DNA of 64,000 bases from Xanthostigma xanthostigma (Eukaryota > Arthropoda > Insecta > Raphidioptera > Raphidiidae), in contig OY754465.1 of NCBI GenBank assembly GCA_963575645.1, positions 55,079,901-55,143,900 of the forward strand, in the 5' to 3' direction. This document shows positions 1 to 64,000 of this stretch, one piece after another. Position 1 is the stretch's first letter. Each line of letters opens with the position of its first letter. A program made the translations under genes and the position numbers. The notes beneath the pieces are model-generated. The model made no database searches. It was given only the letters and a program-made list of their open reading frames with translations, and was not told where the DNA came from.

Positions 1-464
1 TGTTAGATTGTAACTTGGACTGGAAATCACACATTGAAAATGTTTCGAACAAATTACTAAGTTTTTTATATGCTCTTAGAACAATTAACAATAATGTTAG
101 TCGAGAGGCGTGCCTAAGTGCGTATTATGCATTCATATTTGCAAGATTAAGATATGGTATTATATTCTGGGGCAACAGTAACGTCGTCTCGAAACTGTTT
201 GTAATACAAAAAATGTGCATCAGAATTATTTTTGGTCTTAAACCTCGCGATTCTTGCAGGAACTATTTCATAAACAATAAAATTCTTACATTGCCTAGTA
301 TACCTATACATTTTGGAGTCAGTCATGTTTGTCAAAGAAAACTAATTAAATGTCCTTACACAACTAAAGACTACTACGATATTAGCATTATTTAATTTCT
401 ATGTATTTTTTGTATATGTATTGACTTATTCTACGCCAATTTTTTGGTATTTAATGAATAAATT
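1..464 (+). pseudogene. 3' end of a non-LTR retrotransposon (reverse transcriptase C-terminus)
   Basis: An open frame at 15-395 begins with a DWKSHIENV-type segment, followed by YALRTI, LSAYYAFIFARLRYGIIFWG and IQKMCIRIIFGLKPRDSCR. This is the conserved thumb and post-RT block of Jockey/CR1-like non-LTR reverse transcriptases. The catalytic palm motifs lie upstream and are absent because the window starts inside the element. After ILTLPSI the protein jumps quickly to a short tail and stop, where relatives have roughly 100 more residues, so an internal deletion is likely. An AT-rich 3' UTR and a simple-repeat tail follow. Dead copy; family assignment good, clade uncertain. Confidence 0.75.
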
Positions 465-488
465 TATATCTATCTATCTATCTATCTA
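465..488 (+). repeat. (TATC)n tail of the non-LTR element
   Basis: Five tetranucleotide units directly follow the retrotransposon 3' UTR, whose AATAAA-like sequence lies just before. Simple-repeat 3' tails instead of poly(A) are common in CR1-like and some Jockey-like elements. Confidence 0.75.
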
Positions 489-577
489 CTCATAGAAAAA
501 GTCATTCTGAATCAATTCCGACCATCGGCAATCTTGTATCTCTAAAACAGCGGCGCTGAAATGTCCCATTCCTTATA

Positions 578-1483
578 ATGGGTGTTTTTTTTAGAGGTAT
601 ACAAGTTTAAAATGAAATAAAACACGTAAAAATAAGGTTGCTGGCCACGTTGTTGGCTTTGTTTAAAATATAATTTTATGCCATTAATGTTTAAATATGA
701 TTTCGGGCATATGGACGCCACGGCTGGCTTGAATGAAGCGCAATCGGGAAGTCCAATTTTCGATCACTTTATCGAGCATCTGGGGCCGTATATCGCCAAT
801 AGCGCGGCGAATGTTGACTTCCAAGTGATCCAACGTCTGTGGTTTATCGGCGTAGACTAGTGACTTCACGTATCCCCAAAGAAAGTAATCCATAGGTGTG
901 AGATCAAAATTTTGCATTGAAAAAGAGGATCAAGCTGAATATTGTTTTCGGCCCATTCACCGAACGTACGGCGCGCATAATGGTCACGCGGAATTAACTC
1001 TTGCACAAGCTGGATATTGTAAGCTCGTAAGCCAAGATCTTTTCGCAAAATCTTCCACAACGTGGATGGGCACAGTCCCAATTGCTGTGCACGACGGCGT
1101 ATCGACTCATTCGGGTCCTCCTCAACACTACGCACCACAGCAGCAATGGCATCTTCTGTGCGCACTGCATGGCGTCTTTGTGGATGCGTATTATCAACTA
1201 GAGTATGCGTAGTTCGAAAACGATCCATGGTTTTCCGAATAACTTGCTCGAATGGACGATTATGTCGACCGTAAAATGGACGTAGCGCACGGTTAGTTTG
1301 GCAAACTGAACCATAATTTTCAAAATAAATTTGCACAATTTGCAAGCGTTGTACTGATGTAAGTCTATTCATGGTTAAATGGCAAAACATACTGACCACA
1401 AATCATCTGTCAACTGTCAAATTAACTGTCACTTGAAACGGTGTTGCCAATTTCAAAACCAAACCTCCAAAAAAAACACCCTT
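578..1483 (-). mobile_element. Deleted mariner-superfamily element (DUF4817/rosa-like)
   Basis: The terminal inverted repeats share GGGTGTTTTTTTT(A/G)GAGGT, and the element is flanked by TA at 576-577 and 1484-1485, the target duplication of the Tc1/mariner superfamily. The body carries a minus-strand transposase relic. At 906 bp it is shorter than an autonomous element (usually about 1.3 kb or more), because the centre of the transposase is missing. It is an internally deleted, non-autonomous derivative that might still have been mobilised in trans through its intact ends. Confidence 0.85.
684..1372 (-). pseudogene. Mariner-type transposase, catalytic core deleted
   Basis: The N-terminal part, read from the ATG at 1372, has the DNA-binding helix-turn-helix region seen in DUF4817/rosa-type transposases: MNRLTSVQRLQIVQIYFEN, then GRHNRPF, then RTEDAIAAV, SIRRRAQQLGL and ILRKDLGLRAYNIQLVQEL. 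It stops being alignable after NIQLDPLFQCKI, just before the expected first catalytic aspartate. A second frame (917 down to 684) resumes at DLTPMDYFLWGYVKSLVYAD, the region of the third acidic residue, and continues to the C-terminus. The first two catalytic acids are therefore lost and the junction shifts frame. Non-functional. The domain naming is from memory of the family. Confidence 0.85.
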
Positions 1484-1689
1484 TATGTTAAATATAGAAC
1501 AGAAATAATAACACCATATACCTGCCTTTGTAATGTTACTGGGGGACCTTGTGAAGTGCTCTTAATTCAATTTCCACCAGACTGCACAAGGAGAAAATTA
1601 TCGGGAAAAGCATCAACTTGAAACTGATTTGCCCCGTCTAATTGCATTATATACAGACTGATTCTAAAAATATCGCTAAGGTTTCTTAA

Positions 1690-2003
1690 GGCCGCTGCAT
1701 CACACGAAGTTGAATTTGTCACACTTCTGGGACTTGTGATAGCTGGCGGGTTGTCCCAACACTGGCCTATTATGAACAAGGCTGATTAATAAATCCATAT
1801 CAATATTAATTTTAAACTCCATATTCACAATGAGCAGCACAAGGTAGGTATAGGTAAAAACGTGCGCGCACATCTGTCGTCGTCCACAGACTTTTAAGAA
1901 ATTACGTGGTCCACTGCATCGGACCGACCGCCGTCGCGCCGAGGGGCGACGTGCGGGTGTCATAAAAATCGGGCCGTTATCCGCTGTCGTTAACAAGAGG
2001 TCT
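1690..2003 (-). mobile_element. Composite MITE copy, related to 15956-16577
   Basis: Read on the minus strand, it begins with CTCTTGTTAACGACA next to a TA, continues with GGCCCGATTTTTATGAC, a CGGCGCGACGGCGGTCGG block and GATGTGCGCGCACG, and ends in AACTTCGTGTGATGCAGCGG before a TTAA. The same order of blocks occurs on the plus strand at 15956-16193, and its final block resembles the end at 16553-16577. The copy lacks the middle of the longer relative. It is a degraded, non-coding element. Confidence 0.65.
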
Positions 2004-2905
2004 TAGACTCAATGTTTTTTCAACGTCTCGGCGGGCGGCAATCACTGTGACATCATTGATGTATGTATAACAAATTGTATCGCAATAGAAGTTTTGATAC
2101 ATTCGACGTCGCTTATACTATCTTCTGAGTATATGCTGCAAGGGACACACATATTTTGTCTAAGATTATAAGAAGTGACCCAGTTGAGAAAAGTATGTAG
2201 AAAAATTATAACCAGACTAGTGCAAGGTTATAAATTGCCTTCGCCTCGCGTTTCCTGCAGTAAATCTGATAGGCGATTAAAATTAACACAAAAAGACTGG
2301 TAGAAGTGTTAATTTACAAGCTAATGGATTAAACATGTTATATTATTTCTTTTGACTTATTTACAAACACAGACCAGCAGTATTTTAAAAATGGTCAGCG
2401 CACTCTGACATACGTATTCTAAAGCATTATTAGAAAAAAAAATAATTAAAAAAACCCGATTTCATAAAAATAAGATTAACTAAACGGAAAATTTAGACGC
2501 AGCAGGTGGGGAACCTAATTTGCACTTTTCTTTTGAAAACTAGCGGATCCAGTAGGCAAACATTGTCCAGTCACAGACTTCGCTAACCAAAACATATCTT
2601 GAATTAATAACTCATGAATAAAAAAAAATATAGAATAAAAAAATATTGACTGGTGCTGGGAGGCTGAAAATTTGGGATTATGTTTTTTATATGAAAAATG
2701 AAAAAAAAAAAACAATAAAAAATTGGTCGAAAAAATTTAAAAAAAAATTTTGAATCTCGACAACAGCGCCACTAACCGGGTCCAACTATAAGCTAAGAAC
2801 CATCCAGGTGACCCCATAAGTACAAAAAAATCATCAAAATCGGTCAAGCCGTTTAGGAGGAGAAGAATTGCGAACACACGCACACCAAAATTTTATATAC
2901 AAAGA
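2004..2905. other. No gene seen; AT-rich DNA with repeat debris
   Basis: This stretch has long A runs and no credible reading frame. Around 2755-2895 a block with AAAATCGGTCAAGCCGTTTAGG resembles the terminal portion of a common insect dispersed repeat. No clear ends were found. Confidence 0.5.
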
Positions 2906-3270
2906 CTAGCGGCCCGACCCGGTTTCACCCGGGTGCGATAGATATAGTTCTGCAAAATGTATTTCGTTTGCGGCCCGGCGTTTGAACTAATAGCTTCGAG
3001 CAAATTTTACCAGATTTGCTTCTGAACTGAATTCTATCAGATGTCGCTACTTGGTACTGAAATAGTTATTTTTATCTGCTTCGGAAACTAATAGATTTGA
3101 GCAAAACAGTCTTTTTTGGCAAAGTTTGTACAAAATGTTATAAAAACTATCCTATAGTTTAAGTTGGACAAAGCAAGACACATTTAGAAAATTTTATTAA
3201 AATCGGTTCAGTGGTTTTAGAGATTAGCTGCGGACGAACATTGTGGCGCGAGATTTTTATAATATATAGA
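2906..3270 (-). mobile_element. Non-autonomous Helitron, family B
   Basis: On the minus strand it starts TCTATATATTATAAAAATCTC and ends with a GC-rich hairpin (CACCCGGGTGAAACCGGG) followed by CGCTAG. The flanking host bases are A before TC and T after CTAG, which is the Helitron A^T insertion rule. There is no target-site duplication and no inverted repeat. The body (CTAATAGCTT and AGCGACATCTGATAG-type blocks) matches the copies at 31944-32372 and 42538-42908. It has no coding capacity. Confidence 0.8.
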
Positions 3271-4422
3271 TTCAGGAAACAAAAATATTTGTCGAAATGA
3301 ATTTACACTAAAGTGGGAAAACCGTTTTACAAGCACTGGATGTTCTAACTTTTTTTTTAATTTATAAAATAAATTATTATGTTAGAAGACTGTAGGTTAG
3401 TCGTGTATCTAATTTAATAATAATTACGTATCATGTAATCAATTTATCAAAGCGTGCAACGGAATACTGTAAACAAATTAGGTTTGGTTAATTCAGTGAG
3501 TTTAATGCATTATTTTAGAACGACCTGTACCTTCATTCACAAAAAAAAAATTAAATTAACTCAAAATGTTACACTTTGATTCATAAAAGTCAAGGTAAAA
3601 TTGAAGCTCCGATTTAATATGCATAACAATAAATTATGCACACTTAATTATTTCAATTTGTTTAAATCAACAGTTCTCAAAATTTTCCAAGTTACGCTGC
3701 CTTATCATTGTTTCTATGAGAAAATCCAGTTTATAAAATGGGCTAGTTCGGCCATGGACACTTTTTCTTAGCGATCTTTAAACTATAAAATAAAACCATT
3801 TTCGATCAATTTAACTGAGAATCTAATCCGATAAGGTTTGTGCGGGGTCCTTTTGTTTATAATTTACTGATCTATGATTATATAGTAGAGCAAAACAAAT
3901 ATTTCATATTGTGTAAGTAGCAGCTGTAAAAATTAAAAAAAATATCACTTCGTTGAAAATTTGTTCCATGTTCAAAAACGACCGCAGAGAACAGTATTCG
4001 TAAAAGTGGAAGCCGTTGCTGCAAGTATAAATAACAAAAGAGGAAATGAAGCAATATAAGTAGTTACCTGTGGAGCCCCCGGAACACAAGGTACACAATT
4101 ATTATTACTGCGTACTATACGGCCACCAGCGCAATGCAACAGTCCCTGTTATTCTGTAACTATATTCAGCTCTTTCTTCTACAACATACACGACTATAGT
4201 TTGACCAGAGAAAGTAAGTCGGTGTGGAATGGGAGTTGATTCGCATGTAACAGCTAGAATTCTGGGCAACCGTTTGCGAAGGTGCTCTCGCGTATAATGG
4301 ATGACAAAGGAAAACTCATGTTATCGATAAAGAGTTGCAGGAAATCTGCTCATCAGATTCCAAAATTGTTTTCATCAATATTTAGAACGAATCTCCAGGA
4401 CGAACATAGGCTATTATTTATA
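3271..4422. other. No gene or repeat recognised
   Basis: AT-rich sequence with no convincing reading frame, tandem repeat or element end. A GTGCGGGGTCCTTTTG fragment near 3840-3858 resembles the outer end of the inverted-repeat element at 43400-43793. Confidence 0.4.
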
Positions 4423-4510
4423 TTATTGCGTTAAAATATAAAGCGCTTTTCGTGGAGACCACTTTTTTGAAAAAAAAAATAAAAACTGGCGAAACCTGAC
4501 CGGGCCGCTA
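4423..4510 (+). mobile_element. Fragment of a third Helitron-like family
   Basis: It shares the blocks ATTATTGCGTT, AAGCGCTTTTCGTGGAGACC and ACCGGGCCGCTA with the arms of the palindrome at 9671-9992. The GC-rich ending resembles the hairpin-plus-CTA ends of the Helitrons in this window, but a proper 5' end was not identified. Confidence 0.45.
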
Positions 4511-4566
4511 ATAAATAATAGTTTACTAATAGTGACAGATATTCCGATTAATTTCTACATAAAAAC

Positions 4567-4845
4567 CAGGGCCCGATCTAGGGGGGGGCAAACCGGGCAA
4601 TTGCCCGGGGCGGCAAAATTGAGGGCGCCGCGGCGTCGGCGGCGAAAATTAAAAAATGGTTAAACAAAAAAAAAAAAAAAAAACACACACCCTACACAAA
4701 AGTTGTTAGAATATATTACTATTGACATCACTGAAATTTCACATCATATTTTAGTAGATTACAAAAATGAAATGTGAAAACGCATGGGTAAAAGGCGGCA
4801 AATATTATTTTGCCCTGAGCGGTGAAATAGCTGGATCGGGCCCTA
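4567..4845. mobile_element. hAT MITE with perfect 8-bp target duplication
   Basis: The ends are CAGGGCCCGATC and GATCGGGCCCTA, inverted repeats of the CAGGG...CCCTG type used by hAT elements, with the last G decayed to A. The octamer ATAAAAAC lies directly outside both ends (4559-4566 and 4846-4853), the 8-bp duplication expected for hAT. The 279-bp body is non-coding and contains a GC-rich start and an A-run. It depends on a transposase encoded elsewhere. Confidence 0.9.
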
Positions 4846-4853
4846 ATAAAAAC

Positions 4854-5672
4854 ACACAAAGCTCCATAACAATTAACGATCAATTACTCATTACTCAAAT
4901 ACTGTAAATACACTTCATTAATGGATTAACATCCTACAATGACACAGCTGGATGTTGCATATTATGAAAAGGACTCCAGGTTATTCCATTCAACTACGGC
5001 TGAGTCACTGAAACGTCACAGTGCGACAGGAGCGTTTTGTATAACTACAAGTCGTTCGTTTGTTTTCATGCCGCTTTCCCTAAATAAGGAACCCTATGCA
5101 CATTCTTTGGTTGACGTACTTTCTTCACTCAGACTATACGCATCAAACATACTTCAGTACGTTACAGAATACTTAGTATTAATTTGTATTTGTAACACGA
5201 ATGCTGAATACAATAGTCAGAAAAAAATAAAGGATGAAACACACACTGTCCGTAATGGCTATTTAAGAATCTAAAAAAGTCACCCAAATACTTAAACCTC
5301 TATCCAAAATAATATCCGCTGATTCGAGCCAACCAGCAGTACCTACTGCTAAAAACTGACATACAATACGCGCCACGGATCTAAAAGGTTCGGAAGTTAG
5401 TCACAAACAGCGTCGCAAAGGCACATTTTAGAGCCGTTGAAACTCCCACCACGGAACGTGCGCTCGTCGGTGATTGGCCGTGATCGCTCGTTGCCTTTGT
5501 CACTTTTTAAAGTACAGTCGAGTACGATATTGTCAAGTTGTTATTGCTATTTTGCTTTTGTTGAGTTGCGAGTTTGTAGTTTTTCAACAGACTGTACAAG
5601 CGCAAGCCCGTATTCGCATCTAACTTCCGAGCCTTTTAGATTCGTGGCGCGTATTGTACCTATATGTGCCTC
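4854..5672. other. No recognised gene
   Basis: Two open frames are present (4939-5274, 111 codons, and 5437-5703, 88 codons). Neither shows a recognisable motif, signal peptide or domain, and frames of this length are expected by chance in a window this size. The second runs into the tandem array that follows. Confidence 0.4.
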
Positions 5673-6010
5673 GGTCGGAAGGCGAGTATTTACGATCAAA
5701 TAAACGATCCAACCAACAGTTTTGTGTTGCTACAGAGTGACATATTATGTTTGTCTGCTCGCAAATCGCACCGATTTGGTCGGACGGCGAACATACACGA
5801 TCAAATAAACAATACAACCAAAAGTGTTGTGTTGCTACAGAGTAACATAATATATTTGTCTGCTGGTAAATCGCGCCGATTTGGTCGGACGGCGAACATA
5901 CACGATCAAATAAACGATCCAACCAGCAGTGTTGTATCCCTGCCGACTGACATGTTTGCGTGCGGCCAAATCACATTGACTTGATCGGACGGCGAACATT
6001 CCCGATCAAA
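5673..6010. repeat. 105-bp tandem array, about 3.2 units
   Basis: GGTCGGACGGCGAACATAC-type starts recur at 5673, 5778, 5883 and 5983, and each unit carries a CGATCAAATAAACGATCC block and a GTTGCTACAGAGT block. The first two spacings are exactly 105 bp, which is 35 codons, so one frame on each strand (5664-5984 plus, 5620-5922 minus) stays open through the array and encodes a 35-residue repeat. No protein family was recognised, and the open frames may only reflect a period divisible by three. Confidence 0.85.
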
Positions 6011-6438
6011 TTGCGTTCGAAATCGTACTGCGGCGTTGAATCGTGAACGGCGGACTTTTTTACCTGATTACGAAACTGAATGGCCGCGAAAATGACGAGA
6101 TTAAAAGTCTCCGTTAATATTTTTGATAAATCTATTACGCAGCCACACCGTTTAATAACTAATGAATATTCAACAGTTGTGTTATTCTATCCTGCAAGTT
6201 TGCGTGCAATAAAGAATATGTTAATTAAAATTTTAATAGGTACACACACAACAAACTTATTAAAGTTGAATGCTTCTGATTAAATATTTTCAGTTGATAA
6301 AAATTTGCTACCGCTAACTTTAAAAACACGACCGATTTTGGACGGAACTGGGTTGAGCGTAGTTTTTACCCGACTACGGCGAAGCAAAAAGGGAGGTTAT
6401 GAGTTTGATCGGTATGTATTTTCATAACCCTTCTTTTT
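6011..6438. other. Unassigned sequence with fragment of a dispersed repeat
   Basis: A 67-codon frame at 6080-6283 has no recognisable feature. At 6362-6430 the motifs CCCGACTACGGCGAAGC and CATAACCCTTC match a dispersed element that also occurs at about 34676-34715. Confidence 0.45.
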
Positions 6439-7435
6439 ACCACCAATATTTCTAATTTTAATTTAGAGGTAAAAATACGGCTAAACATTTTTTTAACTTC
6501 CCGCTTTAAAAAAAAAAAATTTTAACTTCCCGCTTTAAAAAAAAAAAAAATTTTTTTTCAAAAATCGGGAAGTTATTGGTTTCACCCCGATTTTCGAAAA
6601 TCGAGTTTTCGCCAGATCTCGACGTTTTGAGGTCCTAGGAAGCTATTAAAACTATTTTGGCGATGATGTCCGTAGGGCTGTATGTGTGTGTGTGTATGTA
6701 TGTATGTAAACCTTTTATATCTTTTGAACGGAGTGTCCTACTGAAACGCGGTTTGCGGCATCTGACGTGATCTTGGTGAACTTAGACTTCCTGAAAATTT
6801 GAAACGATTCGGCCCAAAACATTTTGAGAAATCTTAAAAAAACAAGTTTCAAAAAATTTTTAAAAATTTGTTTTTGTAAAATATTTTCTAAACTACTAAA
6901 CCGATCAATTCCAAAATCTAATCAGCTCTTCTCCTTAACTAACTGCGTCGATTTCCGCAAACTGCAACAAAATCGGTTCATTTGTTCACGAGATATCGTG
7001 AACGAAAAATTTGTAAAAAAGTGTTTTTTTTTAAATTGCTCGTAAAATTCCTATGAGATCGATTTTTCTGTAATAAATTACTTTGTTAGGTTAAAAAATT
7101 GCGTCGACTGCCGCAAATCGCATCAAAATCGGTTCATTTGTTCATGAGATATCGTGAACGAAAATTTCGTAACAGTGTTTTTTTTTTGAGCTCGAAGAGC
7201 TAAAAAATAAACTTCTTGCTATATTTTATATATTTTTGAGCGTTTTGAACTCGAAAATAGCGGGAAGTTACAAGGATGGCCTGCAGGGTCAAACTTCTTT
7301 TCAAATTTTTTCTCTATTGTTTCTATATTTTCAATATTTTCGTGTCTTTTAGCTTGTCGTATAAAAAATAAAAAAAACAATTTTTTTAGCTTTATATTCA
7401 CCTCTAAATTAAAATTAGAAATACCTATCGGTGGT
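6439..7435. mobile_element. Two nested inverted-repeat elements
   Basis: The outer ends at 6439-6470 and 7400-7435 are inverted copies containing ATTTCTAATTTTAATTTAGA. Inside, AACTTCCCGC at 6494 (repeated at 6524) pairs with GCGGGAAGTT ending at 7270, giving an inner element. The inner body holds a GATGATGTCCGTAGGG block, a short (TG)n/(TATG)n run at 6681-6709, and a diverged internal duplication: blocks at about 6940-7030 and 7096-7185 both contain AAAATCGGTTCATTTGTTC and GAGATATCGTGAACG. No coding capacity was seen. Superfamily unknown; target duplications are unclear. Confidence 0.6.
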
Positions 7436-7792
7436 CGAGTTCCGCGAGATGGGACTTTTTTGTAGAAAATTTCCTGCTCTTTCAGAATCTTCTTAGGGAT
7501 TCCAGATATCTGCAATAGTAGACATTAACTGCGATAGACATTATCAAAGGCGTCCAATACAAGCTCGGAAACCAAGAAGATTTGGATCAACACCGGCCGT
7601 GAAAGTTTACACACTTGGATAGTTTTTGAGATATTCGCAAAAAAATCAAACCCCTCTTTTTTCTTTTACTAAAATGTTCGCAACTTTTGCAATTTTTTCG
7701 ACCTCCACTTTCAAAAAGTTTCTAAATGTCATTCCGAATCGAATGACAGCATGATCATAATTTTCGGTGAAGGAGGACTGGAATTCATCAAA
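7436..7792. other. No gene or repeat recognised
   Basis: Nothing identifiable between the nested elements and the Helitron. An open frame continuing from the left (7219-7515, minus) crosses an element end and is not a gene. Confidence 0.4.
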
Positions 7793-8393
7793 TCTATACT
7801 AATATATAAAGCTGAAGAGTTTGTTTGTTTATTTGAACGCGCTAATCTCAGGAACAACTGGTTCAAATTGAAAAAAAAAATTGTTGGCTAGCCCATTTAT
7901 CGAGGAAGGCTATAGGCTATATAATATTACGCTACGACCATTAGGAGCGGAGCTTTAATGAAAAATGTTGGAAAATGTATCTCAAAAATAAGCTTTTATT
8001 CATGTGAAATGCACTAACTAGATTAGTGTTGTGAGAACACAACCTCAGGTGGCACAATCGGTAGAGCATGCAACTGTCAATATCAGGGTCGTGGGTTCGA
8101 GCTCTACGTTGGGCGAATATTTTTTTATTTATTTAAATTTTTTACATTGCTTTCTTCTAAGGCTTACATTTAAATTTATTTTAATTTTATTTAATTAATT
8201 TTTAAAAAAATATTAGTTAAAAAAAGTTTAAATACTGCTTTTTATCGACAAAAACTTTTGAATGGTAACTCCGATCATCATGAAATTTGGACGCAACATT
8301 CATCTCGGTAAACTAAGATGAATGTGTGTACTCATGTTCCTCCCTTCCCCATTCATTCTTTTAAACCCGGGTGAAACCGGACGGGACCGCTAG
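7793..8393 (+). mobile_element. Non-autonomous Helitron, family A, tRNA-bearing
   Basis: The 5' end is TCTATACTAATATATAAAGC after a host A. The 3' end is a GC-rich CCCGGGTGAAACCGG hairpin, a short spacer and CTAG before a host T. These are Helitron ends at an A^T site. Conserved body blocks include AACGCGCTAATCTCAGGAAC and CCCATTTATCGAGGAAGGC near the 5' end and CTCCGATCATCATGAAATTT near the 3' end. At 601 bp it is one of three copies in the window that carry a tRNA-like module in the middle (8043-8115). No Rep/helicase gene is present, so it depends on an autonomous relative. Confidence 0.85.
8043..8115 (+). pseudogene. tRNA-Lys-like module inside Helitron
   Basis: The 73-nt segment matches the layout of animal tRNA-Lys(CUU) as I remember it. 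It has a D arm with an A-box-like TGGCACAATCGG and GTAGAGC, and a T arm with GTGGGTTCGAGCTC (B box GGTTCGA), then TTGGGCG. The anticodon stem is broken (TGCAA opposite TATCA), the loop would present GTC instead of CTT, and the acceptor stem pairs poorly. It is therefore not a working tRNA. Both internal PolIII promoter boxes survive and could promote transcription of the element. Confidence 0.75.
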
Positions 8394-8402
8394 TTAAAAT
8401 AT

Positions 8403-8549
8403 AAAGGATAGCTCTTCACGTGTAAGGGACATGTAAACTAGAGTATTATTATAGGGATACTATAGGGAAGTATCCTGTTCAATAGAGTATTATTCCCAAT
8501 TATAAAAACAGTGTTCAATACTTTTAAACTCACTTAAGAGCTATCCTTT
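8403..8549. mobile_element. Short MITE next to Helitron
   Basis: AAAGGATAGCTCTT at the left pairs with AAGAGCTATCCTTT at the right in inverted orientation, about 147 bp apart. It lies only 9 bp from the end of the Helitron. No coding capacity; superfamily not assignable. Confidence 0.6.
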
Positions 8550-9059
8550 TTATTTTAATTTCCTTTTTTTATTTCACTCTTTAATAAAAAGGTAAAATCA
8601 CTGGATGAGACGGTCGTTTTTGAGGAAGGTACGCATTTTTCACGCTACACGGAGAGACAGGTCATCAACATTTTATAAAAACTGTGTCACAAAAAAATGC
8701 AAATGAAAGCAGAAACCAGATATATATACAATTAAGTATCACACGGCTCGGCCAATCATATTTCGCCATTTTTCTGCAGCACAAGAGGCATCATTTTCCA
8801 TTGTTCGATGCTGATGACTTCATACATATGTATAAATTATAATTTAACGGAAAAAAAAATAACGAAAATGGAAAGCTACCCACTAAACTACTGTGTCGGA
8901 CTGCCGGACGTTGTGCTAAAAATAAAACACTTTCTTTAAACAGTAATGACAGAAATATAAATCTAAAATTAGAAACATGCATTTTGAATCATGTATTATG
9001 GTCATCTAATAATCACTTTAAGCATTTAGATGTAAACAAATAGGTACACCTTGAAATTA
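8550..9059. other. No gene or repeat recognised
   Basis: Unremarkable AT-rich DNA. The 63-codon minus frame at 8791-8982 has no supporting features. Confidence 0.4.
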
Positions 9060-9265
9060 TGTTATTTTGGATTTCGTCCGCGTGAAATTAATGTTTGTTC
9101 AGTTCGCAGAGTTTACGAAAAATCTTCCCTATTTTTTTTTAAATTTTTTTATAGCCTAAGTTACTCCTTATAACATCAGCTATCTGCCAGTGAAAGTCCC
9201 GTCAAAATCGGTCCAGTCGTTTCGGAAGTTAGGCGGAACAAATAGACAAAAACTTTAAAACTTGT
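9060..9265. repeat. Degraded dispersed repeat (TTCGTCCGCGTG family)
   Basis: It contains TTCGTCCGCGTG at the left and CAAAATCGGTCCAGTCGTTTC with GTTAGGCGGAACAAA near the right. This combination is widespread in insect genomes in my memory. A related left-end fragment with TTTACCCGCGACTTCGGCCG occurs at about 12838-12870. The element class is not clear from these remnants. Confidence 0.5.
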
Positions 9266-9670
9266 TTTGTTTTTTGTTGTAAGTATTTATATACTTTCAT
9301 ATGCATTTAGTAAAAAGCTGTTATTTTGACATTACAGACACTTCAATTTTATTTACTTATATGTTAGGCTGACTAGAACTTTTTGAAAATAAAAATACGT
9401 TGAATAAAATACATACCACGTGTAAGAAGATGAGATTGTAAGATTTTAACATACCTGAAACAAAAAACAAATCTATCAATAAATTGAACGTAAAATTGAT
9501 TAAAAATTAAATTTACATCGTGAAATAGAATTTTTTTTAAGAGTAATACGTAATCTATACTAGTATTATGAAGAGATAAAGTTTGTAAGTTTAAATGTAG
9601 GAAATTTTTTTCACCAATATTCAAATAGGTAAACCTTCAGGATGTACACATTATATATTATTGCGTTGGA

Positions 9671-9992
9671 ATAAAAACGCTTTTCGTGGAGACCCATTCT
9701 GCAACGTAAGACGACAAAAAACGGTAGTAATCTACAAATTCGTGCGAAGCCGGACCGGGCCGCTATAAATACAAAAACCATTGGAATTGGTAGTTGGTAC
9801 ACTATCAATAAAAGAACGTTTAAATTGTATTGTATTTTATTAAACGTTCTTTTATTGATAGTGTACCAACTACCAATTCCAATGGTTTTTGTATTTATAG
9901 CGGCCCGGTCCGGCTTCGCACGAATTTGTAGATTACTACCGTTTTTTGTCGTCTTACGTTGCAGAATGGGTCTCCACGAAAAGCGTTTTTAT
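9671..9992. repeat. Perfect palindrome, 153-bp arms, 16-nt loop
   Basis: Position x pairs with 19663-x from 9671/9992 to 9823/9840, with no mismatch found by eye. Each arm contains GCTTTTCGTGGAGACC and GGCCCGGTCCGGCTTCG, so it is a copy of the Helitron-like sequence also at 4423-4510, with extra flanking sequence. Because the arms are identical, the same short frame (IVYQLPIPMVFVFIAARSG) appears on both strands and is not a gene. Transcription would give a long perfect hairpin. An assembly or chimeric-read artefact must be excluded. Confidence 0.85.
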
Positions 9993-10139
9993 CTCTCACA
10001 CACAACACGGTACGACCGCTAGGATATCAGATATAGCCACGGTATACAGTAGAGTCCGGGTAGTTCATCTGAACTCATTTCAATTATACACTTAGTTGGT
10101 AAACTGATCCGCGACCTATGTGGATGTATGGGGACAACA
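9993..10139. other. Unassigned spacer
   Basis: Short stretch with nothing identifiable. Confidence 0.4.
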
Positions 10140-10227
10140 GTTTTCCAACGGTAAAGCGGGAAAAATCTTCCGAGAGTCGATTCTCGTGTTGGACGAGTCT
10201 GACTCGCACTTAGCCGGTTTTTTTAAA
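10140..10227 (+). mobile_element. 3' end fragment of GGTTCCGTACC-type element
   Basis: It ends GAGTCTGACTCGCACTTAGCCGG followed by a T run, the same terminal block as at 13470-13506 and 28741-28793. The GGTTCCGTACC start is missing here. Confidence 0.55.
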
Positions 10228-10759
10228 GTATCAAGTAGATAATTCTAAAAAATTTAAAAACTGATTAACATGGATATACCTATCTTATTGTTCGAATATT
10301 TAATGTTTTTGCACAACCAAAAAAATATATCTGTTGGACTCTACAAGCTTACAGTTAATCATAACATGTAGAGTTCATTTCATATTAATAAAACGCTAAA
10401 CGATAGTTAACACTAAACTTGGCTATATTGTTTATGATTGTTTTGTGAAAGTTTTTAACTTTTATTGTTTTTTATTGTTTTTTGTTTTTATATTGTTGCA
10501 TTTTGCGCAGTAAAAAAAAGTTCATCGGCAACATATGTTTAGAAAACTGGTTATTAGCGGGCCTTTTTTAAACACAAAAATCAAACAAATTTTTTAATTA
10601 GCTGGGGTTAAACCGCAGTGATTTTCTCGATCAAAATCATTGCAGTTTTTTCAGTGCTTAAATCAATAATTAAAGTAAGTGCCCTCAAGTGAACTAGTGA
10701 CGAGAATTTGTGCCGCACAGTGATTCTGCTCGCGCCATCCTGTAGCAACCAAGAACAAT
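10228..10759. other. No gene recognised
   Basis: AT-rich sequence with T-rich runs around 10440-10500. The minus frame 10608-10907 (99 codons) overlaps a Helitron fragment and is not convincing. Confidence 0.4.
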
Positions 10760-10850
10760 CGTATTCTGGGCGATGTTCGTCCGCGTTAATCTCCGAAACC
10801 ACTGAATCGATTTTAATGAAATTTTGAAAATGGTGTCTTGCTTGTGTTAT
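10760..10850 (+). mobile_element. 5' fragment of a family B Helitron
   Basis: It shares TTCGTCCGCG, TAATCTCCGAAACCA and GATTTTAATGAAATTTTG with the start of the copy at 31944-32372, in the same orientation. The match stops after about 90 bp. Confidence 0.55.
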
Positions 10851-11186
10851 GCTATTTATATATATATTTACAACCTGAATTTTATGGTACCTATATAAAA
10901 TTAACATTAATTACCTACATTTTTTTTTTTGCCAAAATGGCCAAGTAAAGTTTTTTTGTCGCAATTTTCATAAAAAGTGAGTTAAATAATTCTCTATTAC
11001 CCACTAGCGGCGCTACTAGGCTTCGTGAACAGAGCCTATATGAATGAGATGTGCACAAACATCGACCACGCCAATTTGTGTGCACATTTTAGAATCAATG
11101 CACATCCACAATATGTAGACCACACTTTCACTGTTACTTGCATATAATATATGTATACAGTCTATTGAGATTTTTTTAATATTAAA

Positions 11187-12290
11187 CTAATGGTCATATT
11201 CATCGAACGTATAAGTAGTTATTTATTCGGTTCATTTGTTCTTCAGGTAGCTATTCCCCTCGAATAAACAGCGATAATTCAATTCACCAAACATAATTAT
11301 GTTTACTGCAGGTACAACGAGAGTATAATTATATATTATATATATATTTTCGCCTGATAAAATAATAATGACCGCCATATAGATCATAATACCTAACCTA
11401 TAAACGTGGAGTATTATAAATACAAATTTTTGTCACTATACAGTCTGAAAAAATTGGTCGATAATTTTATTTATTATATCTACAGTTGCTCTTGTGAAAT
11501 TATTTGTGTTGTTAATTAACCTTTTGTGAAGTGTATAGTTGGAATACATTAAAGTTAGTAGAAGTTTTGTGAGCAATTGGGTTAGGATAAAACATTATTA
11601 TTTTGTGAAACGTTTTTTTTTTAATTTTGAAGTTTACACTAACGTCATCGGTCTGATTTTTGGGTGAATGTCAAAATATTCAACAAAAAGAGCATGGAGT
11701 ATAGTGCAGTGTATATTTAGGTACTCTTTAACTAACTAATATTTTGCTTGATACGATGAAGGAAGGTTTTTGCTTAAGGATCAAAAGTAAATAAGCTTTA
11801 CCAATGTTTCGCTAGTGGCCAACGTTTCGAAAAATTTATTTTCATCTTCAGGGCCTATGAGCATGTATACTTATATGTTTATATTTAGATCATAATATTA
11901 TATCTAACAGTTACAATAAGTTTTTTTATTAGAGCTACTATATAAATCTATTACATACCTCAAGCTGGTCGAAAGGTGGTAAATTGTTAAAACAACAAAC
12001 ATGATCATATTCTTATGGGTTAAAAAATATTAATATGAAATCTTATTATAAAAAAATTATTAAATTTTTATAAAAATGTCACGCAGTAAAAAATTTATTG
12101 AAAGAAACATTGGTAAAGCTTATTTACTTATGTTCCTCAACCAAAAACCTTCCTTCATCGTAACATTCTATTGGATCTACTTTATACTGAAGACATTTTG
12201 CTTAATGAATTGAAAGTAAACTTTATTCTAAGGAATAAATTTGTTCCAAGATTGGCAACTTCTATAGTGTGCAATGAATATGGGCAATAA
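11187..12290 (+). mobile_element. hAT-like non-autonomous element, interrupted copy
   Basis: Blocks such as CATTTGTTCTTCAGGTAGC, CATAATTATGTTTAC, CATATAGATCATAATACC and AATAAATTTGTTCC recur in the same order in the copy at 49746-50406. This copy is split by the MITE at 11754-12160. Its outer ends have decayed, so assignment depends on the second copy, which has CAGGGGTG-type ends. Confidence 0.65.
11754..12160. mobile_element. TA-flanked MITE with ~57-bp inverted repeats
   Basis: The left end CGATGAAGGAAGGTTTTTG continues for about 57 bp through AAGTAAATAAGCTTTACC and is mirrored at the right end with few mismatches. TA lies at 11752-11753 and 12161-12162, as in Tc1/mariner insertions. The body (407 bp) is non-coding. 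It interrupts the hAT-like element around it, so it arrived later. An ATTTTGCTT block on both sides hints at a small rearrangement. Confidence 0.8.
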
Positions 12291-13072
12291 TGTCTAAATC
12301 TTTCCAATTTATCAAGGCGATCATTAAATCGCCTATCTTTAGAAGCATGCAAAAGCCCCTGTTTTACGTCATGAAATATTACATTGTTTTCATATTTTTT
12401 ATGTAAATTGCAATTTCAGAAATTACATTAAAAACCGATTTAAAAAAAATCATTAAATAGCATGTGGCATTGTAGCATGGCAACCGACAAAAAAAAACGT
12501 GTATCGAAAATTCTCAGAACATTATTTGAACGTAAACAAATTTATTGAAACTTGACAAAAACGTATAAACATTTCATGCCAGCCTCGGTAACTACAAGAG
12601 ATAAACCAGAATGAAATGGTGTGATTTTAACAGCTGTTTAGTATTTTCAAAGCTACGTTTCTTTGAATTAGATTTTATTATATCCATTCCAAAATATAAA
12701 GAGACCTATTCTGACCGCAATTGAATATGGAACACTTTAACAAGTTACGATCACTTAAAACTATAAAAATAATGGTTAAAAATTAAAATGCAGTTTATGT
12801 AACTTTAAGCTTACTACTGTTAAATATATATAACTAACTTTTACCCGCGACTTCGGCCGCGTGGAAGCAGTGTGCACAACTAGTATACTGCCCTAAAAAG
12901 GCAAAGGGCAGTAAGTGACATTTGTTGACAAAATGAGTTCATACTGAAACCAACGACAGCAATAATTTTATTATCTTTAAAAAATGTTTCCCCCATGTTT
13001 TGGTTTCCATAATCTAAAATTCTGGACGGTCAAGACATTTTTAGTAAATCTTGATTACATACTTCAAAAAAA
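12291..13072. other. No gene; one short repeat fragment
   Basis: AT-rich. At 12838-12870 TTTACCCGCGACTTCGGCCG matches the start of a common dispersed repeat. Nothing else is identifiable. Confidence 0.4.
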
Positions 13073-13506
13073 GTAACCCTTATAGGATCATTTCGTTGTC
13101 CGTCCGTCTGTCTGTCAAGACCCTTTTTTTTCAGGAACGAGTGGGAGTATCAAGTTGAAATTAATACCAAATACACAGATCTGCAATCCCTTGCAGCTGT
13201 GAAAAAAATCAAACATCTAAGTCAACGCAATCAAAAGATACGGCCGTTTATGCCGCATATTTTGACAAATCAAAACCTATAGGGTACTTCCCGTTGACCT
13301 AGAATAAAGAGATTTGGCGCAACTAAAGGGAAAAATCCGAAAACCGTAGTTACATCACAAAACAATTTTTTTTGCGATTATAAACTTATTTACAATTGAA
13401 AAAATCTTCGAGACGCGATTCCCGCGATGGACGAACTATTTACATACCCACAAGTTTGTACGGAACCCTCGGTGCGTGAGGCCAACTCGCATTTGACCGT
13501 TTGTTA
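13073..13506 (+). mobile_element. GGTTCCGTACC-type element, partial copy
   Basis: It shares CCCTTATAGGATCA, TTGTCCGTCCGTCTGTCTGTC, CAATCAAAAGATACGGCCG and GGGTACTTCCCGTTGACC with 27827-28793, and it ends with TACGGAACCCTCGGTGCG and AACTCGCATTTGACCG. The first approximately 20 bp are missing. It is a non-coding dispersed repeat that I remember as frequent in moths and butterflies. Confidence 0.7.
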
Positions 13507-13788
13507 TTAAAAAAATTCAAAACTGTCTCTTTCAAAACTGCTCCTCGTATAATGCGACAAATCAAGGAGGATTATATTTTTATGGCATGTCGGTAATAAC
13601 AATACATCACACAAAGCGTACGTTTCCTCCTGATAAAGCTGAAATAACAATTGTAAGAATAATTTGAAGGCTTAAACGCAGCAGTATATAAAAAAGCGTT
13701 TTAAAATACACAACTTTATGCGTTCAAAAGCAGATGTTCTACAGACTCCCAGAGACACAATGTTAATAAAATCTGATCATAAAATGTG

Positions 13789-13794
<6 letters not shown>

Positions 13795-13824
<30 letters not shown>
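13795..13824. repeat. (GA)15 microsatellite
   Basis: Uninterrupted dinucleotide run, expected to be length-polymorphic. Confidence 0.95.
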
Positions 13825-13825
<1 letters not shown>

Positions 13826-14094
13826 GCGTGTGTGGCATGCATGAAGCTATTTCAGCTGATAACGACTTACCGAGTTTTATTTCAATATAAAACGTTATCT
13901 CAAATATTTTAGAATTTATTACTCATTCATCTCGCCGTAGAGACACACTTAAATGACGATTATCGTGATTTTTTTTATATAAAAGAAGAATAAAACCAAA
14001 CTATAATATTAAATCCCTAAAAACATCAGCACGGTACACGATGGTTAAATTTTAAACCCGTTCGTCGGTTACGGTCACCTTCAATATGGTTTTC
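13825..14094. other. Unassigned spacer
   Basis: Nothing identifiable except short T runs. Confidence 0.4.
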
Positions 14095-15126
14095 GTGATG
14101 GCTTTTATGTGTTCGCCTTACGCGATGCACGTATTGTAGCTGGCTTTGTAGATGGGTTTGGTGCGCGCGCAGTGACAATTCGAATGTTAAAAAAAGTGGA
14201 CGTTTATTGTCTCTGAACAGAATACACTCCATGTCGCCCACGTGAAGGGTTGGTGTGGGATCTATAAAAAATCACTGGGTAAATTGTCAAATAATTGTTC
14301 GAAATAAAGTAAATGGACTCATCACGCCTCTACGTGACCAGACCGGCCCACGGATGACCGGCAGCTAGGGTTACCAGATTGGCGGGACTTGGCTGGATTG
14401 TCCAGCAATTTTACACTTTGTCCAGTGTCCCGGTTTTAGGCAAAATGTCCAGCTAAAAATAAAAAACATGTACCGCCAGAGCTAACAATTCAATTAAACT
14501 TTGAAGAAAACTGTACTAATTTTAAATATTTTCTAAATACAGACAAAGGTTCTAAAATGATAAACGCGGCTAAGGGAAATTCTAAATATATGTGGCAAAA
14601 AAGTGACTTGAAAGGTATCATTGACTTGACTGTTAGATTAAGCTACGTCTGTTTTTGTACCAATTTCAGCTGTTCAGCTCAATAGTTCATATTTTCGTTT
14701 TACAACAATAATACCTAAGTAAGTATACATATTACTTAATTATATGTCGTGTTTCGGTTGATTAATGCAGATTTTTATTTTGTCCACCCTAAAATCCTTT
14801 GGTCCAGATATTTTAGAATATTGTCCAGAAATTTTGATTTCCCAGTCTAGCAACCCTACCGGCAGCCCACCGGGAAAAGTCTCGGTATTCGCTGAGGTCA
14901 TGGACCGACGTTGCCCACGTGACAAGATACTGTTTCTTGATTGGTTCTTGCTCAAAACAAGAAGACGAAGAAGCAAGCAAAATAGCCTCGGTTTTAATTT
15001 TGAAATCCATCTTGTGATCGCACGCGAGTCCGCAGTGACGTAATTTCCATCCTCGTAGTCCGCACGCAAGCCAGCGCAAGTCCCAGCAAGTGATTCTAGC
15101 GGCAAAACCAGCCTCGTGTGCAGCAG
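14095..15126 (+). mobile_element. TTAA-type MITE family Z, copy 1, interrupted
   Basis: The two outer parts (14095-14236 and 14907-15126) match the continuous copy at 50712-51152: GGTGCGCGCGCAGTGACA, TTGTCTCTGAACAGAA, then CCACGTGACAAGATACTG, TGATTGGTTCTTGCTC and finally CAGCCTCGTGTGCAGCAG. The left terminal repeat is lost. The interruption starts and ends at GCCCACGTGA and contains the hAT element 14366-14858 plus unexplained flanks. The family has no coding capacity. Confidence 0.75.
14366..14858. mobile_element. hAT element (TAGGGTTRCCAG ends) with perfect duplication
   Basis: The left end TAGGGTTACCAGATTGG pairs with a right end that reads TAGGGTTGCTAGACTGGG on the other strand. The octamer CCGGCAGC is repeated exactly on both sides (14358-14365 and 14859-14866). 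An 8-bp duplication with TAGGG-type ends fits hAT. The 493-bp body repeats TGTCCAG-type motifs and codes for nothing recognisable. A related degraded sequence may lie at 40122-40215. Confidence 0.9.
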
Positions 15127-15616
15127 ATCATTGTTAAATCAGATTTTTCGACAATGCTGCCATCCTTCAAAAGTTTGTGGATCGGAAACGTACAAAAGTT
15201 TCACAAACTAGCTGTGCAGTCAAACCATGAGCGGAAGGATTAATTTGTTGTTTTGAAATGAAGTTTAGATGTTGCATTGTATGATGAAATATTTTACACA
15301 ATACCAAAAATTCAAAGTAAATGGTTTAACGTGTAATTAAAACACAATCTGCATACAGCAATTAATTCTAAAAGAACAAATTAAATGAAAGAGATCGCTT
15401 AATAGAAAATTATCGTAAATTAAGGCACAAAAATTGTATTATTTTCACAGCGCACATTACGCAATATGTGGTAAAATTGAAAAATTGTCGGTCATAAATT
15501 TCGTACACTGTTGATGTATTTTTACGCAGGTACAAATGTTAACAACAAAAACAAACCATTTGTTATTTTAATGACCGACCCATTATTGCATTTGCTTAGA
15601 ACAGAAACTCTCAAAA
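15127..15616. other. No gene recognised
   Basis: AT-rich spacer between two family Z copies. Nothing identifiable. Confidence 0.4.
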
Positions 15617-16577
15617 GATGGCTGCACACGAGGCTAGAAACACTGCTGAGGTTTCTGCTGGCCGGCTGGCTGTCGACGAGGCTGGAAATGACGTCACTGC
15701 GGGCTCGCCTGCTAGCTCACAAGATTTGTTTTTTAAATTAGAACAGGGGCCCCAGTCCTCTGCGTGCTCTGAGCAAGAACCAATCAGGAAACAGCATCTT
15801 GTCACGTGGGCGACATGTGTAAACGCCCAAAACAAACATAGCGTCATAGTGTGTGTTTTGTTCAGAGCCAACAAACGTCTACCTCTGTTAACATTCTGTC
15901 ACTGCACGCGTACCGAAATCGTTCAGAAATCCAGCTTCAAAACAGGCATCGTGTAAGGCCTCTTGTTAACGACAATGGATAAAGGCCCGATTTTTATGAC
16001 GGGCGACGGGCCGACGCGCAGTGTTCAATAGGTTAGTGCGCCCCTCGGCGCGACGGCGGTCGGTCCGATGCAGTGGACCACGTCATTTCATAGAAGTCTA
16101 TTGACGACGACAGATGTGCGCGCACGTTTTTACCTATACCTACCTATCTATCTTGTGCTGCTCATTGTGAATATGGAGTTTAATATTGATATGTCTTTCT
16201 TTAAATTCTCCATGAGAGTATGGAATACTCCATAAGACTCTCTTTCTAATAAAATAGGATGAACCAATAGCATTCTCCTTTTTTTCGTAGCTGCTGTCTT
16301 TTGTACAAATAGTAGGCTAGAATAAGCTTTTTCTTTGCACTCGACATAACGTATTTGCACTTCGTCGCCCTTCAAGTATAGAACTGATATCGATAACAAC
16401 GGACGCGCTCACGTTATAATAGCGGATCGTGTACAAAGGTAACCATTTCGCGTCGGCCCGTTGACTAAAACGGTCGTTAACAAGAGCCTTTAAGCCAACA
16501 CATAAAAACCATCACGTAATGCAGCACCACAACACGCTTGGAACCTAGCGGCAAAAATAACTTCGTGTGCAGCGGCC
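15617..16577 (-). mobile_element. TTAA-type MITE family Z, copy 2, with nested insertion
   Basis: The left end (GGCTGCACACGAGGCTAG) and the right end (ACTTCGTGTGCAGCGGCC before TTAA at 16578-16581) are inverted repeats. Internal blocks AGAACAGGGGC, GAGCAAGAACCAATCAGGAA and GTCACGTGGGCGAC match copy 49321-49739 in the same orientation. A second element is inserted at 15956-16490. The 112-codon plus frame at 15618-15956 is a by-product of the repeat and not a gene. Confidence 0.75.
15956..16490. mobile_element. TA-flanked MITE nested in family Z
   Basis: The ends AGGCCTCTTGTTAACGAC and GTCGTTAACAAGAGCCTT are inverted repeats with TA outside each (15954-15955 and 16491-16492). It sits inside the family Z copy, so it is younger. 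The first 235 bp match 1786-2003 in the opposite orientation. It is GC-richer than its surroundings near 16010-16080. Confidence 0.75.
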
Positions 16578-16581
16578 TTAA

Positions 16582-17207
16582 GGTAAGTTTCTAGGTGAAG
16601 TAGAGTTAAGGGCTTAATTCAAGGCTGCGTGTATTTTTTGGTTGCACTCGTTTGCAGAAACAGTTTGGGAACCACTCAAGTTCACGACGCGTAGCTTCGG
16701 GCCCGCACTAAATACGAAACACTCCGCGAACATATAAAACTCATTAACGTATGCCTCAATGCAAAGTAGGTCTAACGTTTCTCTTATCCCCTATGACTAT
16801 TATCTCCGAGTTCATCAAGCCGCAACGGAACTGAAGTACAAACATGTTACAGAGAAGTACCGAGCGATGTAGCTTAGTAGTGAGAGCCAAAGGCGTCCAT
16901 ATGTAAAGGACTTGAACATCCCCCCCCCCAGATTTTGGTATAGCCGAGCTTTTTACGCGCTTTATATTAACTTCACTTGTAAGTTTGTGTGTATGTATGT
17001 ATGTTTGTTTGTAACCTCCGTTTGGACTACAGCAAGTGATTTATTACTGTAGTATAATATGCCAGCACTGTGCGGTCTAAAGCACGGGTCTTCGTTAACG
17101 TCAGCTCCCGGAATCACGGGTCGTGGGTTCTAATACCGTCCAAGCCGAAAAAAAAATTGTTTTTTTACGGCAAATTTTTGACAATAAATCGAACTAAAAG
17201 TGGAAAA
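16582..17207. other. No gene recognised
   Basis: It contains a C10 run at about 16921-16930 and a TATG/TTTG simple repeat at 16985-17010. Near 17105-17135 CACGGGTCGTGGGTTC resembles a T-arm, but there is no tRNA fold. Confidence 0.4.
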
Positions 17208-17494
17208 TAAATATAGTTTAAAAAAACTAAAAAAAACACTCTTAACTAAAAAGTAAAAAATATTTTTTTTTAAATAAGCTTAAAACAATACTGAATAAAA
17301 AATACTAGTATTATTGTGAAAAAATCGTGGGGCGCTCGATGTACGAAAATGTGGAACAAAGCGCCCCACGCTTTTTTCACAATAATACTAGTATTTTTTA
17401 TTCATTATTGTTTTAAGCTTATTTTAAAAAAAAATATTTTTTACCTTTTAGTTCGATATAAAGCGTGTTTTTAGTTTTTTTTAAACTATATTTT
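17208..17494. mobile_element. Palindromic MITE, copy 1
   Basis: The sequence is one long inverted repeat. AATATAGTTTAAAAAAACT at the left is mirrored at the right, and the arms close through GTGGGGCGCT / AGCGCCCCAC around a 23-nt loop at 17337-17359. The same element, with the loop in the opposite orientation, lies at 59841-60055. Copy 1 has an extra stretch in each arm (AATACTAGTATTATTGTGAA). Non-coding foldback element; transcripts would form a long hairpin. Confidence 0.85.
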
Positions 17495-17956
17495 TTCAAT
17501 TTATGTATAAATCAGTTGCATATGAAAATGTAAGTCAGTGTCAAAATAAATGGAAATTTGAGAAGCGTTTCAAGTATTTATAGAAACGAGTTGACCAGCG
17601 GAATAGGAAATATTAAAACAGTTTGAAACATAATATAATGTGTACGAGTGCACGAATAGAGCATTCAAATATAGATTGAACTTGAATTCAATTATTATCG
17701 ATAAATAAAATGTCATTAACAATCAGCGTTCATTTGTTCATTGTTAAAGACAAGTCCACAATAATACAAAAGCCTATTAATAGAGGCCGTGAACATTATT
17801 TTTTAAACACATTATTTAACACATGCTGTTTCAATCAAGGTCACGCCTATGACGTTACAAAACAGTTGATAACAAGTAACCGCAGCGCTCTTCAAAAAGA
17901 ATGGCGGTTTCTTTTGGGGGCTGTACAAAAAATTGAGTACCGCGTCAACGTGTCAA
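17495..17956. other. No recognised gene
   Basis: The 146-codon frame starting at 17710 lies mostly here but runs into the repeat at 17957. It has no recognisable domain, so I do not call it a gene. Confidence 0.4.
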
Positions 17957-18420
17957 TAGGGATGTTTCCACTAATTGTAATTTCATGGAAATTTATGGTT
18001 AAACGATTAATGGTGATATTTAAATACCTAAAATATTTTTCTTTACACATAATTAATTATAATAAATTACATAAAGTTAATGCCATAAATTGTGCCCTTT
18101 TTGAAACTCTCTTGTTAATAAATAATTGTTTTTTCTATAACGGAAGCTGAAATTAGATCTCAAATTAGTTATTAAAGGCTTTTTTATAGGTACGATAATC
18201 TCAATTTACATTTTACAAGCAATTTCGATAGACTGACTAATGACGTAGATCGGAGTCAGTGCCAGATTTGAGTGTTTCAGCGGGAAATTTAAAAATTATT
18301 TTACTTTTTCAATTTTTTTCTTCAAAATTAAACATTTTTATTATTAAAATATTTTTTCGTGTTTATTAAGGGTCTATCTACAAAATAAAAAACAGTTCCG
18401 AAAATTAGTCAACATCCCTA
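17957..18420. mobile_element. Candidate TA-flanked MITE
   Basis: TAGGGATGTTTCCACTAATT at the left pairs with AAATTAGTCAACATCCCTA at the right in inverted orientation, with TA at each outer edge (TA included in the coordinates). The body is AT-rich and non-coding. Ends of about 20 bp only; moderately confident. Confidence 0.55.
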
Positions 18421-19047
18421 TATTTTAAAGGTGTTAAAAAGGATAGATTTCGACATTAGTACCGTGTCATTAATGCATGATTGATTCAAATTGATCAAAG
18501 CATCGATCTCATACTTTTTTGGAGACGACGTTTACCCGAATTGGGTCAGTTTAGTCTTGACAAAAGCACATTTTTTAATGGAATACACCGATTAGCAATG
18601 TTCAATGAAGGTTGCTACTCACTTGTTCTGTGGGTAGAATTTATAAAATGTTTGTTTAGCCTTCAATATAAAAAGAACAGAACTAATCAATAATCATCAA
18701 TCACACCAATCAGTAATCAGTGATCCAGCGTGTATATTAATATGTTGAATGTTGATAACACATTTTTTTTATACAAGAAATGCTTATAAATATAACAGTT
18801 CTGTAATGAATCGGTGGTCAACTCTAAGATGACCTCTTACTGACCAGAACACAGATGTGATTCGACAAGTGTAAACACTGATTATAGGAGACCATTCACT
18901 AAAATCTAATGTAATAAACAAAATAATTTGTTTTTAAAAACAAATATTTTCAATAATGATGACATTAATATCGTGTAAACCGTTTTTATCAAACGGTAAA
19001 AATAAAAATTACTGTCTAAAAATTAAATAATGAAACCCCCTTTTAGA
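18421..19047. other. No gene recognised
   Basis: Two short frames have no supporting evidence. An ATCAATCACACCAATCAGTAATCAGTGATC stretch near 18690-18725 is low complexity only. Confidence 0.4.
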
Positions 19048-19270
19048 CCGACTTCAAAAAAAGGAGGTTCTCAATTCGAATGTTTTTTTTTTGTTTCTTT
19101 TTTTTTGTATGTGTGTTCGTCGTTATCTTTGCCGGTTGTGAGTCGATTGCTATGATTATTTTTTTATTCGATAAAGTATGTGTCAAAGCTGGTCCCGTAT
19201 CAATATTAGCAAAATCGGTCAAATCTCTTTAACAAAAATCAATGATATATTGCAAAAATTGCAGTTGCTG
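19048..19270 (+). repeat. Dispersed repeat of the ACCGACTTCAAAAAA type
   Basis: It begins CCCTTTTAGACCGACTTC followed by an A run and GGAGGTTCTCAATTCG, then a T-rich stretch and a GTGAGTCGATTGCTATGAT block. In my memory this is one of the commonest short dispersed repeats in Lepidoptera, and it supports the taxonomic guess. No end was determined on the right. Confidence 0.6.
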
Positions 19271-19490
19271 GCGTGAATGTTGATCTTCGGTTTCATTAGA
19301 CACTAAAAAAATTAAAATAAAGAAGTTACAAAAAAACTTAAACCTTCAATAAAAGGTCACTAAAAAGCGTAAAATAAAGTTTAGACCTTGAATAAGCCCT
19401 AAACCCTGAAAAGCCTAGATCCTTCCCTGCTACGGAATCACATCAGTTTAAACAGGATATTGAAGATTTCGTATGTTATCTCAGGATCAT

Positions 19491-20378
19491 CAATAACAAT
19501 ACGTCCTTTTAAGCAGTGTCCTAACTACAGGTCCTTTTTGTAATTCTAAATGTTGAAATACTACTCTCTAATTGGCTTTTATTCTCGCTGGTTAATAGTC
19601 AGGGAGATACCCTTCTAAATAAATAAATTATTAATTAAACAAGTAACTAAAACGAAAAATATAGTTCAGCGTTAAGAATTTAAAGAGTTAGATTTGAAGG
19701 CAAACGCAAAATGACTGATTTGCTGGTGATAATGATGATGATAACAATACGTCCTTTTGAGGCAGTATCTAATAGAGCTGTAACAAACCGTATGTATTCG
19801 TTACTGCGTAACGGGTACATCGTCTGACTCGAAGTAACGAATCATTACTTACAAATTCATTTCGTTACTCGCATTTGTCGTATCCATGTCAGTTCGACTC
19901 GTTTGATGCGGTCATGCGTTATACGAACGAAGTCATACCGTATCACGTATGCGACGCGCCTCGATGCAATGGTACATGCTTGATGCTGTTAGTACACGAT
20001 TGTATGTCGTATGAAAAGTAACGAGTAACGTAACGATACGAAAGTAACGGGTACTGGTTCTTTAAGAGTAACGAATATATACGGGTACACAATTTCTCGT
20101 TACTTTTACAGCTCTAGTATCTAACTACAAGTCTTATTTTGTAACCCTAAATGTTGAAATACTATTTTGCAACACTATGCCTCTATAATTGACTATTATT
20201 CTCGCTGGTTAATAGTTAGTGGGACACCCTACTGGGTAATGAATTATGATTAATTAAACATGTAACTAAAACGGAAAATATAGTTCAACATTAAAAATTT
20301 AAAGTGTTAGATTTGAAGGCAAATATGTAAGACGCCCTTAAAATGACTGATTTACTGGTGATGATGATGATGATGAGG
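19491..20378 (+). repeat. ~250-bp tandem duplication interrupted by a hAT element
   Basis: Unit 1 (about 19491-19738) and unit 2 (19739-19772 plus 20125-20378) share ACAATACGTCCTTTT, TAAATGTTGAAATACTA, ATTCTCGCTGGTTAATAGT and AGTTAGATTTGAAGGCAAA, and both end in a (GAT)n run. Divergence is around 10-15 percent, so the duplication is old and the insertion in unit 2 is later. Confidence 0.8.
19773..20116. mobile_element. hAT MITE (TAGAGCTGTAA ends) with perfect duplication
   Basis: The ends TAGAGCTGTAA and TTACAGCTCTA are perfect inverted repeats, and GTATCTAA is duplicated exactly (19765-19772 and 20117-20124). The 344-bp body is non-coding and unusually rich in GTAACG/CGTTAC words. The unit 1 sequence at about 19520 gives the pre-insertion site in diverged form. 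Confidence 0.9.
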
Positions 20379-20716
20379 ATGTCTGATGATTAATTGGACA
20401 CGCATTTCACATGACTCATAAGCGTCGAATAAAAAAACATTAGAGCATTTCATACAAAACTCAAGTACTTAACATATTTACGCGTTAAACGCTACACATA
20501 TTAAAAAAACAGTGTAATTACGGAAAAAGAACTGCGCATTTTATACGAAAGTCGGCCATTAATTAGTAAATACTGTGTACAGACACGGAAAAAGCGCGAG
20601 TTTGTGTGACTTTATAATAAACTATTTTATACCGTGGAAATTCGACGAAAAGGCAATATTTCGAAAAGTACCTTGTGACTGTTTATATTTTCTTGCACCT
20701 CAGTAATTGTATACTA

Positions 20717-20830
20717 GCTGCGGCGAAAGATGAAGCCACTGCGTCATAGTGACGTGAACGCATTGCGCCCGTCTTCAAGCTTGCTATTGGCTGTTTCGGA
20801 GATCCATGTGCGTCATTCAACAATGTACAC
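20717..20830 (+). mobile_element. MITE left half, copy of 36512-36725
   Basis: GCGGCGAAAGATGAAGCCAC, TGCTATTGGCTGTTTCGG and AGATCCATGTGCGTC match the first half of the element at 36512. The right terminal repeat is missing. Confidence 0.65.
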
Positions 20831-21970
20831 AAACTCGAAAAGGTGAAGTTCTTTCATAAAAATATATACAGTATAAACTGTATATAGCGAAATTGAAAGG
20901 ACCGAATAATTCAGTGCGGTATAAAGAGTAAAACAATATAATTTTACGAATAAGTGAATTAAATTTTGACTAAATTAAGTGAAAAAATTTACATAACAAA
21001 ATTATAATCTGTTGTCGTTTTTAATATATTTTTTTACAACAAAACAAATGAACACTTTTCTAATCCCATTGTTGGGATCTAAATAATGACATTGTTTCGC
21101 TGTTGAGAGTGTTTGTTACGCTAGAGTCTTTTAGTACATATATGGCCGGGTAACAACTTAAACCAAACAAACCTTAGCAATTTCTACGTGTTAAGGAGTT
21201 TTTTGTTACATAGAGTTTACACCTATTCTAAAATAAATCCTTAAATTATAAAAAAATGCAAACGGAAATGTCAAAAAACAGTTCCTTTCTAGAAGATATC
21301 TTCACTCTATAAATAACCATGACGTTTACAATGTCAAACAATATTAAAAGAAACAAAAACAAAATATTTAACCTTGAATATGTCTGCAAATTATTTTCAT
21401 AAATTGTTACAGATTAGAATATATACTAAAAACGAAACAGATAATTTGAGTAATTTATTTTTACGTACAAATTTGCGATTATTTAAACCACGAAGTCGTA
21501 CGTGATCCCACGTTCCTATTGTCAATAATGTTTTTCCTTCAACATTTACATAAACGTTATAAATCTCCATGCTGAAATAATCAAATACAAAAGTGACAAA
21601 AAAAAACCTCTGCACGAAATACATTCCACTGTTCTTTTATGCTTGATTGGAGTTATGAAACTATTATCTGTTAGCCGTGGTTTTACATTAAAATTATTCT
21701 AAAATAATATTAACAAATTCTGAAATCGATGATGCACAAAACTAAACAATAATTTTGTGTCCAGCGAAAAACGCTTCTTTATCCTCCAAAAAAGGGTTTT
21801 TGGACTTAAGGCACGACTCAGGAGAAACCTGATATTAAATTTCCATAAATTATACTATTACGCGTCTTTTATCAGAAAAAATATCGACATTTCCTTCATA
21901 TATTCATATTTTTCACGCTTCTATTTAGTTTCATCTGTCTCGTGTCTGTCTGGAATCAAATCTTGCAAGT
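20831..21970. other. No gene recognised
   Basis: AT-rich. A TATACAGTATAAACTGTATATA self-complementary stretch is at about 20864-20886. Frames at 21397-21624 and 21757-22002 have no supporting evidence. Confidence 0.4.
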
Positions 21971-22190
21971 TAAATTTGACCCACTTCTCGGTTTCCGATT
22001 GAGCTGAAATTTTGCACACGTAATTCCTATGACAAAACAATATTATAATAACTAACTGACCGGCTCAACTTTCGTCGGGATGCAAAACACATTTAAACTA
22101 CTTCCCGCTATCCGATTGCGCTGAAATTTTGTATACGTATAAACAAGAATACAACATGTAACTTGATCTTGACACAAGTAATTCTAAGAA
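21971..22190 (+). repeat. Diverged two-unit repeat (CCGATTGAGCTGAAATTTTG)
   Basis: A block with CACTTCTCGGTTTCCGATTG and GCTGAAATTTTGCACACG recurs about 118 bp later as CTACTTCCCGCTATCCGATT with GCTGAAATTTTGTATACG. This is a dispersed insect repeat of unknown class. Confidence 0.55.
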
Positions 22191-22238
22191 AAAAAAATTT
22201 GCACAGGAAAATCTCGCGATAAGCTTTTATATAATATA

Positions 22239-22679
22239 CCAGCGGTCCCGCCCGGTTTCACCCGGGTGTAAAAGAACGAGCGGGGAGGTACATTAGTACG
22301 CACGTTCATCTTCGTTTACCAAGATGATCAGAGTTACCGTTCGAAAGTTTTTGTCAGACGGACAAATTTTGAGTTATATTTTGCAACATTTTTCATGAAT
22401 TGTGAAAAATAACTCTAATAATTTAGAGTGATGATGATCCTGTTTAAATGTTGGAAGATAGGATGAATCCTGGTGGCATAGGATCGATGAACTAAGCAAA
22501 TACTGAATTTTTCATTAATACTCCGCTCCTATTGGTTGTAGCGTGATATTATGTAGCCTATAGCCTTCCTCGATAAATGGGCTATTCAACAAAAAATATT
22601 TCAATTCGAACCAATAACTCCTGAGATTAGCGCGTCCAACCCAACAAATAAACTCTTCAGCTTTATATATTAGTATAGA
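22239..22679 (-). mobile_element. Non-autonomous Helitron, family A
   Basis: Minus-strand start TCTATACTAATATATAAAGC next to a host A, and end CCCGGGTGAAACCGGGCGGG plus CTGG next to a host T (CTGG still fits CTRR). The 441-bp copy lacks the tRNA-like module and carries its own ~150-bp internal segment (22395-22520) not seen in the others. Confidence 0.8.
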
Positions 22680-23514
22680 TAAATTGTGCAATGTTATAGG
22701 AATAGTTGGGTTTGATTTAATTTAGTTTTTTTTTTCTTTTTAGTTCATTTAAGAAAAAGCTTGTTTTTAAAATTTTTTTTACTATTAACTTTATTCAGAT
22801 TGAACTAACCTTGCTTTACGTTTAACACCAGACGCTGCACGAAGCGCGTTTCGTGTGCAGTGGCTCTTAATTTTTGGAGCGCGTAACGCAACTTCAATGA
22901 ACACCTTGGGCACGTCTAAATTAATTATCTGTCAAGCAATGCGTGCGTAGAATATAGTGTGGCATAGTACAGGGCACGCAAACAAACCATAAACACACAT
23001 CGTTTGTTTATTATTTACACCTGTGGAGTTATTATAAACATCAATGTGTTCTGGTCTATGTACAATAATAATATTACAACACGTGTGTTTGAAGGGAGGT
23101 GTCTCCACTCCGGATACGGTGTGGAAATTTAAAACCAACAAGCAGAACCGGAATCCTACCGAAGTTTCGGCGAAAATGGAATCTCTTCGACGAAATCAGA
23201 CCGATGGTTTTTTGCCGAAATAAATTCTTCATAATATGGTCAATGACAATTATCTAAATTAAGTAAAGTTAATTTTAAAGTTTCAAGCGTACCAACTAGG
23301 CCAAAACATCAACTTTTGGCACGTCCTCAAGCTTCGACACAACATTTTGACAATTCAGCATTGGTAGAATGGTGACATTAGCAAGATAATAAACCATTTT
23401 TAGACTTTTTCCAGGTTAGAAGGTTTAAAGAAAATTAATACAAGATCATGAACTTATGCTATAGATATTATTGGTAATATTTTTGTGTTTTTCTTCTCTT
23501 ATGTTTATATTATA
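22680..23514. other. No gene; one solo terminal-repeat dimer
   Basis: At 22830-22866 GCTGCACGAAGCGCGTTTCG and GTGTGCAGTGGC look like two family Z ends back to back. Otherwise nothing is identifiable. Confidence 0.4.
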
Positions 23515-23867
23515 CTAGCGGTCCAGCCCGGTTTCACCCGGGTGCAAAAGAACGAATGGGGGGAGGGACATGAATACGAACATTCATCTTCGTTTACAGA
23601 GATGAATGTTGTGTCCAAATTTCATGATGATCGGAGTTACCGTTCAGAAATTTTTGTCGGACGGACACATTTTGAGTTACATTTTGCAACATTTTTCATT
23701 GATGTTCCGCTCCTATTGGTCGTAGCGTGATATTATGTAGCCTATAGACTTCCTCGATAAATGAACTATCCAACAATTTTTTTTTCCATTCGAACTGGTA
23801 GTTCCTGAGATTAGCGCGTTCAACCAAACAAACAAACAAACTCTTCAGCTTAATATATTAGTATAGA
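23515..23867 (-). mobile_element. Non-autonomous Helitron, family A, short form
   Basis: At 353 bp it has both ends intact (minus-strand TCTATACTAATATATTAAGC and hairpin plus CTAG) between host A and T. The tRNA-like module is absent; the flanking body blocks join directly. Confidence 0.85.
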
Positions 23868-23894
23868 TAACATGTATTCATTTTCTGAACGTTG

Positions 23895-23970
23895 TAATTC
23901 CCTGTTATTGGATTGGTATCTGTTGGGAAATAAATATTTATTATTATTATTACAATGTGTGCGAAATCGG
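23895..23970 (+). repeat. Possible non-LTR retrotransposon 3' tail
   Basis: TGTTGGGAAATAAATATTT followed by (ATT)n resembles the 3' terminus of insect Jockey/CR1-like elements. No coding part remains. Confidence 0.4.
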
Positions 23971-24007
23971 GACCACATTCTTTTTCCTTTCCGTATTTAT
24001 ATATAGA

Positions 24008-24621
24008 CTAGCGGTCCCGTCCGGTTTCACCCGGGTGTAAAAGAACGAATGGGGAAGGGAGGAACATGAGTACCTTTACACATTCATCTTAGTTTACCGA
24101 GATAAATGTTGTGTCCAAATTTCATGATGATCGGAGTTACCGTTCAAAAGTTTTTGTCGATAAAAAGCTGTATTTTTTTTTTAAATATATTTTTTTTAAA
24201 TTAATTAAATAAAATAAAAATAAATTTAAATGTAAGCCTTAGAAGAAAGCAATGTAGAAAATAAAAAAAAATAAAAATATATTTGCCCAACGTGGGGCTC
24301 GATCACACGACCCTGATATTGACAGTCGCATGCTCTACCGATTGATCTACCTGAGGTTGTGTTCTTTCATCACTAATATGAGTATATCTAGTTAGTGCAT
24401 TTCACATGAATAGAAGCTTATTTTTGAGATACATTTTGCAACATTTTTCATTAAAGCTCCGCTCCTAATGGTCGTAGCGTAATATTATATAGCCTATAGC
24501 CTTCCTCGATAAATGAGCTATCCAACAAAAAAAAATTTTCAATTTGAATCAGTAGTTCCTGAGATTAGCGCGTTCAAACAAACAAACAAACAAACTCTTC
24601 AGTTTTATATATTAGTATAGA
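24008..24621 (-). mobile_element. Non-autonomous Helitron, family A, tRNA-bearing
   Basis: A 614-bp full-length copy. Host A and T flank the minus-strand TCTATACTAATATATAAAAC start and the CTAG end. The body matches 7793-8393 throughout, including the tRNA-like module and the AT-rich run next to it. It is in opposite orientation to that copy. Confidence 0.85.
24284..24356 (-). pseudogene. tRNA-Lys-like module inside Helitron
   Basis: Same 73-nt module as at 8043-8115, read on the minus strand: CAATCGGTAGAGCATGCG in the D-arm region, a CTGTCAA loop and GTCGTGTGATCGAGCCCC in the T arm. The B box is altered (GTGATCGA instead of GGTTCGA). The shared GTC loop shows that the change predates the spread of these copies. 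Confidence 0.7.
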
Positions 24622-25468
24622 TTCCTCTAGACTAGTATCGCCGCTGAATTTATTTTCACTTGGCTCAATCACTATTTTCATGACGCTTTATTTATATCCG
24701 ATCGGAATCGCTCCTACCTATCGCGCCTAAAATTTAGCATTGTAACGCTTTGCTTTGCATTCGAAGGCACACTGTATATAATAATATAATGAAAGGAAAA
24801 CGAAACGTTTTCACTTCGAATTGTGTATTTATATATCGAGTCTACAAATCACCTGTAACCCTGAGGCATGCGCAATGCGTATACTGCTTTTCTTTTATTA
24901 ATGGCTCATCGCGGCCACCCAAACCGACTGTAAACGGATAACTTTTTATAATAAACTTATATAGCCGTGTCTTCGTGAGCATAAATAAAAAATACAATAA
25001 CATTGTCACGGTGAAAAATTGACGAATAAAAATTTATTGCAAGTAGGTGTGTGTGTTTGTTTATTTAAAATTTTTCTTTCACGATTTAAAATTTCATTGA
25101 GTTTTTATATATATATTTATACATTTTAACAACGTATAGAGATGATTTATGTTTTAACTTAATAACTTGAAGTAAATTTTATCACAAAATATTGCAATTT
25201 TTCGTGCTCTCTTATTTACTTAGTACCAGTTTATCTGAAAGAGTGTTCGGTTATAGAGCGTACGATTTCATGTGACCGTCAGATGTCGTTGTCGTCGCGC
25301 TCCCTGCCATATCGTTCAAAACAACAATAGCAAGGCAGTTCAATGCCGCTCTATTGCCCACTAGTGGCGCTAGTATAGTCTTCGAGAAAGTAAACGTCGA
25401 ATAATATATATTTTTTTATATTTTTTGCAATAATACTCAATACGTTTTTTTTTAATGCAACAATACAA
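24622..25468. other. No gene recognised
   Basis: Unremarkable. CCCACTAGTGGCGCTAG at about 25357-25375 resembles CCCACTAGCGGCGCTACTAG at 11000-11020 and may be a fragment of another dispersed repeat. Confidence 0.4.
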
Positions 25469-25477
25469 ACAATATAA

Positions 25478-25888
25478 TAATAATAATGCGTTTAACGTTC
25501 ATTTCTCAACTTCATGTCATAACAGACGCCATTCGCACTATTACTATTTTCCATCTATCATACTTCCCGTTATTTTCTACATTTTTAAACTCCCACTTAA
25601 TTAATAGCAATGGGCGAATGAAGGAATTTTAGGACATTAGGATAAGGTAGGCAAATTCTGAGCATAGGAGTTTGACAGGTAATCGGCCATGGCCTTAAAT
25701 AAGAAACCATCTCGATATTTCTCTCGAATTATTGAGGGAAACCAAGGAAAACTTCAACAAGATGGCCGGTACAGGAATTACCGTTTCTCGGCGAGAGGCA
25801 GCAGGAAAAAGTCCCCGTCGCGATTCGAACCCAATATACCTCCCGAATGTGAGTCTAGTGCTCTCACCACTACGCTACACCGCTCGGT
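25478..25888 (-). mobile_element. tRNA-derived SINE, full-length copy
   Basis: On the minus strand it begins CCGAGCGGTGTAGCGTAGTG (A box), has GGTTCGAATCGCG near B-box position, a body with TTGAAGTTTTCCTTGG and GGCCATGGCCGATTACCTG, and a (TTA)n tail. ACAATATAA flanks both ends (25469-25477 and 25889-25897). Length 411 bp. The 88-codon frame 25689-25955 overlaps it and is not a gene. Confidence 0.85.
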
Positions 25889-25897
25889 ACAATATAA

Positions 25898-26530
25898 ACA
25901 CTATATCTCCTTAACTGGGTATAAAAATGTCGATATAATTAAAGGTTTCGTTTAATAATTATTAGTTATTACTTATTTGAAAAATGCGGAAGGTAGGCGA
26001 TGGTGCCGTCATGCATCCAGGGAATAAAGACTTACTCCTGTGATCTATATCTTAACGTGTAGTTCAAAATTAGCCAACAAAGGCAAGCAGTAAAAATAAT
26101 CGATATAACTACCTAACTAAATGATTAAACAAATGGTAAATCCGGCATGTGATCAAAATCAAAATATTATTTATAACGTTATCTCACAACAGCTATGTTT
26201 TAATGAGTAAAGTAGCCCTAGAGCGCTTTTTTTTCATAAACAAATTATTGAAAAAGAAATATTTACACTGCTTTTTGTAAATAAACCGTACTATATGACT
26301 AGCATACCATCAAAAGAACGATTAATTAAAGTCTTCGGTAAGCCTACTCTGATTCGAATTCGGTGTTTAGTTTGACAGGAAAAATGTCATGCGGACGAAT
26401 TTTGATGTAGAAATAACGTCGTAAACAGGATGTAAGTAGTCCAGTGCGAGCAGTGTGCCAACCATTGAGACGAAAACAACTGGCAGATATCGTACCGTGT
26501 CTTGCGTTTGACTTAAAACGGATCATCCAG
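25898..26530. other. No gene recognised
   Basis: Nothing identifiable. The 60-codon minus frame at 26344-26526 abuts the tandem array without supporting features. Confidence 0.4.
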
Positions 26531-27178
26531 AATGAAACGCCTTGATACTACTTTCTGACCGAGATTAGTTGCGGATAACAGTAGTTGTTCTGCTCGTTTC
26601 CAAGGTCTGAAATTTCCAAAATCTTTCCCGATTAAGCAAAGCCGATACCCAAAATGGAACGCCTTGACGAGTCTTCTACTACTTCTTGATCGAGATTAGT
26701 TGAGGATAACATTCATCAGTAGTTTTTCTGGTCGTTTCCAAGGTCTGAAATTTCCAAAATTTTTCCTCATTAAGGAAAGCCGATACCCAAAATGGAACCC
26801 CTTGACGAATCTACTACTTACTTCCTGACCAAGATTAGTTGCGGATAACATTCATCAGAAGTTATTCTGGTCGTTCCCCACGTCTGAATTTTCCAAAATC
26901 TTTCCCCATTAAGGAAAGCCGATACCCAAAATGGAACCCCTTGAGGAATCTACTACTTACTTCCTGACAGATATTAGTTGCGGATAACATTCATCAGTAG
27001 TTTTTCTGGTCGTTTCCAAGGTCTGAAATTTCCAAAATCTTTCCCCATTAAGGAAAGCCGATACCCAAAATGGAATCCCTTGTCGAATCTACTACTTACT
27101 TCCTGACCGAGATTAGTTTCATGGCAATTCATCAGGAGTTAATCTGGTCGTACCCAACGTCTGAATTTTCCAAAATCT
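26531..27178. repeat. ~139-bp tandem array, five units
   Basis: AATGGAACGCCTTGACG-type starts occur at 26531, 26653, 26791, 26930 and 27069. The first spacing is 122 bp because of a deletion; the others are 138-139 bp. Shared blocks are GAGATTAGTTGCGGATAACA, TCTGGTCGTTTCCAAGG and AAAGCCGATACCC. Unit divergence is modest. Non-coding satellite-like array. Confidence 0.9.
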
Positions 27179-27826
27179 TAATTTTATGCTGATTGGATTG
27201 ATAAAAGAGCTAGAGCAAGATTGTGAACTGGATTCCTAGATACGACACTGTCTGTCTTATCTCATGATGGTGATCGATAACCGATCAATCTACTAATAAA
27301 TCTTGCCTCAGTGACATCAATAGCAAAAAAAAAACGAGGAAGCGACAAAAATAATCACCTGTCTGCACGGGCCGGACCGCGTCTTCCATCGTTAATTAAT
27401 TAGTTTACGTTCAACACACAACTGCTTCCTTTGTCGCTAATGTGTCAATAATCGTTATGTGTTCCGTGTCGTCGCTATTTTAATAACAGTTTTGTGTGCT
27501 AATTGAGCTTTCACTACAAATCGTTAATTGACAGTTTATATGAAAATTGTTCCTCGTCATATCAATAAAAACTAAGATTAAAAAAAGATTTCGTCATCAG
27601 TTTTTTCATTAAAATTGAGTAGACTATCAAGAAAAGAGTACCTATCGTCAACCAACATGGAAGAAAAGTGGTTACCAATAATGACGAAAAAAGTTACCTT
27701 CATCAGTACTTTTACCATTCCAACTCCACAATTCGGGAATTTAGTTGGTTGACAGTGCAAAATTTAGTTACTAGAATTTTGCTTAAATTTATGTTTTACA
27801 TCTGCCGAACGTCCCACGACGATCCA
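27179..27826. other. No gene recognised
   Basis: No element ends or motif-bearing frames seen. Confidence 0.4.
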
Positions 27827-28174
27827 TTTTTAGGGTTCCGTACCTCAAAAGGAACCCTTATAGGATCACTTTGTTGTCCGTTTGTCTGTCTGTCAAGACC
27901 CTTTTTCTCAGGAACGCGTATAGGTATCAAGTTGAAATTAATATCAAATACTCAGGTCTGCAATCCCTTGGAGCGGTAAAAAATAAAACTTCTAAGTGAA
28001 CGCAATCAAAAGATACGGCCGTTTATGCCGCATATTTTCGCAAGGCAATCAAAACCTGGAGGGTACTTCCCGTTGACCTAGAATCATTAAATTTGGCAAG
28101 AAGCAGTATCTTACAGCAAAAGTAAAGGGAAAAATCCGAAAACTGTAAATTTGTAGTTACATCACACAAAAAAA

Positions 28175-28560
28175 GACGGGTTGCACTCCGGGAGTGCCGG
28201 CGGAAGTGAAAACTTGAATATTAACGTCTTAATTTTTTGCATTTAGAAGCATTGTTTATTTATTGACAAGACTTGTAAATAAAATGGTTTATATCATAGA
28301 TTGCATTTTTATGTACGATATTTCAACGCTAGATGTCTAACGTTGTATAAATAAAATGGTTTGTATCATAGATTGCATTTTTATGTACGATATTTCAACG
28401 CTAGATGTCTAACGTTGTATAAATAAAAGTTCGATCAGGACACGTGACCTGACGATCACTTAGAGAGTCTCACCCAGTTCTTACTTTTCCTGATGAGAGT
28501 TTAACATTTTTTACCCATTACAAAAAAAGTGTACAGCGGCGCTAAAGAAGTTTTCACTTC
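28175..28560. mobile_element. Nested insertion with AGTGAAAACTT-type ends
   Basis: The left end GGGTTGCACTCCGGGAGTGC then GGCGGAAGTGAAAACTT faces a right end AAGTTTTCACTTC preceded by AGCGGCGCTAAAG. It contains a 71-bp duplication at 28275-28432. Exact boundaries and superfamily are uncertain. Confidence 0.5.
28275..28432. repeat. 71-bp tandem duplication
   Basis: Two nearly identical units contain AAATAAAATGGTTT, ATCATAGATTGCATTTTTAT and CAACGCTAGATGTCTAACG, followed by the start of a third. The near identity indicates a recent event. Confidence 0.9.
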
Positions 28561-28793
28561 AAAAATATTTTTTTATACTGAGCACTCATCAAAACCTTTA
28601 ATGTTTCCCGTTTACCTAGAATCTAATTTGGCGCGAAAGAAGGTTGCATAGCACAAGTAGGTAAAGAAAAAAATTCGAAAATCATAATTTGTGATTCTAT
28701 ATAGAATTATTACATGATAAATTAAATTTTTGTGAAATAACGGTACGGAACCCTCAGGGCGCGAGCTCTACTCGCACTTGACCCTCTTTTTTT

Positions 28794-31129
28794 ATATAAT
28801 ATATAAGCATACCTATAGCAAAAACCCTATGATGTTTAAGAGCAATACGGGGATAACTAAAACAAAACAGCACAGAAAAAAAAATAGAAACGTGTGCGTT
28901 GCTTTCAATCTTCTGCGGTTAGAACCACCTCATTCAAGTGAATATCATCAGACAGCAATTCATAATTCAATTTCCTGTACACCTAAAATTATTTTTTCTA
29001 TTTCTATTTGACCTGCAACTAATTAAACAAAGGAAATTGCATTTTTGTAACAATAAAATAAAGGGAAAGGCTCTAAGAGCCGAAAGCTAAAATTCTATAA
29101 AAGATATACTTTAATGCTTGTATATTTTATTCACATAATAATAAATTTCTTCCAAATATAACATTGAATTAAAATTTATTTCTGTCATTGAAATTACACG
29201 AACTTTCTTTTTCTGTTCGATTCTGAAGAGAAATGTTAAAGTCTAACTTGGTGTAACTAATTATTATATTTTGAATTTTTAATACGTGTTTATGGGATAT
29301 ATTTTAACACATATGCTTATTTACGGCAGAGGTTCTTAAACTGTTCAACACACGAACCACAATAATAGAGTATTTTGCACCATGTAAGAAAAAATCTAAT
29401 AATACATATTCTTGATAGCTTTTGTAAAAAGCAAATGAGAAATGTTGATTTCTATTCTTAATAATGCATTATAAATTTTATAATTCAATTTTAAGAATTG
29501 TCTTTTTTAATCTGTTCTTCAAAAGTCGAAAACGCTGTTCGCCATATTGGATTTCGGCGTGACGTCACTTTGTCTGTAAACTAGCTACGATTATGTTGTC
29601 CTGTGTGCTATTTTGAAGTTCTTTTAAGTTATTATCACGTTTATAGACTTCCCGTATCCCGTATTTTATTGATTTCGGTTGAAACATGTTTTAGCTTCTG
29701 AGACGATAACATTACCATTAGAAGAGAGGTTGGAACAGAGCTTGTCGCCGGACATACAAATTCGACCCAAACTGAATGGAACGACAAATACGTGAAGTTG
29801 AATAAAAGTGTGAAAAAATCTTCTTGTGTCGGTGGCAGTGGCCAAGAAAACTTGAGGAACTCTTGATCCGTCGATAAAAATTGTAGATAATTATTTCATT
29901 TTTGTATATAGTAAAAAACACGTGTAGAATTTCACGTTCCTACGATATATATGTTCATTCATTACTCACATTTAAGTGAAATGTGATAATTATTACCTAC
30001 CTCGGTAATTACTGTTTTTGTGTAATTAATATCATGTTGCGTACAAATTTTATTGCTGTATCGAATTAATTGGTGTCAGTATATCGAAGAAAAAACATTG
30101 GCGTCTATAATCAAGTTTCCATTTCACCCATTGTTCATGATTGTTCTCTCATTAAATAACTATAAACTTTAAATATTGATGTACCTACAAAATATTTAAA
30201 ATTAAAACAAAATGGAAAATTTTCTTTTCGATGTGTACCTCGACGGAAAAAAAGTGGCAGAAATTTTGGGCGGGTCATTTTTCCGTAATTTGGCGTCAAA
30301 ATGTCGAAAAATGGATAAAAAATTTCAAAGATGGTTAAAATTAAAAAAAAATTCTGAGAGCACTGAAAATAAATTATACCGTCAAAACCAAGCGGTTAAC
30401 CCTACATTTTTTTTCGATTTTTTCTACCCCCCCACCTCTTATATTAAAATAGATCCACATTCTGTCTATATATCATATAAGAAAAATGCTCTAAATATCT
30501 TGCATAGCTTTTGTACCAAGCGGCAGAAGGTTGGGACGACAAGATTTTTTACGCGACAATTCCCTAACTATTATCATTGATTTCTGTTGTAAGCTGATTA
30601 ATAAGTCTAAACGATCTTTAATTTTAAATACTGTTGCTAAAACAATCGCTCAGCTGACTCCAGTTGTGAAGATCCACTGAACACTGAAGATTCATAGCAT
30701 TTATTTCTAAATTTTGGTCAACCGTGTTCGTTATTCTATAATTTAGATACATGTGATATCGAATTAAATTCCAACTATAAACTGTCAACGAAGGTCAACT
30801 TTCGCTACAAAAAATTAAGGTAATAAAATGTGACAAAGGAAATCTCTTTCAATAGACGACTTTATATTTCCATATTTAAAAATTAGAAATTCATGTTATC
30901 GGGTTTAAGAATGGTTTAATTTATTCGTTGATTTTTTTTGCAGAAACGAAATATATAATATTGAGTTTTATGTTATCACGTTATCCCTATTTGACTACAC
31001 TCATCTAGCTTTTTTGGAAAATCAGACAATTTTGAACTTTTCTGAATAGCCTTCTAGAAAAGTTTTTTTTTTAACTGAAAATCGAGTTCTATAACATCAA
31101 ACCTAACACACGTAATAATAAGAAACTAT
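28794..31129. other. 2.3 kb without recognised features
   Basis: AT-rich DNA. The longest frame, 30212-30580 (122 codons), is lysine-, asparagine- and phenylalanine-rich without a known domain. A CGTGACGTCAC site at 29556-29566 and a TTGGATTTCGGCGTGACG context may come from a dispersed repeat. No element ends seen. Confidence 0.4.
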
Positions 31130-31431
31130 ATAGCGATCCCGCCCGGTTTCACCCGAGTGCAAAAGAACGATTGGGAGGGTAGCGACATGAGTACGCACAT
31201 TCATCTTAGTTCAGCATGATGAATGTTATGTCCAAACATGATGATCGGAACAAATTTTGAGTTACATTTTGCAACATTTTTCATTGATGCTCCGCTCCTA
31301 TTGGACGTAGCGTGATATTATATAGCCTTCCTCGATAAACGTCTATTCAACAAAAAAAATTCGAACTAGTAGTTCCAGAGATTAGCGCGTTCAACCAAAC
31401 AAACAAACTCTTCAGCTTTATATATTAGTAT
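31130..31431 (-). mobile_element. Decayed family A Helitron
   Basis: About 300 bp with the family A body blocks (GATTAGCGCGTTCAACC, TTCCTCGATAAACG) but degenerate termini: ATAG instead of CTAG at the left and TATACT instead of TATAGA at the right. Small deletions are present. The oldest-looking copy in the cluster. Confidence 0.7.
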
Positions 31432-31943
31432 ACTCGTACCTAGATTAATCAAATATGCAAGCTGCTGCCCACGACAACAAAATATTTTTTTAAATGTCCC
31501 TTCGAAGGAAAAAAGTTTCACATCGCTATTATAGATCGTTTTTTAAATTTCCAGTGAAGATAATACCTTCAATGCCATCAGATAAATTAAGCACGTAGGC
31601 CATTATTGTTTTCATTTAAAACAAAGATTAAAAAACTTCATTATTTTTTTGAGAAATCAATTTGCAAGTCTAAAAAATGACAACATCACTACAGGAGGAA
31701 ATGTCTTGTACACATTTTAAATTTTTTTACAATACAAAAACGAAGCCTGATTTCCGACACGCAAAAATTAGAGAACAAAGCAAAAAAACATTTAGTGGCT
31801 TGATTTATTATAGAAGGTTTTACTGCTTACATATTTTTTGTGACAAAAAATAAATTTACGTTGTAAAGCACGATTCACAGAATACGTAACAGTCAAACAA
31901 TTTAAACATCATTGTCTAAATATTCACAGGTTTAGGTACTTAA
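31432..31943. other. No gene recognised
   Basis: Nothing identifiable. Confidence 0.4.
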
Positions 31944-32372
31944 TCTTTATATATATATATACAAAAATCTCGTGGATCGAAGTTCGTCCGCGCTAATCTC
32001 CGAAACCATTGAACCGATTTTAATGAAATTTTGTTGTCTTGCTTGGTCCAACTTACGCTATAGGATAGTTTTTATTGAGTATTTTGTACAAAATTACAGT
32101 GTTTTCTAAACAAAAAAACTGTTTTAGTAACATGTAGCGACATCTGATAGAACTTACCTACTCAAAGCTATTAGTTCAGAAGCAAACAAAAAATAAAACA
32201 GTTTTAGTACCAAGTAGCGACATCTGATAGAATTCGCTCAAAGCTATTAGTTCAGAAGCAAATCTGGTAGAATTTGCGCAAAGCTATTACTTCAGACGCC
32301 GAGCCACAAACGAAATACATTTTGCCGAATTATATCTATCGCACCCGGGTTGAAACCGGGACGGATCACTAA
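31944..32372 (+). mobile_element. Non-autonomous Helitron, family B
   Basis: It starts TCTTTATATATATATAT after a host A and ends in the hairpin CACCCGGGTTGAAACCGGG and CTAA before a host T. The body contains the motif AGCGACATCTGATAGAA twice and CAAAGCTATTAGTTCAGAAG three times, an internal duplication shared with 42538-42908. 429 bp, non-coding. Confidence 0.8.
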
Positions 32373-32780
32373 TATAAAAATAAAACAGTAACGGAATATT
32401 CGTACTCCCAAGATCTGTGGTCACCATGTCACATAATATTTTGAAGTTGGGTTCGCTTTGATTTTCAGCTGTATCGCAGTGCAATGTGAATCATCCTAAC
32501 ATGATATTATTTACTTTTCGCAAGAGGTTGGGCAAATATATTACTTTTGTAAAAAAAAAATAATGTATCATTCTTGTTTAATTATTTATGTTTTGTCCAA
32601 TGTTAACAAGTAAATCAAATCGGGCGTTTATCGTTCAGTGTCGTCAGAATTGTACTATAAAATCAATGTTTTAAGTTCGCAACCAGAATGGCCAAATTTA
32701 TATTTACAACTAGCTGCCTGGCGCAATTTTGTTTAGCTTAAGACTGCTGCACACGTTACTTAATTTCGTTGCTAGGTTAA
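32373..32780. other. No gene; extra terminal-repeat copy
   Basis: At 32738-32760 TTAAGACTGCTGCACACG duplicates the start of the family Z element that begins at 32781. Otherwise nothing. Confidence 0.4.
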
Positions 32781-33218
32781 GTCCGCTGCACACGAGGCTG
32801 GCTTTGCAGCTAAATTTTACTACTAGTTTTCTAACGTTGATTTTCTTGATTGCTTTTATGTGCCCACTTCACACGAGACGTCTTTTCAAGCTTGTATTGT
32901 GGGTGGATCTGGTGCGCGCGCAGTGACAGTTTAAATATAAACACAGAGCAAAAAGTGTCTGATGTTTGACTCTGAGCAGAATGACGCCATGTTAGTTTGT
33001 GGGTGTTTGTTCAAGTCGCCCACGTGACAAGATACTGTTTCCTGATTGGTTCTTGCTCAGTGCAAAATTAGGATCTAGAAAGATAGCCCCTGTTCTAATT
33101 TTAAAATCTATCTTATGAGCTAGCAGACGAGCCCGCAGTGACGTCATTTTCAGCCTCGTACCCAGCCTGCTGACTAGCAGAAGTTCATGCAGTGTTTCCA
33201 GCCTCGTGTGCCGCGACC
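32781..33218 (+). mobile_element. TTAA-type MITE family Z, copy 3
   Basis: It starts GTCCGCTGCACACGAGGCTG after TTAA (32777-32780) and ends CCAGCCTCGTGTGCCGCGACC. It contains TGCGCGCGCAGTGACAG, CCCACGTGACAAGATACTG, TGATTGGTTCTTGCTCAG and a TGACGTCA site. 438 bp and uninterrupted. The right-hand TTAA has decayed to TTCA. Confidence 0.8.
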
Positions 33219-33899
33219 TTCACAAGCGTACTGTGGCGCTAGATTTCGTGTTGGCCTCACACGATGCGTGTTTCCAATAACATCAAATAAATCTTTGTCA
33301 TTAAAAAAAAATGTTTGCCAAATACAAAATGGATACGGGGGAACGTCGCTGTTGACCACTAATCTATTAGAACTCACCTTTGGCAATCATAGATCAATAG
33401 GAGAAAACCTTTATTATTTTAAAATTAAATTTTGTTTAACGTAGTTTTCCATTGGCTGAACATGTAGGAACATTTTGCATGAGAAATAAGAACTAAAAAT
33501 TTGAAAATAGATGGTGTTGAAAATACGTGAGTACGACTGTAGAGGGTAGGTATTTTATAAGTGGAACAAAAATTCGAAATAATTCTTGTGAAAAAGCGTA
33601 GCTGTCTAAAAACTATGTACAAACATAGACACTTTCAATTTTGCAAGAAAAATTAGTTTCATATATAATTAAATAATTACAAATTTTCGTTACATGAAAA
33701 GACTTTTAGCATTGACATAGTAAAATATTTCGCATTTCACTCAGCTGCTTATGAAGATTACAGCTGTCACACGACAACGGCAGCAAAAGGAAAAGCAAAT
33801 TACAGGTTTGCATATACGGACTGTTAATTCGCTTCTTTGTTGTAAACAAAACTAGCATTAATGTACAGGCTGCGACAAAAGCAACGACCGGATTTTGAG
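33219..33899. other. No gene recognised
   Basis: Four short frames (60-85 codons) overlap on the two strands without recognisable motifs. Confidence 0.4.
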
Positions 33900-33901
33900 T
33901 A

Positions 33902-34899
33902 CCGTGTTTTTCGGACTATAACACGCACCTTTTTACATAGAAAAATAATAAGTTCGAAAACTAAAATCCGACTACTGAAAAGTATAAAACAAGACAATAT
34001 TCTCATCTGAAAATAGCCGTGGTGATATGCCTCCTACCCTAACAAAACATTACATTTTAACAGTAGTAAGCGATCATATTTAAGAGACAAATTTCTGTTT
34101 TTTTTTTTGAAGTAATAGCAGATAGGGAATATTATATCTCTTTGGTTCTTTAATTTATACATTATTCAATTATGTTTTTTGTTTTATTGTTTATTTTTTT
34201 CTATTTTTATATATATAAGTATTTTGTTAAGGTACTGTGCTGCAAATGTATAATTATTGTATTATTGAGAGCAGGTTTGTTATTGGACATTCATTGTCTG
34301 TTAGCCTACCAGGTTTACAAATAAAATAAAATAAAATAAAATAAGCTCTAGGGCAAAGTGCATCACGCTATAGGTAGGCACATCTAGAGGGGCCTCATAT
34401 TATATGAGATGGCATATGACCACGGCTGTTCTCACATGAGAATATTTTCTTGTTTCATACTTTTCAGTAGTCGGGTTTTAGTTTTTGAACTTATTTTTTA
34501 TTTGTTTTCAATTTGCTCCCCTCTGTGACCGAAATTCAAAAATAAATGTAGCCTATGTTACCCGGGCCATAATAACGAATCAATTGACACCTTATTTATC
34601 AAAATCGGATTAATAGTTTAGGCGCTATGGTGGAACTATTGTAAATACAAACATACATAGACTGCTAAACTCATAACCCTTCCTTTTGGCTTCGCCGTAG
34701 TCGGGTAAAAATGGACTAAAATTTTGGGTGCGTCTTATGGTCTGAAGGTAACATCGAAATAGTCTTTTCAATAAATCGTCTCTAAACTTATGTTAACAAC
34801 AATAAATAAAAATCACTAAAATATATTTTTCAAATATAATCTTATAAATTTGAGGTGCATTATCGTCCGGTAGTGCGTCTTATAGTCCGAAAAACACGG
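33902..34899. mobile_element. Compound TA-flanked element with inner palindrome
   Basis: The ends CCGTGTTTTTCGGACTATAA and TATAGTCCGAAAAACACGG are perfect inverted repeats with TA outside (33900-33901 and 34900-34901). Inside, 33940-34034 and 34407-34500 form diverged inverted arms sharing CGACTACTGAAAAGTAT and TATTCTCAT. The space between the arms ends with a (AAATA)n tail at 34319-34344, suggesting a non-LTR fragment. A GCTTCGCCGTAGTCGGGT dispersed repeat fills 34500-34720. At least three insertions are superimposed. Confidence 0.75.
34319..34344 (+). repeat. (AAATA)n tail of a presumed non-LTR fragment
   Basis: Five ATAAA units follow CCTACCAGGTTTACAA. Repeated polyadenylation-like units are typical of insect non-LTR 3' ends. 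Confidence 0.6.
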
Positions 34900-34954
34900 T
34901 ATATCTGTAGTTGAATTTTTTTACAACTCCATAAGTGGAGAATGATACTAATTC

Positions 34955-35205
34955 GGTTCAAAATTCACTTTTCAAATTTTAACAATAATTTTTCGTTTTA
35001 AGGTCTTCCGAGTTCAAAAATCATATTTTTGGAAAAGGTTTGTTCGTCTGTCTGTGAGCATAATACAGATCAAGAGGAGTTCGAAATCAAATTTTGGTAA
35101 GATGTTTGACATGCAAATATGACAAGCTCTATTGTATTTGCGAAAAATCTACGCAAGCGCAGAAGAGACATATGCGGTAAAACGTTGTTTTTTTCCTGTT
35201 TAAAT
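34955..35205 (+). repeat. Dispersed repeat W, copy 1
   Basis: It shares CAAAATTCACTTTTCAAA, TTTTTCGTTTTAAGGT, TTTGTTCGTCTGTCTGTGAG and ACATATGCGGTAAAACG with 54120-54357 in the same orientation. About 80 percent identity by eye. Class unknown. Confidence 0.65.
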
Positions 35206-36026
35206 AGTATTGATTGATCTAATATAACGGGCTAAGCGTATCTAAATTGTAATAATAGATTACGTATCTAGTGCCGTAATGGGTTATATAAGTTGCTGTA
35301 CTATGTTTAAAACGAGAGCCAGCGAATTTTTACAGCCACACGAGTGGTAATATCATTCGCCCCGAGACATATCTGTACTCATTTTTTGCACGTACTTACT
35401 ATAAAATTGTTGGTTTTCGCTTCATTTTCAGAATTTTTGACAGTTCAAATTATTTTGAGTGAACTTCACTTCTAATAGTATAGCTAATTCTTCTATTTTC
35501 TTTCGCTATGGGATAATGGGATGAAAAATGTATGTACACCAATTTGAAATTGTGATAAAAAAAATGCTGTTTTATCAAATACATGTTAATAAATCATAAA
35601 AAAAACAGCTGACAAATATTGATTTACTATGGAATTAGTACAGCGCGACCGGTTTTGTTTTTCTTTACAGTACTAGTGCGAAAAGGGTAACCTCTTTAAT
35701 AGAGAGAAGTGCAAAAAGATCAATTGATATATCGACCACTGTTTATGTGCGAGCCTGTAAAATAAAATATATGTTGCAATATGTTTCTATAAACGGTAGA
35801 CCGGCCGGAAATGAGCCCACCAAATAATAATAATAAAAAAATAGGGGACCGTTATAAAAGTTTATGCTCCGGTAAAAACGTGAGTGTATATTTTGACATA
35901 TTACTTCCTAACATCAAACAACAGGTGAATAAAACAAATATCAAACACATATTATGTATTCTAGTTTTGATGAACTTCAATTTAATTCACCCACGCATGT
36001 CATTGCGGTTATATAATAATCTATAC
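35206..36026. other. No gene recognised
   Basis: The 82-codon frame at 35811-36059 runs into a hAT MITE and has no domain. Confidence 0.4.
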
Positions 36027-36356
36027 CAGGGGCTCGCGAACCAAATGCGGCTCATTTGATGTAAAGTTGCGGCTCTCCAGTTCCATACGCAAAAAATAAT
36101 TATTTTACTATATAAACCCTTAAAAATCGTCCAATCGATCCATGATTGAGTACCACGTCTATCTTTCAGTAATTTCCACTCGCGTCTCACCCGCACCGCC
36201 CCCGTCGCGACGTGTCGTCCTCGAATATATATATTATAACTATATAAGCAAATACTATAATACTGAAACGAAAATGTTTAGTGGCTCTTTAAAAACTGGG
36301 AAATTTTGTAAATTGTAACTTTTGGCTCTTCCGTCTCAAAAGGTTGCCGACCCCTG
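36027..36356. mobile_element. hAT MITE (CAGGGG ends)
   Basis: The ends are CAGGGGCTCGCGAACC and GGTTGCCGACCCCTG, inverted repeats of the CAGGGGTCGGCAACC class found in many animal hAT MITEs. Internal GCGGCTC and GGCTCT words fit that group. The flanking octamers agree only partly (ATCTATAC and TACTATCC), so it is an older insertion. 330 bp, non-coding. Confidence 0.8.
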
Positions 36357-36511
36357 TACTATCCGAAGGCGATTCCACGCAAAGCTAATTCATGACTATT
36401 ACGCGCGTGTGTCTACACTCGTGCGATGACGTCACAGGCAAAACAAATCGTGTGCGATAAACTCGTAAAAATATTCTCTACCCGTTGTTGAGTAATTTGG
36501 TTATTATGGTA

Positions 36512-36725
36512 CGCGCGGCGAAAGATGAAGCCACCGCATCATAGTCACGTGAATACATCGCGCCCGCCTTCTAGCTTGCTATTGGCTGTTTCGGAGATCC
36601 ATGTGCGTCGAGTGTTTAAATGTATATATAAATGGATTTGTCGATTTTATTCCGCACGGCACTGTCTGCGGGCATGCCGGCGCATATTATTGATGACGTG
36701 CCTGGCTTCATCTCTCACCGCGGGC
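36512..36725 (+). mobile_element. MITE with GCGGYGARAGATGAAGCCA ends
   Basis: The left GCGCGGCGAAAGATGAAGCC pairs with GGCTTCATCTCTCACCGCGG at the right. The left half matches 20717-20830. It is GC-rich compared with its surroundings; about 214 bp. The 74-codon frame over it is a by-product. Confidence 0.7.
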
Positions 36726-37838
36726 ACTATATACTTTCGTTGTTATTAACGACTGAAATCTAAGAGTATTTTTCTAACACAAGAGAGTTCGACCGGCTAT
36801 CACTATACTTAACGAGTTAATAGACGTTCTGACGTCAAAATCAGAAATAAAAAAATAGCCAATCAATAATAAAGTTTATATATAGCTCGATGTTGATCAC
36901 ATGCTTGCATACTGTATTACGTGAATTTAATTAATACGGCATTAATTAATAAAAACGTGATCAAAACTTGTTTCTCTTTAATTAGCAATTCAATTACAAA
37001 ATTCCGTTTTCCCGCGTTCGGTTTTTATATTTCGTCGTTGGTTCTGTAATAGCTCTTATGTGCATAATTGACAGATTTTACGTTTTTTAAATGAAAAGAT
37101 TGAGGAAACGGAGCTCTATACACTAGTAATACCTCCAAATTAATTTTACAGTAACCAACAAGGGGAAGTAACTCTTATGTGAAAAGTTGTATCAAATAAT
37201 TCCTCCCATGTGCCAATAAATCCGAAATTAACGTTAAATATTTTTTAAGAAAATACTTAGTCTTAATTAAACACGTATAGTGAAGATAAGTATGAATTAG
37301 TAACATACCTCTGAAATTGCTAGTTCTTACCATCCATTGCTGAAATAACCACTTTTTGGCCTTTCCTGCAAATTTTACCTTTTGCACATAAGAGGTAGTA
37401 CAGAACCAACGACGATTTGCTATATTGGAATATAAAATTATTGATCAAAAACACGAACAAAATGGCCAGTTTATAGTATAGTTACTAAAAAATAAAAACA
37501 ATATTTACTAAAAGATACAGGCCAACGAATATAATACATCATCTGTCGTTAATTGATCTTGCATTTCATCAACTTAACTGTTTAACTAATCATGTTATGG
37601 ACTACTATCATATGTTTCAGTCGTTCATTTGTTTTTGTAAGCATGTTAATCACTAATATTAATTAATATTAATATGCCCTGACACAAATCTGTATTTCAA
37701 CTGTACCTTGCGAAAATGTTCGTAATCTCTGAATGTTTTTATATTTTTAGGGTTTCGAATTTCAGCATAAAAAAATAAAACCATTTTTTCTCAGGAACGG
37801 CTAGTTTTTGTTGTTTGAAATACATATTTTGCACGACC
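36726..37838. other. No gene recognised
   Basis: AT-rich; nothing identifiable. Confidence 0.4.
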
Positions 37839-37846
37839 CTCTATAA

Positions 37847-38129
37847 CAGGGGTGGCGAACCTATGGCACGCGGCAGTTTATTATGGGCACGGCATTAATT
37901 GAGGTGTAAAATCGAATTAATTAAAAATATGCTAGTGGTCGAAAAAAAATAGCTATCATCAAATAACAAATATGAAAAAGTTTCGTGGGGCTCACTGTAT
38001 TATCGTGTATCATGTTTGGTTCATTTTTTTGACAACTATAAATTTCTTTGGCTGCTTGTGGGCACGTCAGGGTTACATTATTTTTTTTTTTTAATTGGCA
38101 CGTAGATGTAGAAAGGTTCGCCACCCCTG
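37847..38129. mobile_element. hAT MITE (CAGGGGTGGCGAACCT ends)
   Basis: CAGGGGTGGCGAACCTATGG at the left pairs with AGGTTCGCCACCCCTG at the right. The flanking octamers CTCTATAA and CCCTATAA differ at one base, a nearly intact 8-bp duplication. 283 bp, with GGCACG words near both ends. The 100-codon minus frame at 37921-38223 crosses its edge and is not a gene. Confidence 0.9.
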
Positions 38130-38137
38130 CCCTATAA

Positions 38138-38708
38138 TAAAAGTGTCCAATTGTAAAATGATCCAATCCGTACCAGTGCGTAAAACAAAACAAAAGAAAT
38201 GCGAAACGCAGTACTGCTACCATTTACATTATTGTAAAGTATAAAAGTCAAACGCAGCCTAAAATTGAAATTGGAATGCTATTTTTAATTATGTGAAAAT
38301 CAACTATTTTATACGTGCAAAAAATTCCATGTCTTTCGTGCGTGACGACATTATAGTTCATGTGACTGTTAAACATAACCTAACATTTCGATAATCGTTC
38401 GTTGTATCGTGTTTTCTCACTTAAATACAGTCGTACCGACGAGTATGCAACATGAAGAAAAATAAACTTGTTAAAACCAAATATCCTAAACCTGCACAGG
38501 ACTACCTACATTCTAACGAACGGAAATTGCAAAAAAAAAAATATAACCGAATTATCAACGGTAGGTAGTCAATGTTCTGCGTATACAACGGATAATACAA
38601 TAACTTGATTAAGTTTTCGCAACCTTGCCAGCGAAAATGAGAAAAAAAGTCGCGACTATTCAACAGAAGCGCACTGCAATGTCCGCACTGTTTTAGATAG
38701 CTGCCGGC
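38138..38708. other. No gene recognised
   Basis: Nothing identifiable. Confidence 0.4.
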
Positions 38709-38808
38709 CAGGGGTGGTAGTTTTTATATTATTGAAGCACGGTTAGAGTACGATAACTCGATGTGCAAAATATCCATTGGAAATACACAATTATTATTTT
38801 ATATAACA

Positions 38809-39364
38809 CTAGCGGTCCCGTCCGGTTTCCCCCGGGTGTAAAAGAACGAATGGGGAAGGGAGGAACATGAGTACACACATTCATCTCAGTTTACCGAGAT
38901 GAATGTTGTGTCCAAATTTCATGATTATCGGAGTTACCGTTCAAAAGTTTTTGTGGATAAAAAGCAGTATTTAAACTTTTTTTAACTTTTTTTTTTTTTA
39001 ATTAAAATAAATTTAAATTTAAGCCTTAGAAGAAAGCAATGTAGAATATAAAAAAAAAATATATTCGCTCAACGTGGGACTTGAACCCACGACCCTGATA
39101 TCGCATGCTCTACCTGAGGTTGTGTTCTCACAACGCTAATATGAGTGCATTTCACATGAATTGCAGCTTATTTTTGAGATACATTTTGCAACATTTTTCA
39201 TTAAAGCTCCGCTCCTAATGGTCGTAGCGTAATGTTATATAGCCTATAGCCTTCCTCGATAAATGGGCTATCCAACAAAAAAAAAATTTTCAATTTAACC
39301 CAGTAGTTCCTGAGATTAGCGCGTTCAAACAAACAAACTCTTCAGCTTTATATATTAGTATAGA
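38809..39364 (-). mobile_element. Non-autonomous Helitron, family A, tRNA-bearing
   Basis: 556 bp, with CTAG next to host A (38808) at the left and the TCTATACTAATATATAAAGC start next to host T (39365) at the right. Body as in 7793-8393. The tRNA-like module is partly deleted. Confidence 0.85.
39066..39119 (-). pseudogene. Truncated tRNA-Lys-like module inside Helitron
   Basis: The T arm (CGTGGGTTCAAGTCCCACG, perfectly paired) and part of the D arm (GGTAGAGCATGCG) remain. About 19 nt covering the anticodon loop and the start of the D arm are deleted. The B-box region is well preserved. Confidence 0.7.
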
Positions 39365-39419
39365 TAAAGATATAACAGTGTAATTAGCCGTTTTAAATGC
39401 TGGTTTTTTTTTATTTTTT

Positions 39420-39571
39420 GCGCAGCTAAAAGAGGAAGACGTTTGAGGGGAGTTCTAAAAAACAATTACGGGGTCGTGTCGATGCGATGGCGTTTTTTTT
39501 TGCGCAGTGATAAGAGAAGGAAGAAATCTGGCGAGAGTTCTTTAAAAAACAATTACGGAGTCGTGTTTACA
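39420..39571 (+). repeat. 82-bp tandem duplication
   Basis: Two units each contain GCGCAG near the start and AAAAAACAATTACGG followed by GTCGTGT near the end, with AAGAGGAAG / AGAGAAGGAAG between. They are moderately diverged. Confidence 0.7.
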
Positions 39572-39853
39572 AAGTGAGATAGTATTACAGTAATTCTACA
39601 CTAGTTGCTATGACGTGTATACTATGTGATTTCTGATTGGATAGATTAAAAAAATGACAGTGAAAGACGAAAAGTGTTTATGTATATATTTGAGGACATT
39701 TGTGAATAATCCGTAAAGTTTCTTTAGTTTTTTTTTTTAAATCAAAATTTGGGCATATCGAGTTATCGAACTGGACCCCCATCTGCGATTAGGCCAAGTG
39801 TTTTATAACCATTAACTGAAAAATTCAGCATCAGAACTTTAGTCTATACTATA

Positions 39854-39890
39854 CTAGCGGCCCGTTCCGATTTCACCCGGCTGCAAAACT
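39854..39890 (-). mobile_element. Helitron 3'-end fragment
   Basis: CTAGCGGCCCG then GATTTCACCCGGCTGC is the reversed hairpin end of the Helitrons, after a host A. No matching body or 5' end follows. Confidence 0.55.
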
Positions 39891-41106
39891 GTTATGGAAT
39901 TATTATATTGACCTTACCAATTCCCATCTACACAGCAGAACTATCAAAATCAAAGTACATTTTTTTATGTATCTCTAAAGTAAGCGTACGAAAACTTTTT
40001 TTTTTTTTTTATAAAACACCGTAATAGTTCAGCCATTTTGTACAAATTATATTAAGAAAACTTCCTCGTTTATCGCTCTTTTTATCAGTGAAAACCATAT
40101 GAAAAAAAATACTTGGTCAAAAAAAGATAGTCCGGCTTTTAGGGTTAAATGTCCGGCTAAATATAATGCAGAGTCCGGCTTTTCTATTTTTGGGCATGGC
40201 AACCCTAACCCTGGCCCTATCGATCTAAACAGATACAATAATGGGTGACTGTAGTTGGCCAAATGGCACGGAATAGACAGGACAGCAGAAGCTAATTTAA
40301 TATTGACGTAGTGTCGTATTCCGTTTACATCCTGCACTGGACGTACTGCATCAGTGCAGGGGGAACCCCCTTTGCGGATTGTATTACTGCAGTAGTTTGT
40401 AGTACCTACGTTTACGAAAGTTCATCCGTACCGCAAAAGGTATATTTTATTTAAGATTTTCACAACAGTTGTGTTATTCTAAACACAAAAAAAATGTTTC
40501 ATGTTAAAAATTATAGTTTACTAAGCTGGTAAATGCCTGACGAAATCGTTTACGGAAGTGCATCATCGCGAACGGTGCGTGATCGTTCGAGGCGAACGGA
40601 CACAGATTAGGAGCCACCCGGAACCTTCCGGCCCAGTGCGACGCTGCGTTTGCTTGCCTGTCTGAACGCAACAGACTCAAAAACTACTCAAACGATTTTT
40701 ATGAATAAACAAAGACTTACCACTACGCTATAATATCAGGAGCAATAAACGAAAAGACAACGCCTCACCGAGGAAATACGGCTAGGTTTTAATGGTACAA
40801 CACCATAAATGGTAAGGAAACAACATATTAAGAAAAAAAAATCTTACCCTTATGAAAGTCAAATAATTTAGTAGACATACCTGAAACAAAAAAGAAACAG
40901 TATAAGCATAATATATTCGTTATTCAAATGTGTGCAGTAAACATCATTCAAAAAACAAGTACTTATAGTCTAAGCAACTTTAATTTTTCGTCTTGTAAGA
41001 AACCATCGTTTCTAAAGTAATTAGATCTCGCTAAATTCGAAACTCAATATCGTCGATTTGAAATCTTTGTCGATCATCCCCTAATTCGCGAATAACCGCA
41101 CCTACA
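39891..41106. other. No gene; one probable hAT remnant
   Basis: At 40122-40215, TAGTCCGGCTTTTAGGG and GTCCGGC words followed by GGCAACCCTAA resemble the interior and end of the hAT element at 14366-14858. The 96-codon minus frame 40047-40337 overlaps this and is not a gene. Confidence 0.45.
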
Positions 41107-41114
41107 GCTAGGAC

Positions 41115-41756
41115 TAGAGAATACAATCCTGAGCATGTTTTTCAATCCCGGGATTACGGGATTTTCGATGCGGGGCTATCCCGGGATTAGACTATGTGGT
41201 TTCTAATTGGGCTGAAATGAAAAAAACTTGAGTAATTACTTAAAAAATGTTTTTAATATCGTTGCACAACACAAATCACAATATGGTAAGAAAAGAAAAT
41301 AGACAAAACAAAAAAAAACTTTACTTTTGCAAGAAATCAAAAAGACAACACAAAAAAAACTATTTAGAATTTCGAAAATACAATCGCAGAAATGTCAAAG
41401 CATCCAATGTTTGACTTCCAAGCCTGTTTCGTAGTTTATTGCCAACATAAGCAGCAGCTGAAAACGCTCGCTCAGGTTCTACGCTGGTTGGAGGAATAGA
41501 CAATATATGCTGTTTCTAAGTGATATCCACGAGCTCATCCATTTTCGAACAGGCTTATTTCACGTCTAATACTATTTGCCAACCCCGATTCATTTTGTAC
41601 TTGTACTTCAGGATCTGGAGATTTCATATTCTTACGTATCGTACCGCGTATTTAAGGATTGTTTGTGGCAATCCCGAAAATCCCGAGATTAGCCAAGTAC
41701 GGTCCCGGGATTTTCGGGGCCAGAAAACGGCCGGGATCCCGGGATTGTATTCTCTA
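41115..41756. mobile_element. hAT element with transposase remnant and perfect duplication
   Basis: The ends TAGAGAATACAATCC and GGATTGTATTCTCTA are perfect inverted repeats, and GCTAGGAC is duplicated exactly (41107-41114 and 41757-41764). Subterminal CCCGGGATT words repeat at both ends, possible transposase-binding sites. The 642-bp body keeps the minus-strand end of a transposase gene (41360-41514), so this is a direct deletion derivative of an autonomous hAT. Confidence 0.92.
41360..41514 (-). pseudogene. hAT transposase C-terminus
   Basis: The minus-strand translation reads IPPTSVEPERAFSAAAYVG and continues NKLRNRLGSQTLDALTFLR to a stop at 41360. This is the C-terminal hAT dimerisation motif, in which ERxFS followed by a small-residue turn and KRxRL, then a hydrophobic leucine stretch, are the family marks. 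Upstream the frame closes at about 41515, and the RNase H-like catalytic core is absent. It is a dead remnant, but its position and orientation inside intact ends link the MITE to its parent family. Confidence 0.85.
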
Positions 41757-41764
41757 GCTAGGAC

Positions 41765-42537
41765 GCTCCGCTGTATAGGTGACGATCAGTAATTTTGCTC
41801 GCCCCAAAAGAGAATGTGGCGTGACATTCATTGCGTGTTGATTGACATCATTATATACAACTTACTAAAATACCAAGAACAGAAGAACAAATCTGTCGAC
41901 TAAAAAGATTGGTGACATGTCTGTCTATTAAACAATTTCAGAAACGAGAACATATTTTCGGTGGCAGAAAAAAGCATGATCAGCTTGAATGTCCATGTAT
42001 GTCCAGCACAGATGTTATTAGTCGCAGAATAACTGCGCTGACTGTACCGATCTCCGAGCAGAGAATTCGAGAAGGTTCTTACTTAAGGTTAACCGGCAAT
42101 CCGTGAGAAATCCATTATTGCAGCAATGCGTAATAAGAATCACCATTAAAATCAGCCCGATCACTCTCCTCAAACAAACAACCAATTGTGGGCATAGATT
42201 CAAAATGCCCGGAAACCCTTTTAAAAACTGACAAGAAAATACTGAGAGAGTTACCTATCTATATGCAGGGTGACCGGTAATTGCTCGTATTCCTCTCGGG
42301 AGAAGAAACTGACTAATTTGGAATGATTTAACCTCTATCACATGGGGTTCGAGAAAATCTTCTTCGGTTTTCTTTTTACAAAAATCCGAATTTTGGGAGT
42401 TAAAAATTAGGGAAAAGAAAGGTTCTAGTTTTGTGGCCTGAATTTTTTCCATGCTCTGATAGCTTACTAATTGGCCAACTTTCCTAAAGCTAAAAACCAA
42501 TAATTTATTGTTAGATTTTATGTTGTGTTTTAAAACT
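41765..42537. other. No gene; possible element ends
   Basis: The 65-codon frame at 41909-42106 shows no domain. ATGCAGGGTGACCGG at about 42263 has the look of a transposon terminus (CAGGGTG type), but no partner was found. Confidence 0.4.
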
Positions 42538-42908
42538 TCCGCGCTAATTTCCAAAACCATTGAACCGATTTTAATGAAACTTTATAAATGTATCTTGTTT
42601 GGTCCAACTTACACAGTAGGATAGTTTATATAATATTTTGTACAAATTTGGTTAAAAAAAACTGTTTATAAAAAATGCAGCGACATCTCACAGAATTTAC
42701 TCAAAGCTATTAGTTCAGAAGCGCACAAAAAAACTGTTTTAGTGCCAAGTAGCGACATCTGATAGAATTCGCTCAAAGCTATTAGTTCAGAAGGAAATCT
42801 GGTAGAATTTGCTCAATAAGCAATTAGTTCAGACGCCCGGCCGCAAACGAAATACATTTTGCAGAATTATATCTATCGCACCCGGGTGAAACCGGAACGT
42901 ACCGCTAG
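42538..42908 (+). mobile_element. Helitron family B, 5'-truncated
   Basis: It begins at CGCGCTAATTTCCAAAACC, skipping the first ~40 bp of the family, and ends CACCCGGGTGAAACCGGAAC then CGCTAG before host T. It shares the duplicated AGCGACATCT blocks of the 31944 copy. Confidence 0.75.
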
Positions 42909-43373
42909 TATATTTATAATATTCAATCATACTGGGAAGTTGGTCGTGCGGACCCCTCAAGGGTCGGACTTGTAGAATCTCAATAAACGATCCACCTCAT
43001 GGCTTGTTTATGTATTATTTCTTTATCTCCCGATAAATCATCGACTCGAAGGCAACTGCTATAAAAAAGGTTCAAAAAACGCAGCCATTTACCCATAAAA
43101 GCAGTAATCAATTTGCACAAAGTGTAGTTGCAGTAAGACAAGGTGAAGATTACAGAAGAGATAAACACGCCGTTGCTTTTCATGTCGTGATTGACAGAAT
43201 TGGAACAAAAGGTATTTAAGATGATTTATGTACGGGAGTTGAAAAGGTGGGCTGCAATATAGTGATTCAATAGAGAAGTTACTATTTATATTTTATAGTA
43301 GAGCTTGGATGACTAAGTAACATGGTTTTTGTTGACGAAGACATCTAACTTGGATTTACTAGTTACTAGATTA
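42909..43373. other. No gene recognised
   Basis: Nothing identifiable. Confidence 0.4.
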
Positions 43374-43399
43374 CAGGGTGGTCACAGAAAAATGATTTC

Positions 43400-43793
43400 A
43401 AAGGACCCCGCACGGAACATATGGGAATCGGCCCTCGGTTAAAATCTTCCATACTCGGGGATATTATCCAAAAATCGACGCTGATCAAAAGTCTCCATGG
43501 GCACGAAGTCCGGAAATGCGATCCTGGGGAGTTACTTTTATTGCAATCAAAATAGGGAAAATGAACAAATGCACCCGTCTCCTTGTGATATCTATTATAG
43601 ACATATCTACATCACATAGATATATCATATTATACAGTATATACAATTGCAATAAAAGTAACTCCCCGGGATCGCATTTCCGGACTTCGTGCCCATGGAG
43701 ACTTTTGATCAGCGTCGATTTTTGGATAATATCCCCGAGTATGGAAGATTTTAATCGAGGGCCGATTCCCATATGTTCCGTGCGGGGTCCTTT
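43400..43793. repeat. Inverted repeat, 148-bp arms, 98-nt spacer
   Basis: Position x pairs with 87193-x from 43400/43793 to 43547/43646 with only a few mismatches. The arms contain GGACCCCGCACGGAACATAT, CGATTTTTGGATAATATCCC and GGGCACGAAGTCCGGAAATG. A CAGGGTGGTCACAGAAAA block just outside (43376) may be the true left end of a larger element. Related single-arm sequence occurs near 46788. Open frames on both strands simply mirror each other. Confidence 0.85.
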
Positions 43794-44877
43794 CCCGGAT
43801 TATTCCATGTTTTCCAGGAAAATAATACATCTTTATGATCTGAATATTTTATTTGTATGATCGAGATATTTAAAGTTTTAATTAAAGTCACTTTTTGGAC
43901 TTTTTCAAAACAATTTTCTCGCATTTTTCCAAACAACAAAACTTTATCTCTTAAACTAATGATGGCACAGTAAACCTTCTTTTTACTGTACGATAATTAG
44001 TTAGGGATATCGATGGCAAAAAAAAAAGGTTACTTTTTACTTAATCGCCGATATCTCAGCGATAAATAGTCGCATAGCAAACAAAAAAATACCAAATTTA
44101 ATCTTGAACACCAGGCTCAATGACCAGGTATTCGTAAAGCTTGGAAAAACTTTTTTTCGAGTTTGAAAGCAATTTTTAAAACAAAAAATTTTCAAACCCA
44201 GAAATGTTAAATTCCAAAATGTTAATTTTCCCAGATACTTTGTAAAAGTCCCTGATATTTCCCGGCTTCAAAATTCCCTAATAATTTTTCAGGTCATTTA
44301 GGTGGCGTTGCTAGAAACTTGAAGTTGCAGTATCCATAGGGATTTAGGAAATGTCCGTACGGTGTTCACGGTGTTTTAGGAAGTGTCCGTAGAGATGCTT
44401 TGTAACTTATAGTTGCATTTCGCAAGCTTAAATTTACAAGGCGTCCAACGAAGATTCCTAATTTTTATAAATTATTTTTAATAGTGGAAAATCAATTTGA
44501 TACAATTTTCAGTTACCGAATCAGGACTTGCGAATGAGGACTTTTGTAAGTTGTGAAAACGTGGAAGAAGTTCGGATACCTGGGAAGCGAATAAAATAAG
44601 ATCGACCGTAAAACAGTTAGTTCGAATGCAATACGCGAATGACTTGAACTGAACTTCTTGCTATATAAGGAAAGAATGGAAAGTCTTTCAGTCTTACCGA
44701 TGCATTGAAGAAACACGCTTTGATTGCAAGAAGCCCGGTTAAATTTAATGCAAACTCACAAGATTTTGCAAAAAGAAGATTTTAATTAAAGTCGCACAGA
44801 CCTGAATAACAGTGAAAAAAAAATTTTTAAACTGATTACAATTCGTTACCGAACAAGTTTTAGATTCCTCTTTAGAT
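43794..44877. other. No gene recognised
   Basis: A short direct repeat (TTAGGAARTGTCCGTA) occurs at about 44344 and 44379. Nothing else. Confidence 0.4.
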
Positions 44878-44927
44878 TCCCCTCATTCGTTCTTTTGCAC
44901 CCGGATGAAACCGGGCGGGACCGCTAG
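44878..44927 (+). mobile_element. Family A Helitron 3'-end fragment
   Basis: CATTCGTTCTTTTGCACCC, GGATGAAACCGGGCGGGACC and GCTAG before a host T match the last 50 bp of family A. The rest is missing. Confidence 0.65.
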
Positions 44928-45559
44928 TTAAATATGCAATTGACACTTAACCATTTCTTAGACTAGAACCGAGATATTGTAAGTTTGTTTTACCACATAA
45001 CCATTGCCACAACAATTACTACATTGGATTTTTATTAAACCTGTACATTTAAAGACCTAGCTTAATAAAAATACTTGTAAATAGTAGATAATTATAAAGT
45101 TGTAAATGCAGTGTCATTCATTACATTATTTATTGTAAGCGGTTTACATACAATGTTTAGCAGGGTAGTGAACCCATGCTAGTGCACGCCATCGTATGTA
45201 CGTCAAATAATGGAATTTACTATAATTGGATTTGTATTTTGAAAAAAAAGTACGTTCAATTATAATTGCTTCCACAGTAAACTAGCGACGTCGAAACATA
45301 TCAGATAATTTAAATTGGTTCGTACTTCTGTATCTTGTTTTTTAAACAAGCCAAGTCGCCAATGATATATGTGATCCTCTTTTTGAATAGACACTCTCTA
45401 AAGTCTGCACTGTTTTACAGTTACAATGACGCATATTCTAAAAGACTCGATGCTGTCATTTTACTTATATTTCTTAAAAATTAACTGTCATTTGTAGAAA
45501 GTAACGACTTAGAAGTTGGACCCGCAATCAGCTTGAATGGAGCTTGAATCCAGGAAACT
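44928..45559. other. No gene recognised
   Basis: AT-rich. It may include decayed upstream parts of the retrotransposon that follows, but nothing is alignable by eye. Confidence 0.4.
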
Positions 45560-45885
45560 CATGGGAAAAATATTATTGTGGGCTCTTCAAATAGGCTTAC
45601 AGAGGACTTGATCAAATTCAGTAGACCAAAACTCAGGAAAATGGTTGGGCTCTTAACCTGTCATGCACCCCTGAGGAAACATCTATAGACGATGGGGATA
45701 CGTCAGGAATCGACATAGTGTAGATTTTGCGAAATGGAGGGCGAATGTTCGAATTCGTGGCTTTATCCTACACACAGGAGGTCTTTGGATAGATTGATGA
45801 GAACGGAGTAACTCCGCAAAACAATCTAGTCACCAATCTTCTGGAGTTCATGAGAAGATACATACTATTGAAAGGCTAGATCCAG
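45560..45885 (+). pseudogene. Non-LTR retrotransposon ORF2 C-terminus, decayed
   Basis: One plus frame reads SRPKLRKMVGLLTCHAPLRK, HL, stop, TMGIRQEST, stop, CRFCEMEGE, then after a frame-disturbed stretch GVTPQNNLVTNLLEFMRRY and a stop. The GLLTGH...LRKHL...MG...CRFC pattern, followed by LLEFIRR, marks the C-terminal region after RNase H in insect non-LTR elements whose ORF2 ends with a CCHC-like cysteine block. Two in-frame stops and a lost part of the zinc motif show it is long dead. RT and RNase H domains are absent. Confidence 0.75.
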
Positions 45886-46583
45886 GATAAAAAAAATTCT
45901 CATAAGATGACGTGCATTAACGGGTTATTAGCCACAACAATAATAATTCATTTAGTCATTCATTCAATGACTGGTGAGGTTCCAGATCTTCAATACCTTC
46001 ATCAGAGAAGGCAGAAATACCATTATAGGTACAAAGTTTCAGATTTTATCAAATACCTTAGAAAATAAGTTCATTGGCTCCTAGAATTTTCAATTTAGAA
46101 TAGTCCTCGTGTATTTTCAACCTGCTCATGTATTTAGTTTTTCCTTCACACTAACTTCGTGTAAGTCAGAAAAAAACCTTTATTAATTAGAGGTATAGCT
46201 CGGTTGTCAACCGTAATCATCCATTGGTTGAACAGAGTAGGAAGAAACACTTCACGTGAGAAGTAGGATCTAAAAACCGGGTAATCAGCTGAACTGATTG
46301 TACCTATTATTAAAATATAATCAATTGGTACTTAGCCCCAAACAAGTCTGGTTGTACGTAACCGTATTTTTCTATCATGGAACAAAACTGACGCTATATA
46401 ATCCATATGCGTTTTTTTGAAATTAGGTACTTTTAATTTTATGGGGAATGTGGTACAGAAATACAATACAGATTCTAGAGTCAGTGTTTTATGGCTAGTT
46501 TACGATATACATATGCATGGTTTTAATTGCGCCATATAAAATCTATATAATTATTCCCTCAGTAATAACTAAAACCACATATA
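45886..46583. other. No gene recognised
   Basis: The first ~90 bp are probably the 3' UTR of the retrotransposon remnant, including an ACAACAATAATAATTC stretch. Nothing else is identifiable. Confidence 0.4.
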
Positions 46584-46740
46584 GGTCAGCAATGACTACG
46601 ATGACTCGATTAATGACGTTGATAACGATGAATCAGTCGCAAACGATGTAATGGACAGACGGTTCATTAACCCTGATTTAGATTATTTTCAGTCTGTGTC
46701 CAGCCGGCACGATTACAAGGAGACACAAAGAAAATATTAG
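46584..46740 (+). CDS. Possible acidic exon, unrecognised
   Basis: A frame of 51 codons opens after an AG at 46584 and ends with a TAG at 46738. It encodes an aspartate/asparagine-rich start (SNDYDDSINDVDNDESVAND) then a mixed segment (VMDRRFINPDLDYFQSVS). The composition differs from the phenylalanine/lysine-rich chance frames nearby, and ATATAG could be a 3' splice site. There is no family match, no upstream exon and no start codon in frame. Chance is a real alternative. Confidence 0.2.
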
Positions 46741-47499
46741 ATGAGTGCATCACGTCAATTTTATTAATTCAAGTCTCAGATAAATTGCCAAAAGACCCCG
46801 CATCAAATACATGGGAAAATGGCTTTCGGTGAAATTCTTTCCAACTGGGGGGAATGAATCAGTCATTTGATGCTGTAAAAAGATGTTACACAAATTTTTA
46901 CGCTGCCTAAAATACGAGTACCTACCCAAAAATGTTTGGTAGCTCCTGGACTAATAGTACAATGAATGACTGCTGAAATCCGTGTCAACGGCACTTTTAT
47001 GGTTTCTGTATTCTAAAAAATTCACTAATTCATTAAATCAGAATTACTAGGAAGATGTACGCTCTTTGAAGATTATAAAATGTTGATTGGAAATTGCTGT
47101 TTGATTTCGCAAATGCGTGTATAATTTGTGAATCGAATTTTCAATAGTGAATAATATTATTTCATTTACATTTTAAATCTATTAATTTGTTGTTAAAAAA
47201 TTTCTTTAAATGGATATCGCTAACCTGTTTGATTAACTGTATTCAAGTCATAACAAACCACCACCACGAACAAACTTTACTGAATTTTTTTTAATAAACT
47301 TTTGACCGAACCGAAGCACTGTTTGTAGTTCCAAATTTTGGGGAATTAAAACTTCACGCGAGATCGAAACTTCCTCAGTCTCGTCTCGATAATAGCTTGA
47401 GTCTTTCTCGACGAGACCACACCTATCCACTAAGCGAAATAACACTCACTGACTCATCACAAGATTTTCCAAACTATACGCCCGATTAACTTGAAATTT
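46741..47499. other. No gene recognised
   Basis: At 46785-46850 AAAGACCCCGCATC and ATACATGGGAA resemble one arm of the 43400-43793 inverted repeat. Otherwise nothing. Confidence 0.4.
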
Positions 47500-47744
47500 G
47501 GTATAGTTACTCCTTTCTCGACGTAGAACGGATTTTAAGCTATGGGTGTGAGTTGTTACGTGGGTGGGCGTGGATGGTTGCGTAGGTGGGAAGGTCAATA
47601 TAATATTTCCAGAGAAAAAGAGGGAGAAGAAGACACACCGAGAGAGAGAGAGAAAGAGAGAGCAGAGAGAGATCCGTTTTGGATAGGATTAGCATAAAAT
47701 CCGTTCTTCGTGGGTGTCTACGTCGAGAAAGGAGTAACTATACC
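47500..47744. repeat. Imperfect inverted repeat around a (GA)-rich tract
   Basis: GGTATAGTTACTCCTTTCTC then GACGTAG and ACGGATTTTA at the left are mirrored at 47690-47744, where the right arm has a ~12-nt extra piece. The spacer holds GGGTGGGCGTGGATGG-type and (GA)n sequence (47640-47673). The following CACGGGTAACGACTAGT looks like another Helitron-like end. Confidence 0.7.
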
Positions 47745-49320
47745 AAAAAATCCGAACGCATCCGTGTTTCGTCTCAATCGCATGCAAAGCCACGGGTAAC
47801 GACTAGTCTAATATAGATACCCTTCTCGTTATAGAGTATCGCTAATACTTTTGAAATAAAAATTCCCATTGTATTGGGAAGTTAAAAATATTTTTTTATG
47901 GGCAGAGGCGTGTTAATTATTTGATCTACATATAAATCATATTTTTTGTGCCAAAAGCGTGGACTTTGTTTCAGATATAATATAATGCAATAATTTGCGT
48001 TAAAATTTAACTTTTTGCTGAAATAACGTTTTTTCGGAAATAGAAGACGTCTACCAACATTACAGAACTGGATTTCAAAATCTGCCAATTGTTTTCTCTA
48101 TTTCACTCTGTACCCACTGTTCGAAGACGATCGATCTCAGGCACCCTGTATATAAAAAAATAAAAACAAAATGCATAAACAAGCACATGTTGTGTCCATA
48201 TTTTGGAAACCTAATCGGTGAATTGTGTAAACTGATACATCAACACACAGTCGTGAACCCTTAGAAAACAAATTGACAATAGTGCAGATTAGGTATCAGT
48301 ATAATTTGCACAAATGAGTAATGACGCTAATGACTCATGCGTTTGTTTACATGCATTTTATGTCTGTGATTTAATTAGCAATCGGTTCATATTATCTATG
48401 ACACATAAACCACGTTTTATATTTTTCTTAATAATAGATTTTAAAAGAAACCCTACGTTGTTAGTTTCTTAAAGATTAAATGATTAAATAAAAAATATTA
48501 TATGGCCCATGGGGGGGTAAATAAGTAAGAATTGAATTATATGTATTTATTGAAATTCTTTTATTTCTTTTATTATTTTCTTCTTTATTTTAGTATTTTC
48601 ACGTATTGTCATCTAATTCTGAGTTATGTTAAAAATTTTAAGTCTCTATGTCATCAAGAAATTAGTTTAAAATCAATTACAAAGTTCCGCCCGACATACA
48701 CGAAAAGCAAGTTGATATAAGAATGTGGTAATAAAAAAGAACGTATTTTTTGTAATGTCGCGCAATCGGTTTAAAGCGAGGGCGATTGTATCTTCCTTGG
48801 AAGCAATAAACAAACGCGTAACAATAACCCAATTTTGTTTCTCAAACCTAACAACTCTTTTCCGAAAGAGTGTTTTAAAATATTATAATTACTGTCTTCC
48901 TACTGACATGTATTACTTATGGGGTCCCCCTGGATGGACCAGGTATAAAAGAGTTTACTTCAAGAAATATATTTTCGGTAGTGAGGTCTGCGGCAAGACA
49001 ACGTCTGCCTACCGCGTTTTTTGAAAAATCACATCGTGACCTTCTACCCTATATAATTTCGTCAGTAAACAAGACAAAGTTAAACAAACAATAACAAATA
49101 CTTAAAACATGCACCGAATTCATCGCCGGCGGATTACGCTACACTTTCTCTGGACGCGGTGTTTATTTAAGTACGTCAGCATCGGTGAGATGTCTCGCAG
49201 ATGTTCCGCTGGGAAGCTTGAAAGTGACGGAAGCCCTCGCATACTTCAAATAGTTTATTTGTTAATAAGCACACACTTCGAGCAGAGAATTAATCAGGAG
49301 ATGCGTCGTCTTTGACTAAA
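47745..49320. other. 1.6 kb without recognised gene
   Basis: CACCCTGTATATAA at 48142-48155 has the form of a Tc1/mariner-type terminus without a partner. Frames at 48532-48720, 48725-49024 and 49109-49315 show no domain. Confidence 0.4.
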
Positions 49321-49739
49321 GTCCGCTGCACACGAGGCTAGAAACGCTGCTAGGAGTTCTGCTAGCCGGTAGGCTGGGTACGAAGCTGGAAATGGCGTCG
49401 CTGCGGGCTGCCTTGCTAGCTCAGGAGATATGTTTTAAAATTAGAACAGGGGCTATTTTCCCTGCTAGATTTGTTGCTAGGTATGAGCAAGAACCAATCA
49501 GGAAGCAGAATCTTCAATTAGGCACTTGAACAAACGCCCAACATGGCGTCATTCTGCCAGACAACAGACACGTTTTGCTCGTGTTTATATTCGAACCAAG
49601 ATCTATCCGCAAAACACGCTTGAAAAATAGTCTCGTGTGAAGCGAGCACTTAACAGCAATTAAGAAAAGCAGCGCTAGAAAACTAGTAGGCAAATCTAGC
49701 AAGGAATCTAGCAGCGTTTCAAGCCTCGTGTGAGCGGCC
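49321..49739 (-). mobile_element. TTAA-type MITE family Z, copy 4 (intact layout)
   Basis: GTCCGCTGCACACGAGGCTA then AACGCTGCTAG at the left pairs with CTAGCAGCGTTTCAAGCC then CGTGTGAGCGGCC at the right. The flanks TAAA and TTGA look like decayed TTAA. At 49660-49680 the undisturbed sequence GCAATTAAGAAAAGCAGCGC shows the empty site for the insertion at 61150. 419 bp. Confidence 0.85.
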
Positions 49740-49745
49740 TTGAGG

Positions 49746-50406
49746 CAGGGGTGGTCGTAGCACAAGCTCGTTTAAGCATGTGGAACGGCTCTCGCAGAGT
49801 TATGACCAGAAATCGTCTTATAGCCATAGTCACCGAACGTACGTAGTTATTTATTCGGTTCATTTGTTCTTCAGGTAGCTATTCCTCCGAATAAATAGCG
49901 TTAATTAAAATTCACCAAATATAATTATGTTTACCACAGGTATAAATCTATTCTGTCTTACTTCGAGGATATAAACTGATAATGGCCGCCACATAGATCA
50001 TAATGCCTACAAACGTAGAGTATTATATCTACAGTTTGCTCTTGTGAATTTATGTGTTGTTTAGTAACCTTTTGTGAAGTTTATAGTTGTAAAACATTAA
50101 AGTTAGTGGAAGTTTGTAATTGGGTTAGGATAAAACATTAACATTTTGTCAACCTTTTTTTGACATTAACACTAATGCCATCGGTCGGATATTTGGGTTA
50201 ACGTCAAAATATTCAACTAAAAGACCAGGAAGTGTAGTGCAGGGTATATTTATTATTTAACTAATTTTTTTACCTGTTATTTTGCTTGAAGAATTGAAAG
50301 TAAATTTTATTCTAACGAATAAATTTGTTCCTAGATTAGTAAGTTCTATTTTTACAAGTGTTCGGTGAATATAGACATTAACAAAAGTTAATGTCAATCA
50401 CCCCTG
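49746..50406 (+). mobile_element. hAT-like element, uninterrupted copy of 11187-12290
   Basis: CAGGGGTGGTCG at the left and ATCACCCCTG at the right are short inverted ends of hAT type. The flanking octamers do not match, so the duplication is decayed or the ends are misplaced. The interior matches the first copy over about 540 bp, and no reading frame is conserved. It lies directly after family Z copy 4. Confidence 0.65.
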
Positions 50407-50711
50407 ATTTGTATCTTTTTTTTATCCATTAGCTCCGGATGGAGGGTAATGCTTTCTATTCAACTGAGCAAATAACTCCGAAGTTCGAATCGAACAGTCA
50501 AGATTGCATTTAAGTTGTTTTTTTTTTTTCAAAAGTATATCGAGAGGTCATAATCAATAAAAAATAGGTTTCGTAACAGTTAAAATTGCAAATAAATTCC
50601 ATTAGTATTAAAAGCGATAAAACGAACATTCTAGTGTTTTTATTGTATCTTTATAACGTTGTTTCGTACACCTAAAGTAACAAAAATATTCTACTTTATT
50701 CAGATTTATCT
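50407..50711. other. No gene recognised
   Basis: A T12 run at 50518-50529; nothing else. Confidence 0.4.
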
Positions 50712-51152
50712 CGCTTGCACAAACGAGGCTGGTGTATTGCTGCTAGATTTGGCTGTTATATTTCAAGCGTGCTGTGGAGCTGGGTTTCACTTCACACAAT
50801 GCGCCTTTTGAAGCTGGCTTTGTAGATTGGTTTAGTGCTGCGCAGTGACACTTCGAATGTTAAAAAAAGTGAACGTTTATTGTCTCTGAACAGAACACAC
50901 GCTATGACGCTATGTTCGTGGGCGTTTGTTCATGTCGTCCACGTGACTAGATATACTGTTACCTGATTGGTTCTTGCTCAGAACAAGTAGAGGAGCTAGC
51001 AAGAAAAATAGCCCCGGTTTTGATTTTGAAATCCAGCTTGTAATCACGTAAGCGAGCCTGCAGTGACGTCATGTGCATCCTAGCAGACAGCGTGGCAGCA
51101 AGCGTAGGTTCCAACAACGATTCCAGCGGCAAATCCAGGGTCGTGTGAACAG
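50712..51152 (+). mobile_element. TTAA-type MITE family Z, copy 5
   Basis: It starts CTTGCACAAACGAGGCTGG and ends TCCAGGGTCGTGTGAACAG. The body contains GTTAAAAAAAGTGAACG, TTGTCTCTGAACAGAACAC, TGATTGGTTCTTGCTCAG and a TGACGTCA site. It is the closest relative of copy 1 and defines what was there before that copy was interrupted. Confidence 0.75.
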
Positions 51153-51663
51153 TTTCTAATTTTTCACTGAGGTAGCCAAATTAAAGACTTTGTAAGTTTC
51201 CTAAACACGATCGAGACACAAAGTTTTGAGACCGCAGAGCAAGCGGCACGTTTTTATTAACATCGCATGCAATTTAGTACGAACAAGTTGATAATTAAAT
51301 TATCTGATTTTCTCGGCATTCGCCACACCACATCGTAAACGGGGACCTGACCGTTTTCAATTATCGTATACTCATACCCTGTACAACAAACAAAAAAATA
51401 CAATTTATCATTTTGCTTTAAATACTGTTATATTATCGCAGACGACCTGACAATATACTCATTCTCGAATTTTTATCAAAATACTTTCAAGATTTCAATT
51501 TGGAAAACCGTCATGGCTGTTTAAACAATATTTGGTAATTGTTTCATATAAGGTAACTATGAGTTACTTCGGTTTAACGATATCAGATATGTTCCAAGCA
51601 CCGCCGGAGAACGGTAATAGAACCGTCTTCGTCTTCCGCAGTAACTAAAACGAAACTGCTGTT
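51153..51663. other. No gene recognised
   Basis: Nothing identifiable. Confidence 0.4.
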
Positions 51664-51678
51664 TATATCGATTTTTGA

Positions 51679-52077
51679 TCCGATCGGTGTAGCGTAGTGG
51701 TGAGAGCACTAGACTCTCATTCGGTACATGCCGTGTTCGAATCCCGGCTAGAACTTTTTCCTACTGCCTCTCGCCGGGAAACGATGACTCCTGTACCGGC
51801 CATCTTATTGAAGTTTTCTATATGGTTTCCCTCAATAATTCCAGATAAATATCGAGATGGTTCCTTACTCAAGGTCATGGCCGATTACCTGTCAAAATTT
51901 GCCTACCTTATCCTAATGTTTTAAAAATTCCTTCATTTGCCCATTGTTATTAATTAAGTGAAAGTTTAAAAATTGTAGAAAATAACGGGAAGTGTGATGA
52001 ATGGAAAATAGTATTAGTTCGAATGGCGTCTGTTATGACATAAAGTCGGGAAACGGACGTTAAACGCATTATTATTA
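51679..52077 (+). mobile_element. tRNA-derived SINE with 15-bp target duplication
   Basis: TATATCGATTTTTGA is repeated exactly at 51664-51678 and 52078-52092, marking a complete retroposed unit of 399 bp. The head folds like a tRNA: A box TGTAGCGTAGTGGTGAGAGC, a CTAGACTCTCATTCGG anticodon arm with CTC in the loop, and B box GTTCGAATCCC. A unique body follows, and the 3' end is (ATT)n. It is transcribed by PolIII in principle and mobilised by a partner LINE. The 75-codon frame inside is not a gene. Confidence 0.92.
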
Positions 52078-52092
52078 TATATCGATTTTTGA

Positions 52093-53017
52093 GCCAGTTG
52101 CGCAGTAACAAGACTGTGACGGTTCTGTTCTCTGCTGCTTGAAAAAAAAATTATCTCGAAGTGTAACCGGAGCCTATAGAAACTCGTCCCCGGGATATTT
52201 TTATTTAATACGACCTCCGTTCGGTCAACGTCCACGCGTGTGTTCGATGTCCTTCATTACCGGAGGGTTGGATTATTGTGACACGATCCAGCACAAGTTG
52301 AGGGCACTCGACTCGGACGAAAAACACAAGCACCGCCGCCCCTTCGTCGTCCGGACGGATTAACGACACGAAAGGGGTTCGATATTTTGTAGGCGATACG
52401 ATAGACACGTGACTATACTCCAAACAATGACCACCCAATTGTTATCTCAACAATAAACGAACCGTTATAAGCCTATTATGCAATAAGTGCACTTGATCCG
52501 AGTTTGAATATAACAAACGAGCATCAAGAGAAAGTGTTCAAAACTTACTGCGATACTTATTAAAGCAAATTTGAAAGGAATAGGTTAATGCTGGACTGCA
52601 CAAAACTCTGTCAAAAAATTTGATTTAACGATCACTTTATCCATACATATAAGTTTTCATAAATACAGGAGTAATCTAATGCCGTATATAAACATGCTGT
52701 CATGTACATTAGATTGTACTCACATAAAAACAAATGCTTGATCTATACCGGGTGATTTTTTTAACCTGACACATCCAAATATCTCGAGAAGTAAGCACTC
52801 TGGAGAAAAATATCTCGGATCAAAGTCAAATCATTCCATGGGGGAAAGACTTTGGTGCAAAAATTACCCCACCTCTGCGCTCCCCCTATGAGGGAAGGGG
52901 GAAACTTTGAAATGTTAAATGGGGAGCAATATTTTTTGTTTAGCCCGACTAAAAATACAAAAGTTTTATCCCAAACACTTTACAAGAAATTGTAAAATTG
53001 ACTTAGCAGATATTGTG
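52093..53017. other. No gene; possible element ends
   Basis: Overlapping frames on both strands at 52139-52438 have no known domain despite higher GC. ATACCGGGTGATTTTTTTAA at 52746 looks like a transposon terminus of the type scattered through insect genomes, but the other end was not found. Confidence 0.4.
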
Positions 53018-53070
53018 GTCGATTTGACCAATTTTTTGGTTAGTTTGACAAAAAAATTGGTCAAATCGAC
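53018..53070. repeat. Perfect 20-bp hairpin
   Basis: GTCGATTTGACCAATTTTTT and its exact complement are separated by 13 nt. It may be part of the element that begins near 52746. It is too short to judge as a small-RNA precursor. Confidence 0.85.
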
Positions 53071-53246
53071 AACAGCTGCTGAATCAATGTGAGTGCCCAA
53101 AAACAGGAAAATTTATCGAAATTACTAAAAAATTGAAAACATGGCAAAAATTTAGGTTGCAGGGCGATATTTGGATACTAGAATTATTTCGCTTAAAATT
53201 GTGTTTCACATCTGCTAGGTGTCTCACAACGGCTCACATTTTTAAG
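53071..53246. other. Unassigned spacer
   Basis: Part of a short plus frame (53133-53399) that runs into a SINE; no gene. Confidence 0.35.
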
Positions 53247-53260
53247 TTATGGTCAAAAAA

Positions 53261-53691
53261 CAACATAATAACAATAATTATAATGCGTTTAACGTTCGTT
53301 TCTCGACTTTGTCATAACAGACGCCATTTGTACCATTACTATTTTCCACCTATCACACTTCCCGTTACTTTCTACATTTTTTCAAGTCCAAGTAATTAGT
53401 AGCAATGTGCGAATGAAGGAATTTCAGGAAATTAGGATAAGGTACGCAAATTTTGAGCATAGGAGTTCGACAGGCAATCGCCATGGCCTTGAATAAGGAA
53501 CCATCTCGATATTTATTTGAAACTATTGAGGGAAATCATGGAAAACCTCAACAAGATGGCCGGCAAAGGAATTACCGTTTCTCGTCGAGAGGAAAAAATT
53601 CCAGCCACATCTGCCCCCGTCGGGATTCAAACGCAGTACCTACCTCCCGAATGCGAGTCTAGTGCTCTCACCACTACTCTACACCGCTCGG
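53261..53691 (-). mobile_element. tRNA-derived SINE, third copy
   Basis: Same family as 25478-25888 and 51679-52077, on the minus strand: CCGAGCGGTGTAGAGTAGTG head, GGCCATGGCGATTGCC body block, ATT-rich tail. The flanks TTATGGTCAAAAAA (53247-53260) and TTATTTGGTCAAAAAA (53692-53707) are a slightly altered target duplication. Confidence 0.88.
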
Positions 53692-53707
53692 TTATTTGGT
53701 CAAAAAA

Positions 53708-54119
53708 AAAAACGTGTGAATGAATTATGGCACACTTATTCGGCCATATGCTGTACAATATCAAAAGTATGAATTGCTTCGCAGTGCATGTCGAAGGGTA
53801 AAAATCACGTGTTGAAAATTGCGAAAATGCAGTTGCAATATCCTTTAGGCGTCTCTGCACGTACAGCACGTGACGTGCAGGGATTAGTTCATTTGTAGCA
53901 GCGACTGTTTCCCCCATGAATTATTGCGTGACTGTTAATCTTTTATCGAAAACTCACAGCGGACTTCCACACCCACTGATATTAGTACGTTTAATTTTGC
54001 AGTTCGAGTATTTCACTGAAAAATGATTAGGTGCAAAATTAACAACGATTTTTGAGAACTCCGATTAAGGCATCATCGTTGTGAGAATTATATCGAATGA
54101 TTTTACCATTTGAACCCAT
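53708..54119. other. No gene recognised
   Basis: Nothing identifiable. Confidence 0.4.
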
Positions 54120-54357
54120 AAGTGTGTTAGGTCAAAATTCACTTTTCAAAATTTTACAATATTTTTTCGTTTTGAGGTTCCCCGAATCCAAAAACATATT
54201 TTTGTTTGTCTCTTTGGCTGTGAACACGATGCAGGTCAAACGGATGAACGGATTCAAAACCAAATTTTGGGAGGATGTACCTACGCAAATATATAAAGAG
54301 TCCTATTGTTTTTGGGGAAAATCTGCCCATGCTCAAAAGAGATATATGCTGTAACGT
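54120..54357 (+). repeat. Dispersed repeat W, copy 2
   Basis: Matches 34955-35205 through GTCAAAATTCACTTTTC, TTTTTCGTTTTGAGGT, TTTGTTTGTCTCTTTGGCTG and AGAGATATATGCTGTAACG. The 85-codon frame over it is not conserved in copy 1. Confidence 0.65.
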
Positions 54358-55662
54358 CTTTTAAATAATAATGGTTCATAACGGTTTAGTATTCTATTTA
54401 ATTTTACAAGAAATTTTTTTTTTAATTTATAGTTTCGGAAATATTTTGAAAACAAAAAAAAACCGCCTGTACCTTTATTCTGTAGATCTATCAGAAATAA
54501 ACTAGTTAAGTATGCTTTGATTAATTTTTACATGACGTGGAACCATGGTAAGGAATAACAAATACCATATTGAATACTAGCCATTACCCGCGTCACTCAA
54601 ATGTCAATATTTTTGAAGTTGTAATGGTCCCGTCGCCCAATTAGGCTTTTGAAAAAAAAATAATTATCGAATTTTAAAACTTTATTATAAATAATATTGA
54701 TAATCGATGCGAAAACTTTCAAAAAACTTTTTTTAAATTAATTATAAGCAACTTAAAATTGATAAAATATTTTTAAAAATCACGTGACTACAAACGCACT
54801 AAAATTGTTTTTGACAGTTGTGACGTCATAATGTTAAAATGAATATACGCAGTATACTATCAATGGCTTCTACATGTATTATTATAATAATATAAATTAC
54901 CATTATGACGTCACATTATGTTCGGGAAATGTCGGCGCGTTCTCTGAACTGGGTACAAAAATTTATTTTTAATTTGATATAACTTTTGAATTATAACGAA
55001 AATAAAAAAAAGAAAAATAGTTTTGTTATAAAACTTATATACGATCTTTTCATTTATGACAAAAAAAAATTTTATTCAAAAGCCCAATTGTTGGATTTTT
55101 TTTATCAATATCGATTGAATTTGTACTTGCACAGACTTTTGCACTTTCGATCCGACGTCTACTGCAGTCGATTGGTTTTCTTGTTAACATAAACTTTCAT
55201 CGTTTTCCATTCCGACAAGTCTGCACGTAATTCATCTATATGCAAAATAAGTGTTATCTAACGCCCACGCTACCTATGCAGATTATAGTTGCGGTTGAAA
55301 TTACCGATTAACGAAATTGTTTTTGAAATTACTGCAGACACAATTTCAGCCGTTTTCATGCAAACAGACAGAATGTCGACAAACCGGGTTTTTCTCTTTA
55401 TCTGACGAAAAATAAAATGTTATGGCGCAAGCAATCTCAACTAAAAGTATTTCATTTATTTAATCGGAGACATTGAAAATAAAAAAAATTGTACGTTGTA
55501 TCAATGAAAATACTCATACTGAAAAGTAAATAGCCAGAGGTTGTGAAATAATACATTTAACACTAGTGCTGTAACGTGACGCGTATGTTTTCTTGTTATA
55601 TATGTTCAGTCTTAACTTTTCGAGGGATTAACCGATTTAAAAAAATTTGACGCCATATTCTT
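54358..55662. other. No gene recognised
   Basis: At 54817-54918 a short inverted pair (TGTGACGTCATAATG and CATTATGACGTCACA) flanks ~60 bp and may be the ends of a tiny element. The 68-codon frame at 54986-55192 shows no domain. Confidence 0.4.
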
Positions 55663-55752
55663 CAAATAACACGAACCATTTAAAATGTCTGACACCTCGA
55701 ATATGTCGACATATTCGAGGTGTCAGACATTTCAAATGGTTCATGTTATTTG
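55663..55752. repeat. 90-bp near-perfect palindrome without a loop
   Basis: Centred on GTCGAC at 55705-55710, each arm carries ACACGAACCATTT (or its near copy) and TGTCTGACACCTCGAATAT. Only a few mismatches. It lies within 300 bp of the large foldback element. No target duplication was found. Confidence 0.85.
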
Positions 55753-56031
55753 TCAGAGAACATTATTTTAGCGTTTTGGTTAAAGTTTTTAAGCTATCCA
55801 ATTAAAAAAAAACAAAAAGTATCTATAAATTTTTACATGTCGTCAAAACGGCACGTTTCGGAAAATTTAGAGAGAAAACGCCCCAAAATCAAAAGGTCAT
55901 AGAGGAAATAGGTGTCAGACTAGGCCCAATGAAGCCATATATACAAAATTTGGGGAGAGTATTTGTCAGTAAAATTTTTGCCGACGGGCACTCTGACTAT
56001 TAGTATGAGGGACGATAGGCATTACATTATA

Positions 56032-57037
56032 GTGCAGGGCATAGTGGCGCATTCGTTTGCAAAATTCGTTTGGTTCGTAATTTTTTTTTTTAAATGTCCA
56101 GGAGGCTCTCCTGATTATAACAGTGTAACATGACACTCAATATCTGTTGCCGTTATTGTTTAAACAACGAAAAATTGAAAATATTGCAAAATAATTTTTT
56201 TTGCAATAAATAATTTTTTTATATATTTTTCAGACTATTTTGAATCGAAAAAGTCCTTACACTCATTATCGTATCTTCAACCGGCGAATTTTTATGAATT
56301 TTTAAAAATTAAAAATCGTTGTAAATCGTGATTTTCTTGAATTAAATATAGTACACCTGAAAAAAAAATACCGTGATTTCTATTTTTTTATTAAATATTT
56401 AAACTTTAATAAAAAAAATGACGTAATCAGATTTCAAATATTTTATTAATTATTATGTTTATTATTCATAATAACAATATGCTCTTTACGCGCATGCACT
56501 TTAAGGATAGTAGTATTGTCATCTCACTCCCAGTCCTATGTATGACATTAGTAAGAGAGAGGCAGATGGTACGCTTCGACAAATTATTGCATATTGTTAT
56601 TATGAATAATAAACATAATAATTAATAAAATATTTGAAATCTGATTACGCCATTTTTTTTATTAAAGTTTAAATATTTAATAAAAAAATAGAAATCACGG
56701 TATTTTTTTTTTCAGGTGTACTATTTAATTCAAGAAAATCACGATTTACAACGATTTTTAATTTTTAAAAATTCATAAAAATTCACCGGTTGAAGATACG
56801 ATAATGAGTGTAAGGACTTTTTCGATTCAAAATAGTCTGAAAAATATATAAAAAAATTATTTATTGCAAAAAAAATTATTTTGCAATATTTTCAATTTTT
56901 CGTTGTTTAAACAATAACGGCAACAGATATTGAGTGTCATGTTACACTGTTGTAATCAGGAGAGCCTCCTGGACATTTAAAAAAAAATTTACGAACCAAA
57001 CGAATTTTGCAAACGAATGCGCCACTATGCCCTGCAC
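56032..57037. mobile_element. Foldback element with ~450-bp inverted arms
   Basis: GTGCAGGGCATAGTGGCGCA starts the left arm and its complement ends the right arm. TA flanks both (56030-56031 and 57038-57039). The arms, 56032-56482 and 56589-57037, are about 99 percent identical by eye, differing by a few substitutions and run-length changes. The ~106-bp centre contains TACGCGCATGCACTTT and CTCACTCCCAGTCC. No coding capacity. TA flanks suggest Tc1/mariner-type mobilisation. The near identity implies recent formation or ongoing homogenisation. Confidence 0.9.
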
Positions 57038-57039
57038 TA

Positions 57040-57730
57040 TTAGAATTTTTCCTTAGGTTGATCAGAGGAACATTGAGTAAATTAAAAAACTCCTTGTCAA
57101 AATAATCATTAACTACTTTATACGGATCTAATATACTATTATATAGAATTTTCTTACTAGCATGTTACAAATTAAACTGATGACAGTAAGAATCATAATC
57201 AAAATAGGATCGTCTGTACATGAAATGAAAAACAATATAAATTACAGAAATAATAACCCCTGTCCAAAGTTGGTACAAGTCGTCCAAGGCTGTGCAACGT
57301 ACGCCGATATTATTTATCGCACTTCTACAATATAATGTTATAAGAGATCTACAATTTATACCTTACCAATGGTTATAGCAGGCTAATGGTACGATATGAC
57401 TGTAAATCAAAACAGCCAGTTGACTTTTCAATAGCCAATATAATATCTGTTGAACAGATCTTGATTGCGTGCTGCAGAATACCTACAGTGATAATATATT
57501 ATTACTATTTTGTTTTGTTTGCAGAAGAGAATCGAGAATCTAGTTTTGTAAAAATCGTTGAATAATTAGTCTCCGATTAGAATTTCGTGTCATTAATCTT
57601 GTCTGCAACACCCGAGTTCTACTTACATGCTATTATGCAGCAACTACTCGACCGAAATCGTCGTTACAATGTAACCCCTTACGGTTCTGGCGGTCATTTC
57701 AATGGACATACTATTCTAACGCGTGGAATT
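57040..57730. other. No gene recognised
   Basis: Nothing identifiable before the tandem array. Confidence 0.4.
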
Positions 57731-58626
57731 TAAGTCAGCGTAATTAAATATCAAATATAAACACTTCATTGTGCTTGGGGCTTATATGAGATGTAGGCAT
57801 GCCAAACAAAACAAAGAAATACTATGTGCTTGGGAAGAAATATCGAGTCAAGTGTTGACCGCGGCAGTCATCCATTCACGCAAAACTGGTAAAAGTACAT
57901 TCCGAAAGTTAAGTCAGCGTAATTAAATATCAAATAAAAACATTTCATTGTGGTTGGGGCTCATCTGAGTTATAGGCATGGCAAACAAAACAAAGAAATA
58001 CTATGTGCTTAGGAAGAAATATCGAGTCAAGTGTTGACCGCAGTCATCCATTCACGTAAAGCTGGTAAAAGTACATTCCGAAAGTTAAGTCAGCGTAATT
58101 AAATACCAAACAAAAACATTTCATTATGGTTGGAGCTTATCTGAGTTGTAGACATGCCAAACAAAACAAAGAAATTCTATGTGCGTGGGTTGAAATATCG
58201 AGTCAAGTGTTGACCGCAGTCATCCATTCGCGCAAAGCTGGTAAAAGTGTACATTCCGAAAGTTAAGTCGGCGTAATTAAATATCAAATAAAAACATTTC
58301 ATTAAGGTTGGGGCTCATCTGAGTTATAGGCATGCCAAACAAAACAAAGAAATACTATGTGGGTGGCTAGAAATATCGAGTCAAGTGTTGACCGCAATCA
58401 TCCATTCACGCAAAGCTGGTAAAAGTGTACATTCCGAAAGTTAAGTCAGCGTAATTAAATATCAAATAAAAACATTTCATTATGCCTGGGACTTATCTGA
58501 GATATAGGCATGCCAAACAAAACAAGGAAATACTATGTGGGTGGTTAGAAATATCGAGTCAAGTGTAGACCACTGCAGTCATCCATTCACGCAAAGCTGG
58601 TAAAAGTGTAGGTACATTCCGAAAGT
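57731..58626. repeat. ~178-bp tandem array, five units
   Basis: Units start TAAGTCAGCGTAATTAAATA at 57731, 57910, 58086, 58264 and 58442, giving spacings of 176-179 bp, and the last unit ends at 58626. Shared blocks are CATGCCAAACAAAACAAAG, TATCGAGTCAAGTGTTGACC and GCAGTCATCCATTCACG. Divergence between units is a few percent. The period is close to nucleosome-repeat length, as in many satellites. Non-coding. Confidence 0.95.
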
Positions 58627-59840
58627 TCCCCAACTCGTTCCTATCGCTGTTGAATAAAATCTTTCTTCTTCTATTAAAATCGATCATTACAAGTTTCTTT
58701 GACTAATTTGCTAAATTTTAAATATTATTGTGCGCTACTGCTCCCTGTATCTGGCTTACGGTGTTACATTCCTTGTTATCGGCAGACCTTTAAATCTGTG
58801 TTCGAGATAAAAATGTAGTAATTTTTATTATTGTTTTAAAATTAAACTGTGTTTTTCACAACATTTTGTTTAATTACGTTCTACTCATAAAACATAATAA
58901 AGATTTTTTTTTCGATTTTGCATTAATATTTCGTAATTTATTTTATCATTCACGACGTATCTCTGGTAAATATTTTTTTCTTTTTGAAAAGATTAGGTAT
59001 TAAAAGTTAATTTAAAATAAAAATTTGATATGCTCTTGACCTAACCAGAAAAAAACGAATTGACCCGTAAAATAAAAATTAAATAAACGTTTTCTTCTCC
59101 AACAGTATCGCAAACGCAACTTGAGAAAATTGGGGAGGCACTTTTGCGGGGTACATGGTGCGGGGCAAACTATGCTAATACACAGGCCTTCTAATTATAT
59201 AAGTGGAGTCTACAATAATATAGGTACATTCGCTGGATTTAATCAGAGATGATACGTTTCAACTTGGACAAAGGTAATGGCAACATTGCATTTTCTTTCA
59301 TTTGCACCTACATCGCTCTTGCTTTCACTTAGTGTGCTATTGGACAGTGCAAGAGAAAAACACTCCCACCTATAGACTTTTATCCCTACCCGCAAGAGAA
59401 CACAAGCGAAGAAGCGCAAGCGCGGTTGCCATTTACATTTCCCTGAAATTTTAACATAATATTTTAATCATTTTGAATTTTTGACCCAACCTCCTTAATA
59501 AAAAGTGGACTGCAACTGCAAAAATCAAAAACACAAAAAAATACTTTCGCACGCGAAATAGCGTATACTAAAGCGCTATATTTTTAAATGCATTGTACGC
59601 AAACTCTAGACGATTATTTCTGCAAAATTTTAATTCACACCCACATAGTTTTTTATATGAACTCCCCAAAAATAAATCTATATAAACGTTTTTTTTTTAC
59701 GCTGGATTATACGGAAAGATAAATTAAAAAACGAAAAATCGTTACAAATCCTTTTTAATGAAGTCTTTATATCAGTAATTGACATGTTAATTTACTTCCT
59801 TATATCCGCGCCTGCGGATTATAAGATAAGTACATAAAAA
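58627..59840. other. No gene recognised
   Basis: CCAACCTCCTTAATA at 59487-59501 repeats the TTAA-adjacent end of the element at 61150-61845 and may be a solo end. Otherwise nothing. Confidence 0.4.
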
Positions 59841-60055
59841 AAATATAGTTTAAAAAAAACTAAAAAACACGCTTTATATCGCACTAAAAAGTAAAAAATA
59901 ATTGTTTTAAAATAAGCTTAAAAAGCGTGGGGCGCTTTGTTCCACATTTTCGTACATCGAGCGCCCAACGCTTTTTAAGCTTATTTTAAAACAATTATTT
60001 TTTACTTTTTAGTGCGATATAAAGCGTGTTTTTTAGTTTTTTTTAAACTATATTT
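59841..60055. mobile_element. Palindromic MITE, copy 2
   Basis: Position x pairs with 119896-x from 59841/60055 to 59936/59960, leaving a 23-nt loop (59937-59959). The arms carry ACACGCTTTATATCG, AAAAAGTAAAAAATA and AATAAGCTTA. It has the same loop as 17208-17494 but in the opposite direction, which a palindrome allows on integration in either orientation. It is 72 bp shorter. Confidence 0.85.
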
Positions 60056-60075
60056 TATTTTTCACTTTTTAGTTT

Positions 60076-60509
60076 GAGGATCTATAAAAGAATTTATTAA
60101 TCCTGGGGGTCCTAATAAGGATAATGGGAAACTGTTATCAAATTATTGCATTGTCATCGGTCCTTGATACGTATGCAAAGTTTCAAATTAATCTGAGGAT
60201 CTATAAAAGAATTTATTAATCCTGGGGGTCCTAATAAGGATAATGGGAAACTGTTATCAAATTATTGCATTGTCATCGGTCCTTGATACGTATGCAAAGT
60301 TTCAAATTAATCAGACTTCGGGAAATTGGTGAAAATAAAGCGTTTACTACAGAGGATCTATAAAAGAATTTATTAATCCTGGGGGTCCTAATAAGGATAA
60401 TGGGAAACTGTTATCAAATTATTGCATTGTCATCGGTCCTTGATACGTATGCAAAGTTTCAAATTAATCAGACTTCGGGAAATTGGTGAAAATTATGCTC
60501 AAAGATTCC
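60076..60509. repeat. Tandem repeat, three units (119 and ~157 bp)
   Basis: GAGGATCTATAAAAGAATTT starts units at 60076, 60195 and 60352. All share CCTGGGGGTCCTAATAAGG, TTGCATTGTCATCGGTCC and TTGATACGTATGCAAAG essentially without change. Units 2 and 3 continue with CAGACTTCGGGAAATTGG, which unit 1 lacks. The third unit runs into CATACATAGTTAGATACAT simple sequence. Near identity indicates a recent expansion directly after the palindromic MITE. Confidence 0.9.
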
Positions 60510-61069
60510 GTTACACATAGTTACATACATAGTTAGATACATACAACATACATACAACATACATATTTACAACCCAAACTAATATAAAGCGTTTAAAAAC
60601 ATGTACCGAGTGCAAACATCGTTATAAATAAAATTAGCATAAAAAAAAACGTTGTTCCAAAAAGTTCTCACTTGTTTCTTGATCTCAGATAATCCCTTAA
60701 TTTAAAAACAGCGACAGAACGAATTGGCGCAACAAACGGAAAATAATTGAGATTTGTTTCAAAAAAAGAGCAACCAATTTTAAAAATCATCACAACGATA
60801 TCTAATTTTATTTTATTATACTTTTCGTTGATGAATAATCCAACCAAGAACATAAATGTGAAAAAAGGAGCCGAGTTCTCGTCAAAAACTGCGTTTTGCT
60901 ATCTTAAAAAAATAACTGAAATGTAGAAAATATGCCAAGTTCCTTGCCGACACGCTTATAAATTTATACGCCAAACTTCAAGTTTTCAAGGGTCTCAATA
61001 ATGATCACTTCTTTAACGAAAACTTGCCAAATTTGGCGAAAAAATTTATAATCTCTTGCCGTTCTGTCA
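60510..61069. other. No gene recognised
   Basis: It starts with a CATA/ACAT simple-repeat region (60520-60570). The 61-codon minus frame 60668-60853 has no domain. Confidence 0.4.
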
Positions 61070-61925
61070 AGCTGCGCGCGCACCGAATTTACCTGTAGCG
61101 CAAGCTTGTAAAGACGTCTCGTGTGAAGCGAGCATATAATGTCAATTAAGGAGGTTGATGTGTTACAGTCTCAATCAAAAGGAAGTGGAATTCTAAATTC
61201 AGACTTTTTCAGAATAAATTTTTACAAAAGGTTATAAGTCGATGATACCAATAAATTATTGTCATAAAGGCATAAATAAATCATTTTTTTATTATTAATT
61301 ATTTTAGTATTTTACTTAATGGACTAACTTTTGAATTTTTTGTACAAAGTTAGGTTAGGAAAACTAAATTTATGTAAATACCTGTATTTTACAAATTTTT
61401 TGCAGTAAATAATTAAAAAAAGAAAAAAGAAGTAATGAAAATTAAAATTAAATCATTAAAAAGTTGAAAATTCAGTTAAAATTGTCAAGAATGAAAGTCT
61501 ACAATCAAAAATTGCTAAGGTTTAAAAATTTTTTTTATTGATTAAAAGTCTCCTAATTAAATTGGAAAAAATATTAAAATATGCGTAAGACATCATTGCT
61601 TTACACAATAAGTTTTCGGAACTGCTGACATTATTTGGTTATTTGCAAAAAATTAAAATGTACAGTTTGCGTGCTAGGTTGACATATTTTCCATAAGATT
61701 ACATGTTAAAGTGTTTTTAATTTTTAACTTTATAAATCCCCTAATGATTTTGGATTTTTTACAGAAAATTTTGTCATAAAAAAATCTATTAAAAAAACTT
61801 TATTTCAGATTTTTTACATTATCTTCGTAAAACCGCTCAACCTCCTTAAGAAAACCAGCGCTAGAAAATTAGTAGTGAAATCGGACACGGAACTAGCGGC
61901 AAATCCAGCCTCGTGTGCAGCGGAC
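61070..61925 (-). mobile_element. TTAA-type MITE family Z, copy 6, interrupted
   Basis: The left part contains TGCGCGCGCACCGAA and AAGACGTCTCGTGTGAAGCG, and the right part contains AGAAAACCAGCGCTAGAAAA and CCAGCCTCGTGTGCAGCGGA, followed by TTAA at 61926-61929. These match copy 4 (49321-49739) in order and orientation once the insertion 61150-61845 is removed. The left half of the family is missing. Confidence 0.8.
61150..61845. mobile_element. TTAA-flanked element (piggyBac-like target)
   Basis: GGAGGTTGA at the left and TCAACCTCC at the right are short inverted ends with exact TTAA on both sides (61146-61149 and 61846-61849). In family Z copy 4 the same site reads GCAATTAAGAAAAGC with a single TTAA, the uninterrupted target. 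TTAA specificity is the rule for piggyBac-type elements. The 696-bp AT-rich body has no transposase; the ends are short and lack the usual CCC start, so the superfamily is probable, not proven. Confidence 0.8.
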
Positions 61926-61930
61926 TTAAG

Positions 61931-62383
61931 ATTCTAAGTACACGGCGACATTGAAAACGATGCAAATAACGTTTAACATATAAACAGATCATCATTAATA
62001 ATAAAAGTTTAAACTGTCTGACAAAAAACAATGTACGGAACATTTTTGAGGAATTTCAATATGGCAAAGCGCCAAACAAATAGACACAATACGTACGGGC
62101 ATTTGATTTGCACCAATAATTTATTTGATCATGGATTGTTTTTATAGACAATTAAATAAAGAACGCTTGGGAAAAAAACTTGAAACTGTCACAGATATTT
62201 ACTGTAAGTACATTTTAAAAACTGCTTTTATAAAGAATGCTCTGAGACCCAAAACCGGATTCATGCACATGATTAATTTAATCAATGAACCAGGGATGGC
62301 CAAATTGCACTTCCAAACGAGTGCGTGTTGCCTTTACGAGCAGCTGAAGTAAAACTTCTAACGCACCCTTGTTCGGGAAATCA
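61931..62383. other. No recognised gene
   Basis: The 75-codon frame at 62125-62352 shows no known domain and ends just before the tandem array. Confidence 0.35.
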
Positions 62384-63130
62384 CCGATCACAAAATTGGT
62401 TTTGCGTCCGTAGTCATGATTCGCCTTCCGCTCAAGATGGTTTCTACAGATGCTTTTTTACGTCGCCAAACTGTCAGTCGATGGCTTCAAATAGCGGAAA
62501 CCGATCACAAAATTGGTTTGCCTCCGTAGTTATGTGTCAACTTTCGTTCAAGATGGTTTCTACAGATGCGATTTTATGCCGCCAAACTGCCAGTCGATGC
62601 CTATAAATAGCGGAAACCGATCACAAAACTGGTTTGCGCCCGTAGTCATGTGTCAACTTTCGTTCAAGATGGTTGCTGCAGATGCGATTTTATGCCGCCG
62701 ATCTGTGAGTCGATGGCTTTAAATAGCGGAAACCGATCACAAAATTGGTTTGCCTCCGTAGTCATGTGTCAACTTTCGTTCAAGATGGTTGCTGCAGATG
62801 CGATTTTATGTCGCCGATCTGTCAGTCGATGGCTTTAAATAGCGGAAACCGATCACAAAATTAGTTTGCGCCCGTAGTCATGTGCCAACTTTCGTTCAAG
62901 ATGGTTGCTGAAGATGCGATTTTATGTCGCCGATCTGTCAGTCGATGGCTTTAAATAGCGGAAACCGATCACAAAATTGGTTTGCCTCCGTAGTCATGTG
63001 TCAACTATCGTTCAAGATGGTTGCTGAAGATGCGATTTTATGCCGCCGATCTGTCAGTCGATGGCTTTAAATAGAGGAAACCGATCACAAAGCTGGTTTG
63101 CGTCCGTAGCTATGTTTCAGCATTCGTTCA
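62384..63130. repeat. 116-bp tandem array, about 6.4 units
   Basis: CCGATCACAAAATTGGTTTG starts units at 62384, 62501, 62617, 62733, 62849, 62965 and 63081, so the spacing is 117 and then exactly 116 bp. Shared blocks are GTAGTCATGTGTCAACTTTC, TTCAAGATGGTTGCTG and TCTGTCAGTCGATGGC. Divergence is a few percent. Because 116 is not a multiple of three, the short frames across it shift each unit, so it is non-coding. Confidence 0.95.
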
Positions 63131-63471
63131 ACCCTAACGTACCAAAACCACGCCAATGCAATGTGTTTGCGTCTGTTGTATGTCTGTTCGGTCTGCTCAA
63201 TACATAGACAGCACAAAATATACAATAATTGTATTCAGTATTCACATACAGCTCAGGCTGTATACTTGTTTTTGTTATTTCTTATTCTATTATCATTAAG
63301 AATTACAAATCAGCTCAAACAAGGACACTAACTGTAAAGTTTCAACAATGCGCCCTTGTTCAAAAAAGTTAAAAAAAAATGGTGCATATTCAACGAGAAC
63401 GGAAAATGTACATTATGATCATCACAAAAAAACAACTAGAACCCTAGTACAAATTCATATTTTCAATTTTA
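63131..63471. other. No gene recognised
   Basis: Nothing identifiable. Confidence 0.4.
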
Positions 63472-63919
63472 TCTATACTAATATATAAAGCTGAAAAATT
63501 GGTTTGTTTGGTTGAACGCGCTAATCTCAATAACTACTGGTTCGAATTGAATTTTTTTGTTGGATAGCCCATTTATCGAGGAAGGCTATAAAGCTGAAAA
63601 ATTGGTTTGTTTGGTTGAACGCGCTAATCTCAATAACTACTGGTTCGAATTGAATTTTTTTTGTTGGATAGCCCATTTATCGAGGAAGGCTATATATATA
63701 GGCTACATATCACGATCAATAGGAGCGGAGCATCAATGAAAAATGTTGCAAAATATAACTCAAAATTTGTCCGTCCTACAAAAGCCTTTGAACGGTAACT
63801 CCGATCATCATGCAATTTGAACACAACATTCATCTCAGTAAACTAAGATGAATGTGCATACTCATGTCCCTCCCTCCATTCGTTCTTTTGCACCCGGATG
63901 AACCGAGACTGGCCGCTCG
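63472..63919 (+). mobile_element. Family A Helitron with internal 103-bp duplication
   Basis: It starts TCTATACTAATATATAAAGC after a host A. The segment from AAAGCTGAAAAATTGG to CGAGGAAGGCTAT occurs twice (63487-63589 and 63590-63692) with almost no difference. The rest of the body follows, ending CACCCGGATGAACC and CTCG before host T, so the 3' tetranucleotide and hairpin have decayed. The tRNA-like module is absent. Confidence 0.8.
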
Positions 63920-64000
63920 TATTTTATAAATAACAAGCCGATATCTCCGGTATTGAGATGAAATGCGGCAGCGACAACAGTGGTGGAACCTTCGGCTCCA

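Follow-up and report, generated by a model that had tools for sequence, protein, structure and literature searches.

A worn tRNA-Lys-like module carried inside a young clade of non-autonomous Helitrons in Xanthostigma xanthostigma

Fragments of protein genes are a familiar cargo of Helitrons; in Xanthostigma xanthostigma (Raphidioptera), a Helitron family carries the relic of a tRNA. Within a 64,000-nucleotide stretch of contig OY754465.1 (hereafter the window), three copies of the family hold, at one internal position, an insert of about 255 bp that contains a tRNA-Lys(CTT)-like module, and four relatives lack it. The best joint explanation, which we consider probable, is that the insert was gained once by nested insertion, was multiplied by the Helitron, and contains a module that is now a worn passenger. 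The copies with the insert (filled) and without it (empty) are:

7793..8393, + strand: filled Helitron copy 1, with 5'-TC and 3'-CTAG ends, between A and T
7987..8240, + strand: insert of copy 1, missing in empty relatives (alignment of three filled and four empty copies, and empty sites in other loci; edges uncertain by 6-8 nt)
8366..8381, + strand: putative subterminal 3' hairpin of copy 1, CCCGG-GTGAAA-CCGGA, weakened in filled copies
24008..24621, - strand: filled Helitron copy 2, by alignment with family copies
38809..39364, - strand: filled Helitron copy 3, by alignment with family copies
23515..23867, - strand: empty relative, by alignment with family copies
22239..22679, - strand: empty relative with an unrelated internal insert, by the same alignment
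31131..31434, - strand: empty relative, slightly truncated, by the same alignment
63472..63919, + strand: empty relative with an internal duplication, by the same alignment

Each of the three filled copies has its own flanks, runs from a 5'-TC to a 3'-CTAG and occupies an A|T insertion site, and the alignment of three filled and four empty copies places their common insert at a single internal position. This agrees with the first-pass annotation of the window, which had reported three full-length copies with a tRNA-like segment at the same internal position. The annotation had also named 23515-23867 and 22239-22679 as lacking the module, which is confirmed here and extends to the two other empty relatives that it had not listed. 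The carried piece is, however, larger than the 73 nt described there. In a tree of the seven copies computed with the insert left out, filled and empty copies are split with a bootstrap of 100. Fourteen differences are fixed between the two groups (3 versus 4 copies), seven of them at the junction, and branches are shorter in the filled copies (0.015-0.039) than in the empty ones (0.059-0.093). The filled copies are a young clade of the Helitron family. When folded, the subterminal 3' hairpin has 5 bp in the empty copies and is weaker in the filled ones, with none of six folds clearly beating shuffles.

Other repeats share the window with this family. The 3' ends of another Helitron type lie at 2906-2934 and 42880-42908, with a common stretch just inside the end, the latter sitting after a short tandem repeat. 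An open reading frame at 869-1402 (- strand) encodes a transposase-like DUF4817 helix-turn-helix domain (Pfam, 1.6e-11). Near-perfect hairpins at 9787-9876 and 55666-55749 match microRNA models below cut-offs and are probably foldback miniature transposons, and three tandem arrays are present, at 26549-27179 (139-bp unit), 57730-58610 (178-bp unit) and 62383-63131 (116-bp unit).

The source genome (623 Mb, 28 contigs) was searched with copy 1, and the best 40 of 4106 candidates were scored; each spans 600 or 601 of the 601 bases of copy 1, at 91-100% identity. The 39 copies fetched besides copy 1, chosen by their likeness to it, all start with TC (39/39), 33 end in CTAG and 37 have the A and T flanks. 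Because the flanks of these copies are unrelated (an all-against-all comparison paired the flanks of only two copies, weakly, at 72% over 148 nt), the 39 represent separate insertions. The 601-bp copy, which the first-pass annotation had suggested as a probe, thus recovers many full-length filled copies in unrelated flanks, mostly with Helitron ends. The 5'-TC and 3'-CTRR ends and the insertion between A and T are those of canonical Helitrons, and the status of this family as a non-autonomous canonical Helitron is well supported.

A search with the module alone, in which the best 40 of 277 candidates were scored, yielded 30 fetched loci, which, like the 39 copies, represent a selection by likeness to copy 1 and include window copy 1 itself. 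In all 30, the Helitron 5' part adjoins the module, and in 24 the 3' part lies within 700 bp of it. Since the 5' part is beside the module in 30/30, the module is Helitron cargo in every locus examined, and its assignment to a Helitron subfamily, proposed from the window, holds up. Not one of these module-fetched loci (0/30) has a free-standing module outside a Helitron, and free SINE-like copies with duplications of their own, which had been named as the observation that would speak for a separate nested SINE, are absent among them.

Abundance was estimated from DNA that had not been selected for the module, i.e. 142,380 bases of flanks (outside the window, counted once, of 153,680 searched) and 26 kb in five arbitrary regions (L108-L112). 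Five module-bearing copies outside the window were met there, three in the flanks (L050, L075 and L084) and two in the arbitrary regions (L111 and L112). Extrapolation gives approximately 18,500 filled copies (Poisson range about 6,000 to 43,000), to be taken as an order of magnitude only because the sampled flanks may be Helitron-rich. Exact pattern matches outside the source genome were found in neither the viral-contig nor the genome-contig collections searched.

Within the window copies, the module and its putative Pol III elements are placed as follows:

8043..8115, + strand: tRNA-Lys(CTT)-like module of copy 1, 59/73 ungapped identity, loop CTGTCAA, 18.6 bits against Rfam RF00005
8050..8061, + strand: A box of copy 1, TGGCACAATCGG, fitting the box consensus
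8094..8104, + strand: B box of copy 1, GGTTCGAGCTC, off the box consensus
8120..8126, + strand: T7 run directly 3' of the copy 1 module, a candidate Pol III terminator
24284..24356, - strand: tRNA-Lys-like module of copy 2, 60/73, loop CTGTCAA, A box off consensus at position 11
39066..39119, - strand: tRNA-Lys-like module of copy 3, 54 nt left after 12-nt and 7-nt deletions, no RF00005 match

The likeness to tRNA-Lys(CTT) is far above chance in copies 1 and 2, with best scores of 45 and 47 against shuffle maxima of 10.0 and 9.5 (2000 shuffles each), and Lys-CTT is the top match among 17 nuclear tRNAs compared. The Rfam tRNA model RF00005 aligns over its full length to the modules of copies 1 and 2 with 18.6 and 13.7 bits, the cut-off being 29 bits, and goes unreported at E up to 1 when the whole window is scanned. 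No RF00005 match of any kind is obtained for copy 3 (38809-39364), the module of which has lost 19 nt, namely 12 nt in the D arm and A box and 7 nt corresponding to the entire anticodon loop. Thus, of the 73-nt tRNA-Lys-like segment that the first-pass annotation ascribed to three copies, copies 1 and 2 bear 73 ungapped nucleotides and copy 3 bears 54; likewise, the altered anticodon loop CTGTCAA described as shared is found in two of three copies only, because copy 3 has lost its whole loop. The statement that the A and B boxes are largely preserved is too generous for the window, where no copy (0/3) fits both consensuses, and is accurate for the genome-wide majority described below.

In copies 1 and 2, the acceptor pairs at 5 of 7 positions and the anticodon stem at 3 of 5, and the loop reads CTGTCAA, so that neither fully paired stems nor a Lys anticodon is present. 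ARAGORN calls no tRNA gene in the window at its default threshold; with a lowered threshold it calls something in copies 1 and 2, copy 1 being Asp-GTC on the module strand. RNA folding of the modules does no better than shuffles. We rejected a working tRNA gene in view of the broken stems and the ARAGORN results, zero in the window and one in 60 loci (L076, called Asp). Two neighbouring features are recorded here. A perfect 6-bp hairpin, GTTGTG-AGAA-CACAAC, abuts the 5' side of the module at 8028-8043, a place occupied by other sequence in the older copies L050 and L075. Elsewhere in the window, a second tRNA-like stretch, loosely Leu-like and followed by A and T runs, lies at 17060-17150 and adjoins a long inverted repeat (17206-17496); it may be another tRNA-bearing repeat.

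The majority sequence of the 39 genome copies has a module identical to Lys-CTT at 63 of 73 positions. Its 10 differences fall in the 5' strand of the acceptor (4), in the anticodon arm (4) and in the A box (2, both still purines); the acceptor and anticodon stems are broken, while the A and B boxes both fit the consensus. Both boxes are kept in 18/39 copies, and a run of at least five Ts occurs within 20 nt downstream of the module in 39/39 (in the window, a run of this kind lies within 16 nt of 7.5% of positions). In terms of sequence, therefore, an A box, a B box and a T-run terminator are present in the subfamily majority, and since they are, Pol III transcription of young copies is conceivable. 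Among 20 genome loci scanned with the Rfam tRNA model, 18 match at E up to 10, seven reaching the cut-off and 11 falling under it, and L054 and L058 do not match. In a further Rfam scan of four sources, L084 is at the cut-off or above and L111 below it, and L112 and the older L050 copy are without a match.

We then asked whether the boxes look preserved. Among the 39 copies, the two Helitron ends depart from the majority at 0.021 and 0.018 per base, the 5' part of the insert at 0.019, the module at 0.033 and the AT-rich tail at 0.036. The module differs from the Helitron ends at p = 3.9e-5; leaving out the two module positions that vary most gives p = 0.016. Within the module, the boxes vary more than the remainder (0.047 versus 0.026, p = 0.006), a signal of box decay that we do not claim because position 11, changed to A in 11/39 copies, makes much of it; with this position left out the values are 0.036 and 0.026 (p = 0.15). 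In the three window copies, changes within boxes make up 1 of 9 shared and 8 of 12 private changes (p = 0.024). The boxes therefore give no sign of being kept and no proof of faster decay. It should be borne in mind that departures from the majority say little about rare master copies, because the bulk of the copies are free to decay once inserted. All 10 fixed differences between the majority module and Lys-CTT leave the A and B box consensuses intact; this could reflect past selection on a promoter, in numbers too small for a decision. The claim of the first-pass annotation that the module provides an internal Pol III promoter can accordingly be retained as a description of the subfamily majority sequence only, and the boxes show no sign of conservation.

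These observations bear on whether the module could serve the Helitron as a working Pol III promoter, needed or merely profitable, for example by opening chromatin or by keeping single strands open for the transposase. Such a role would fit the consensus-like boxes of the majority, their joint retention in nearly half of the copies, and the survival of the module through several forms. It would sit less easily with the many copies in which the A box is altered (position 11, as above, and D-arm deletions in several of 29 copies of a query-biased sample), with boxes no better conserved than the rest of the module, and with empty relatives that have spread too. Moreover, to our knowledge, Helitron transposition does not require RNA from the non-autonomous element, and transcription of the element lies outside the known mechanism. 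We consider a needed or profitable promoter unlikely. A broader version, in which a Pol III-competent Helitron lineage has kept a tRNA-Lys promoter across subfamilies, providing thousands of TFIIIC/Pol III sites and short tRNA-like RNAs that perhaps aid its own mobilisation, is doubtful, with a slightly better chance of being right. The module is more likely to be a passenger, contributing nothing that the Helitron needs.

Deletions in the module point to a further aspect of its wear. When copy 3 served as query, 19 of the 29 copies obtained (L079-L107) had differing module deletions of 6-28 nt, in a sample biased by the query's own deletions, and some of these fall, by eye, between short direct repeats. 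When copies were chosen by the intact copy 1, a single one of 39 had a module deletion. In a set of eight copies met regardless of module deletions, such deletions occur in three, namely window copy 3, L050 and L084. The module could be a deletion hotspot during rolling-circle transposition.

Older states of the insert were encountered in the flanks of fetched loci and in the five arbitrary regions. The older copy at L050 (minus strand, about 22-549) has the acceptor GCCCGG and the Lys loop CTCTTAA and is identical to tRNA-Lys in 57/73 aligned columns, with gaps; the Rfam tRNA model does not match it at E up to 10. That at L075 (minus strand, about 460-1090) combines the acceptor GCCCGGC with the loop CTGTCAA, reaches 36.2 bits with the Rfam tRNA model, and has an insert of 389 bp compared with 269 bp in the majority sequence. 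The acceptor reads CTCCGGC in L111 and CCTCAGG in young copies. Taken as single copies and not as a tree, these forms suggest a stepwise wear from the Lys form to the young form, the anticodon loop having changed first and the acceptor strand afterwards.

The junctions of the insert are informative as to how it arrived. To the left of its insert, L050 retains the empty-type Helitron sequence GTCCGTCCGA-AAAAA. The right junction of filled copies reads CGACAAAAA (exactly CGACAAAAAC in 31/39), a sequence present once in empty sites. CGA(C)AAAAA is thus a candidate 9-bp target duplication: L050 has it on the left side of the insert, the other filled copies on the right side. The insert looks like one flanked by a 9-bp duplication, as judged from one old copy, in A-rich sequence with one base missing and with the right junction lying beyond the fetched DNA. 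Because L050 suggests this duplication, entry by nested insertion rather than by Helitron capture is possible. The filled state could also be ancestral and the empty one a deletion; yet more of the empty-type sequence is present in the filled copy that looks oldest.

The same junctions were weighed against a history in which the Helitron itself captured host DNA with a tRNA-Lys gene, either through filler-DNA repair or through end bypass, the 9-bp repeat being due to chance or microhomology. The module starts 41 nt (L050), 65 nt (majority) or 66 nt (L075) inside the insert and has its T run right after it, an arrangement resembling a tRNA gene with its flanks. In the window copies, no direct repeats flanking the module are longer than shuffles predict, and lepidopteran Helitrons are well described as taking up gene fragments (PMC3789558, PMC6544945). 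Set against this is the empty-type sequence to the left of the insert in L050, which recurs to the right of it in filled copies. We give capture from the host a modest chance of being correct.

The position of the tRNA also bears on a tRNA-Lys-headed SINE that inserted in the Helitron and is now carried along. Its tRNA-derived module, its Pol III boxes and the possible 9-bp duplication would all be in keeping with a SINE, and tRNA SINEs are common in Lepidoptera according to two reports (PMC8010984, PMC3272025). A SINE would, however, have its tRNA at the 5' end and not 41-66 nt inside the insert, and the five or more Ts that follow within 20 nt in every one of the 39 copies should stop Pol III before any SINE body. 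It is this internal position and the T run following at once, together with the 0/30 free copies, that make a separate tRNA-headed SINE very unlikely. The proposal that a tRNA or a tRNA-headed SINE was captured before the spread is thereby narrowed: a tRNA-Lys origin and a gain that preceded the spread stand, a SINE is improbable, and a nested insertion may replace the capture.

We therefore propose the following history, in which nested insertion remains the favoured mode of entry. A non-autonomous canonical Helitron family would have gained, once, a segment of approximately 270-390 bp with a tRNA-Lys(CTT) sequence inside it. Nested insertion is its most likely route of entry, with some 9 bp of Helitron sequence being duplicated, as the single old copy indicates; a later deletion would have erased the left duplicate. 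A RepHel partner, presumed to act in trans, would have multiplied the whole element by rolling-circle transposition to an extrapolated order of ten thousand copies. The module would have lost its tRNA shape stepwise, the anticodon loop before the 5' acceptor strand, as the individual older copies suggest. Young copies with intact boxes could, judging from their sequence, yield a short Pol III RNA ending just past the module.

Among known systems, non-autonomous canonical Helitrons with foreign internal sequence are well known from Lepidoptera, such as Lep1 and Hel-2/BmHel (PMC4038834, PMC4344730, PMC3789558, PMC6544945). As described there, the present element shares with them the 5'-TC and 3'-CTAG ends, the A|T insertion, a putative subterminal 3' hairpin, the lack of a duplication at the element ends and the foreign DNA inside (PMC4038834, PMC4344730). 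What sets it apart is that it carries a module derived from a tRNA and provided with Pol III boxes; tRNA as a term is absent from the main texts of PMC4038834, PMC4344730, PMC3789558 and PMC6544945.

Another comparison is with a tRNA-Cys cluster in Arabidopsis that overlaps annotated Helitrons and for which none of three tools produced a reliable Helitron prediction; this 2023 plant paper also states that the capture of a non-coding RNA by a Helitron would be the first of its kind (PMC10701932). Both cases place tRNA sequence inside Helitron-annotated DNA, but the Arabidopsis case, as presented there, is a tandem array at one locus, whereas here a worn tRNA is found in dispersed copies with clean Helitron ends (PMC10701932). 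Apart from that paper, the listings of open-licence PMC papers that were searched showed none describing a Helitron with a tRNA module.

Helenus elements, which are TRIM retrotransposons with tRNA-like LTRs, provide another parallel: hymenopteran ones were aligned with tRNA-Lys-CTT (PMC10886601). As in Helenus, a tRNA-Lys-like Pol III promoter sequence resides on a mobile element other than a SINE and has lost the tRNA fold; unlike the present element, which moves as a DNA-based Helitron, Helenus is described there as an LTR retrotransposon with 4-5 bp duplications (PMC10886601). The alignment with tRNA-Lys-CTT invites the idea that a solo LTR of this type was trapped in the Helitron. We rejected it as highly improbable, because the TG...CA pairs with 4-5 bp duplications that could delimit such an LTR extend into Helitron sequence of the empty copies or vary between copies, and the candidate duplication is 9 bp. 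Finally, the lepidopteran SINEs HaSE1/2 and PxSE1-3 are, like the module, tRNA-derived with A and B boxes, but their heads were compared with tRNA-Arg or tRNA-Glu, with the tRNA at the 5' end and with duplications and a tail of their own (PMC8010984, PMC3272025). They are moved by LINE machinery, unlike the present Helitron.

Together, these results describe an unusually clear case of the relic of a small-RNA gene that rides on a Helitron and has been spread by it. The present Helitron with its tRNA relic has clean ends, known empty sites and dispersed copies, and its intermediate forms suggest the way in which a tRNA decays within a transposon. At an extrapolated ten thousand or so copies, the modules matter for tRNA annotation and small-RNA mapping in this genome, and the copies constitute a natural graded set of promoter variants with which the recruitment of Pol III by mobile tRNA relics may be tested.
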